Source: Tomocerus qinae
Lineage: Eukaryota; Arthropoda; Collembola; Entomobryomorpha; Tomoceridae
DNA length: 64,000 nucleotides
Direction: 5' to 3'
Assembly (NCBI GenBank): GCA_020055645.1
Contig: CM034549.1
Location: forward strand, 11,063,501-11,127,500
Part shown: one piece after another, positions 1 through 64,000 of the stretch
Layout of the letters: each line of letters begins with the position of its first letter
Position numbering within the stretch: position 1 is the first letter of the stretch
Made by a program: the position numbers and the translations under genes
Notes under the pieces: generated by a model
What the model was told of the DNA's origin: nothing
Database searches by the model: none
The model's input: only the letters and a program-made list of their open reading frames with translations

Positions 1-415
1 AATCCCAATTGCTGTGGCTCTGGCCACGTTCCCTCTTCACGACTGGCTTATGAACTTTTGGTTCTAAGTAAAATTTCGGAACAACTGAATCGTCGAATCC
101 AGTTTCCTCTGCATCAAGTTCCATTCGTTCGGGACAAGTCAGCAGATGAGCTTGATAATTTTCCACTCTGAGGTGATGCAGCCTCGAGAATTTGCATATT
201 TTGAATAGAGGAGGAAGATGAGCAGCTTGTCGTTCCTGTACATGTCTGTTGTGGCATTTAAGAAAGTGAGTTGTGGCTTTTGTGTCCAAAACTTGATGAT
301 TTTTGTCGTAAGGACATTCCAAAAGGTTTTCACCTTCGGCCAAAGTATACGGAGTATTGTTGGCATTCCTTTCTTTAGAATACGAATAAGGCTGGTACTT
401 CTTCTCGTGAGACAT
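1..415 (-). CDS. GTSF1: GTSF1/Asterix-like double CHHC zinc-finger protein, 5' part (3' end outside window)
   Basis: Reading leftward from an ATG at 415 the frame stays open for 138 codons to the window edge, so the 3' end is missing. Two CHHC zinc knuckles are visible, each with exact spacing C-x5-H-x9-H-x3-C: the first begins CPYDKNH (about residue 36) and the second begins CKFSRLHH (about residue 71). An acidic and basic tail follows. This tandem arrangement is the hallmark of the GTSF1/Asterix family; U11-48K and TRM13 carry single copies. Family members bind RNA and assist Piwi-clade Argonautes in transposon silencing, in the nucleus for fly Asterix. A splice-acceptor-like TTTTACAG just upstream (about 438) suggests a 5' UTR intron. 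Seen: the zinc-ligand pattern. Inferred: the piRNA role. A single-knuckle protein is excluded by the second perfect knuckle. Confidence 0.88.
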   Translation of the reverse strand, partial: MSHEKKYQPYSYSKERNANNTPYTLAEGENLLECPYDKNHQVLDTKATTHFLKCHNRHVQERQAAHLPPLFKICKFSRLHHLRVENYQAHLLTCPERMELDAEETGFDDSVVPKFYLEPKVHKPVVKRERGQSHSNWD

Positions 416-1799
416 TGTCAAATGTTTTCTTCACTCTGTAAAACCAAAGACAAAGAATTAACTAAATTAAAACATACACTTTTCTTTGAAGTAGTCAGGA
501 GAATCAGTAGCTTGTTTCATTTGAAATTACTAATAACACTGAGTAGATACTACATTATTTATTTGAAATGAAAACGAAACACGTAGAATGATGCAGAGTA
601 ATATTATGTGGAAAGTTTTAAAGTTTTAGAAACCACGATATGCCATTTTTTAAATTGGGATAACTTAACGAAACTTTTTAATTCGCTTATAGGTACCTGT
701 ATCCTGTAGCGTATGTAATAATATTTAGTGTATCCACACAATCCACAGCAATAAAAGGCAATTCTTGGATTTTAAAGCTCCTCGTAAAGGATCACTTGAT
801 GTTGTCCCTTGCGAAAACGTATAGGAGAGGAGACTATTTCCTAAGAACCTATTAGGCACTGGAAAAAGTAAAATAATCTTCGTTTTAGTAAATCTGCACT
901 AAGTTTTGATTTAGCCATTTACAGATAGAATTGAATAACATTTTAGTGCAATGAAGATTATGAAGAATAACTGGAAAACTACATAAAAAGTTTACTGATG
1001 ACACAACGAGATATTTTACAGATGGATACAAGCAGACAGAAAGATTACAGAAGTATTTTTAATGATCTGTACCTGAATACTTTTTTCTGGCTTTACAGTT
1101 GATATTTTATTTGCGTCACTCACACGGGAGGTTTCCTGCCTGGCGTCTGGTCACTGATACTGGCTGGAGATTACTTTTCTTTACTAGACCAGATTCTTTA
1201 GATATTCTTGTGTTCGCCAACAACGTCCAATTAGAAGAAAGATTCCAAATACCAACCCTCAGCACAAAGCTCAACTCTAAGCAGCATTTATTAGGATCGA
1301 AGCTTTGCTTAGTATCCTTATGAATTTGTCGCCGTCACTCTGTCCGATCGTCTGATCGTCTGGTCGTCTGGTCGTCTGGTCGTCCACTAATTTTATTGGT
1401 ACTTTATTAGCACGTATATCTTTGCAACGACATAACTTATTCCAAATCTGTTTTTTGCATATGGTAGCATATATATTCAGGATCAACCAGTTATCATTAA
1501 AATTCAAATTCGACGCATCCCCTGCTTTGTGGAAATTATAAAAGTGCAGCAGGTGAGGCAGACAGCGTATAACATAGAGGACTGTGAATGAGCTGAGCTA
1601 TCTAAGAGACTACACACCGCGCTGGTATTAACATGCTCTGAAACTGCGGGAGACAAATGCAATATAAAATAGCTTCTCTAGAGCAACGATTAGTTGAATA
1701 CAATTTTCGTTTCATTGCAACAATATTGTCACTGCATTGTAACCCAAAAGTGAAAATTGGCTAAAGAAGAGGATTTTTGTCCATTGTGATTAGTTAAAT
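416..1799. other. Intergenic stretch, no gene recognised
   Basis: No credible coding exon was found on either strand. Short open frames here lack conserved motifs and proper starts. The only structure seen is a short octamer array at 1348-1385 with unit TCGTCTGG, about 4.5 copies. Confidence 0.5.
1348..1385. repeat. Octanucleotide microsatellite (TCGTCTGG)n
   Basis: About 4.5 head-to-tail copies of an 8-bp unit, the first copy with A for G. It is simple-sequence DNA in an intergenic region. Confidence 0.8.
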
Positions 1800-2700
1800 A
1801 CAGTTTGAAACATTTTATCGTAAAAATTGTCAAAATATGAGTTTGAAAGATTTTAACGTGAAAATTGTCAAAATATAATGGAAATGGTTGTCCATCTTCA
1901 CTTCATTATGAATACATGTGTGGGATTCATCAGTGGTGAGTGCAGTTAACTACAATTATCTCAAATCACTATTTAGGTATTGTTTAAATCACAATACTAC
2001 ATTCAATTTGTATTGCAATCCAAAAAATTATTAATCGGGTATAATCCTAATCGTGACACTCGATTCTTTCCAGCTTTACAGTCACCTGGTGCGGAATTGA
2101 TTGGGTTGTGATTAGTTTGAAACATTTTATCGTAAAAATTGTCAAAATATAATGGAAATGGTCGTCCATCGTCACTTCATTATAAATACACGTGTGGGAT
2201 TCATCAGTGCTGAGTGCAGTTAACTACAGTTGTCACAAATCATTATTTAGGTATTGTTTAAATCACAATACTATATTCAATTTGTATTGAAATCCAAAAA
2301 ATTATTAATCGGGTATAATCCTAATCGTGATATTCGATTCTTTCCAGCTTTACAGTCACCTGGTGCGGAATTGATTGAGTTCTGCATGTTGACTCCAAAC
2401 TTATATGAATACCATCAACTCCCGCCCAGACTGTTGGACCACAGACTCCAACTATAACCCTACATTTTAGATGGCGTAGTGAGTGGAATCTACAAAATCA
2501 ACAAGATATTACTATTTAGGTATTGTTTAAGTCACGTTATTATATTGAATTTGTATTTCCAGCTGACTTGCCGAATGCATCCCTACTCATTATTAAATGA
2601 CATATTCCATTCTTTCCAGCTTTACAGCCTACTAGGAATTGATTTAGTTCTGCATGTTGACACATGGTGAAGAATTGAAGTTAACTATTTGGAATAAACA
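1800..2700 (+). repeat. Tandem duplication, 274-bp unit, plus a diverged third copy
   Basis: A block starting with AAAATTGTCAAAATATAATG at 1861 recurs at 2135, a shift of 274 bp, with only scattered substitutions across the whole unit. The duplicated block includes a run ending TTCTTTCCAGCTTTACAG. A third, much more diverged partial copy is recognisable at about 2510-2665 (TTTAGGTATTGTTTAA, then TTCTTTCCAGCTTTACAG, then a run ending CTGCATGTTGAC). I see no coding capacity. The unit may derive from an old mobile element, but no termini were found. Confidence 0.8.
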
Positions 2701-3871
2701 TTTTATCGTGGAATCTACAAAATCGACAAGATATCACTATTTAGCTTGGTGTTAATTGACTTCTGAAGGGTGGATATTCATGACTACCAGCAGTTTGATC
2801 TGGGACAGGAATGGGATTCCGGAATGGGACTAATTCAAAAGAAAGTCCCATATAAAATTTCAAACTATTTTATAGGACTTTCTCTACAGAACCCACCTGA
2901 TACGGGCAGGGGATGGGGGGAGGAAGAGACAGGAATCTGTCTATTTGCCTTGATTCTAATGATAACTGATTGTGGCTGAATACATGTGCTACCATAAGCA
3001 AAAAGCAGATTTGAAACAAGTTATGTCGTTCCAAAATATGCGTGCATTTTATTATCGAAGGACAACCAGACCATCAGAATTTTTTTTTAAATCTCCCGCT
3101 TCGATCCTGCGTATACGCCTGTTTGCCAACAGTTTATTTGGTATTCAATAAATCTAAAAATGCAAAAATGTTGTAAAATGCTAATATTATTTTGTATACG
3201 AGTGAAAAATCAGTTTCAATTCAAACTGGAAGAAGCCAGATCAGGACAACACTGCGCACTGGAAATGAGAAGGCATTGTTAGGTGTATAATTCTAGACTT
3301 GCACAGTGCACAACACAGCAGACAGCAGTGCAGTGCCATCCTACTCTCCTATCAATGGAGTTTCATGTCCTAACTCTCCCTGATCAACGGAGCTTATCAC
3401 TTTTTGTTTTACATAAATACCAATAATTATCATAAAATCTTTTATTACTACACTACAAAGCGTTTTCCGTTTTGTATATCTCAAATCTCAGGAGTGTAAA
3501 AATAATGCACTAAAATGGTATACATGTAATACATTATATTGGTATACACGAGCTAGGAGGTAGAAATGGAGTATAATGTTAAACTCTCTGCTATTTAAGA
3601 AATAGATACCATCTCTCTACTAATATTGTACGGTATAATACTAAATAGTTAGCTTACACTATCGACATCAAATGTACGGACATCCAAGAAAATGTTGACA
3701 TATTCCAACAGTCACCAATGTCCAGGTCCCTCTACCTATATTGATTGTTCCTGTCGTCCACGATTGAAAATTGTTGAATAAAATTACGTCTCAGCGGTTC
3801 GTTGTCATTAATATACCCATTTACCCATACAGGACAACAACTTAAATGTGAAACCAGGAAAAAAATCTCAT
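2701..3871. other. Intergenic stretch, no gene recognised
   Basis: No coding exon, RNA gene or clear repeat structure was identified on either strand. Confidence 0.45.
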
Positions 3872-4308
3872 GTAAACTTGCCTTCGTAATTTGGTCTTTT
3901 GTGTAAATGGTAATGGCTTTCCCCGAACATCAGTAAATTGCTAGTATTGCTCAAATTCCAATCGACAAAGTCTTCTAAAAAGTAGTAGTTTTCCAGAAAA
4001 TGTGGTGGTCTTCCAGAAAACGAATGGAAACTAAAAAGGTAATTAGGAGAGAAACCTGAATTAGAAAAACTGGTCTTTCTGCTTTTCAAAACAGCTACGA
4101 AACTGGGCTTGTTTCTTAGCAAACTAGTCCTCCAGAAGCGTCTTCCCGAAGCAGTAAACTGGTATTACTCGACATCAGGAAAAAGCAATGGGCTTCCGGA
4201 AAAAACAAATATCTTTCCCAACAAGTAATCTTCCGTATTCTTGAAGCAGAAAACTTGTCTCACTCCCTTTCCAATAGTCTTTCCTAGAAATGAATGGTCT
4301 TTCCGAAA

Positions 4309-4845
4309 AACTAATTGTCTTCCTTAAGAACTAATTGTCTTCCCGAAGAACTAATTGTCTTCCCGAAGAACTAATTGTCTTCCCGAAGAACTAATTGTCT
4401 TCCCGAAGAACTAATTGTCTTCCCGAAGAACTAATTGTCTTCCCGAAGAACTAATTGTCTTCCCGAAGAACTAATTCTCTTCCCGAAGAACTAATTCTCT
4501 TCCCGAAGAACTAATTCTCTTCCCCAAAAACTAATTGTCTTCCCGAAAAACTAATTGTCTTCCCGAAAAACTAATTGTCTTCCCGAAGAACTAATTCTCT
4601 TCCCGAGTTCCCGAAGAACTAATTCTCTTCCCGAGTTCCCGAAGAACTAATTCTCTTCCCGAGTTCCCGAAGAACTAATTCTCTTCCCGAAGAACTAATT
4701 CTCTTCCCGAGTTCCCGAAGAACTAATTCTCTTCCCGAGTTCCCGAAGAACTAATTCTCTTCCCGAAGAACTAATTCTCTTCCCGAAGAACTAATTCTCT
4801 TCCCGAAGAACTAATTGTCTTCTTGAAAAACTATAGTCTTCCCGA
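4309..4845 (+). repeat. Minisatellite, 20-bp unit with 28-bp variants (left arm)
   Basis: Head-to-tail copies of CTAATTGTCTTCCCGAAGAA run with almost no change from about 4325. From about 4590 several units carry an 8-bp insertion (GAGTTCCC), giving 28-bp units, and a GTCT to CTCT substitution spreads through neighbouring units. This pattern suggests local unit-by-unit duplication. More degenerate copies of the same core extend outward to about 3890 and inward to about 4990. Confidence 0.95.
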
Positions 4846-5099
4846 AGTGTCTTTCCGAAAAGGTAATGGTCTTCCCTCTTCTCGAAGCAACAAACTGTAC
4901 TCTCTTTCCGAAAAGAAAAGTAAAATGGTTTTCCCGAAGCAGTAAACTGTTGGCCTTACCCTTACTGGTCTTCCCAAAAAATGAAAGAATATAAGCTTGA
5001 AGAAACTGGTCTTAACTCAAATAATGAGCCGAAATAAACGGAGGAAAATCCTCATTATTTGAATTAAGTGGGCTAACAAAAAATTTCTTTCTGGGTAGA

Positions 5100-7560
5100 C
5101 CAGTTTACTTTTTTCGGAAGACCAATTCCCTTATGCCGAAAACCACTTTACTTTTTTCGGAAGACCAATTCCCTTATGCCGAAAACCACTTTGCTTTTTT
5201 CGGAAGACCAATTCCCTTATGCCGAAAATCACTTTACTTTTTTCGGAAGACCAATTCCCTTATGCCGAAAACCACTTTACTTTTTTCGGAAGACCAATTC
5301 CCTAATGCCGAAAACCACTTTGCTTTTTTCGGAAGACCAATTCCCTAATGCCGAAAACCACTTTGCTTTTTTCGGAAGACCAATTCCCTTATGCCGAAAA
5401 CCACTTTGCTTTTTTCGGAAGACCAATTCCCTTATGCCGAAAACCACTTTACTTTTTTCGGAAGACCAATTCCCTTATGCCGAAAACCACTTTGCTTTTT
5501 TCGGAAGACCAATTCCCTTATGCCGAAAACCACTTTACTTTTTTCGGAAGACCAATTCCCTTATGCCGAAAACCACTTTACTTTTTTCGGAAGACCAATT
5601 CCCTTATGCCGAAAACCACTTTGCTTTTTTCGGAAGACCAATTCCCTTATGCCGAAAACCACTTTACTTTTTTCGGAAGACCAATTCCCTTATGCCGAAT
5701 ACCACTTTACTTTTTTCGGAAGACCAATTCCCTTATGCCGAAAACCACTTTACTTTTTTCGGAAGACCAATTCCCTTATGCCGAAAACCACTTTGCTTTT
5801 TTCGGAAGACCAATTCCCTTATGCCGAAAACCACTTTACTTTTTTCGGAAGACCAATTCCCTTATGCCGAAAACCACTTTGCTTTTTTCGGAAGACCAAT
5901 TCCCTTATGCCGAAAACCACTTTGCTTTTTTCGGAAGACCAATTCCCTTATGCCGAAAACCACTTTGCTTTTTTCGGAAGACCAATTCCCTTATGCCGAA
6001 AACCACTTTGCTTTTTTCGGAAGACCAATTCCCTTATGCCGAAAACCACTTTGCATTTTTCGGAAGACCAATTCCCTTATGCCGAAAACCACTTTGCTTT
6101 TTTCGGAAGACCAATTCCCTTATGCCGAAAACCACTTTACTTTTTTCGGAAGACCAATTCCCTTATGCCGAAAACCACTTTGCTTTTTTCGGAAGACCAA
6201 TTCCCTTATGCCGAAAACCACTTTACTTTTTTCGGAAGACCAATTCCCTTATGCCGAATACCTCTTTGCTTTTTTCGGAAGACCAATTCCCTTATGCCGA
6301 AAACCACTTTGCTTTTTTCGGAAGACCAATTCCCTTATGTCGAAAACCACTTTACTTTTTTCGGAAGACCAATTCCCTTATGCCAAAAACCACTTTACTT
6401 TTTTCGGAAGACCAATTCCCTTATGCCGAAAACCACTTTGCTTTTTTCGGAAGACCAATTCCCTTATGCCGAATACCTCTTTGCTTTTTTCGGAAGACCA
6501 ATTCCCTTATGCCGAATACCTCTTTGCTTTTTTCGGAAGACCAATTCCCTTATGCCGAATACCTCTTTGCTTTTTTCGGAAGACCAATTCCCTTATGCCG
6601 AAAACCACTTTGCTTTTTTCGGAAGACCAATTCCCTTATGCCGAAAACCACTTTACTTTTTTCGGAAGACCAATTTCCTTATGCCGAAAACCACTTTACT
6701 TTTTTCGGAAGACCTATTCCCTTATGCCGAATACCTCTTTGCTTTTTTCGGAAGACCAATTCCCTTATGCCGAAAACCACTTTATTTTTTTCGGAAGACC
6801 AATTCCCTTATGCCGAATACCTCTTTGCTTTTTTCGGAAGACCAATTCCCTTATGCCGAAAACCACTTTGCTTTTTTCGGAAGACCAATTCCCTTATGCC
6901 GAAAACCACTTTGCTTTTTTCGGAAGACCAATTCCCTTATGCCGAAAACCACTTTACTTTTTTCGGAAGACCAATTCCCTTATGCCGAAAACCACTTTAC
7001 TTTTTTCGGAAGACCAATTCCCTTATGCCGAAAACCACTTTACTTTTTTCGGAAGACCAATTCCCTTATGCCGAAAACCACTTTGGTTTTTTCGGAAGAC
7101 CAATTCCCTTATGCCGAAAACCACTTTACTTTTTTCGGAAGACCAATTCCCTTATGCCGAAAACCACTTTGCTTTTTTCGGAAGACCAATTCCCTTATGC
7201 CGAATACCACTTTACTTTTTTCGGAAGACCAATTCCCTTATGCCGAAAACCACTTTACTTTTTTCGGAAGACCAATTCCCTTATGCCGAAAACCACTTTG
7301 CTTTTTTCGGAAGACCAATTCCCTTATGCCGAAAACCACTTTACTTTTTTCGGAAGACCAATTCCCTTATGCCGAATACCTCTTTGCTTTTTTCGGAAGA
7401 CCAATTCCCTTATGCCGAAAACCACTTTGCTTTTTTCGGAAGACCAATTCCCTTATGCCGAAAACCACTTTACTTTTTTCGGAAGACCAATTCCCTTATG
7501 CCGAAAACCACTTTATTTTTTTCGGAAGACCAATTCCCTTATGCCGAAAACCAGTTTACT
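5100..7560 (+). repeat. Minisatellite, about 57 copies of a 43-bp unit (right arm)
   Basis: The unit contains TTCGGAAGACCAATTCCCTT followed by ATGCCGAAAACCACTTT and an RCTTTT junction. The period is exactly 43 bp and the copies are nearly identical. Recurring variants are ACTTT/GCTTT, AAAACCAC/AATACCTC and CCCTT/CCCTA. Because 43 is one more than a multiple of three and the unit has no stop on the plus strand, all three plus-strand frames are open for over 2.2 kb. I treat this as a by-product of the repeat, not a gene. The array begins and ends with a variant CCAGTTTACT junction. Confidence 0.97.
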
Positions 7561-7596
7561 GTTTACCAAAACACCAAATTACTAAGACTAATTTAC

Positions 7597-8460
7597 GTTG
7601 AATCCCACTGAAGCTGATGCTCCACTGTCGATACCGATTTAGAATTCCAGAGAAGTTAAGCCAGTACATACTAGTTTGAATATTGAATAATTATAACTGG
7701 TGGTGAATACTACCAATACCATTTATTACGTTTGGCTAATATTATATAAACTCATGAGACTGCGATATCAACTCATCGGGGATAGTTATTGTAAACACGT
7801 GCTTAGTAACATAAAGTAACATTGACAGTCTTATTCAGTAGTTCTCTGACTCTGGCCAGTTAACTATAATATCTACGGGATTTCAGTAATGACTAAAGCC
7901 AAGATAATATCCTAAATGCAATTTCTATTTTAAGATTCAGAAGGAAGTATCGATTACAACTACAGGATGGGCATAATTGAATTAGATCAATCAGAATCAA
8001 TGACCAGAGTTTTCATGCATAATGCCAATAACCGTTTGTTAATCCTCATTTATCTTGGATTCACTAACCCCTTTATTAGGTATATGCTTTTATGGAGAGT
8101 AGATGAATAGCTTACATCTTTGTCTTGCATACCAATTATTTCCTTTGATATAAAAGGTTCTACTGAAGTATCCACAAATGACTTTATGTTATGGCTCACT
8201 CCAAGAAAATTACTATGCTTGTCGATTTCTCTTGGCCAGTGCCATAAAAATGAAGATCTTATTCCAGTTATCAATAAAAAGGTTAACCCACATGAGTATT
8301 TAATGTAGTTGTGTCCCGGTTTCGTGAGGAGAATGTTGATTTTGCATTTAGGTAGGACACAGAAGAGATTCGTGAGCTAGGTATTGTTTATGTAGTCTTT
8401 TCTTAACCCAGAAAACCTTCTTACTGTTTTTCTACACATAAAAAATAGAAGATCGAAAAT
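7597..8460. other. Upstream region of the guanylate cyclase gene
   Basis: No coding exon was recognised. An in-frame TAG lies 12 bp before the cyclase ATG, so the coding region does not extend further upstream in this exon. The 5' UTR and promoter presumably lie here, but no core element can be named with confidence. Confidence 0.4.
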
Positions 8461-11400
8461 ATGCGTCGAAATACAATTCACCCCAGGCATTCCACAAGTA
8501 TTCCTAGTTCCGGAACTTCTTTCTTTATCCCACTTTTTTCTCCGATTATAAAATTATTATCTAGCACTCGGAAAAGAGTCAGCCTGAACAATAGCAAAAG
8601 TGATAGCAACAATGAAGATGGTTCGTCTACTCATGGGTCAATGGAAAGTGAAACCGACACTTCCACTGCTACAAAAGATCGGCAGAATGGTCGATGTTCA
8701 ACTGTGAGTATTCATACATAATAATTATTGGTATTTAGCAGTCCTCGCTCAATGTATTTTATCTTCTAGGATGGGATTTGCAGTGGAACCCGATCTCTAA
8801 GCAGAGGACGAAAGCTCCAGATGATGCAGATGATAATTGTAAACTTCAACTTATCTTTAATATAAACTATTGATTTATCTCTCATTCTTCAACACTGAAT
8901 TTTCAACACGAAAAAAATTATTTTTTTCCAACATCGTAATTTTCAGATGTTTTAACTTTTTTACCCTATTTAATGCAGCCTAAATCAATCTACCCATGAT
9001 AATATTTTATTTAAGAAAATTAAATTTAATATTTAACTGCAGGAAATACGCTGTTAGGTTTTTATTTTTTGTAATAGTGTGTTTAAAATTCGGTAGTCTT
9101 CCGTAAATATTTGTTTTACTACTAAATTTTCTGTTTACAGTTACCATTCATACCTATATTTGCTCTGATCAGCCAAAACATTGTGAGCTTGAGTTATGTA
9201 CTGGAATATCAACATGACGTTGAAGAAATTGACAGACAGGTACTTGTTGCTTTGTACTTTGAAATGTGGAAGGAAATCTTTAAAGTAATTAAATTCAAAT
9301 AAGGATTTTTATCGCAGCTCGGAAATATTAATCATTTACATGCGTGCTTGTAAACTTTTGTTAGGTCACCATTGCTGCAGATGTAGCGAAACTTGTATCT
9401 CATTTGCAATGGGAACGTTCTGAAGTCGCGTTTTACATCTTCTTAAATGGAACAACAGTGAGGTACGGAATTTCCCTTTGCTTGATGTTTGTTGGGTGCG
9501 TAGATACGTGATAGGAATAATTTACCTGAATGTAATGAATCAAGTACATTTCACAGGTCCAACCTAACGGAACGTTTTTCACAAACGGATAGTGTTTTGA
9601 ATAACATTCCACAATGGCCTCAGATTGATTTGTCAGTTGACAAGATTTTCGAATCAAAAACGCGCTTCCAAATTCGGCTGGAGGATTTTCGGTTTTTTCA
9701 ACTTTTTCTGCCTCTTAGGCTAAAAATTAGAATTGATCATTGTACAAACTTCTTGTATTGCGCTAAATGGATTGCATTATCATTCTATGAGTACTATTTT
9801 GAGAATAATGAACTTGTAATTTGTCTTTAGGAAAGGATTAAACCTTAATGACACGAATGTATCGGAAGTCATTGAATTTTATGGCAATATCAATCATATT
9901 ATGCTGGAGTACTTAACTAATGAGATCAAGGAAACAAATAGTTCGAATGTTTGGAGGTATTTTCGTGATTTTATGCTGATTGTTATTGACTATTTGAAGA
10001 TTTGATATACAGTACATAGTATTTTGTGCTGTAGATCAAGTTACTAGTTCATTTTTAGTATTATTAGAGTAATCCGATTATTTAGGTTCCTTGTCTCCTA
10101 TAAAAACTTATTGCGAAGCGTGGAGAATTTTGGTATCTCGATCGTTTACGGAATCAATTACTTTGGACGAGGAATGCTGATCCCTACGAATTACATTGAG
10201 TACATCAAACATGATACTCTCGGAACTGAATATTTAAACTCTAGCCTCGACTTCGCATCTGCTGCCACCCACTACTTCAGTGAGATTAGCGAAAAACTTG
10301 CTGGATTTGATGACATCAAGAAAATGTGAGATTTTCCATTTGAAAAATAATGTTTTCATCTCCGTAAAATGTGTTGGCTTTTCGTAGGAGATTGAAAATT
10401 ATGCTGAATGAGATACAATCGGCTGATATTGAAGAATCGATAACTTACTTTGACACAATGGGAGATTTCATTGACGAACTGAGCAATATGCAGTTGAAAT
10501 TAAGAAAAACGATCAGGTAAAAAAAGGAATTTAGATTATTAGAAAAAGATGTTTCCAAAATTCTCGATTTTTTAAAAAAAATACAGAGAAGCTGTTGAAG
10601 AACAACTTAAAGATGCTAAGAAGGAAGCGATGACTGCAATTGCAATTGTCATCCTTGTTTTGATCGTCTCTCCGATTATCATTTTGCTAGTTCATAAAGC
10701 AACGTCAACCATACAATTATTTGCTGAAAATCTTTTCATAAAAGCTGAAGAACTTAACAGGGAAAAGAAAAAATCTGATCGACTTCTTTTCCAAATGCTT
10801 CCCCCTTCCGTAGCAATTGAATTGAAGCAAAAACGTCAAGTGCAAGCACAGACTTTTGACCAAGTCACTATTTACTTCAGTGACATTGTGGGCTTCACGG
10901 AGATCTCTGCTTTGTCAAGCCCTTTAGATGTAGTCAAATTTCTTAACTCAATTTACAAGCTTTTCGATGCAAGAATCGAACGTTATGATGTTTACAAAGT
11001 TGAGACAATCGGAGATGCCTACATGGTCAGCTGCTCTAAATTAAATGTATTGTATTGTAATCTCTAGCATTGGTCTATACCATTTTAGAAAATTTATTTT
11101 ACTAATTTAGGTAGCTAGTGGACTGCCTCAAAAGAATGGTAAGTAATGTACGCAAAACTACCAGAACTTAAGAAAACATGTTTATGAACTAAACTTTGCA
11201 AAAATGCTATTTATCTTTTCCTATATGCAACTTAAACATAGATTTAGGCAAAATTAACCATTGTATATTTTCTTGTAAAAAATCTTCAGGAAATCTTCAT
11301 GTATCAGAAATAGCAACAATGGCATTAGATCTTCTAGCTGGTTCGATTATGTTTCAAATTCCCCATCGACCAGGCGAAAGGCTAAAAATAAGAATAGGAT

Positions 11401-12099
11401 GTCATACAGGTCCAGTTGTTGCTGGAGTTGTTGGTACAAAAATGCCGAGATACTGTCTTTTCGGTGACACAGTCAACACAGCATCTCGGTACTTTTACTT
11501 TGCAATCTAATTAGAAAATTACGAATTTATTATTACTGTATTATGAATTTTTTTAAATCTAGGATGGAATCTACTGGACAAGGTTACAAAATTAATTAGG
11601 ATTGGAGTTTTAGTTCGAAAATACGTAGTAGTAAATGTTCTGCTTGCAAAGCATTTTTTAATCATAGTATAATAATGTCATACTATTCCTCTATATATTT
11701 TTATGTAGCACATAAAATTCACATTAGTATGGAAATGAAATTAGCTCTTGATTCTTTCGCTGGATTTCGAGTAGAGCACAGAGGTCTCATCGAAGTAAAG
11801 GCAAGTATTATCTACTATTAATTATAGCTATTCTAAGTCGTGTGGATATAACCCATTTTATGTTGCCCATCCAATTGTGATAAAATTTAATAGAAAATCT
11901 ATACAAGATTATTGGTAGAGAAAATAGTAATGTGACTGTGGTTGTCTGTCTTTTAATGTTTCAGGGTAAAGGAATGATGGATACATTCTGGCTATGCGGG
12001 AAAGAAGGAGGAGTCGCCCGATCTGTTGAATTAGAAACACCTGGATTTTTTGAACAAAGTCCTGACTTCATGAATGACCTAGAAGTAGATGTATTTTAA
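8461..12099 (+). CDS. NIT-domain receptor-type guanylate cyclase, 14 exons, 683 aa
   Basis: Exons: 8461-8703, 8770-8838, 9141-9239, 9365-9462, 9557-9691, 9831-9956, 10086-10325, 10388-10516, 10587-11025, 11111-11138, 11290-11488, 11563-11582, 11709-11800, 11965-12099; all phases join. Layout: serine-rich cytosolic N-terminus (1-95); membrane segment (about 98-118); extracellular NIT-like region (about 125-380, with [19 protein letters not shown]); second membrane segment (about 396-416); coiled dimerisation helix ending FQMLPPSVA; class III cyclase domain (about 465-645). Catalytic residues are intact: metal-binding D479 and D523, guanine-selecting E519 and C591 ([16 protein letters not shown]), N598 and R602. 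It should therefore make cGMP from GTP. There is no kinase-homology domain, unlike peptide-receptor cyclases. The NIT assignment rests on topology and weak motifs, the cyclase call on strong ones. The intron at 11801-11964 has a GC donor. Confidence 0.9.
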
Positions 12100-12246
12100 G
12101 TGAATGGAACGCTTCTCTCATTTTCATTCGTTTAATTACGCAAATTATGAATACATGATCTTTATTTACATAATGTTAAAAGTGCAACTGAATTTTATAT
12201 GTAATACTTACTAACTATAACTTAACAAATTATGATCATTATAGTC

Positions 12247-12252
12247 AATAAA
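12247..12252 (+). terminator. Poly(A) signal AATAAA of the guanylate cyclase gene
   Basis: A canonical AATAAA lies 148 bp beyond the cyclase stop codon, in the convergent gap to the Kazal gene. Confidence 0.6.
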
Positions 12253-12584
12253 GTGAAAATGTTTTCTCTAGCCATCCGATTCACTAGACTATTATTTTAA
12301 AGTTTATTATTATTAGGAATAAAATTAATTTTAAATTCTGTATCTGTATTGTGTATCTGTATTAAAATTGTATTTCAAGGACAGCCGACAGGAAGGAATA
12401 GTTAATTACATAGAAATTATGAATTGATGTATAACTATAGCTATAATCGCTACATTATGGTATTGTTACAAAGGAAAAGAAATAGTTGCTCTAAATTTTA
12501 GTGTTAATTAATAGCAAAAAATGCAGTCTCTTTTCGGAATTAAACTCACACTGTGACGTGGTATGAGTTTTTTGAGTCATTTTG

Positions 12585-13130
12585 TCAGTAATGGCTCTGA
12601 TACTTGATCTTGTTCTCTTTAGGTTCCTTAAATGTCATGGAATCACAACGTCCGTCGTCAACTTCCACTAGACCTTTATCAAAATGAAACCTTCAAGGTT
12701 ATTTTCTGAATCATAACTAATTACAAAGAAATAAGAGCAAGTATGGTAAAGTATTAACTTGGTATCCTTAGCTGGGCACAATTGAAATGGCAGACACTCT
12801 TGTATAAAGCACCATTGCTTCCGCAAACCGGATCTAAATCGTCGATATCAACATCTGGACAAGTACAATATTTTCTAATGCCCTGTGTTGCTTGTCCTCT
12901 GCCCATGCGACTCTTTAAGTCAGAACTCATCATCGTATTCTTTTGAAGAATTTCACAAGATTTTAGAAATTAATTAACTTTACATGCATATGTACATAAA
13001 TTAATGACCTAAAATACAAATGGTGTAAACTTACTGCGTCTTGCCATGTGAAATCCTCATGATATCCATTGACTACATTCAAAAAGCCAAATAACGTCAC
13101 AAAATAGAACAAAATCTTCAAGTAGTCCAT
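12585..13130 (-). CDS. Secreted single-domain Kazal-type protein, 3 exons, 121 aa
   Basis: Exons (minus): 13035-13130, 12759-12939, 12585-12673; phases join. Exon 1 encodes a signal peptide (MDYLKILFYFVTLFGFLNVV) with likely cleavage near residue 22. The mature chain carries one Kazal domain with six cysteines: C-T-C, then DPVCGSNGALYKSVCHFNC, then a last C in the exon 3 motif VDDGRC. The close C1-x-C2 spacing is the non-classical insect and crustacean type. By position, the P1 residue (second after C2) is Asp in CPD, unusual for a trypsin- or subtilisin-type inhibitor, so target specificity is open. A short polar tail follows. The gene is convergent with the cyclase. The exon 2 acceptor is weak in pyrimidines and could shift by a few codons without touching the domain. 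A TTTATT (AATAAA on minus) at 12303-12308 may be its poly(A) signal. Confidence 0.82.
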
Positions 13131-14260
13131 TTCGAATCAAGATTTGTGTCAATAGGAACTTCTTAGTGGCAACTTCGTCCTTACTTGCGGTCTAATAGAA
13201 TTATTACGATGCGAATAATATTCGTCAATAGAATTATAAACTTGAAGAAGAGAAGCAGAAACTACACATAGGGCATTATAGCTAATCTTCAAATTGATAA
13301 CTGTACCAACAACAATTCTGTATACACAACATGGAATATAAATACGATGCATAAGAGGGGAGCAAGAACCTAACATGACTTTCGACGTTATATCTCTCAA
13401 CAAAAGCAAAAAAGTTATATTGTCAGTTCATATTAACTGAACTGTTATGTACGTTCATCATAATATTATAGTCTACTGAAATGTTCACTACTTCTCGAGC
13501 AGCTCCAGAATTGAGATAAAAATAACTCGTGTAAATGTGTGTATAACAAATATTAACCAGAGACCCCAGATCATTGACTATTGGCTATACTGCACTCATA
13601 TAATTTGTATAAAATACCATTTCCCTTTCTCATGCACAGTTTATGTGTAGGCATTCACAATTCTTGTGTAGAGAGATTAATAAAACTTTCATCTTGCTTA
13701 AGTCCAAACTTGGTTCATCCAACTCAACCAACAAACGAACTATACTGAAAATTGATAAAGCATTTTCAATGCAATGACCAATTTTATCACTCCACGATTT
13801 GCTGTTTTACAGCCACTACAGGGAAATTGCATTTTAATATTCGCATGGATTCTCAACAGGAAATTTTATATTATGGGTACAATTTTGTATTTGTATATGG
13901 TCGATTTATTTGAATATGGAATGAAATTTTTATGAAATGTTTACTGATGTCTGTTGGCTAATTGAAAGATTCTGCCTGAAATTTTGATGCAATACTAAAA
14001 TTAGAGAATTTTGATTGGTATGTTTTCTACGAAGAATTTTTTGATTGATTTTTGATTGCATAATAGAGAATTGGAGGGTATACCACAATAAATTAATCAG
14101 GTGCTCGGTACTAGATGTAGATGCATAATTACTGCTAGTATACACCTAGAAATAAATTATTATGATATCGTTTAATAGAAATGAAGAGAAAATAACTCCT
14201 TTGGAATGTTTTATTGACTTACGTAATTATAATAGACTAAAAAGCATAGTGCATATTTAT
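13131..14260. other. Intergenic stretch, no gene recognised
   Basis: This holds the upstream region of the Kazal gene and the 3' flank of methyltransferase gene A. No coding exon or repeat structure was recognised. Confidence 0.45.
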
Positions 14261-15415
14261 TTATTTAGTTCCTACAACTTCATACATCTCATTGTATGTA
14301 TTTCGAATATCAGGATCAGCATGGACCAGGAAATCCTGTCCATATGGTGTATTGAATTGTTTGACAATCCAAGAAACAAATTTTTCGACTAAGTTTTCCT
14401 TTTCTTCTTCGAGGACCTCCTCGGTTAAGATACTTCTTACGTAGCCTCCAATAGTGACCTCCTGAAATTGACGACGGTACTCTTCTTCTGTATCAAACTT
14501 CCAATTCTTTGCATGGAAATCGAAACTAACATTAGAAAATCCTGCGTTGTTGAAATGGGTCTTCCATGCCTTTTGCTGCTCTTCGTGTGTCTCTGATTTC
14601 AACAATTTTGAATTCACACGCTTCTCTTCCTCGGAAAGAAATTCAATCAAATCTCTTCTTTGCGAGATATTAATAAAAAAGCTACCCCCTGGCTTCAAAA
14701 GTCGCGCTATCGTCGTCACACAATTTCCTCGAAGTTCGGGACTTAGCCAATGAATTGCTACATGAAAATAAATCCAAATATATTATGACTTTTCCAAATT
14801 CAGACAGTTTTCCAATAAAAGCAAAGTTATAGCAGAAAATATTGTTATACCTCTGTTTGACCATAGAAGATCAACTTTCCCTTCCAAATTTCTCAATCGT
14901 TCGTCTAGTTTTTCCCACGGTAGCCCAATATCTTGGATAAAGTACTCGATTGTTCCATCATTATGATTTTTGTTAGCATACTCAACCATTTCAGAGCTGA
15001 TATCACTGGCATATATCTTTTTATGCTTTATCCTTTTGGCAAGGATTCTCTCCGTGATGTTGCCACTACCGCATCCTATCCATGATAATCAAATGTGCCG
15101 GGAAATTATTAGCAGGTGAGAGAAAACCAAGTTACCAATTTAATTTGTAATGATACCCTTAAAAACTAATAATATGAGTAAACGAATTAAAAAATTTACC
15201 AATCTCAAATATAATGTCCGCTCTGAAAAAATCATTCAAATAAAATATAATTTTACTTTATAATAAATAGATTGAGATGTGGTCGTATCAAAAATTTTAA
15301 CTTACGAAGTGATATTTTTCTCGACAATTCTTCTGAACAAATCTTCAGCATCTCTTGACTGAGCAGAGTTACTCTTGTCGTAGCCCTCAACATTCCAAAT
15401 TTCAGGTTCAGCCAT
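14261..15415 (-). CDS. JHAMT-like: JHAMT-like SAM methyltransferase A, 4 exons, 284 aa
   Basis: Exons (minus): 15306-15415, 15200-15222, 14851-15075, 14261-14757. This is a class I Rossmann methyltransferase. Motif I is EIGCGSGNIT (residues 43-52), with Glu where paralogs have Asp. The SAM-ribose region is YASDISSEMVEYANK, motif IV is DLLWSNRAIHWL, and the post-IV strand is LLKPGGSFFINIS. The SNR-x-x-HW signature and the size (about 280 aa) match insect juvenile hormone acid O-methyltransferases, which methylate farnesoic or JH acid with SAM in the corpora allata. It is the most diverged copy at the N-terminus (MAEPEIWNVEGYDK) and lacks the intron that B-E have before the R-D-hydrophobic-N-E-F segment (RRDLIEFLSEEE here, contiguous). 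Seen: methyltransferase fold motifs. Inferred: substrate; other small carboxyl methyltransferases remain possible. Confidence 0.85.
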
Positions 15416-16227
15416 TTTACTATTTTTCTTTGCGATTGAAAAGAATTTTTTCCCAAAGTTTAGGACGAGTCCTAAAAATCCTTTCCTTATAAATGGATGT
15501 TGGTGGAAGTTACACGTATGATTAAGTGAATGTGCAATAAAGATAAAGAACAAATACTACGTGGATAGAACAACTGAAAGGTAATCTGGTTGGATTTATC
15601 TGCAAATTTTTCACTTAGACACTTACACCAAATTGTATCCAGGAATATAATACTATGAACCTTATCATTCATCACTTATATGGACCCCGCTGCTTAAGTA
15701 ATGTATTTTGTGAGTAACCTGTTGTCGTTGTCCACGTACCGTAGTAGTAAAACTTATCAAGGATGAAAACAAATTAAAAATAAGTGAATTCAAGGACGAC
15801 AACACAATCCAAGTTCACGGTCGTTTGCATGCACACAGTTGTAATTTATGTTTAACACTGTCACATAATGCATAATAGTATCTTTTATGTAACCATCTGC
15901 TAACACTTATTAGATAACATACAAAGCAATTACTCAATCGTGCTTCGCACGTGGAATTCTTTTAATTAAATGCAGAAACTGTAGTTAGCATTAGGTCCTT
16001 AATGTTAAATATCGCCAGTTATCTTTGAAAAAAATGCATGTTTATGGTTTCACCTTGAAATACTCTCGGATTTTTTAGTTTTTTAATTTGTTGTGCTTTA
16101 AAGTACAAATTAAATCAATGATGCAATTATTTTCAACTTTTATTGCACTCCGATTATACAGTTATTTTATTTTGAACAAAAAATATTACGATTTTTACAG
16201 GATAATGTAAATGTTTACAAATGCATG
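15416..16227. other. Intergenic spacer between methyltransferase genes A and B
   Basis: No coding exon seen. From about 15990 the sequence is alignable with the 3' flank of gene C (23120 onward), marking the start of the B/C duplication. Confidence 0.5.
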
Positions 16228-17692
16228 CTATTTAGATCCAAGGATTCTAAACTGTTCATAGTAAATGGTCATCCCATCAGGCTTAAAACTTTCTGCTAGA
16301 TAATTGTCTCCGAATTTGGATAGAAATGATTTCTTCAAAATAGAAGAATATTTATTAATTGCTGCTTCCCTCTTTTCCTCTGGAATGTCATTCAAGAGCA
16401 AATGTTTCGCCAATGTCAATGTTGGCGATTCTTCCATCAGCTCAAATTCTTCTTTTGAGTCATACACCCATTTCTTAAAAAACATGTTAATGTCTACTTT
16501 GGAGAGCCCACAATTGTTGAAATATTCGGTCCAATCGTCCAATTGTTGTTTGTTCGTCGGTTGGCTGATATATTTTGCACTTTCTTTCTTTTCCTCCTCT
16601 GATACAAATTCATTAACATCCCTAACCCCAAATTGATAATTAATATGAATATTATACAAGGTTAAGTATTTCAAGAAATAAGATTTATAATGTTAGCGAA
16701 AACTTAAATTACCTAATTAAAGTAATATTCGCATAACAGCGACCACCCTTTTTCAGTAATCTGCCAATTGTGTCAACTACAGTTTTTTTGTTTTTCATCC
16801 AGTGAAGTACTTAAATAGAAAATCATGCGTGCTGATTGATTCTTTATCAAAATTATCTCATTATATATCTAAAATCATTTAGTAAAGATACTCACCTCTA
16901 TTTGACCAAACGATGTCGACTTTCCCTTCCAACTTCTTCAGTCTTTCATCAAGATCGTCCCAAGGAATGTCAATATTCTGGACGAAATATTCGATTGTTC
17001 CATCGTTATAGGTCTTGTCAGCATACTCCACCATTTGGGCGTCGTAATCCAGGGCAAACATTTTTTTGTGGGGGATACGGCTGGATAACAGTTTAGTCAC
17101 ATTTCCACTCCCACATCCTACATTTAAACAAAATACAATCTTTACTCTACATAAAGATAAAGTGGGGCATGCGTATGAGATTCTTTCATTATTCTTGAAT
17201 AAATGTTTGTATCTATGTCCGTAATATTTTGTAATTAATGAGTAAGGGTAATATTTTGTAATTAATGAGTAAGGGTAGTACTTTGTAATTAATGAGCAAG
17301 GACTAGACTATCACTACTGAGTCCAATCAAGGGTCTATGAAATTCGGGCCAATGCGCAGTCGCTAGAAATTTACTGATTTCAACATTTTCTAGCACACTT
17401 TGTGTGCTGGGATTCAACTATATATTATACCTTCAATCACATAAACAATAATTTATTCAAAGTAAGCTCCTTACCTATATCCAAGATTATGTCCACTCTG
17501 CAAAAAGAACGAAATTATTATACCAACCTGAGATTTAGTTACCAATAAAAATGTGATAATATTTGACATGAATCCTTACTCTCCTAAGTTATCATCTAAG
17601 ATATTTTGGATCATTTCCTCAGCATCCCGAAACTGTTGACCATTGGCCTTGTCATAAACAGAAGCGTCCCAAATCTCTTTAGTGTGCCCCAT
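16228..17692 (-). CDS. JHAMT-like: JHAMT-like SAM methyltransferase B, 5 exons, 282 aa
   Basis: Exons (minus): 17580-17692, 17475-17497, 16896-17117, 16713-16809, 16228-16621; phases join. Motif I is LDIGCGSGNVT (residues 43-53). The acidic loop is ALDYDAQMVEYADK, motif IV is DIVWSNRVLHWM, and the next strand is LLKKGGRCYANITL. The C-terminus ends YYEQFRILGSK. By family it should transfer a methyl group from SAM to a sesquiterpenoid or similar carboxylate; the sequence alone does not fix the substrate. It is nearly identical to gene C across exons and has the same intron positions, including an intron between LI and RDVNEF that A lacks. Its second-from-5' long intron (17118-17474) carries a Helitron-like insertion absent from C. 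No disabling change was seen, so it is probably functional. Confidence 0.88.
17139..17420 (+). mobile_element. Helitron-like non-autonomous element (282 bp) in an intron of gene B
   Basis: Comparison with gene C shows a clean insertion between A and T (empty site ACAA/TATATT at about 24245-24250) with no target duplication. The insert starts TCTTTACTCTAC and ends AGGATTC- or GGGATTC-type sequence plus CAACTA. A 7-bp-stem hairpin AGCACAC-TTT-GTGTGCT ends about 12 nt before the 3' terminus. A 5' TC, insertion at A/T and a 3' subterminal hairpin are Helitron traits. The 3' end is not a clean CTRR, so the assignment is moderate. Inside are three copies of an ATTTTGTAATTAATGAG unit. A second copy lies at 54227-54472. 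Confidence 0.72.
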
Positions 17693-18798
17693 TTTCCAAG
17701 TTTCCTAGAAATGTATAGTAAACAAGAGCATTATACTTCCCCTTCTATTGGGATTAAAATTGTTCCTTTTCCAAGAGTTAAACTTAATGTCGTTTTCTGA
17801 GAGATCTTGTTAAATTTTGAAGATTTTTATAAAAAAAGTCGTTGTAATAAATCTTATAAGTTATCTTTAGATCAGGAAAATGAATTGTTTATTCAAAAGA
17901 CATACCAAAAAGGAGAAGAACGTCTAAGACTGAAAACTGAAATGTGCCTGCCAAGTAAATATGAAATTCTTGCTTATATATACTCTTCCAGTAACTTGTA
18001 TGTTCCGGAACGACTAGGATTGTAAACTGGACTTAAGTGCTAAACGCTATCTATATTACATACAAAGATGTGTGATTAATCGATCGTAAACCACTTTGGG
18101 TGCATGCACTGGGAGAGCAGTACAGTTATGATTTTGATTTATTATTTGGCACGTGAAAATAAATTGAACATTGAACTTTGCATAAGGATGCTTTAATAAG
18201 TTAACATGTGTGAGTATCGTTTCATTACAAATTTGAATATCCAGCTGTAACGATTTTTGCCAATATAGTGGTATAAATGTTAGAGCATTTGTCCTTGTCA
18301 TATTATATATGCAAAGAGCTTTAACACTATCTAGAATTGCATTTTCTATCATTGCATCGCATCGGTTTAAAAATTCTAAGGTGGTTGAGTTCTCTATTTA
18401 GCTAAGCAAAGCCATGACAAAGTGAACGTAAATATAAAGCATGATATTAGTCGCCTACTGGCCTTATGCAACCCACTGATTGAGAATTTATGTCTCTCTT
18501 ACGTAACATATAGATAGTGTGGAGGATACCCAAAACCAACTGTTCTGAGTAGTATATAAAAAATTATTTCCAGTTACGAGTAGTATTATGTAAATGTAGG
18601 AATAACTCAATTGGCGTCAATATAAAATAAAATTCTTATCCAATATAAAGTCTTGATAGAGCAATAAAATCTGCTTAAAATACATGTATGTATGTAATGT
18701 AACGATGAGTGGTAGAACGAGCTAAAAATTGAAGAACAGAGAAATCTATAGTAAGTTTATAGTTGACCTCAATAAAAATAAATGATTTATTTCGAATT
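17693..18798. other. Intergenic spacer between gene B and the GT92 gene
   Basis: This holds the upstream region of gene B, alignable with that of gene C (24512-25110) up to about 18430. No coding exon was recognised. Confidence 0.5.
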
Positions 18799-20492
18799 TT
18801 AAGAATCAACGTCTACATTGCAATATTTAGCTAGTCGAAACAGTCTCTGGCTAACTCTGATGGCAACTGCTTCTGCAAACCGTTGGGCACTATTGTCCAT
18901 CACCCTGAAGTTGTTTTCACAACTTTTATTAAATGTCATGCTCTCTGTACATTTCCGGTAATGGTGTATATAGGCCATCTTATCGGGAACAATTACTTGT
19001 TGGGTGTCACCAATGGACTCCTTGATATAATGAATCGCAATTTCTACCGCTAAATCCGGAATTATTATGGACTTGGTTCTGTAATAAAACGAAAGTGCAT
19101 TAAAATATCATTGGTAATCATATAGCTAATCGATGAAAAGTACAATTTCGTTTAAAATAATTATTAATTGCCTCCGAGTTTCAGATTCAGCTTCTCGGAG
19201 CAATTTTGTTGACATTTGCAAGTGTTGTAGGACCCTATCGGAATTTGGAAGCCCTGAGACTTTTAAAGGCGACGTCACGTTTTTGTCTACACTCCAGTCC
19301 AAACAGAAGAATTTGTTGAGAATTTTATAGCCCGATATTTCACTGACAGAGTATTTTTTTTCTGCCATATAGTTATTTATATGCCTTATCATTTCGCTAA
19401 AGTTGTTCCCACTTGACGGGGATGCAGGCATTATCATTTCATCCACATCCACAATAAGTAAATATTTTGTCAGCCCTCTGTACCGCTGTAAACATTCGTT
19501 ATTTGAAAGACTCTGTGCACCTAAAATTATATCTTTATGAAATTCGTAAGGAGATGAAAAGGGTAAAATTTCGACTGCACTTCCGTAACTTTTCATCAAA
19601 CAAGAAGTTTGTGGGCCAATTGACAGGTTATAAAATGTAAATTTCTCAACGCCCATTAGGATGTAATATTCCATCCACTCGACAAACTTAAAAGGACTAT
19701 CATAATTATAGTAAAACGGCTGAACACACAAAGAAAAGTTGTATTTCTGTTCTGTGTTGTACGTGATTCTTAGCAGATTTGTCCTGTTTTCATGAGTCTG
19801 TTCTGATTCGAGCACAGAAACGAATGACGGAATTACATCAGCAATTCCTTTGCATTGACACATGATGTAGTAAGGACTAGAAAAAACAGAAAACCTAATC
19901 TAAATCTAAACTATTTATCAAATTAGTGCTACAAATTTAAAATTAGTTACAGATTTGTCAACGAAAGTTGTTTTATCCTTACTGGTATGGCAGTTTCCAA
20001 TACGTGTTGTCATCCGCCAGTGGCTTCAGCACTCCTTTGATTTTCGCAATCAGTACTTGGTGCTTGTCGTATAATTGGCAGAAAATATCTTGGGTAGAAT
20101 TTTTTGGCAGACCAGCCACTACAATTACAGATATCCCCTCTCGTCCGGTAACACTGAAAGAGGTCAAAATAATTGTGATTAAGCCCTTGCAATGAACAAT
20201 TAAAATATCCAGCGAATACTACGCACAGAACCTAATAAAATAACTGCGCATTTTAAATTCTGTCTTACCCTTGTTTATGAAAATAGGCTGAATATGCGTA
20301 AGATTTTATTGAACCATTTCCAATCAACTGAAAATCTTGTGAAACTGATGACCAAAGTGGCACTACAGACGAATCTAATGTCTCCCAATATTGTAATTTA
20401 AAAATGCTTAATTTTGAAACCAATATAATATTAACACCGATACATGCAAAAACAATCAATACTGCTTGAATTCTTCTCTTTGGGTAATTCAT
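18799..20492 (-). CDS. Glycosyltransferase family 92 (DUF23) type II membrane protein, 4 exons, 459 aa
   Basis: Exons (minus): 20269-20492, 19983-20153, 19172-19876, 18799-19078. There is a short basic cytosolic start (MNYPKRR), then one membrane anchor at about residues 9-29, as in Golgi type II glycosyltransferases. GT92 signatures follow: SVIVVAGLP; CVQPFYYNYDSPFKFVEWME with YILMGVEKFTFYN; the metal and nucleotide-sugar motif DVDEMIMP inside YLLIVDVDE; and near the C-terminus HHYRKC. Characterised GT92 enzymes (C. elegans GALT-1) add galactose to core fucose of N-glycans; the acceptor here is unknown. The exon 3 donor appears to be AG/GCAATT (a GC-AG intron), which alone gives the expected RRTKSIIIP junction. 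The gene sits on the same strand between two JHAMT-like duplicates and is unrelated to them. Confidence 0.85.
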
Positions 20493-20742
20493 GGTTGTAA
20501 TATTACATTACCAACTCTCCAATGTTCTTGGTCTAGGATAGGCCTCTTTTTATTACCACATTCTAATCCAACTGCTCAGAACTAAGAAATCAACATTGGC
20601 CCAAAAACATCAACCTTTTATAAAAACTAAAACTGGCTCATTTTTTTGGGAATTTTATTTTTAAGTGTATTTAAAGTAACCATATCAAAAATCCAGCAGC
20701 CTTTTGTTCCTGGATAGTCCACGATTTCAAAAATGCGGGGGC

Positions 20743-21116
20743 CTATTACACCGTTATTTTGCACTTTGCGTTTTGCACTATGCAAAATTTTTAACTGGGC
20801 CCAATGGGATAAATTCTGGAAGCGCAACTGGCCACGAAAATTCATTTTGAATACTAATTTGCACTTTGCATCGGTTTGCAAAGCCTCAAGAGGTTTTGCG
20901 TTATAGAAATTGCAAAGTGCGTAAAAAGTGGGGCCTATTACACCGTCGCTTGACAATTTGCATACGCACTTTACAAAATTTCTATAAATCAAAACTGCAA
21001 AACCTCTTGAATTTTCATGCCCAGTTGCGCTTCCAGAATTTATCCCATGGGGCCCAGTTCCTGGACAAAACTTTTGCATTGTGCAAAACGCAAATTGCAA
21101 AATAACGGTGTAATAG
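20743..21116. mobile_element. Foldback MITE-like element, 374 bp
   Basis: The ends are inverted copies, CTATTACACCGTTATTTTGC (20743) against the minus-strand reading from 21116. Pairing continues inward through GGGCCCA, GGATAAATTCTGGAAGCGC and CAACTGG, and through a second inner pair around CAAGAGGTTTTGCGTTATAG. Most of the element can fold into one hairpin. A further copy of the end motif GGGCCTATTACACCG lies near its middle (20931), suggesting a composite or nested origin. No target duplication was recognised. Confidence 0.7.
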
Positions 21117-21118
21117 AG

Positions 21119-21213
21119 GTTTCCCACAATTGGTGACCGGTCACTAAATTAGCATGAATAGGTATTGAAATGACTACAGTACCTGCCTGTGTTATCCTGG
21201 AATTGTGGGAAAC
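21119..21213. repeat. Perfect 13-bp inverted repeat flanking an 69-bp loop
   Basis: GTTTCCCACAATT at 21119-21131 is the exact inverse of AATTGTGGGAAAC at 21201-21213. It directly abuts the foldback element and may belong to a second small element. Confidence 0.7.
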
Positions 21214-21397
21214 GTCTATAGGCTACTACTAGCTTCTACTAGCCTTGGGACCCCAGGTCCCATAAAAATCGGACTGATCCTCTGGGAGAAATTGAAGCCG
21301 ATGTAAAATATTTTTTAACATGCGTTTACATAGTCCTTTCCTTTGTGGTTGCTATGAGGCTGTGCAGGCGCTTTCACATGGGCCAAATTGCACTTAT

Positions 21398-21532
21398 TAG
21401 ACTACGTTAGTCTAAATTGCGCTAAATTAGATCTAAATTGCACTAAATTAGACTACGTTAGTCTAAATTGCACTAAATTAGGCTACGTTAGTCTAAATTG
21501 CACTAAATTAGACTACGTTAGTCTAAATTGGA
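21398..21532 (+). repeat. 30-bp tandem array
   Basis: About four and a half copies of a 30-bp unit starting TAGACTACGTTAGTCTAAAT with TGCACTAAAT. One copy lacks 9 bp. The sequence decays into related ACTAAATTGG-like repeats to about 21580. Confidence 0.9.
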
Positions 21533-23119
21533 CTAAATTGGACAACTTGAACCAAATTGAACAAAGTTGGACTAAATTGGGCAAGATGCTAGTTGAACTG
21601 AGTTTATATATATTATATAGTAGTCCATATTAATAAATTATAAATTTCTATTCATTTCGATAATCAATAATGAAATGATCTGTATTGAATTTTCGCTCGT
21701 TTTGATTGTCAATATTGTCAATACTTGGAATTAATATTCATTTTGGTAATAAATTTTTACGTTTTTCTACTCTTGTTGAGATAGAAAATGCCGCCCCTAT
21801 TCGGCCGAAAATAAAATTCAACAATTTAATTTCTGAATAACATTTGTGGTAAGTATACAAAACTGGAAAATTTTTTCCATTTTTTAACGAAAGTGAGTAA
21901 AAAAATTGCCTAAAAATGGCAAAAAATCGTGAAATTGTTTGCTATTTTGAGAAAAAATTCCCTTCTTTGGATTTCAGGTGGGGGGGGCGCTTCAGTCCGT
22001 AAAGCCCATCCCTCTATACGTCCTTGGTGGTAGTAATATACAGGGTGGCCAAAGATGAATGACATACATTTTGACCCTAAATAACTTTTAAACAGTATGA
22101 CTTAATAATTCAGACGAGATAGATACCGATAAAAAGACCAAGTGATATTCGCGCGTAGGGGGAAAAATGGAATTCTTATGGCACACACAGGAATTTTGTG
22201 TGGCAAGATATCTTAGTACACAGTCGTGATTTGTATGGTGTTGGTGTGTTATAAAAAATCACGTGAATTTATCTGGAAGTTAAGGGAAAAATCTATGGTA
22301 AAAATAAGAGTACCAATAGTAAGTAAAGAGGGTAACTAAAGGGTTAAACAATGTACTGGGGTATTCGGAAGGTATGCAGTTTTGCATCTTATATTATTAA
22401 CTGTTTTGAAGTGTAAAACAAAAAACGATGAAAATCCATGAAAAAAGAAAAAAATCTATGAAAATCGATGAAAATCTATACACATCGATGAAAATCTATG
22501 AAAATCTATGAAAATCGATGAATTCGCAAAATTTAAATTCATATAGATTAGTCTATAAATTTGCTATTTGCGCCTATGGCTATGGCCATCAATCCTCAAC
22601 CAATTTTGGCTTTCTGTGAATAACAAATACACAAGCAAAAATTTCCATTTTTAGCTATAATCTTCCTTTAATTGCTATTCATTATATTCTATTGCTATCC
22701 AATATTTCTACCTTCTAAATTCCGATAAAGTGCCAAATTATATAGTGCACACTGGAAATTTTACCGCCCTCTAAAATTTTCCGCCCAGTGCCGGTGCACG
22801 GCCCTCGGGACGGGCCTTTGTTCTATCAAAAATATCAAATGCGGTTCCCGTAACTTCGGTTAGCATTTGGTAAGTATGAATGATGCCTTTTGCGTTCGGT
22901 TAGATACTTGCAATACGATTAATATAGGTGATTTGTATGAATTATGAATATGTAGCATGGATTTTATTACCCCCAGTTGTCAAACCCAAGGACTCACACG
23001 TTTTGCGTCTAATTAAAAGCAGAAAAAATAGATGTATGTATATATGGTAGACATTTTTATTATCAGATCAACATTTTCTTCTGTTGTGTTTCTTTGTATT
23101 CTCTGAAGTCATCACCAGA

Positions 23120-25110
23120 TACAGGTCCTTAATGTTGAATTTATAAATGCAACGAAACATAGCTAGTTATTTTTATAATAAAAATGAAGGTTTCATTAAC
23201 CTTGAAATACTGTCGAAAGATTTTGAATCATGTTTTCAAGTTCTATTGCTCTCCGATTCTACATTTGCTTTATTTTGAATTGAAAATATTGATTTTTACA
23301 TGCATTTATAAGAAATATCGATGTATGTTTACAAATCCTCGCTATTTCACTCCAAGGATTCTAAACTGCTCGTAGTAAACCGTCAACCCATCAGGTTTAA
23401 AGCTTTCTGCTAGATAATTGACACCGAATTTGGATTGAAATGATTTCTTCAGAATAGTCCCATATTTATTAATTGCTATTTCTCTCTTTTCCTCTGGAAT
23501 ATCATTTCTCAAGAGCAAATGTTTCATAATTGGAAATTTTGCGGACTCTTCAATGGCCTCAAATTCTTCTTCCGATTCATACACCCATTTCTTAAACAAC
23601 ATATTGATGTCTACTTTGGAGAGCCCACAATTGTTGAAATATTGTGTCCAATCCTCCAACTGTTGTTCGTTCGTCGGTTGGCTGATGTATTTCGCACTTT
23701 CTTTCTTTTCCTCCTCCGTTACAAATTCATTAATGTCCCTAGAATCCCCAATTATAATGAGTATAAATCCTTTATACCGAGCCAGGAAGAAATCAGTGAT
23801 TTATAGGTTAAATTAAATTTACCTAATTAAAGTAATGTTCGCATAACAGCGACCGCCCTTTTTCAGTAATCTGCCAATTGTATCAACTACAGTTTTTTTG
23901 TTTTTCATCCAGTGAAGTACTAAAATAGAAAATCATACGTGCTGATTGATTCTTTATCAAAATTATCTCATTATATCTAAAATCATTTAGTAAAAATACT
24001 CACCTCTGTTTGACCAAACGATATCGACTTTCCCTTCCAACTTCTTCAGTCTTTCATCAAGATCATCCCAAGGAATATCAATATTCTGCACGAAATATTC
24101 GATTGTTCCATCGTTATAAGTCTTGTTAGCATACTCCACCATTTGAGCGTCGAAGTCCAGTGCATACATTTTTTTGTGGGGGATGCGGCTGGATAACAGT
24201 TTGGTCACATTTCCACTTCCACATCCTACATTTAAACAAAGTACAATATATTATACCTCTATCACATAAACAATAATTTATTCCAAGTAAACTCCTTACC
24301 TATATCCAAGATTATGTCCACTCTGCAAAAAGAACGAATACCAACATGAAATTAGTTACAAAAAATAAAAATGTGATATTTTTTATTTGAATCCTTACTC
24401 TCCTAAGTTGTCTTCTATAATATTTTTGATAATTTCTTCAGCATCCCGAAACTGTTGACCATTGGCCTTGTCATAAACAGAAGCGTCCCAAATTTCCTTA
24501 GTGTGCACCATTTTAATTACCAAGTTTCCTAAAATTATTCAGTAAACAAGAACATTACTTCTTATCCTAATTTTGAGCTAAAAAATTTTTTTCTTTGTCT
24601 GAGAAAATGTCAATCTGTTGATTTTTATAAAAAATGACATTGTAAGAGATATGAAAGTTATGTATAAATCAGAAAAAATGAATTGTATATGCAAAAGACA
24701 TACCAAAACGAAGAGGAACGTTTGAGAGTTAAACTGAAGAGCTGGAAGGAGCACTTACAATGTACCTGCCAAGTTAATATATAAAACTCTGGCTTATATA
24801 AACTCTTTGAAAATAGCTTCCAGTAAATTTGCATACGGATAAGTTAACGTGGTGAGAGTAGCGTTATCATTACCAATTTGAATATCCAGCTGTGAAGATT
24901 CTTGCCAATATAATAGCACATTCGGCCTTGTCATGTCATATATAAAGAGCATTAACATTATCTACAATTCCATTTGCTATCATTGTATCGATTTAAAAAT
25001 TGTAAGGTGGTTGAAATGTTTAACCTCTATTTAGCTGGGCAAAGTCATGAGTGAACGTATAAGTACATGTTTACAAAGTACAATATTACATTCGTCGCCT
25101 ACTTGCTTTA
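23120..25110 (-). repeat. Segmental duplication block 2 (gene C and flanks; partner of 15990-18430)
   Basis: This is the same order of 3' flank, five exons, introns and 5' flank as around gene B. Block 2 lacks the Helitron-like insert, so it shows the pre-insertion state of that intron. Confidence 0.8.
23342..24511 (-). CDS. JHAMT-like: JHAMT-like SAM methyltransferase C, 5 exons, 283 aa
   Basis: Exons (minus): 24399-24511, 24300-24322, 24004-24225, 23823-23919, 23342-23738; phases join. It is the close twin of gene B: same motif I (LDIGCGSGNVT), ALDFDAQMVEYANK, DIVWSNRVLHWM, LLKKGGRCYANITL, and the terminus YYEQFRILGVK. It has one extra codon (LLLRNDIP against LLLNDIP in B). Introns fall at identical positions and phases, and intron sequence is alignable with B, so the duplication is recent. 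The predicted role is the same as for the other copies: SAM-dependent methylation of a small carboxylate, by family a juvenile-hormone precursor. I see no frameshift or premature stop. The start ATG is the first in frame after an upstream run ending CTTGGTAATTAAA. Confidence 0.88.
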
Positions 25111-25385
25111 TGCAACCCACTGATTAAGTATGAATATCTTGCGTGTGTCACTCTTCTCTTACACACCATGTTGAGGAGACACATAAAAATATCCATGTAT
25201 AGTCATGTAGCATGAATTTATGTAACAAATCCTGTTTTCTGACTGCGTATTTCGGATTTATTAATTACCTCTAGTTATCCCAACGCCAAGGACGTTTTAC
25301 TTCGTTGATCCAATAGAAATGGATTAAATAAATGTTATTTTAAGGTTTCTTTTATTTTCAGATTCATATCAGCATTAAGTAATGG
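24512..25385. other. Intergenic spacer between genes C and D
   Basis: Upstream region of gene C (duplicated from that of B) followed by the 3' flank of gene D. No coding exon seen. Confidence 0.5.
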
Positions 25386-26710
25386 CTATTTGATGCCAAT
25401 GATTCTAAACTGTTCGTAATAGACGTTTCTTCTGTTATGTTTCTTTGTATCTTTCAAATCATCCCCAAATTTTGTTTGAAAAGCTTGCAGATATAAATCA
25501 GCATATTTTCTTGTGATACTTTCTTTCATATTCTCTGGAATGTCCTTCTTCAAAAATCTTGATGTATAGGAAACTACAGTTTTTTCTTCCATTTCCATGA
25601 ATTCTTCATCTGTGGAATACACCCAATTTTTGTGAAGCATGTTTACACTTACTTTTGATAATCCACAATTATTAAAGCATTTTTTCCAATCATTCAGTTG
25701 CATTTCATGAGTGTCTTGGAAAATGTATCGCTCATTTTCTTCCTTTTCTTCTTCAGTAGCGAACTCATTTAGATCCCTATTAAATATCGTTAATCAATTT
25801 TTCAATACTAATAGCTTCTTCTCTAAAGTCTGAAGTTGTCTCTGTTGAGTGTTGAATACCTTGTCAATGTCGTGTTCACATAACAGCGCCCTCCTTTCTT
25901 TAACAATCTTCCAATTGTGTTAGCTGCAGTTTGTTTGTCTTTGAGCCAATGAAGAACTAAAATTTGGTAACAAATGTGAAACAATATTTTACATGAAGGA
26001 TTAGTAATTATAAATTATAGTCTACCTCTGTTCGACCAAACGATATCAACTTTTCCTTCTAAATCTCTTAATCTTTGATCCAATTTTTCCCATGGGACCT
26101 CGATGTTTTGAACGAAATATTCAATCGTTCCATCGTTGTGAGTTTTATTAGCATATTCCACCATTTTCTGGTCAAAATCACAAGCCAAGATTTTATTTCT
26201 ATGTGGAACAAGACTTGAGAGCAGTTTTGTGACATTTCCACTGCCGCAACCTGTTATAAAAATAGCACCCAAAATTGTGAAGTTTTAATTGATGTACATA
26301 GCAGGTGTCATATGAAATGATAATGCAATATTTTTTGACTGTAAAACGAAGGATACCTAAATCCACGATTATGTCGACCCTGTATATTATATAGCAAAAT
26401 TATTAATGTTCCTCGTGCTAACAGAATTTCAAACTGTTGGGCTAGAATGCGTATTTAAAATGAAATGATTTTTTCGGATCGAATTACTTACTCTTCACTA
26501 CTGTCATCTAATATATTCTGAATCGTTTCCCCTGCATCTCGAAACTAAATTTGAATCATAACTTTGCTTAATGTTCAAAATTATTTGAATTGTTTGTATA
26601 ACAATTTAGTTTTATTATAATAACATAAAGTTAACCTGCTGCCCATTTGTACTGTCATATCCTAAAGCATCCCAGATTGATTTCGTACTTTGCTGAATTT
26701 GCTCCATTGC
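25230..26710 (-). repeat. Segmental duplication block (gene D and 3' flank; partner of 27545-29010)
   Basis: Flank sequence AAATCCTGTTTTCTGAC and AATTACCTCTAG with CCAACGCCAAGGAC occurs beside both D and E, and exons and introns of the two genes align throughout. Confidence 0.8.
25386..26707 (-). CDS. JHAMT-like: JHAMT-like SAM methyltransferase D, 6 exons, 286 aa
   Basis: Exons (minus): 26636-26707, 26492-26544, 26357-26379, 26026-26250, 25860-25956, 25386-25776; phases join. Motif I is VDLGCGSGNVT (residues 47-57), then LACDFDQKMVEYANK, DIVWSNRVLHWL, and LLKKGGRCYVNTTL. The terminus is YYEQFRIIGIK. Compared with B and C there is one extra intron, phase 0, between NGQQ and FRDAGE near the N-terminus; gene E and F share this position. 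The N-terminus MEQIQQSTKSIWDALGYD matches the family pattern W-D-x-x-x-Y-D. The predicted enzyme methylates a sesquiterpenoid acid or similar carboxylate, cytosolic, with no signal peptide. No defect was seen. The closest relative in the window is gene E. Confidence 0.87.
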
Positions 26711-27725
26711 AATTGAATTAGTATATGAACACAAAAATTTTCTGACGAAGGCAAATTAAATATCCCACAGCACGTGAGAAAGAATCTCATGCCAGCAAAT
26801 AACTGAATTATGTACGAAGTCACGATAACATTATGTCTTTGATGCCTTTATATAAAGCTCTAAGTGATAAAAGGTTATAAGTGATATAGTAGATTGGCAA
26901 TGATTTAATTGAACACGCTGGTGGCAAAATAGTACGGACTACAGACTGAATTGTTATACTTCGTAGACCAATTTGCCAAAATTCAATTTGACAAAATCTA
27001 GTTATAAGACTAGAGATACGTTTTAATTTTTTGTGCCCCATAACCTCATTTTAACCTTTACGATGCAATTATTTGTATCGAACTGTCGTTTTTGTAAAAT
27101 ATCCTATTTAGGCCTGTGTAAATGTATTTAGAAAGTTCGTTTTGTCAACTGTGATTTGCCAAATAGGCATCCTGTACTTTAATGTACTTCGTTCTCGGTT
27201 GTTGATTCTTATAGGTACTACTGGAATATATCAACATAAATCGCTTTTTTCAACTCGCCATCGTAAATCCACGAATTTCACAAATTGTATACATATTAGC
27301 AGTCCAAGTAACTGAGTATGCCGCACATGTGTGCATATAAATTGATTAGTATCACTGATGATAACGATTCACTATCTCCACTATAAATAAAACAGCACAG
27401 CATTAATTTTGCTGTCATGATTATGTCATTTTGCACAAGTGGAATTATAACGTGCTTATATCAGTATAGTCTACACTATAATTTTATACCACTCAAATAT
27501 ATAACTGGTGGTCGAAGGTTGGTTGCCTCTTGCCACAGGTATGTAAGAAATCCTGTTTTCTGACAGCGTATTACGGAATTATTAATTACCTCTAGCAGTC
27601 CCAACGCCAAGGACATATTATTTCGTTTTTCAAATGAAAAAGTTAAAAAACAATTAATAGGTATTAAATAGCCACTGTGTAAGACTTTTTATTGTCAGAT
27701 TCATACAATCAACATTGAGTATTAT
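26708..27725. other. Intergenic spacer between genes D and E
   Basis: No coding exon seen. The part near 27545-27725 is the duplicated 3' flank of gene E. Confidence 0.5.
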
Positions 27726-29010
27726 CTATTTGATACCAATGATTCTAAACTGCTCGTAATAAACATTTCTTTTGTTGTGTTTCTTTGTATCTTTGAAATC
27801 ATGGCCAAATTTTGTTTGCAATACTTGAAGAAATATATCAGCATATTTCCTGGCAATAGATGTTTTCAAATTTTCTGGAATATCATCCTTCAAAAGTCTC
27901 GATGCGTAGGAAACTACAGTTTTCTCTTCCTGTTCCCTGAATTCTTCATCTGTGGAATACACCCAACTTTTGTAGAGCAAATTGACACTTACTTGTGACA
28001 AACCGCAATTATTAAAGCACTTTTTCCAGCCGTTCAGTTGCATTTCAGGAGTCTCTTGCAAAATGTATCGCTCGTTTTCTTCCTTCTCTTCTTCCGTAGC
28101 GAACTCATTTAGGTCCCTGTTAAATATCGTAAATCAAATTTTGGTACTATGTAACTACCTCCGTCTCTAAAACAGTCTATACATGATTATACTCTGATTT
28201 TACCTTGTCAATGTGATGTTAACATAACAGCGTCCACCTTTCTTTAACAATCTTCCAATTGTGTTGACTGCAGTTTGCTTATATTTCAGCCAATGAAAAA
28301 CTGTTAGGTAAAAAGTGTAAAACAATATTTTACATGCCTGATACTGGTTTACTTATAAGTAATTATAAATTATAGTCTACCTCTGTTCGACCAAACGATG
28401 TCAACTTTTCCTTCCAAATCTCTTAATCTTTGGTCCAACTTTTCCCATGGGACATCGATGTTTTGAACAAAGTATTCAATCGTTCCATCGTTGTGAGTTT
28501 TATTAGCATATTCCACCATTTTTTGGTCGAAATCACAAGCTAAGATTTTATTTCTATGTGGAACAAGACTTGAGAGTAGTTTTGTGACATTTCCACTCCC
28601 GCAACCTTTTGTAAAAATAGCAAAAAACGTTTGTGAAATTTTAATCTATAAGCAGTTATGATATTGCAAAATTTTTTGACTGTAGAACGAAGGATACCTA
28701 AATCCACGATAATGTCGACCCTGTATATTGTAAAACAAAATTATTAACTCTCTTTTCTAACAGAATTGCAAACAGGCATATTTAGAATGAAATTAAGATT
28801 TTCCGGATCAAACTACTTACTCTTCACTACTGTCATCTAGTATATTCTGAATCATTTCCCCCGCATCTCGAAACTGAATATTAATCGCAATTTTGATAAA
28901 TCTTCAAAATAATTTGAATTGTTTAAATAGTAATGATTACCTGCGGCCCATTTGTTTTGTCATATCCAAGAGCATCCCAAATTGACTTCGAAGTTTGGTC
29001 CATTTCAATC
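27545..29010 (-). repeat. Segmental duplication block (gene E and 3' flank; partner of 25230-26710)
   Basis: Exons, introns and the 3' flank align with the gene D block in the same orientation. Confidence 0.8.
27726..29003 (-). CDS. JHAMT-like: JHAMT-like SAM methyltransferase E, 6 exons, 283 aa
   Basis: Exons (minus): 28941-29003, 28821-28873, 28698-28720, 28381-28605, 28204-28300, 27726-28116; phases join. It is the twin of gene D with the same six-exon structure. Motif I VDLGCGSG (residues 44-51) is intact. SNR is followed by VFHWL where D has VLHWL. The strand after motif IV is LLKKGGRCYVNITL and the C-terminus is YYEQFRIIGIK. The N-terminus is three codons shorter than in D (MDQTSKSIWDALGYD). 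Differences from D are scattered substitutions without frameshift, consistent with two retained functional copies. As with its neighbours, a JH- or farnesoate-type substrate is inferred from family resemblance only. Confidence 0.87.
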
Positions 29011-31071
29011 TAACTGAATCAGTAATATATTTAGTAGATGTACACAATTAATAGATGAAGATTAAATACCAAATTGCCCACAGCAATTGAAAAGGATTCT
29101 CCTGCCACTTACATGCAAATGTCTTTGTAGCTTAATGTCCTTGTCTTTATCATGAGAAGTTCATCATATTCATCAAAGTTCTAAGTGTAGATAAAAGGTA
29201 AATGTTATCTCAAAGATATGTTGGTACCTATGTCGTATACTATCTATGTTCTATGCATATGCTAAGATCAGTGTACAAAATATACCACTTTTTAGGCTTT
29301 TTTACCATCACAGTGGTAAAAATGCACTTAATGGTAAAAATGCACTTAATGGTAAAAATGCATTTAATGGTAAAAATGGTAAATTTTGGCGATTTATTAG
29401 ACAGATTAGTATTAGATACACAAAATCTACTAAAATATAGGTTTGACTTATTTTCAATGAAATATTTCCAATTAGCCCTTTAGTTAATCAAAGTATTAAT
29501 CCTATTCATTTGGTTGTTCCCCGAAGGTTATAAAAAATGTTACTAAAATCAAGATTGCATTTGGTATCGCCATGCAATTTAAAATTGATATGAATGCGCC
29601 AATTTAATTGCAATTACTCTCTCAATCGGCAAATAAGGGCGATTAGTGTCCCCATCGGTTGAATCTAACTCTGATTGAATGGACACTTATCAATTTGTAA
29701 CAACCATTATCAGCTGCTAAGCTATTTCATACTTTGACAGCCAATTATATTCAAAATTTAAACACGAAATTTAAATGAAACTATTTTTTACCATTTTTAC
29801 CAATTTATACCACTTACCACTAGTTTTAAGCAGGTGGTATTTAACGTTAAATACCATTTAAAACCACTTACCACTGGTAATTGATAAATGGTATTTTGTA
29901 CACTGGCTAAGATTAAGCCTGAAACTGCCTTTTTCAGCTATGAATCTTTAGTCTGAGTGTTCCATACAATGAATGCTTTTTACTGCAATACACAAGTTGA
30001 ACCGAATTGGACTGAATCAAACTGAATTGAACTGAATTGGTCCAAATTGGAGCGAATTGAACCAAACTATCCGAATTTGGCTAAATTTAGTTTAAAAAGT
30101 CAGCAGAAATTTTAATTTACCCCGGGTACTCGTAAAACGGCTCCCTCTTAATAAAACTACTACAAACAAACGAGAAATTAACATTGTATTGCATGACTGA
30201 GTATGATTTTCAATTTTCAATTATATTCAATTATATTCAATCAATTATATATTTGATTGTTGCCAAAAAGAAGTTGACAAAAAATTTTCAGCCTCAGGAT
30301 ATTATATACCAAAAATGATAAAACGTTTGAGGAGTTACTCGCAGCTTTACACTTCATTATTATTGGCTATTTACCCTTTTCTGCTTTTCTTTTCTGTACA
30401 GAAAGTTTTGGTCGGTGTTTCCACAACTAGTTACTCAGGGACAAGCAGTCGTTCCATAGGTCTCCTTACTGACTGCTGATCGTATCAGATTCTTGGATCT
30501 TAGTACTCCTTGTGAATGTTAAGTGGCTTAATTACTAACATACGATAAAATATGGCAAGGTCAGTACTTTTATCGGTAGGTACCTAATAAATGGTGACTC
30601 GTGACAGGTTGGTTTTAGAAAAAAATCAATTAATGCATCATGCAAAAACTATCATCCCTGTAACAATGCATGAGTATTAGTGGTTTCATCAACTATAGAT
30701 AAATTAAGAACCATGCCAAAATAGACATGCTTTAGACATGACATGAAATACACCCGTCGTTTGTGCCAATTAATATGCACAGGATATTTTATTTTATTCA
30801 ACCCTTCATGTAATGTCAGTTGCATTTGAAAATGTTTAAATGCACTGTTGGTATACATTCTATTGTGATGGCTATGCAACGATTTAATTTTAATTGAAAC
30901 AAGAGCCTATACAGAGGACTTTTAATATGGTCATTGTGTTATTATCCTTGGTTTTTATGATTAACTTTAGTCTTTGTACGTGCAGCTGATAGATTTTAAT
31001 TAATAGTGAACATAACACAGAATGTGGTATAATATGGTTATAATAATATCTACACGTTTTTCAGAAAAGAA
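29004..31071. other. Intergenic region between genes E and F with a hAT MITE
   Basis: No coding exon was recognised. It contains the 637-bp hAT-type element, a degenerate GAATTGAACTGAATTGG-like repeat at about 29995-30070, and otherwise unremarkable AT-rich sequence. Confidence 0.5.
29269..29905. mobile_element. Non-autonomous hAT-type element (MITE), 637 bp
   Basis: Left end CAGTGTACAAAATA (29269) and right end TATTTTGTACACTG type (to 29905) are inverted copies with CAGTG/CACTG tips, typical of hAT. The element is flanked on both sides by a perfect 8-bp direct repeat GCTAAGAT (29261-29268 and 29906-29913), the target-duplication length of hAT. It has no transposase frame. Subterminal repeats are visible: four copies of an 18-bp unit around GGTAAAAATGCACTTAAT at about 29317-29375, and several ACCACTTACCAC blocks near 29810-29880, possible transposase-binding sites. 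Confidence 0.92.
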
Positions 31072-32590
31072 CTATTTGGTACCAATAATTCGGAACTGTT
31101 CGTAGTACATGGTTTTGCTGTTTTCATCGAGGACTTCAGCCGGTGGTTTTCCATATCTCGTTTGTAATGCAAGATAAACTTTGACCTCAAACATCTCAAC
31201 GATTTTCTCCTTATCTTCTTCAGAAACTCCAGGGGCAATTCTGTTTCTCAGAAAAGGTTCAACGTACGAAGCCATACCCCAATATGCCTCTGCAGTATCA
31301 AATGTCCAGTCTTTGAAAAGCATTTGGACCTAAAACGATCAATTTAGGAATTAAAACACTATTTTAAATACGATAATATTAAAAATTAAAATCTGAACTA
31401 TTACATGAACATCTGAAAGGCCACAGTTATTGAAATGATCCTTCCAATATTCGATTTGCTCTTTATGCGTTTCAAAATGCACATATTTTGCATTTTCTTC
31501 TCGTTCAGCTTGACTGACGAATTCGTTAATATCCCTCTCCAGAGTGGTATTAATGTACAATCGTCCACCTTCTGAATAGTTACAATTCAATGATTAAAAA
31601 ACAATTTCCCATCTTCAATTTTGGTTATCTGTTGTCTTACTTGTTTCAGTGGCTATTGTATAAATTATACTTACTTCGCAATAATCTTGAAATTGAGTTT
31701 ATAGCCGTTTCTTTGTCTGTCAAAAAAAATTAATATTTAATTTCTAAAATAACCTCAGATGAGCTGGTATTTTCACTTCAATAAAAATATCATGAATGCG
31801 AGAATTCACCTTTAACCCAATGGAGTACTCTGTTAGACCAGATCAGATCAACTTTTCCTTCGAGGTTCCTTAATCTTTCATCCAATTTTTCCCATGCTAC
31901 TCCAATATCTTGCACAAAAAACTCAATTGTCATATCGTTGTGGTGGTGTCTCTTGGCATATTCCACCATTTTAGGGTCGTAATCGAATGCAAATATCTTT
32001 TCATGGCCTATTTGCTCGGAAAGCAAGCTGGTTACATTTCCACTTCCGCAACCAATGTCGACAATGAGTTTGACGCTGCAAATTACAAGAGACACACACC
32101 CCATAAGTTTAGCAACATTCAATTGGCTACTATTAATATGTTAAAGAATAGCAGAGAAAAATAGATATTTACTTTTGCAAATTGTCTTTCAAGATTTGAT
32201 CCAACGTTTCTTGAGCATCTCTAATCTACAATTTCAGAAACAAATTACAGCACTGGATATTATACAGTAGCTAAATTCATTCTGTTGACAAAATTTCATG
32301 GATCTATAAGATATTATATTGACAAACTATTTTCAAATGTTAAATTTTTAGTATGCGACGTGCAAAATAATAATATGTACAGATAATTTAGAAAAACTTT
32401 TCATAGAAATATATTTTTGGATAAAATCCATTAGGTTAGATAATTTATAAAAGTAGATCTTACAACCATCATTTAAATCATGTCTAAGGTTTGTTATCGG
32501 TAATAGTATAATATAGTAAAATATTTACTGTACCTGAGCCCCATTGGAATGGTTGTAAACATCGGGTATCCATCCTAGAGATTTCCCCAT
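31072..32590 (-). CDS. JHAMT-like: JHAMT-like SAM methyltransferase F, 6 exons, 280 aa
   Basis: Exons (minus): 32534-32590, 32173-32225, 31810-32075, 31675-31716, 31405-31571, 31072-31329; phases join. Motif I is VDIGCGSGNVT (residues 42-52), then FAFDYDPKMVEYAKR, DLIWSNRVLHWV, and GGRLYINTTL. The terminus is YYEQFRIIGTK. Its gene structure differs sharply from the others: it lacks the introns found elsewhere within the DIG/CGSG motif and between SNR and VLHW, and has its own introns after HWVK, after LLRK and after SDVH. The N-terminal phase-0 intron (NGAQ/IRDAQE) is shared with D and E. Function is predicted as for the family; the intact motifs suggest an active enzyme. Confidence 0.86.
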
Positions 32591-33787
32591 AGCTATTAAA
32601 ATTGTAGAAAATATTGGTTCCCAATCCAAGTTGAAAATATAAAATATTTTCCGATTTTAATTCTAATGCGTATGTATTATATTCGCATACAGTATAATAA
32701 TAATAACTATAGTATTGTGCAACAAGTGAGGAATGGCCTTCCACTGTGATCAATTTAGTGACGGTCAAAATGAGATCCAGAATATCAAAATAAGGCATTC
32801 ATAGCTATTCTATCATACTACGTGTGTAAGCAGTAATATATATATGTACACTGAAAGAAATGCAAGTCGCAACGCAGCAGCAAGTGATGTCATTTTCAGT
32901 ACTTACTTTACAGTCTATTTACATGTATAACTGTCATATTGTCTTTCCATTTCATTTGTGAGTTTAAAAAATCTTAAGGATAGCTTTCTTGATAATTTAG
33001 GCACATGTAAGTGATACTGATAAGGAGAAATGCTAAGTGAATATGATGTGTATAGTTTTATGTACTAAAAAGGATATATCCATTAAAAGATAGAAGGATT
33101 AATAGAATTAAATTGTATTCATTAATTTATTATCACTTTAACACGATGATGCAATTAATACAAACCGTGCACTACATCACAACATTTTGAATAGTATCTT
33201 CTATACACGTAGAAGTTATCTTCAGTCAAATGTCTTGAAGCGAAAAACTTATACTACCATCTTGAACTCCACAAAAGTGACCAAAATAAATGATGTAACT
33301 ATTTGAGTTCAAATTACAATATCATGCGCATATTGTTTACATTTTGTTCTAAATAAGAATTGCAACCCTATTGAAAACAGGAAGTTTAATCTGGCATAAT
33401 GAAGGACATCGTGATCTGAGATTTCCGTGTGTTAATTTATTGCACGTACTACGTAATTCAGATGATTAAATTCAATTAATGTTAACTAAGCATAAGTATT
33501 ATCATCTTCAGAACGTCTAAACAGAAATAATACAACTTCTATTGCCAGAGAATACTTTAAATGTTAACACTGTAATAGATTTCCCTAAACAGATATCACA
33601 AAACTGACAACAATCTACAAAAGCCCATAATCACTAAATTATTGTCATAAAAATTTCACTACGATTAAATAAACTAGCAAATAATTAAAAACTTTTAGTA
33701 TAAATTACAAAGAGCCTATTTCTAGATTGATGAAAAATAGAGAACCATTTAGTATACAAAAGCGAATTTTTGACTTCTGTAGATATT
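32591..33787. other. Intergenic spacer between genes F and G
   Basis: No coding exon, RNA gene or repeat array was recognised. Confidence 0.45.
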
Positions 33788-35030
33788 CTACTTGGTCGCA
33801 ATTACTCTAAACTGGCCGTAATAAAGTGTTCTGTTATCTGGGTCAATTGAATTGGCAGGGGCTATTCCAAATTTTGACTGGGAAGTTCTTGTAATTAAAT
33901 CTTTAACATGCACACTAATATTAAGTTTCTCTTCCTCGGAAAGCGTACTGGGCAAAAAACGCTTAACGAAATTCTCAACAGTGCTGTATAACTCTTCAAT
34001 ATCTTGATGACTGCCGTAGGTCCACTCTTTATGAAGTAACTCAATGCTGAGCTGCTTTGAAAGTCCAGCAGCCTTGAAGTAATTTGTCCAGTTCTCAAAT
34101 TGTTGATCATGTGTCACGAATTTGACAAAGGATTCGTGCACTTTCCTTTCTTCTTTAGAGAAACTTTCGTAAATATCTCTCATCAATGTAATATTCGAGT
34201 AAATTCTTCCCCCGGGTTTCATTAGACGAGAAATATTGGCAATAGCTCTTGCTTTGTCTCGAACCTACATCACAAAAATACCCAGATATGCATTAATTCA
34301 TTAAACATTATAAAATAGATTCCAAACAACACTTATAATTACATTAATTCATAAAACAATATATTAAAATCACAAACCCAATGAAGAATGCGATTGGACC
34401 AGACAAGGTCGACAGTTCCTTCAAGACTTTGTATGGCAGGGTCCAATTCACTCCACGGACTATCAATTCGTTGGGTGAAATAATGAATACTGTCAGCTTT
34501 GTTATTTTGCTCTGCAAACTCAATCAATTTCTTGTCACAATCAATTCCATAAATCTTGTTGTGCTGCAGAGTAGTTGATAGCATTTTTGTGATGGCTCCA
34601 CTACGACATCCTGCAGACAGAAATACAAAAATAAAATAATTTCGTTAATGATCTTCAGAATTCAAGACTTCAGAATAAGCAGGGAAGAAGAACTTGACTG
34701 TATGTATGTATAATTAAATTTTTATAATTAATTCTAGGATAGTAATTCTTAAAATCTAGAAAATTGTAAGCTAGATTTTTGTAATGTAATTTGGTTATCC
34801 ATACCTATATCCAAGATGATATCCTGCCTGTCCACATTAAAAAAAATCAAAAAATTGTTAGGTACAATCACTAATAAGCGCATTTATTTTATGCCGTGGT
34901 AAAAGTGTATGAAATTAATTTACTTTCCAATTCCATCTGAGACAATTTGTGCCAATAACTCCTTTCCATCTCTAAGTTGACTGGAGAAGTGTGACTGATG
35001 ATATTTTCTTACGTCTGTGTTCTCCAACAT
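33788..35030 (-). CDS. JHAMT-like: JHAMT-like methyltransferase G with altered SAM-binding motif I, 4 exons, 279 aa
   Basis: Exons (minus): 34924-35030, 34805-34827, 34378-34610, 33788-34264; phases join. The fold motifs are recognisable: LDIGCRSGAIT (residues 41-51), YGIDCDKKLIEFAEQ, DLVWSNRILHWV, and LMKPGGRIYSNITL. The terminus is YYGQFRVIATK, with Gly where the others have Glu. Motif I reads GCRSG instead of the GCGSG present in A-F: the central glycine of the GxGxG loop that contacts SAM is Arg46, a single-base difference (CGT for GGT). This would be expected to weaken cofactor binding, so G may be a diverged or non-catalytic paralog although its frame is intact. It is the outermost copy (5' end of the array) and has a phase-0 intron after HW unique to it. 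Confidence 0.83.
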
Positions 35031-37531
35031 TCTTGTCTTCAAAATATCAAACTGAAGGTAAATAATAATAAATAGCACAATAATCTCTAGCTTATTAACT
35101 GCATGAACAGAATATGGTCTCTTTCTAATTGATTAAACCGAAAAAGTGCACTAAGTCATTCGACGATGTTTAAATGGACCTCCTAACTAAGGTGTTTAAA
35201 TCATTTATGATACTTATGGAGGCTGCATACTCAACTGCATGACCTTTGTATTCAAGATAATTTCACTTTCACGTGGTGGATGTTACCTTGCTGATTGTGA
35301 TAATGGTACGTTCACGTAAGTTAAAAAAATTAATGTCATTGGTTAATGCTACAATGCAATGAGTAACGCCTCGTTTTCATTTCATTGCTTTAAAGTCAAC
35401 ATAATAGCTGACAATTTCTCGGGCATTTTTTACAAACATAATGGTAGCTTGCTTTAAAATTCCACTTGTAAAGTTCAAGAAAACAGATCTTACAGGTACT
35501 ATATCTTTTCTTCGGCAAGAAAACATGCAAAATTTTAAGTATACCGTCTTCGAAATAGTTTGGAACGAACGTAGGAACGTTTGCAAGCAAACCAATGCAG
35601 TATGATCTAAAAGTAGTAGGCAACGATTCAATTAACTATGAATATTGGGGAAAGAATTGATAAGTGAATACACATCCTTGACATAATTGTTTTTTGACGT
35701 GAAAACACCGAAGTACAATGTCAAGGTCAATCCATTTATATTCCTAATGTTGAACAGACACTAAATACGTGATTTGTACTTTATTTATTCATTTTATTAA
35801 TTTTAGTGCTTACATAATTGTAAACTAGATTTATATTTTATCCTATATTGTTCAGGTAATGTATTATATACAGTAAATCCTCTATTATCGCCTTATCATC
35901 TTTAAAGTTTATCTCAGCTTTTGTTAAATGCATGTAAAATACGTTATAAATACTATTATTCTAATCATGTGCTATGATGTAGTGATGTCTGGTGATAGTA
36001 TAAAAACATTATAACTGACAGAGAGAAAGAAAGCAGATTTACATATAAAAATTGTCATCATGTGAGTTTGTACATATGTGACTATGTGCATGACTGATAT
36101 AAAATATAAGAATGGTGCATATATGACTTTATTTATGTGGAAAGCTACATATGACTATGAGATTGTGAATTGTGATCGTGACAATGAGTCAGACTCGACT
36201 CAGACAGCATGTCCACTTTCCATCTCTTTAACTTCGATGATTTAACACAGCAGAATAATTTCTAGCCAAATTAAATCCCAAACGAATTTTCCATACTTTT
36301 GCATGTTCAAGCAATTTTTTCCTTTTCCAGAAATCTACCACACAAACAAATTCAGAATGAAGATGGTTTGAGAAATATTTTATATAAACTGAGTAACCCA
36401 AGCCAAGTTTACTAAATTAAAAGCTCTATTTAGATTTTGTAAATGGACGACCCAAGCCAATAACTATACCATAATTTCCAAGAATCTCCTAATATTTTAT
36501 TTAACACAGGTAGGTATTTGTGCAACCACTGCCTTACTTCAACCGAGTAAAGAGTACCGTCGGCTACTTGCTCCAAATAACTTAAAATGAGAACATAACC
36601 GTGGAGCGTCAAAAAATGGATATAGGATAGAAGAACTACGAAGTAATCCCATAACAATGATATTATCATTTACGTACGCGGTAGTATCATAGTCCCTTTC
36701 TTCCTATATATATTTTTGTTTATTTTACGACACTTAATTTGAATGCAACCTGGCAATCTTCTATCAATATGTATATGTGTTCAATGCAATTCAGTGCAAT
36801 ACAGCTCCAACAGCTAAGAATAGATAACTTTCGATCTGACCATTTCTTTCAAAATCGCGTTTCTACTTTCAAAAATTCATTACTGTTTTTACTAAATAAT
36901 AGAATCATCCCATAATGGCCACATGTCAAAATACATTCACATTTATTTTGCTTTCAATTTCTATTTCATGACAGACAGCGACATACCGAAGTATTGACTC
37001 CCGTTATTCAATACAATTGACGATTTTTTTAAAATTGATCAATATTTTGAGTTCGAATGGGCTTCACACAACATTTCAAAAAAATAACATTAAAAACGTA
37101 AAAAAGGAGGACGATGACAATGCCTTTTCACTCTAGCTCTCGATGGTACCCCTTTGAACAATAGCAAGTGTAAATCAATACAATTCTTCATTGATAACAA
37201 TAAATAATAATTCACAGACAGACAAGATATAGTATTTACATATTGGATATAAACACAAAAAATTTCCAAATCCTTCCAGTTTAAACAATTTACATATTTG
37301 TCGAGAAAATGTACAACAATGCATGCAAGAGTTAGTAAATTACTCATTTAAATATTTACAAATTCAAACCCTAAAACTAATAACTATTTTATTTTCACCC
37401 TTTTCATCAAAATGGGGGGAAAGGGGACTGTTTTGTTGGGGCCACCAAGAGCCTCTCTAAAACCGTCTCTAATTTTGATACCGACGAAAATTGGCAGAAT
37501 TTAATACTTAAGACTTATGAGACTAATTCGA
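35031..37531. other. Intergenic region upstream of gene G and 3' of GPALPP1-like
   Basis: No coding exon was recognised on either strand. TTTATT at 37388-37393 (AATAAA on minus) is a likely poly(A) signal of the GPALPP1-like gene, 139 bp beyond its stop. Confidence 0.45.
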
Positions 37532-38490
37532 TTATAAAAATTTTCTTTTCCCTTTGGTGAACTTTGTATCCAATTCTCGACTTTTCTGTATATACTTCAT
37601 TCTGTCATCGCTTGAGAGTCCTGAAACTTTTAAATCGTTGTCACGATCAAAAGGTCGTCTCTCTGCTGGGCCTTTACCTTCCTCTTCCTATTTAAAGACA
37701 CAAAAATTAATTACACATAAAAGAGTCAATATAATTATCAAAGACATTTTACACTGACCTTTCTTTTCTTTTTTAGTTCCTTTTGGTGTATTTCTAATAG
37801 ACTTTCTGCCCCTCTTTTGGTTTTGTTAGTCACCGCATTTTTCATTTTCTCCATTTGTGAATCGTATTGATCAATCATTTGTTGTTCTATAGCGGCCCTC
37901 TCTAATTCCTCTTCCAGTTCAGCGTCGTCTTGATCATCCGGTCTTGCCTCCGCAGGAGTTCTGGCCAGAAACTTCCTAGCACCCAACCCCAAACTGGCAA
38001 TAGGTTTATTTTTTGGAGGAACTAACATCCACTCTTCTCTTTTCAACTTTTTGTCAGCATCATTGTCCTTTGCAACGCGTACACTGCGGTCTACTCGCTG
38101 TGCCAAAGGGTGATCTGGAGGTAAAGGACCAATAATTTCCGAATCCGAGGTGGAGTCAGAACCCTCCTCATTATCTTCTGGGTTGACTTGCACAGGAGTT
38201 ACTGAGATGTCGGCAGCTTTACTCAATAAATGGCGCATTGATGGAGGAAGAACAGGACCAATTTGTTGATTTGCACTGGTTTTGCTACTGTAAATATGGA
38301 ATGGAGCAAATTGATTGAAAAACTTGTGACACGTTTCATGATACTAACAGAAAAATACATATTGATTATGTACAGTATATAACCTGTTGGCGACATCATT
38401 TACGATATCCGGAGGGTTCTTGAAGTTTGGTGGTAAAGCAGGGCAGTATAAATCTTCGTCAGAAGAAGAATCATCTGGAAGAGTCGACAT
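37532..38490 (-). CDS. GPALPP1: GPALPP motifs-containing protein 1-like, 3 exons, 263 aa
   Basis: Exons (minus): 38384-38490, 37759-38287, 37532-37687; phases join. It is a low-complexity acidic and basic protein with GPALPP-type motifs: YCPALPPNF near the start, IGPVLPPSM, and IIGPLPPDHP in the middle. The conserved REEWMLVPP segment (DUF3752 region) follows, then an acidic helix and a lysine-rich coil (KELKKKRK). The C-terminus has RRPFDRDNDLKV and SRELDTKF, which match the conserved end of GPALPP1 (KIAA1704). The biochemical role of this widely conserved, probably nuclear protein is unknown. The gene is divergent from METTL1 with 614 bp between the two ATGs, suggesting a shared promoter. 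Confidence 0.9.
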
Positions 38491-39104
38491 TTAAAAAAAA
38501 CCGTAGCAGCCGGTGAGTGAACAGAAAATGCTAAATGTACAAATAATAATTTAAAAATTATTTTTAACCAACTTGAAATAATCTTGCAGCTTCCGCGCTT
38601 TAGTGTGTAAATCTACACACAGCATAGCACACGGGCATCGAGGAGGGACTTTCATACCAGTTCACCTGCTTTTCAGTGCCTGAGCGTGACCCTTCAATCT
38701 ATTCAATCAGTTTCATCAGTTCGTACTAAAGGTTTGTAATAATAAATTCTTTAAAAGCAAAATACATATTAAATATTAAATTTAAATACAAAAAGCAAGG
38801 CAAATAATAAGGCAAAGAGTACTACTGAGTACTGACTACCAACTAAGTACATAGTATAAGTAAGTCATAGTCGTATTGCAAATTCAAAATTATGTTATTA
38901 ATGTTTATTAATATACTATAATTAAATTTTACGTTTTTGCAAATTTATTTATGTATTATTTGTTACAGCAGGGAGGGAAGCAGATGGATCAAAGAAACAC
39001 TAAACTTTTGAAGCACAAAGCGTAACAAGATTTAGATTTAAAAAGATATATTACACTTTCAAACAATCAGAAATTTGCTGACAGCGGATTTTTTCCAAAG
39101 AAAA
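38491..39104. promoter_or_regulatory. Probable bidirectional promoter between GPALPP1-like and METTL1
   Basis: The two housekeeping genes start from opposite strands 614 bp apart. A locally GC-richer stretch at about 38590-38700 is a candidate core. No TATA box can be placed with confidence. The METTL1 5' UTR may include an intron ending near 38969 (TTTGTTACAG), which is an inference. Confidence 0.5.
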
Positions 39105-40930
<1,826 letters not shown>

Positions 40931-40988
40931 CATAAAAATTGCTTGATAAGGCATCAAATTATGAAAGTTAATTGTATCTTTTTTACTA

Positions 40989-40994
40989 AATAAA
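40989..40994 (+). terminator. Poly(A) signal AATAAA of METTL1
   Basis: A canonical hexamer 59 bp after the METTL1 stop codon. Confidence 0.65.
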
Positions 40995-41624
40995 ATCAGT
41001 CAGTTCCATCCCAATTGTTCACATATATTAACATTTTATTTTACACACAACAATGATTTACATTAACTCTAATAATTACTTAATTAACAATTTACAGGTT
41101 TACGCTTACGTTTAGTTTATTATTAATTAGTAATTCGATATGACTAAGTTCTATGTAATTATGTAATGAGGTAAATTTTTAAATGTGACGATGGTCAAAC
41201 TTTAAGAAGTTTGATATTATGTAGATGCTTTTGCAATGACACAATTAGTAGGTCAGTAGTTTATAAACATCTCAAATACAATACCACCAATAAAATATGC
41301 ATTACAATTACAGTTTACATATATCACTAATATCTACATAATATTTAGGTAGTTTTTTTCAACATGAACATACACTTAATATAATATATAGCTTAAACCT
41401 AATTTTGAGAAGAAAATTCTATCAATTTGTAATATATTTAATTTCATGTCAAAGGTACATTGATTTCCTTAAGCATCACACAATAAATGACATATATAAG
41501 ACAAACGCGCCTACACAAATAACAATTATTGTAAGTAAAAAGTAATGCAAAAATAAATGAATAGGTAATGCTTACTCCACAGACTTAGATACATCAATTA
41601 AAATATTTTTCTCCAACAGAACAA
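40995..41624. other. Convergent intergenic gap, 3' UTR of the receptor gene
   Basis: No coding exon seen. The METTL1 and allatostatin-C receptor genes run toward each other here. AT-rich sequence probably holds the receptor 3' UTR. Confidence 0.45.
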
Positions 41625-44600
41625 TTACAAAGAAGTGACATGTACACCATTTTTCTGAACGAAAGTATCTGTCGAGTTGACGATTTCAGGAAGAAGTGGA
41701 GGAGGTTCATTAATAAGGACCTGTGGAATTATAATATTTGTATTAGAGCCGAAGGGATTGGAGTGTCCTGTCGGGGTGGGGAACTTGTTGGAGTATTGTA
41801 CATAGTTCCCATTACTGCTTCCACAAGCACTTAAACTGTTACAATTGCTTAAAAGAATTGACGTCATTTCAACATCCGAATCCCCAATTAAATCATCAAC
41901 ATCTGGCTGAGTATTTCTTCGACTTTGATTGACATGCGAGAGAGTGGTACTGGAGGAAGTGGACATGTGCGGCATTAGAGGAGACAAATGATTTCCAGAT
42001 GGTCCGGCCACGGCCACTTGTCCAGCGTTCTTTCCATTGCCATTTCCTCCTATCGAGGTAGTGTTCGTCTCAATCCCAGTGGTGGTTCCTGCGTAAGTTG
42101 CCGAAGTGATTGGTGCACTTGGTTTTCTTTGCCTTCTTGAGTGTTTCTTGCCTCGAGGGAATACAGAGTTCTCCATGTGTAAGCCTGAATTCGCATCCTT
42201 CAAAAAACAAAACAAAAACTTTAGACACATTTAATGTAAATGCGTACATAGACTAAACTATAAGTTAAAGAGCTTTCAATTTTGCTTTTCTATAGCTCTA
42301 TACTGTTTGCATGCAATTTTTTCACTTGCATGCAAGTTGAGAGTGTTTACAGTCTAAGTCTGACATTTAGCCTCAAGTCCCTAAATAATACTGTCTAAAT
42401 TAACCATAAGTAATTGCATATATAACTATTAAGTTTTAAGGAGGAATTATCAGGAAAATCCATCACTAGCACAGCATTAGCATTAATACGTCAAAAGACA
42501 TACTACATTATGGATGCATTTCATCAAGAGCTATACCCTGTAAGTATATTCTTGTTCAAACTATCCATCATAATTAGAAATCGATGAATTTGCACCTCTT
42601 CTCTCTCTAAGTAGCACAATTCCAAACTTTAATTTAGTGGGATGAAGAGCAAACTCAAAAGTCGCTTCTCTCTGATCTCAACTCGTTGGAAGAAACTTAA
42701 CTTCGAGTTTACCAACAATAAACAAGGTTAGTTTAGCGCCCAAAGACTAACTGTAGTTTCAGACTAACTAAAGAATGAGTTCATATCTATTTGGAGTAGT
42801 ATCCATTAAGAACTACTCTAGAGTCATCGATGGTACTTTTTGTGACGAAATAATAAGTATACGTTACGTAGTACGATGATAAACAAACTTCTACGTTGCT
42901 TCATCCTTACTTTTTCAAGTAATATCTATAGATAGAACTTCTTTCTATGACTTTCTTCGTTTTCCTACATAGTTTAACAGCCAGAGGCATAAATAATTAA
43001 CGAAATTTCCTAACTTCATACCATAGTTAATAGAAGCTGACAGCAAAAAGTATTTGCATTCCCAGTTTTTAACTTTATCACACGTTTGAGAACAAATAGC
43101 TCAACTCAATTACTCATACAAATGAGAATTAGTCCCTCTCCGCCCGTCTGGAGAACAAGAAAAGCCAAGGGGGTTGAAAAGACCGGCGGAGAGGACCTCT
43201 CCCCTTAAATTTCGGATGAAGTGGAGTGCTATTCTTTGTATGTAATACATCTTCATCCAACATATGTCTAAAAAAGTAGCACTCAAGGACATAACTTTGC
43301 CCTATTTTTAACGAAATGGTTCATCATAACGAGTTAAAATGAAATATCCTTGGCTATTGTGCAGGGAAATAAGTTCACACCTGTATTAAATGTAAATACT
43401 CTAGCATGTCATCTGGGATACATTTGAGCATCTGCACCTGCTCAAATGTATCCGGCTACCTTTGAGCACTTGCAGAGCACCCAGAGCAGCTGCTCAAATG
43501 TAGCTGGATACCTTTGAGCAACCCAGGAGCAGCTGCTCAAATGTGTCCAGATACCTTTGAGCACTTCTAGTGCACTCAGAGCATCTGACATGCAGTCATC
43601 CGACAATGATAATGAATAATAGTAAATGAACACAAATAGTGAACCAAAATCCTTAAGAGCCCAGTGCCTTTAAATTTGGAAATCTCTGGTGACTATCAAA
43701 ATACATGTAAAAATTGCTTTAAAACTCTTGGAATTCTGTCTAAAGTTCTTACCCGATTTTATGGTGTGGCACATTTTTGGAATCCTGAATATATTGTCGA
43801 CCACCCCATTGTACAAAATATACGATATTTAAATTTTCTAGCAGATTTTGTCGTTAACAAAATTATAATCGCAATAAGATATATTAATGAGTAAACATAT
43901 CGTATATTTTGTACAATGAGGGGGTCTACAATATATCCTTGATTCCAAAAATGCGCCATACAAGAAAATCGGGTAAGAACTTTAGACAGAATTCCAAGAG
44001 TAGTAAAGCAATTTTTACATGTATTTTGATAGTCATCAGAGATTTCCAAATTTAAAGGAACCGGGCTCTTAAAGTCAGTAAAATAAATAAAAAATCCCCA
44101 AAATAAATTAAAATTACAAAAATCCGCATTACCAAATTTAATTCCAAATTTAATTCGAAATTACCAAATTAATTCCAGAATTACCAATTTAATTCAAAAT
44201 TACCAAATTTAATTAAAAATTACTAATGAACAAAAAGTCCAAATCTATTGATATTGATTGTCAAAGTAAATACAAAGTCAATATATTAATATTGATTATC
44301 AAGATCAATACAAAATCAAATTAGATTAATGTAGATTTTGAATTAAATGTGGTAATTTTGAATTAAATTTGGCAATTTTGAATTAAATTTGGCAATTTGG
44401 AATTAAATTTGGCAATTTTGAATTTTATTTGGCAATTTTGAATTTAATTTGGCAATTTGGAATTTAATTTGGCAATTTTGAATTTAATTTGGCAATTTGG
44501 AATTTATTTTGGTAAATTTTTACTTCTTTTTGTAATTTTAATTTATTTTTGTGATTTTTTATTTATTTTGCTGATTTTAAGGATTGCTATTTGTGTTCAT

Positions 44601-47600
44601 TTACTATTATTCATTATCATTGTCGGACGACTGCATGTCAGATGCTCTGAGTGCACTAGAAGTGCTCAAAGGTATCTGGACACATTTGAGCAGCTGCTCC
44701 CGGGTTGCTCAAAGGTATCCGGCTACATTTGAGCAGCTGCTCTGGGTGCTCTGCAAGTGCTCAAAGGTAGCCGGATACATTTGAGCAGGTGCAGATGCTC
44801 AAATGTATCCCAGATTAGCATGTCACAGCTAGTTAATTATTTAGGACAAATATTCAGGTTCACTCGTTTTTTAGACTAATACGAATATACGATTCAATTT
44901 ATTCTCGACCAATGTCCACAACAATATTTTGGTTTATATCAAACTAAGCGCAAAAGACATTACAAGACTTACTTAATAAGTCCAATATAATCTCTGTATC
45001 TTCTGAGAGAATTCATTTCTATTCTATTAAGACTCACTGTCAAGTGCAATTAATAATTAATAATCTCCCTGCTAGTCTATATCGTCTTTTTCTTTACACA
45101 CTACATTGTAAGTTAGATTAGCCAATAATTCACTGTGCAATTCTATCTATTAGACCATGAACATGTCATGTTTCAGACTTGTCATTCTAGAGAAAATGTT
45201 ATGAAGAGGAGTAAGTGGATGCGGGTGAATAAGTGTTAAAATACATTGGAGCTGTTTCTTTTAATCCGAGTCTGTCCCAAAAAACCTTATTAGTGTGAGA
45301 AAGAAAGTTAATCCAATATCCAAGATGTATAAATGTATATAGATAGCAAAAGACACTTGGTTGTAATGGACAAATTGAAATGTCAGATAGATTTTGGACA
45401 ATAAGCTTTTGGCAATAGGAATTACTTTATGATTTACTTTGTCAGTTCTTGTACAAATCCTACAGTGAAGATCTGGGTGTATACAGCACTAAAAAGTACG
45501 ATTAATAAACAGGAACGGACATTAGATCGATTCATGGAAAGAAAAACAACGAAATAAGGTGCATAACACTAAGTCCACTACCCACCCAAACTTAAATGGA
45601 ATTATGTGATCACTGCTAATGAACATCACAACAAAGTTCCATTCTATTTAATTGTGTTTCTATTCCTAGAAAATCTATCTGTATTTGTGTACTTGCATGC
45701 GGACAAATATAATTGAAATTAATGAATGATGAAATACAGAAAGGCACCTACACAACTACCCACGTAAGTAAATACTCTCAATCACTACCACTACATACAT
45801 AAAACCCATCTGTTTCAACAGAGATCATTAGTTATGTGATGAATAGTAATAATACCTTTGCAGTAGCACAAGTACAAGCCTTGAGGAAACTCTTTTTAAA
45901 GTTATCCGATAGAAAAGCGTAGAGAATCGGATTCCTACAAAGTACAAAAAAAGTCATCTCATCATTGGTACTTAATTGGTACATCATTATTTTCATGGTG
46001 AAATTCTCAATATCACTAATTCGTATTTTTTTCTACTTTTATCTACAACAAAAGAGTAGAGTTACATACATCGCTGAGTTTGAATAGCTGAGGCATCCAC
46101 ACAGAAGATAAATGGTCAAAACAGCTTCAGAATGATTTGAGTCTGGAGGCATGTAAATTAGAGCCATCTGCATAAAAATAGAATCTCATTAGTTCCTTTC
46201 AAACATTGAAAGCTATCTTATAATTAAAACTACTGCAATGATATTTACTTATTAAATGATTATTCTTCCTCTGCACATTTCTCTTGAAAATGGTAAAGAA
46301 ATCAAAGTAAACTAATGAGCACTAGTTTTAATCTACCTACTAACTTTACAGTTTTCATTAATTAAGCATCTTAATGAATCCTTTGTTCTTGGGTTGAGTA
46401 GGATCATAATATTATTACTGAGGAAAGTATTTTTAGCCCGTATGTACACTAGCCTATAGTCTACAAAAATAAGGCTAATTAAACTACGCTGCAATGCAGG
46501 CAGTACAAATCATGGAAAAGTGCCACAAAAATAATATTAGTAAGTACATTGTATTACAATACATTCTCTCATGAACAAATACACAAAGAAAAGTCGAAAT
46601 TGGTAGTACTATTTACCATTATGAGTTAGAAACAATAAATAGAGATGGCCATACAATTTTCTTTTGGAAAAGTCATGTAAGTATTTTAAAAAGTTGACTA
46701 TAGCATCATACTACTATGACCTCGTTATAATTTATATTCTCAGATGCATTAATAACCCTCACGGCAGAATACCATTGTTTTACTTTCATTTACCTGTCAT
46801 TTGTCTGAAAAAAACTCATGAAATATTTTTGATAAAAACTTTATACGTCAGAACCTTTTGTTCGAATATTAATTAGCAATTACTGCGTACTATTGGGTAC
46901 TATATTATATTACACTGACTGCGACTATTCCGCAATGTTTTGGCTTCACAAGTTAATCAAAAAAGCATAAAATATCATCAAAGTGAAATCCTACAGATAC
47001 AGGCACAAAAATGCATTTCAATACTTTAGCTACAGTGATGGGAATTAGGTTCTGATTAATTAATGACTATTGTGAATGGTAATGGGGCATATTAATATTG
47101 AGTAGTACGGTGAATAAGAACGGTTATGTCATTAGTTTGTCATTAGACTATAAACAGTAGACATAGGACAGAGAACATGATAAGTACTAATGTGTAGAAT
47201 AATTAGAGCAATTAAAATCTTGTAAATTTATAATTAATCCAATTAAATATATTTTGCACATATGTCCGTGTAATTTGGGAGTAATAGGAACAAACCTGAG
47301 TAACCCAGTAGGGAGCCCAGCACAAGAAATAGACAGTAATGACCGTTAGCACCAGCTTGGTAACTTTCTTATGAGACTTTTTCCTCTCTTTTGCCCTGTT
47401 ATTTTGTTGCTGCAACTGCTGTTGGTCTTTAGCACTGGAGCCAGCTACTACCGGTCGCCTTTTTGGTCCAACTGTCCGTAATCGACGAATTACAAGCACG
47501 TAGAAGATAAAGATCAGTGCTAATGGTGTCGAAAATGCAGTGAAGAAAGTGTAGTAAATGAATATTCTTTCTCCGCTCATGGAACTTGATTCTGGCCAGA

Positions 47601-50600
47601 ATATGTTGCAGTTGACCTATAGAGAAAACATCACAAACTTTTAATTATTTCATTTCTAAAACAACCTACCACAAAAGTCCATTCAAATGTACATGGATTT
47701 GCTTTTGAATGCTCAACTTTATGAAGGCTGTGACAGCGTACTTCACAATTCTACAATAGACAGACATACCATGATAATGCCCCTTGAATAACGCTGAACA
47801 CCACAAAAAGGTCTATGTCTAATGCATGTCTAACCATATAATGGCTATATTTGGTCACCCTAAAAATTTCAAGGCCTAGTCCTTACTTGCAACTGCCATT
47901 TGCATCGTTTAATATTATTATCATCTTTCTCCGAAATCTCAGGTATTTACGTCACAGCTCCTTTACAAAGTGCATAATAATGTTCAAAGAATATTCGCAT
48001 AAAGTATATCTCTCTTGCATAACATCGCATTCAAATTCTACTGAAACTTATTTATGTTAAGACATATAATTCTATTTCCGATTTTACTATTTACTGTGTG
48101 TAATGGATATGCTAGTAGATGATGATTTTCTATAAAGGACTTTGTACAGATCACAAGTGAAAATCTAAGCAAGTATTTGTTAATACTACTTTCATCTCTG
48201 CACATTACATGGCCACGATCACTTCTTTGATTTGATGATAGTCAGAGAAAGTACTTTCGCAAGATAATTGAACATTTGGTTAAATGTATGTCAACATGTA
48301 CTGGTCCGTCATGAAATACGCAATGTCCACGTGGATCACGTGCAGTTGCTTATTCAAGTTATCCACACAACAGTACAGTGAGTCTTTCCACTTAAAGACG
48401 TCAATCATTTTTACATGTTACACATAACTTTTCTACAATGAATACTGATGTTGACAGCCAAACAAGAATCCAATGACAGAAAGGCCGCAAAAGCAATTTT
48501 CCACTGAGGTTGTCACTAACAGGTAGTTACATTTAATGGATATGTCTGCAATCTGTAAGATCTTTGAAGTATACTAATAAAAGAACACAGTAGGTAAACA
48601 AAATCATTGAGCATAACATACATCAGTATTCATAGAATGAATCACTAGTGCTGAGTTTATCTGTCAGCATTTGTGACAGATACAGATTTGTTACTTCAGC
48701 TGAATTAAACAAAGAACCTGCACCATGCTATGTCACAACTGCACTGGTTGCTTTTGTGCCCCTGAAAAAGCAATGTTATACAGTAGGTAAAAAGAAAGTT
48801 TTTTTCTCGCTTATGACATCAAGCGAGCATTGAATGGCTACTTTAAAGAATCAAATTATCTTTGAAAATACATGTCCATATTTTGATTCGATTGGGTAGG
48901 AATTGAGAAAAAACCGTACCAAAGCGAAGCACTAAGTAACCTATGCTCCAGATTCTATTTCTAAGATATTGAATAAATAAAGTGAAAGAATAAACTTTCC
49001 TTGAGAAAAATAATTAGAGCAAAAAGATGTGTGGCAGTAGGTAATAATAAATTCTAGTATAATTTACGCAGAGTACACATACATAATAAGAACTAAGACA
49101 TATTACGATCGAAAACTCAGATAAATTGAGACAGACAGTCAAATATAATAATGTTGTAGTAGTATATAGTGACCAATGACCATTATCTTCTGGACAGTTA
49201 GATAGGTTATGAGTTTGGAACAGCCTCTTTCTTGCTACTGTATATTTACTGTATTTCTATAGCTGTGTTTGGTTGTCATTAGGTCGGGTTCAGCAATTTG
49301 GGGTGAATGAGCGTACACGAGGACTTTAGATAAAGTTTTTAAGTGTGAGCTCAGTGGTGCTTGAAGCACGCTCTGCTTGGTCAACATAAATAAATATCAT
49401 AATAAAAGAGCTATAAAACTCCTCCGTAGATCATCACCGCGGCCAGATAGTCGGAACTACTTTCACTTTGTCATGACTTTCTCCGGCTACCAGAAATCAC
49501 GACCCTGTCATATAATAATGTTGTAAATAAGTTGCTCCAGTAAACATTATCAACATCCCTGGTAAAAGGATATGTGCTGCTGCAGATCTCAAATCCGAAA
49601 TCCTTAGCCTTTCTACCGCACTACGACATTCACGTTTTTGGCCATTTACGACCTTAGAATTTTTTAAGCATGAATAAATATAGCTTACTGATTGTAATTA
49701 CAGGAATTTAAAGTTAATTTGTTTACCATACATAATAATATAAAAATCCCATACTAATTTATAGAAGGATTCTTCTACTAGTTAAATAATATTATTATAA
49801 TAGTATATTTTTGACAGAAATTGCAGAGATCCTTTCATACGAAATCCTGATTATGATACTTAGAATTGTAATGTGTAATAGAACTATAAATACGCCAAAT
49901 CCGAATGCGCAGCAAAGGGAAAATTTATTTAAGCGTTTCCAGAAAGCTTTTTGTCATTTATTCTGCGGATATTGTAGTAACGAGATGTTATGCTGTAATT
50001 TTGCCTTCCATTATCAGCAAAGGGTGGACAAACTGTGAAAGTAGTCATTGAAATAGAGTGACTGAACTTCAAAAGTTAACAAAATGTTGGTAGTTAGACT
50101 TTTCTCGTTTTGTCCCTGTCCGTGCCGCATATGACATTCGTTATAAGTTTTGTTCATGAAGTCCAGAATGGTTCAGTAAAGACAGTTATTTAATGTTTAA
50201 TGATAGAGAATTGCTGAAAGAGCAAAGTACACATGCCAGAGATTCGTAATTCTATAAGGACGGACTATGGCAAGTACTACAAGGGATTTTGGTGAGCTAT
50301 TATTCCAGAAAGTTATGGTATATCTAAGTGGATATATAATTTATTGTAATTTTTTGTTATACAAAAAGTTCGACGAACTTCTGGCAACTATTTTCAACGG
50401 AGATTATGTGAACTTCTTTTGTCCAAGAACTACAGAAACCCATACAGAACAATTTAATCTCTGTCCAAATGTCAATGTGCTTTTAGCTACTTTTACATAT
50501 ACACACTATTATTACTATTTTACAATGTTATTATACTTGGTTTGGACCATTATATACATTTTCATGATATGCCACAAGTCTTTTTACTTTTGTACTGTTT

Positions 50601-53600
50601 ATATTTCGTAGACATTTTGAAACACTAAAAAAATGCTTACCCTGTTGTGCATCTCCAAAGTATTCGCGTACATAAAGATCGGAACCATCAATAAAGCTGA
50701 TAATGTCCACACGGTCAATGCCACCACTTTCGCTATCAAGGGTGTCCTCCATGTCGGCGAGCTTATAGGGTGACAAACAGCCATGTAACTGAAAATAAAA
50801 ATAAACATTACACTGCCAAAACCATCTTTTAAATTTTTTAATTACAATTATGTTTATAATATGCTTTTGGTATACACTAATTATCCATAGCAGAAAAGGC
50901 CTTTTTCTTAAGCCTTAATCTTAGTATATTGTTTAGGTCTAATCAATGAAGGACCTAAACTAGGAAATAACTAGTCATTTTAAGCTATTTCACCTATAAG
51001 TTGGTAATAAGGTTTAAATGTTCGTTTCAAACATTCTTACTAATACCAATCGATCATGACATATCTACTGTAAGCTGAATGCTGAGAGAGCAGATGAAAT
51101 TAACATTTTTGCATTAGTAATTAATTTTACGTAATTTTACCTATGACATTTGCAATTGGGAGATTTATTATCTGTTCTAGTGTGAAAACTAAACAAATAC
51201 AAAATTTTGTTTCACGACTTAACGGGCTCTATTTTATGAATTCAGATAAACCAACAAAAGTTATGTCGATATGGTAGGTGGTTATTCGTAATTACATTTT
51301 TTCGTTACAAAAAGAGCTCTCTGGAGCAAAGTAACTACTTCAGTTACGACAAACGACAACAACTGGAAAAATAGTATGAGTAACACATGGGGAAAATTAC
51401 TCTGTAGCACAGTAGCACATACCCATGCATTTTTATCCTCGGGAATCAAGAACCGATAGTTATACAATGTTGAAGATACACATAATAATCTCGTATGAAT
51501 CGTCTGTATAGGTATACTAAATAGTTATGGATGTCATTTACTTAAATCCAGTCACATCTTTCCGTACTATGATAACTTAGACATAGTTCCTTCGTTCTGA
51601 TAGTTTAAGTTGTTATGTTTAAGTCGTTGCAACTGAATCTCTATCCTACTGTAAATAATATAGAGAGCATAAACAATAAGCATTTCAGTTTTATGTTGTC
51701 GACATACGCATTTTTGTTGGTATATAGTCTACTAAAACTTCTGTTGTATCTCATTTCTTACGTAACTATGCTTAGGGTATACCTAATTGTCTAGTGTGGG
51801 ATGGATCTCATCCTACGGTTCATAATGCGTCATCAGTAATTTACGGATGATCCGATTACAAAATATTGTAAATTGGAAGGTTTCTAGCAGTCGTGCTGTG
51901 ATAGTAGTGGGAGTTCTTATTGTGGATAAACGTTAGTTCTACTCTATGTGTACTTGTCGAATAGGAGCATTTACTCGTGCAAGCTATAAAATCCTTCAAG
52001 CTTCTTCGTTTCTGACTTGGTGACATACTGACATACCTATAGGTGAAGAAATACTAAAAAGATGCTGATATACCTAACGAAAACAGTGAAAACACTTCAT
52101 TTAATATTCAAAGCTTGAAGTACGTTGACTCCTGTTGTTCCCTATAGCAAATAAACCATGTCACAAGCATACGAGGACAATAACGGACTAATGTTTCTTC
52201 TTAGATGTGGAAAGAAGAACAATGCAAATGATGCATTTGTAGCAAAGTCTGCCTAGGTAGCTAATTTTTCACTCTGAAAAGTTTGGACTAGGAATACATA
52301 CATGGAAATTGTAGTTAAGCCAGCTAAACATATAATGTTTTGTCTAATTAGGTCATGTAAAGTATAAAACTAGTAATTACAGGCTGTAACTTTGCATAAA
52401 ACGGTAAAATCAGCCAGGGGTTACTTTGGAGAGTTATACTTTGCTACCTAGGTATGAGAAAACGCAGATGATGGAAGACCAAAGTCGAATCTGACGGAAT
52501 AAGAAAAGCAAATTAGAATGGATGACACTGTAGCGCTTTCCTATTTCGCAAAAGTGACATTGCGGAATAGCTAAAAAGAAATATGGGAGAGGGCACAACA
52601 TATAGGTAACTACTAGCATAGATTTACTACATTATGCAGAGATACGAAATTTCTCTTCCTTTCAGTCACCATAATAAATATGTACTCTAAATGTCATATT
52701 ACGAAAAAATGTCTTTTACACAAGGTCCAAGTAAGTAGAACGTAAGGAAAGAACAAATGAGAAAAGTACAAACAAACCAATCTTATCTATTGTGATATTC
52801 ACTAGTATTAATATTTTACACTCTCATAATGCAGAACAGAGTCTTTGCATGCTTTAGGTAGTGTGTCTACATTGTAATGGAATATCTTAGTCAAAGCAGT
52901 TGACTCCAGTGAAAAACCTAATTTCTTACATAACATTTGTGTTCTAATAAGCTAGTATATGCAATGTGCATTGCAGAGAAGAAAGGAGGGGTTACATTAT
53001 AATAAGAAAATGTACTTGGATGTTAATATATTGACATAGTACAAAAGTAAGCACCATTTTCTGAAACTCACATCATCATGGCCAACAGCAGCTTTTCCAA
53101 AGAAATCCCCATAGAATTCCCTCCCTTGTTCAGTTTCAATTTAGCTTTCTCAAAGTTATACAACAATCTTCATTTTACAAAGGGCTTACGGTCATGAAGC
53201 AAAGGAACCATGCGTTACAGAAGTTCACACTGTGCAAACGAGAGATACACATCTAATTCCCTTGCCCTACTACGGCTACTATACACTAAAAGTAATGACA
53301 CCAAAGATTTGAACTCTCGTAGTGTCAGACATCCAGACATAGAAAAGTTAGATTTTCGTATCGACGCGGTTTGAAAACTTTCAAAACCAAACACTTTCAT
53401 TAATAACTACATCTTATCAACATTTCAAGAAGTTTGTTCTAAAATCTCCAAACATTTCCGTGCTCTCAGGTTTTTTGACATGTCACGTCGTAACTACAAT
53501 ACACAAAAGATTGGTCTACTACATCATAAAATAGTACCAGCTTGCAGCTAAATCTTAGATATATCACTATCAGTGATATCACTATTATCCCATCCTGGAC

Positions 53601-56455
53601 AAATCAATTAGTAGAAGTAGAACAAGGAGTAATAATAAAAACACAGGCAGGATGAAAATTAAAAACGAAATAGAAGTTTACAGTAAGCAATTTTGGGAAA
53701 ATTAACCCCGAACTAGAACAAAACAAATCCCATGGATTATGCTATAAAAATTATAGAGTTAGTACCTAAGGTTAGTTAATCTGTTACTATCACTAGAATG
53801 GGCAGTCTCCACAGGCTCCAGTTTACCATTACAGTATGCTTTGAGTGAGACAGTTTTTTGCCATTTTGCGTTGTTTTATAATGTAAATAAAAAAGTATTC
53901 GCATAAGCACCGTAGGTTGCAACTCTGTTTGCTACTTTACCATTAAAACGTTCGTAAAGAATCTAATCTCACTTTCTCCACCTTTCACTTGCTTTCTCCA
54001 TTCATTTATATGGTCGTGACAGGTTGAAATAAAAGAAATACGGAAAATACATTTTCTTGCACACTGTGTATCAAGGTTAGGTTTTTTTAGATTCTAAGAA
54101 TACTTACGAAGATTGACGACTGTTTTAGTCCCTTGAAACACATAGCATTTGATATTTTGCACTTCAAGAAAATACCTCTAAGGGGATGTCGCCAGTTTTT
54201 CACAATAGTGTGTAGTTGTATGCCTATCTTTACTCTACATAAACATAAACTGGGGCATGCGCATGGGATTCTTTCACTATTCTTGAATAAATGTTTGTAT
54301 CTATGTCCGTAATATTTTGTAACTAATGAGCAAGGGTAATATTTTGTAAATGAGCAAAGCCTAGACTACTGAGTCCAATCAACGGTCTATGAAATTCGGG
54401 CCAATGCGCAGTCGCTAGAAATTTACTGATTGCAACATTTTCTAGCACACTTTGTGTGCTAGGATTCAACTAGTAATCTAATAACGTTCATCAGAAACAG
54501 GTCAATATAGTTAAGTTAATTCAATAAACTAACAAATACACACACAACTAACTAAAACTTTTACTTAGCGAATTTAGTGTGATACCTAAGGTTAGATTGT
54601 ATACTTATAGCTGTGCATAATGTGTCACTGTAATGTTATGTTAATGCTCATGCAGATGCATTTAGGTAGATACGATTGAAACACAGACTAAAAATGTGTA
54701 TGTATAGAGTGTACTAGATTTTAATGTATTGATCCACTCGACTGTGAAAATGGGGTTTCGGTCGTTTATGTTATCATCTCATTCAGTTTCCTGATTACGA
54801 CGAAACGACAAGTCAAGACAAGCACCGACAGTACAATGTACAACACAGTGCTAGCAAAGTAAAAAGACAGTAAAAGCAACATTTTCGGTTCCACCAGTCT
54901 TCTCAACTTAGCTTTGTTTCCGCAAAAGGCATAGCTTGAGATTCCTGGCCACATTGATGACATTACTATTGAGCATTTTGTAAGATGTGATGAAAGTTGA
55001 AGAAGGAAAAAGCAAAGAAGAATGGAGGATACGCTAGGTATGAGAGTTTGTGTTTCAACCCTATTTTATAGAGTATCACACTACTATACTCTGCTCGGCT
55101 AGGCTTCGTATCGTTTCTTATCTACATCATGGGATAACACAGAGCAAGACTTTCATTGGGGTTTTCATGTTCAGCGAGGTGTAAATTTTGTCGTAAAAAT
55201 GAAACCGAAATTGGACCGGAGGGATATTTCAGCTCTTGCCTTGCCTCAACTAGTGACACGAAGTCTCCGACGACAGAAAACCCTATAACCGTTTGTCTCC
55301 GGTGTTTCTACTTCCTTCTATTTTATTTCTTGACTAGGATACACTTTCTTTTCATCAAATTAAATTATATAACCCGATAAATCGGAAAGAGACGAAAGAA
55401 TCTGAAAATACTCTTAGAAATCCCATTTCGTTTTATTCTTTTGGGGGAATTCATATTTATTGCCCGTGCATGTTTGTATTACGTGTACATACACGAACGT
55501 GTACCCCATAATACACGTTGCACATAACCACAGACGTATTTATTAACAGTCCATCAACTATCAACTATATATCGAACATGCTTTTTGCCCTAATAGTTTA
55601 ATATATGGTTAGAATCTAGAACATCACTATGCTTTTAAGCCATTGTTAATTTACAGTCAGAAGTACCCTGCAGTTTATTTCACTGTCGCATAAGAATCAT
55701 TATTGATCCTTTTGGGGTAAAACGGCAGATTAATTATTGTCTAGGCTGTATCAATGTCAATAAATAAATAGAAAAAAATACTAAGGCTAGCTACAACATG
55801 GTTGGTACTATTTATAAAATAAAATGGGCTATAAAAAAAGAACATACTACGTTCTTACATAGAAATGTAAATAAATAATTGGTCAAACCATTACATTGAA
55901 CTGTTATTCTTGAGAAACTAGAAAAATGGGAAAGAAAATTGTTTTAAACAATACTTACCGATCAGCAGACATGACGAGGAGGAAAAATGAGCTTGTGATT
56001 TGATTTATGCTGGTTGTGATGAAGTAGCCCTTGCAAACGTATTTTCCAAAAGGCCAAGAGCCAACCATGATTGTTGTCATCAAGAATGGGATGCCCACTA
56101 AGAAACACTCATCAGCGATTGCCAGATTGACAATGTATAAATTGGTCACAGTTTGCATTTTGGAGAAACGGACAACAACATAGATTACCAACGTGTTTCC
56201 GCAGAGTCCAACCAGGCAGACGATTCCATACAATATTTGCACAACAATATTCACCCACCAAGGTGGTCCAGTAAATGGATGGTGAAGACAAGGGTTATCT
56301 AGTTCACTCAAGTTGGAGCTGGCCAAGATTGAAGGCCATTCTTCCATTGAGTACATGCTGCAATTCCATTCACCTTCCTCCATTCCACTCATGTTAATGT
56401 TGTATGGTAACCCATCCGTCACTGTTAAATCTTGCATTGAGTTTTTAGCGGCCAT
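41625..56455 (-). CDS. AstC-R: Allatostatin-C receptor (somatostatin-receptor-like GPCR), 6 exons, 571 aa
   Basis: Exons (minus): 55959-56455, 50641-50788, 47296-47616, 46070-46167, 45856-45934, 41625-42197; phases join. It is a rhodopsin-family receptor for allatostatin-C peptides; the family is Gi/o-coupled. The N-terminus has N-glycosylation sites (NMS, NCS, NLS). TM1 holds GNTLVIYVVV, TM2 has NLYIVNLAIADECF, and TM3 ends SADRYMAVCHPISSP (DRY at about 165-167). TM6 has FLCWAPYWVTQ, and TM7 is split by introns around SYSNSAMNPILYAFLSDNF. The tail of about 190 residues is Ser/Thr/Asn-rich and ends VTSL, a class I PDZ-ligand pattern. NLAIADECF and ISSP are hallmarks of the insect AstC receptors. 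I chose the ATG at 56455; an acceptor-like TTTTCAG at about 56471 implies an upstream 5' UTR exon. Introns of 1.0-5.2 kb hold transposons. Confidence 0.93.
43411..44815. mobile_element. Non-autonomous Mutator-like element (MULE), 1,405 bp, in receptor intron 5
   Basis: It begins ATCTGGGATACATTTGAGC and ends with the exact inverse. Long terminal inverted repeats of about 235 bp (43411-43645 and 44582-44815) are near-identical. It is flanked by a perfect 9-bp direct repeat TAGCATGTC (43402-43410 and 44816-44824). Long inverted repeats with 9-bp target duplications are typical of MULEs. The inverted repeats contain many alternating copies of TTTGAGCA and the palindrome GAGCAGCTGCTC. The interior has a second nested inverted pair (about 43650-43790 against 43940-44070) and an AATTAAATTTGGCAATTT tandem array (about 44335-44515). 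There is no transposase frame. Confidence 0.88.
44335..44515 (+). repeat. 18-20-bp tandem array inside the MULE-like element
   Basis: About nine or ten imperfect copies of AATTAAATTTGGCAATTT(TG). Inverse-oriented relatives (AAATTACCAAATTTAATTC) lie at about 44128-44222, so the array itself is partly palindromic. Confidence 0.85.
54227..54472 (+). mobile_element. Second Helitron-like copy (246 bp), in receptor intron 1
   Basis: It matches 17139-17420 nearly base for base from TCTTTACTCTACATAAA to GGATTCAACTA, with the same AGCACAC-TTT-GTGTGCT hairpin near the 3' end. It has two internal ATTTTGTAA-type units where the gene B copy has three. Loci diverge immediately outside these limits, which defines the element ends. 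Confidence 0.8.
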
Positions 56456-56471
56456 TTTGAATTGCTCCAAC

Positions 56472-59400
56472 TGAAAAGTAAAAATAGACCGTTTTACGTC
56501 ATATTTTTGTAATCATCATTCAATAAGACCCAACAAATTCGTCTGTGCAAATTTTGGAAATTTTCCAAATAAAGTGACTCATAATAATATTATTTTGTGC
56601 CCATCTTAAAATAATACATCTTGCTTATCTTGGATTTTGGACTGTGGAAAAGAAATTGGTTTTAGGCGAATCTATTCTGTCGATTGTGGCCATTCTAGTT
56701 TAGGCAATGAAGTAGAAATCCTAAATGATGATTTATATTGTCAATTAACAAATGGGAAGAGACAACGTTGATTGTCTTCATTGTAAGAATTCCTACCAAC
56801 CAATGGTAAATAAAATTAAGTGGTTCAGAGAATTAATTGTATAGGTATAGTAGAATCTGCACCATATTTCAGTCTCAATTTTCTTGTCATAACGTGTAAA
56901 CATGGATGTTAGTGCTGATATCCCTTTTAGTAGTATCTGTTTGTATCAACATCTGCCAAATCCAGTGAAACGAAGCCTAGTAAATTAGTGCAGACGGACC
57001 ACTATCTTGCAAAGCAAATCATGCAGTTGTTCCCGCAATGCCAAGAAAATAAGGTCTCTGGAGGGTTTCCTTCATCCATAAAATACTAATCATCTATCTT
57101 AGACCCTAATGGACAAAGATGACTAAAGACATATGATGGAACTCGAACTTTATTTCATCCAACTGTCTTCATGGATATTTAGAATTCCTTTTGTACCACC
57201 TATAGCTCTATTATTTAGTAGACTATAATAACCTATACCTATTTAAACCTATAGGAACTAAAATTACACAATATATAGATGACTGCGTATTGCTAAGTAC
57301 AAAAATTGATTGCTTTTCCGTAAGGCACTTACAGGCAAGACCAGAAGGGAGAACAAGTGCGCATTGGAGACTCTTAACTCGGCATAAGTACTATTACATC
57401 CTACTACATTACATAACACAGAATACTAGTAAATAGTACTCGAAGTAGGTACTTATATTTTTATGACTTGTAGCGAATGTAAACCAAAGTCAAATGCTAC
57501 CAAATCGATATAGTCTAATTTTCGTGGTGTTATAAATATTACTGATAACATATACCATTAAAAGCATTATGCCGTGCGTGTTGCATATTACATTACATTA
57601 CAAGATGTAAACCAACAACATTAGCCTAAATCTTTCATTGCCCATACGTGCTATAAAGTTTAATAATTACAACGTTTAGGTACTTAGCATAAATATACAA
57701 CACTAACCGTTTTATATTTGTGTGTGTGTGGAAACAAACTATACTCGTCATACCAATTCCAATCGCACCAATAATGGCTTGTGTTTGCGTATGTCTATGG
57801 GTAAGAGAGCATTTCAGCTTACTATGAAAGACATTTCGAGTAAAAGTAAGTAAACATACGTAGATAAGTCAAAATTATTTTTAGGAATTCGAGTGCTTGA
57901 TATTTTCTGTTATTCGTCTTTGTCTCATGTTTAATTACAATCCCATTCTAAGCTACTCTTAGCCCTCCTTATTAGTAATTGTAACAAATAATATTTCAGT
58001 CCCACGCATAGATATAGAAAGGGGATTTAGATAACGCATAACAAAATAACAGGATAAGTAACAGGATTGTTGTAAACAGGCAAAAAGCTTCCATTCTCCA
58101 CACTTTTTACACACGTTTCCCGGTCCTGTCCTTTCGTACAACAAACGCTTCCATATAAATTAATACATTGTGAGATAGGGAAATGTTTCTTCTAGTAGCG
58201 TGTGTTAGTGTGTTTCTAATTCTATGGTCCCACGATAATCGTCTTTAAATCATAGTGTTAGTAAAATTACAGACAGGCTCTTAAAATGCTTATACTGTAG
58301 TTACTGCATGAAGGTTGTTAGTCTATTTGTATAATATTTGAAGTAGTGCTCAAGGGGCTGTAGTAAAGGAGTCAAGTGTTGAATTAACAATTTAAGCATG
58401 ATGTACACCATTGGCTCATATTTTATTTATAAGGTTCTTGTGTAGCATGGTAGCAATCAAAGTATGTATCTCTAAGTAAGTATCCTACAGCTTAGTAGGA
58501 CTTAACCAAGAGATTTATTGTTGTTCCATGTTTGAGCTGATAGAGAAAATGTACAGCTGTAGGAATGATGCTCTTTAAAATGTACAACATAAAAATGTAT
58601 GTACAATTCATCATGAGAATTAGGAAGCCGTCCTTTCCTGATAGACAATAGGATAGAATTTAGAAATGGAGAGTGGAAACATTAAACATTATGAGTTAGC
58701 TTTGCTTGCTGAATGTGAATTGATGCAATCTCACTCTGCAAGCTCCGTTTCTGGATTAATCCTTCAGTCTTCTTTGACAGGTAACCAAAATGAAGGATGA
58801 GATATACTCCAACTCAATTCTGATAAGGGATGGATGCAATTTATCTCCGTTCTTCTGTAGAAAATTGAGTGTATTTTCACCAAGTTGTGCAACTCGACAA
58901 TTTCAACACCAGACAGACAGAATAGTATTGAATTAGGAGTGTAGGTTATTTGTGCAGGTGTACTTGCTTTGATATATCTAGACTTCTCCATTTCTGCATT
59001 TACGTCATATATGTAGGTTCAGGTTGAATTCATATGTGAGCTCTTTAGGATTTGTTTGACATCTACACACGTTCCTAGGGCACAGAGGAGAACAGATTGC
59101 ATTTCATTGTCTACCTCTGTACAAAAGGGAACTTCTGCAACATCCAAAGTGCTGGCTGCTGCAGTGTTCTATTTATTCACAATCCTATGAGCAACCAAAT
59201 ACTAATAGTACATGCTTAATAGTAGAATAATATGGATAAGTAGAATTTTGTATTCTTAACGTAGCTGTGTTGGTGGAGAGCAATTGGTCATGATAGTGGC
59301 AAGGGAGCATAAAATGAAGAAAAATATATATCAACACAGTAAGAATGTATGTCCCAATGTGTAGAACCACATCAAGACTAAATTGAAGTCAAATCTTGTA

Positions 59401-62400
59401 CCATGTTTACATCGCATTACAAATCCCTAAGGATTGTTTTAGACTGATCTTTGCCTTTGCTTTCCCTTTCACAAAATCAGCCTGTAATTTGTACTGGACT
59501 AGTAAAGATCTCAACCATTCCCAATTGTAATTGACCTCATTTCACTTGAAAAATCATCAACAAGAAAATCTCTTAGGAGTTTCCATTACCAACTTCATTT
59601 GAACAATCGTGTTATATTTAATTAAACCCAGCTTAAATCCATCTGGAGATCATGAAAACTGGAGAATATTGAATTCAATAGACATCCCTTCCTAATTTGA
59701 ACATTTGGAGAGTCAAATGACCTAATTCTGTATGCATCCTTAAAATATGAGACGTATCAGCACTCTATAACCCTCAATCGTCAGTCCTAGGCTGCCCCAT
59801 TACAGAAATTCTTTTACCAGATTAGTTTTTTGTTATTTCTTTACATAAAATGCAGAATAATGAGCTGTTTATTTCAAATGGAGCACAAAATAAGAAGAAA
59901 TATCAGCTACGCAGTTATATTTACATATGAAATGTGCAGCTTATATCTATGAGTATAATTAATTGAATTAATTCAAAAGTGAAAAAAATATAAGCCTTTT
60001 AATACTCAAACTTTTAGTATAATGGATTGTGTTCTATTAAATGGCATGACATGGTAGATCTCCAGAGGAAATTGAAATTGATAATTTGCGACATTGGGCA
60101 TAACAGGAAGGAAATCAATATGAAAACACGAAACCAAATCAAGGAAAGACTTAATGCAGAGAAAGAATTAAATGATTTCGCAATTGGAAATATATTCACA
60201 AGGGATACATTCTAAATTAAAATAGATATGCAAAAAGCTGCAATGCAAATGCAACTCGTGCTCAAACTTATTATTAGTTACAGGAAATTTAACTGCTGCT
60301 GTAGACCATAAACTATTTATATTCACTGTTCTTTCACTGAAAGTTTTGATATTTGGTTATATCCACTTACTATTGTATCCACTCACTTGCACTTCAGTAA
60401 TTCCGCATGGCTGTATCAACTTGAATTTGTCTGGCCCGTGCATTTCGATACATTAATGTGCACTACAGCAACTTCCTAGTAATACTTGTCGGAATTCTAA
60501 GAATTTATTAGTAATGATTAAGTATGCGTTGCATCATACGAAAGTAATGGATTGTACCACCAACCACGGCTACAACATTTGTCAACAATTAATCACTAAC
60601 AATTCTATGGCCAATATCTACTAGAGTGACGTAACAATTAGCTTTAAAAATTAAAGATATAAATGGATAAAGATACTTGAAGTTGAAGATTTAGACTTGA
60701 TCTTTCAATTTCCAAGCTTTCAAGAATTAATTTTTATCCTCTTATTAGAGATTTCGTTTTCGTTCTATTTTACGATCTCCTTCTTTGGATGTTAGCTTAT
60801 AATAAATAATTGCAGTACAGAGTGCAGTCAGGCTAGTTACATAATATATATCATGACGAATTTCTCTGGGTGAAATGGTTAACAAGCATGAAATGGAATA
60901 GAGAGTGCCATATTGAATACAAAATAGGCTAAAATGTCTATTATTGAATTCTGTGATACCTTTCTACTCAATACAATGCCTATAGCGTGATATACAGTTA
61001 TTAAACCCTTTATGGCATAGCTGTCAATGAGCGAAACTTTTTCTCCAGGATAAAACAGTTGAAATTTAAATGGAAATCATGTACTTTGTCTCCAATTTGT
61101 ATTGGTATGTCGAGACTTGAAGATCCGTCTGACAAAGATGACTGTGATGTGATGGCCATAATAAATGACAAAATGAATGTAATTTTCCAGTGAAATAATA
61201 TAAAATGCCGAGAAATGCAAATGTAATTCCTCTGGAGTCTGGAGAATTATTCTACCATACATTGACAGATCTATCTTTAGTACAATGTTACACATCTTAA
61301 GACTAATACGGTGGTATGATACTGTCTATAAAGCATGTACAGCAACCTTCACCGTAGATATTGTAATACTCTGCAATGCAACTGAATGTATAAATGTACA
61401 GGCAATGCTGTACATAAATTGTTACTATTATTTCCAGTTATTAAATAGCGGAGCTGCTTTATGGGGATGACAAATCTGTCTGTCCGTCTGACTGATAACA
61501 CAATAACTCAGGAACGCGTTCTACGTAACATTAGGCCTCCACATCGTAGAATGTCATAAAATAACTCGTTCGAAAGGTTAATTTCAATTTAGGTTCGATA
61601 GCAAGTCAGAAAGGGTCGCAAGGTTAAAAGTCATGAGAAAAATACGCCGCAAAATGTTATGTAATGTCGTAAATCATGAGTATCTCTACTACTTTTTTAC
61701 ATGCATTTGACATGGTTCATTTGGATTACAATTCTGTCATTGATATCCTTACCACTTTCGCTGGAGTTACCCAAGATAATTAGTGAAGTATGTTAAAACA
61801 AGGAAACTTACATTGCAGTAGCGAATTGCACAAAGGTTTATTTCGAGACCTGCATGCTACAGAACTTTACAATCTTCTTCCGTCATCTATTCACACATAC
61901 CACCACAAATACCACGCCTGCTACATGGAAAATAATTACCCAACCCAGTTATCAGTTATTGATACCCATCATAGCAGGTATCTCAATATATTTAATTTCT
62001 TTCTGTTTATACAGTTAGCCAGTATGATTACCGATTGTAGACACTAAAAGAAATGGCCAATAAGATTTATATAGGTAGTTTCTGTTTAAATACCAGCCTT
62101 ATATCTAACCTTAATTTAAGTTGACGAACTTTTAAATTATATAGGTGATCGAAGTCACCGAGTTGGAAACTTTTCATTCATTACGGTTCAGGATTTCCCT
62201 GATATTTTCTAATTATTTTTGAGGCTACAAAAGAAAGGCGAAGTTTAGCAACTGTTCTATTGGCGAATACATTAAAGTACCTCTACTCAACCGAAATTGA
62301 GATTGTCGGTTTCTCCAAAGAAGCCTTTGAAACCATAATTAAACTTTTGCTGAAACAGATGTAGAGATGTCTAGATTCTATGTAGAAATGTAGCGAGATG

Positions 62401-64000
62401 TAGCAAACAGTAGGTCAAACGAGCGGTCTATTTTTTGGTGTGTAATTACAAAAGAAGCTTGTAATTATTTCGCTATTGTGTCTTTTCAATTTGTTCGCGA
62501 GAGTAGTATGCAAGAAATTATCTTTCTGCCAAACTGCCAATATTAAAACTTAAGTTCGCTATAGATGGTTATAGTTCTGTTGACTTAACAAACCAATCCG
62601 AAATAAAAACATCTTTTGACTTGAATGATATGTCTGTGGCAAGCTAAATAGAACCAGACCAAACTGAAACTAGGTAGTCATTTTGCATATCAACATTGAA
62701 TAACAAACTGTTTCATATGTTCCAACAGTGATTTAGTTGCTCCTTCTTAAAATTGCAGGTAGCATTTGGTTTAGCATTCCCTATTCTGCTGACGACGGAC
62801 TAATTTGTTTAGGTTTTGTTTTCTACTACTGAAATTTAATGTTTTACGCAGTACACTTCAGTACAGTGTGTGAGAGTGGAAAATAATATTGTTACGTTTA
62901 TTTATAAACTAATAGTAAACCTTCCGATTCATTCATTTTGCGTTCAAGACCTTATATTTAGAAATTCTGCGTAGGTGGCAAATTGTAATGCTCAAGTAGC
63001 AATCTCATTCATGATAAGGGAACCAGATTGTTAAGATTCTATTAATGTGCTAATGACACTTTCATACGCTATAGCATAAGTTTCCGAATCAAAATTAGTT
63101 TTCTTGAACTAAACTGGAATAAGTCAGCATCCATTCAATGGATTCCATTGATCTGAAACTTTGGTAGACCCAAATAATGATACAAAACAAAAGGCCATAA
63201 TTTATGAATCGTTTAATATGATATTATGTAGATTCTATAGAAGAGTATAGAAGTTTGAAAATCAAATACGGGAAAACCTTCTAACTACTTATGGCCTAAA
63301 TTGATACTGATTTCCATTACGCTCTAATTATGAAGCCAATTTCTAGTGAATGAATCAGTGAACAGATGGATTTGATTACATAATATTCAATCTTCGTTGA
63401 TGCATGTTCATGTGCAAACAAATAACACAGCTACTAAACCCCTCCAGGTTGTAAATAACGAAATAGAGTCAAGGTATGTAGGCAGTAGACAAGTAAGCAG
63501 TCTATTACAAACTAAAATTGTTTTTAACAAAGAAAAATATTTAATCTACGCTAGGGAAAAAAAATCTTAATGCTAAAATTTGTAACAGCCATGATGGCAG
63601 GATAGATAAGAAGAGTACACTTATAAAAGAGCTAGGACGATCATAAATTTCCAGATAAATTGCAAAGAGTTGGAATTCGTGAATGAAAATGTATATCAAT
63701 ATGAAACCTTGATTTACATACCTATTTCAACAAACGTGCATTCTTACGTTAAATTAAACTATTTTGTGCTCGGCTAGTCATCCCTCATTGTTACGTCGAA
63801 ATTGCACACACCCACTTTGGAAGAAAACTAATAAGAAAATGACGCAAGCAAAGTAAAACTTCTTTTTAGAAAGTTGTAATAAGAAAATCCTGCTTACACA
63901 GAAAATAACGAGCCAAGAGTCAAGCAATATATCCAACGTGTAAATTAAATTCTGTTTTACCTGTGACCTATACTGCAAAATATATTTCATTAAGGTATAA
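56472..64000. other. Long region upstream of the receptor, no coding gene recognised
   Basis: No exon with recognisable protein motifs was found on either strand in 7.5 kb. It plausibly holds the promoter and non-coding 5' exons of the allatostatin-C receptor. A GTCTGTCCGTCTGACTG-type block at about 61470-61510, followed by AATAACTCAGGAACGCG, resembles dispersed repeat sequence common in invertebrate genomes, but no ends were found. Confidence 0.45.

Follow-up and report, generated by a model that had tools for sequence, protein, structure and literature searches.

A foldback element of Tomocerus qinae with different repeat units in its two arms, probably a decayed copy of a Mutator-type foldback family

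The window, i.e., the whole stretch of 64,000 nt analysed here, was taken from the Tomocerus qinae assembly GCA_020055645.1 (contig CM034549.1:11,063,501-11,127,500, forward strand). Its gene content is of animal type and includes a guanylate cyclase, a GT92 gene and a rhodopsin-type receptor; a search for solved relatives of one of its frames found none. The window also contains a foldback element composed of two arms and a hairpin, in which no coding interior or remnant has been recognised between 3864 and 7606. An earlier note had drawn the limits of this element at 3872 and 7596. Alignment to relatives sets them outward, to about 3864 and 7606, the left position being an extrapolation by 5 bases past an alignment which begins at 3869. 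The element is organised as follows:

3864..7606, no strand: entire foldback element (two arms plus hairpin), with ends placed by alignment to relatives to within a few bases
3864..3921, + strand: left outer TIR end, matching the right end; score 54 against the 5' end of a relative, L035 (shuffle maximum 36, n=500)
3922..4292, + strand: degenerate ~22-bp repeats of the left arm, for example 4138-4160, GCGTCTTCCCGAAGCAGTAAACT
4293..4847, + strand: left array of a 20-bp unit (nearest the family 21-bp unit) with 28-bp variants
4848..5010, + strand: inner degenerate repeats of the left arm, for example 4927-4948, GGTTTTCCCGAAGCAGTAAACT
5011..5068, no strand: central hairpin with stems 5011-5028 and 5051-5068
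5099..7564, - strand: right array of a 43-bp dimer unit, made of a GCATAAG-type half and a 22-type half
7546..7606, - strand: right outer TIR end; together with the first unit, score 91 against the 5' end of L035 (shuffle maximum 42, n=500)

The structural hallmark of foldbacks, long inverted repeats built from short tandem units, is thus present, and the outer inverted match, the central hairpin and the oppositely oriented arrays reported by the earlier note have all been confirmed. Careful alignment of 3872-3921 with the reverse complement of 7596-7546 gave 79% identity over 52 alignment columns. The corresponding score of 46 was reached by none of 1000 dinucleotide shuffles (mean 16.9, sd 2.4, maximum 31) and by none of 987 pairs of random real stretches of the window (maximum 32), 13 of the 1000 drawn pairs having been discarded as too close together. 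After removal of the part internal to the array, the score was 42, again reached by 0 of 1000. A chance likeness of the outer ends is ruled out by the shuffles at score 46, and the ends are indeed inverted repeats. At the centre, 17 of the 18 stem positions are paired, a number obtained neither in 100 Markov-resampled sequences (maximum 14) nor in 150 real stretches taken from the window away from its other repeat-rich parts (maximum 15). The central 211 bases, array ends included, also fold better as single-stranded DNA than shuffled sequences do (z -3.29). The polarity of the arms is strict: the 22-bp core motif (score >=16) occurs 35 times on the + strand and never on the - strand in the left half, and 59 times on the - strand and never on the + strand in the right half, against a background of 15 matches on both strands of the remaining 60.1 kb of the window. 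In the left arm, the motif extends beyond the array, with matches at 4007, 4138, 4190, 4210 and 4234 inside the outer degenerate repeats, one more (3915-3939) spanning their start, and matches at 4847, 4875, 4901, 4927 and 4967 in the inner degenerate repeats. The two arms therefore carry a related core in opposite orientation, as had been claimed.

The two arrays are built from units of different length. The 28-bp variant of the left array is the 20-bp unit extended by an 8-bp piece, TTCCCGAG, and the right array holds 57.3 copies of the 43-bp unit. This unit is in turn dimeric (~21 + ~22 bp): it matches itself at 25 of 43 positions at offset 21/22, which is a single comparison on the circular unit, while the other offsets from 15 to 28 give 8-16. 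The earlier note thus had the sizes right (20/28 versus 43 bp), but the contrast that it drew was overstated, because the right unit is made of two pieces of ~21 and ~22 bp. Both arrays are T-type (GGTCTTC). The 56 full units of the right array share a mean pairwise identity of 96.8%, with 11 of the 43 positions variable between units. Neighbouring units are no likelier to be alike than in shuffled order (the observed value was reached by 526 of 2000 shuffles), and therefore no local blocks or gradient are seen. This order fits thorough mixing through exchange, which it does not prove. In a genome search allowing up to 3 mismatches, the right unit gave 57 matches in the window array and two elsewhere, both with 3 mismatches; no array of it was found outside this site, and it was therefore most likely amplified in place. 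Identity among the right units (96.8%) far exceeds that between the two ends of the element (79%), which fits an old copy holding a recent or continually refreshed right array.

Related copies are present elsewhere in the genome (334 Mb in 115 contigs). A search with 3860-5140 as query returned at least 152 matches, which were grouped into the window and 26 other loci, in agreement with the 27 first-look candidates, all of which were scored. Related arrays are thus found at no fewer than 26 loci besides the window, of which 19 were retrieved for inspection. Both ends were recognised in 17 of these 19 copies (L015 and L021 having no recognised 3' end). The 17 span 767-1195 bp, and most of them begin with GGTGTCACGTAAACTGG at one end and finish with CCAATTTACATACGACC at the other, the outermost bases differing between the two ends. 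Target site duplications (TSDs), which the earlier note had proposed to look for, are perfect in 15 of the 17 two-ended copies: 14 are of 9 bp and one, in L009, is of 10 bp. They are imperfect in L010 (7/9) and L017 (4/9). The family thus has TSDs within the 8-11 bp expected of Mutator (MULE) elements, and L035 and L081, described below, add two cases to these fifteen. L017 and L018, located ~22 kb apart, are equal in length and have the same unit counts; the 9-bp TSD is perfect in L018 (GGCCTTATC) and absent from L017, which suggests a rearrangement or a secondary duplication.

The window copy is evidently related to this family, as judged from its sequence. No 9-bp duplication was found at its aligned ends, and its sole 9-bp TSD candidate (<=2 mismatches) puts the left end at 3873, within the aligned terminus. 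Its assignment to Mutator (MULE) elements rests on family kinship because its own TSD is absent, an absence which might be a sign of age.

Coding remains in the relatives point to the transposase. A genome search for the MULE domain (PF10551) gave 59 hits, of which 30 were retrieved with ~1.5 kb on each side, a span which misses arms located farther away. Among these 30 loci, L035 is enclosed by arms of the kind found in the window family. It is flanked by a 9-bp TSD, AATACGAGT, and carries between its arms an uninterrupted 168-codon MULE fragment (E 6.6e-14). With this fragment as query, a protein search in which 150 of 271 candidates were scored listed 150 matches, and among the 20 retrieved, L065, L071 and L081 bear family-type arms, besides L035's own place. 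L081 has MULE remains between its arms and a 9-bp TSD, AGTTGGAAA; a TSD was sought at L065 and L071 and none was found. L017 and L018 likewise enclose a MULE piece (71% identity). Within family-type terminal repeats, the MULE domain is thus present in L035, L018 and L081, as fragments only. The FLYWCH domain (PF04500) is found whole in the interior of L003, with 44.9 bits against a cut-off of 23.6 and no MULE hit. L016 scores slightly under this cut-off (22.5). Of the 124 residues of the FLYWCH-bearing frame, in which the domain occupies 45-104, residues 1-60 are matched by L018 and residues 21-58 by L065. Hence, FLYWCH and MULE both occur between family arms, each as separate pieces; no complete transposase frame was found within family arms among the loci examined. 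Away from the loci with family arms, L039 encodes FLYWCH and MULE in one intact 489-codon frame. From the MULE and FLYWCH pieces between the arms, and from the FLYWCH/MULE elements elsewhere in the genome, the family appears best placed among Phantom-type FLYWCH/MULE foldbacks, with FLYWCH and MULE in separate fragments.

Three further MULE elements, L038, L040 and L043, have FLYWCH-like stretches and, in both arms, 22-bp tandem repeats of other sequence. In L038 and L043, the MULE domain is accompanied by a FLYWCH-like stretch with 48% identity to the L003 frame, and the 22-bp repeats number 5.7-6.0 copies in each arm. A period of 22 bp may thus characterise a broader lineage.

Comparison with the family indicates how the two arms of the window copy may have come to differ. 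Family arms run from the end motifs to a subterminal GCATTAG/GCATAAG unit and then to alternating 22- and 21-bp units. When the window pieces were scored against 11 family reference units, typed from sequences, half A of the right unit agreed best with three subterminal GCATAAG-type units (21, 18 and 18; next 14), half B with the 22-bp unit (28, equalled by one L035 unit), and the left 20-bp unit with the 21-bp unit (24; next 20 and 19). Each of these best scores was reached by 0 of 2000 shuffled queries, the margin by which the left unit is assigned to the 21-type over the 22-type being modest. The left end of the window copy resembles the 5' end of L035 moderately (54, shuffle maximum 36), and its right end with the first unit scores 91 against the L035 5' arm (shuffle maximum 42). 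Direct comparison of the 21-, 22- and 20-bp window pieces with one another is suggestive, 9, 12 and 1 of 300 shuffles, respectively, reaching the score, and comparison with the family units gives the clearer signal. As the right unit combines a GCATAAG-type and a 22-type piece and the left unit is nearest the 21-type, these comparisons support an origin of the two arrays from different pieces of a common kind of arm, one amplified on each side, most firmly for the right unit. This was the first of two alternatives offered by the earlier note, and the pieces concerned can now be named. The second, independent evolution of the arms after insertion, is compatible with the first, the right array having most likely expanded in place.

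Arms with differing units are found in relatives as well. In the parallel case of L065, a 22-bp unit is repeated 6.6 times in one arm and another 22-bp unit 23.5 times in the other, with a MULE remnant in between; the second unit is present once in L035. In L081, the units are of 43 bp in either arm (4.5 and 8.4 copies) and, read side by side, differ over one ~10-base stretch.

In the 17 two-ended copies, the arms are also distinguished by a nearly fixed base. Among the counted units, i.e., those with GGTC[C/T]TC[C/A] and leaving out L015 and L021, GGTCTTC is found in 128 of 130 left-arm units and GGTCCTC in 101 of 102 right-arm units. The rule is broken by the left subterminal unit GGTCCTCG of L017 and L018, which lies outside the counted motif. 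In 13 of the 17 copies (those other than L010, L018, L019 and L020), the identity between left and right within one copy is 0.818, versus 0.856 for left-left and 0.892 for right-right identity between copies. Once the T/C base is masked, these values become 0.862, 0.858 and 0.893, and arm specificity therefore rests mainly on one base, masking having evened left-right with left-left identity. An additional ACCAA/ACAAA difference between the arms was read off the list of the commonest 21-bp units and was left uncounted. The T/C pattern does not represent 17 independent events, because it is inherited among related copies. It suggests that homogenisation does not extend from one inverted arm to the other, though each is internally regular. 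One could imagine that the arms are functionally distinct ends, the transposase needing a T-type (GGTCTTC) and a C-type (GGTCCTC) array, with selection keeping each array homogeneous and different from the other and the T/T state of the window copy going with immobility; we regard this as rather unlikely.

Collectively, these data are very probably explained if 3864..7606 belongs to a Mutator-type foldback family, as a decayed and non-autonomous copy consisting of arms only, and if these arms have expanded different pieces; mobile members of the family would depend in trans on a FLYWCH + MULE transposase. Our confidence is tempered by the modest margin for the left unit and by the scattering of the FLYWCH and MULE evidence over separate fragments.

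Three other explanations have been weighed. The element might be a composite of two foldback copies joined by ectopic recombination, the arms of which never belonged to one element. The right end of the window copy is indeed nearest the L035 5' end and its left unit nearest the family 21-bp unit, chimeric copies have been described for Galileo (PMC3573991), and L017 resembles L018 yet has no TSD, as expected of a recombinant. However, the outer ends of the window copy resemble each other over 52 columns, subterminal and internal kinds of units share one arm in family copies, and no second array of the right unit (<=3 mismatches) was found; we consider this origin distinctly unlikely. That two independent minisatellites came to lie head to head, with outer ends alike by chance, is very improbable. 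The right unit was found arrayed at the window site only and the copy has no TSD, as this would predict, but the ends and the units on both sides all match a single transposon family, the outer-end score was not reached in 1000 shuffles, a hairpin is present at the centre, and all 35 left matches of the core motif are on the + strand and all 59 right matches on the - strand. Finally, three stop-to-stop frames cross the right array (844, 759 and 750 codons), and its reading as a selected coding repeat (frames up to 844 codons) is rejected with near certainty, as the three overlapping frames are open because the 43-bp unit is stop-free, 11 of 43 positions vary and nothing else supports it.

MULE transposases act on the terminal repeats of their elements and produce duplications of 8-10 bp, and defective MULE copies can be mobilised in trans. 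In the interpretation that we favour, that of a decayed Mutator-type copy, a FLYWCH + MULE transposase would act in trans on the mobile members of the family, and the ~22-bp arm repeats, which correspond to about two turns of DNA, would be putative binding sites of this transposase, perhaps for its FLYWCH finger. Such tandem sites would grow and shrink through slippage or unequal exchange. After or around insertion, the left arm would have expanded the 21-type unit (20/28 bp), and the unit expanded in the right arm would combine the subterminal GCATAAG unit and the 22-type unit (43 bp, 57 copies). The window copy would have lost its coding interior, a recognisable TSD and presumably its mobility, and its arrays may now be evolving as local minisatellites. 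Additional transposase-binding sites in TIR repeats have been discussed for Galileo (PMC3573991) and Tetris (PMC4079207).

Among known systems, the closest in design is Tm1, a Mutator/Foldback family of 'Phantom' type from root-knot nematodes, in which 45 of 53 complete elements have TSDs of 8-10 bp, mostly 9 bp (PMC3169594). According to the published description, Tm1 shares with the window family FB-like composite TIRs consisting of short repeats in tandem, TSDs that are mostly of 9 bp, repeat numbers which are unequal between the TIRs of one element, short outer motifs which are unlike at the two ends, and many non-autonomous copies; its transposase combines MULE and FLYWCH, both of which the window family shows as pieces (PMC3169594). 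In contrast, the Tm1 unit is ~14 bp long, versus ~22 bp here (21/22 dimers of 43), and, unlike Tm1 as described, the present family has a nearly fixed left/right base and the window arms amplified different pieces (PMC3169594). The MULEs of Aedes aegypti, including Muta1, which its authors class as a type-2 Foldback, are similar in their TSDs of 8-9 bp, in the short subterminal tandem repeats of variable number in their TIRs and in their many non-autonomous derivatives (PMC5225508). However, their repeats are of 12 bp with 3-4 bp spacers, and an intact active element is known, whereas none was seen in the examined loci of the window family (PMC5225508).

Galileo, a P-superfamily foldback of Drosophila, resembles the window family by its internally repetitive TIRs, the unequal repeat number in each copy and its 'independent TIR dynamism', but it differs by a P-superfamily transposase, TSDs of 7-8 bp and internal repeats of ~140-210 bp (PMC3573991; PMC4168063). 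Membership of the P superfamily was rejected here: the perfect TSDs are of 9 bp in 14 of 15 copies and of 10 bp in one, rather than 7-8 bp, and the coding remains between the arms are of MULE and FLYWCH type, not those of a P-type transposase. In Tetris, a non-autonomous foldback of Drosophila virilis, the TIR repeats, for which an origin from part of the terminal domain has been proposed, also expand and seed satellite arrays, but the unit is of ~220 bp and the transposase has not been identified (PMC4079207). The earlier note knew of no described element arranged in this way, and a limited literature search, not aimed exactly at this point, found no published element with different repeat units in its two arms. 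The claim is nevertheless weakened by the unequal TIR repeat numbers described for Tm1 (PMC3169594) and Galileo (PMC3573991), and by L065 in the same genome, the arms of which have clearly different units. The window copy is therefore best filed as a candidate new member of the FLYWCH/MULE ('Phantom'-like) foldbacks, Tm1-like in design by published description.

One type of arm, made of ~22-bp repeats, can thus yield two arms with different units. L035, which has expanded little, L065, with its parallel expansion, and the window copy all lie in a single genome, so that one can trace how foldback arms grow and how transposon ends give rise to satellite-like arrays.

Other repeats are present in the window. 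A second foldback (43402-44825) has arms of 229 nt, 43411-43639 and 44587-44815, which are 99% complementary, internal repeats with a period of 43-52, and a flanking 10-bp direct repeat, TAGCATGTCA, at 43402-43411 and 44816-44825; it is possibly another MULE-type foldback. Nested in it, 44068-44581 is an inverted repeat with opposed 20-bp arrays of 4.3 and 8.9 copies, at which no exact flanking duplication of 7-12 bp was found, and 43653-44072 is an additional inverted repeat (91%). A 94% inverted repeat and three arrays with periods of 10, 20 and 30 bp, one of them partly palindromic, occupy 20743-21116, 21396-21580, 22421-22522 and 29997-30066. Finally, a 274-bp tandem duplication (1840-2381, 93%) lies between the inverted arms 1421-1503 and 2953-3035 (86%).
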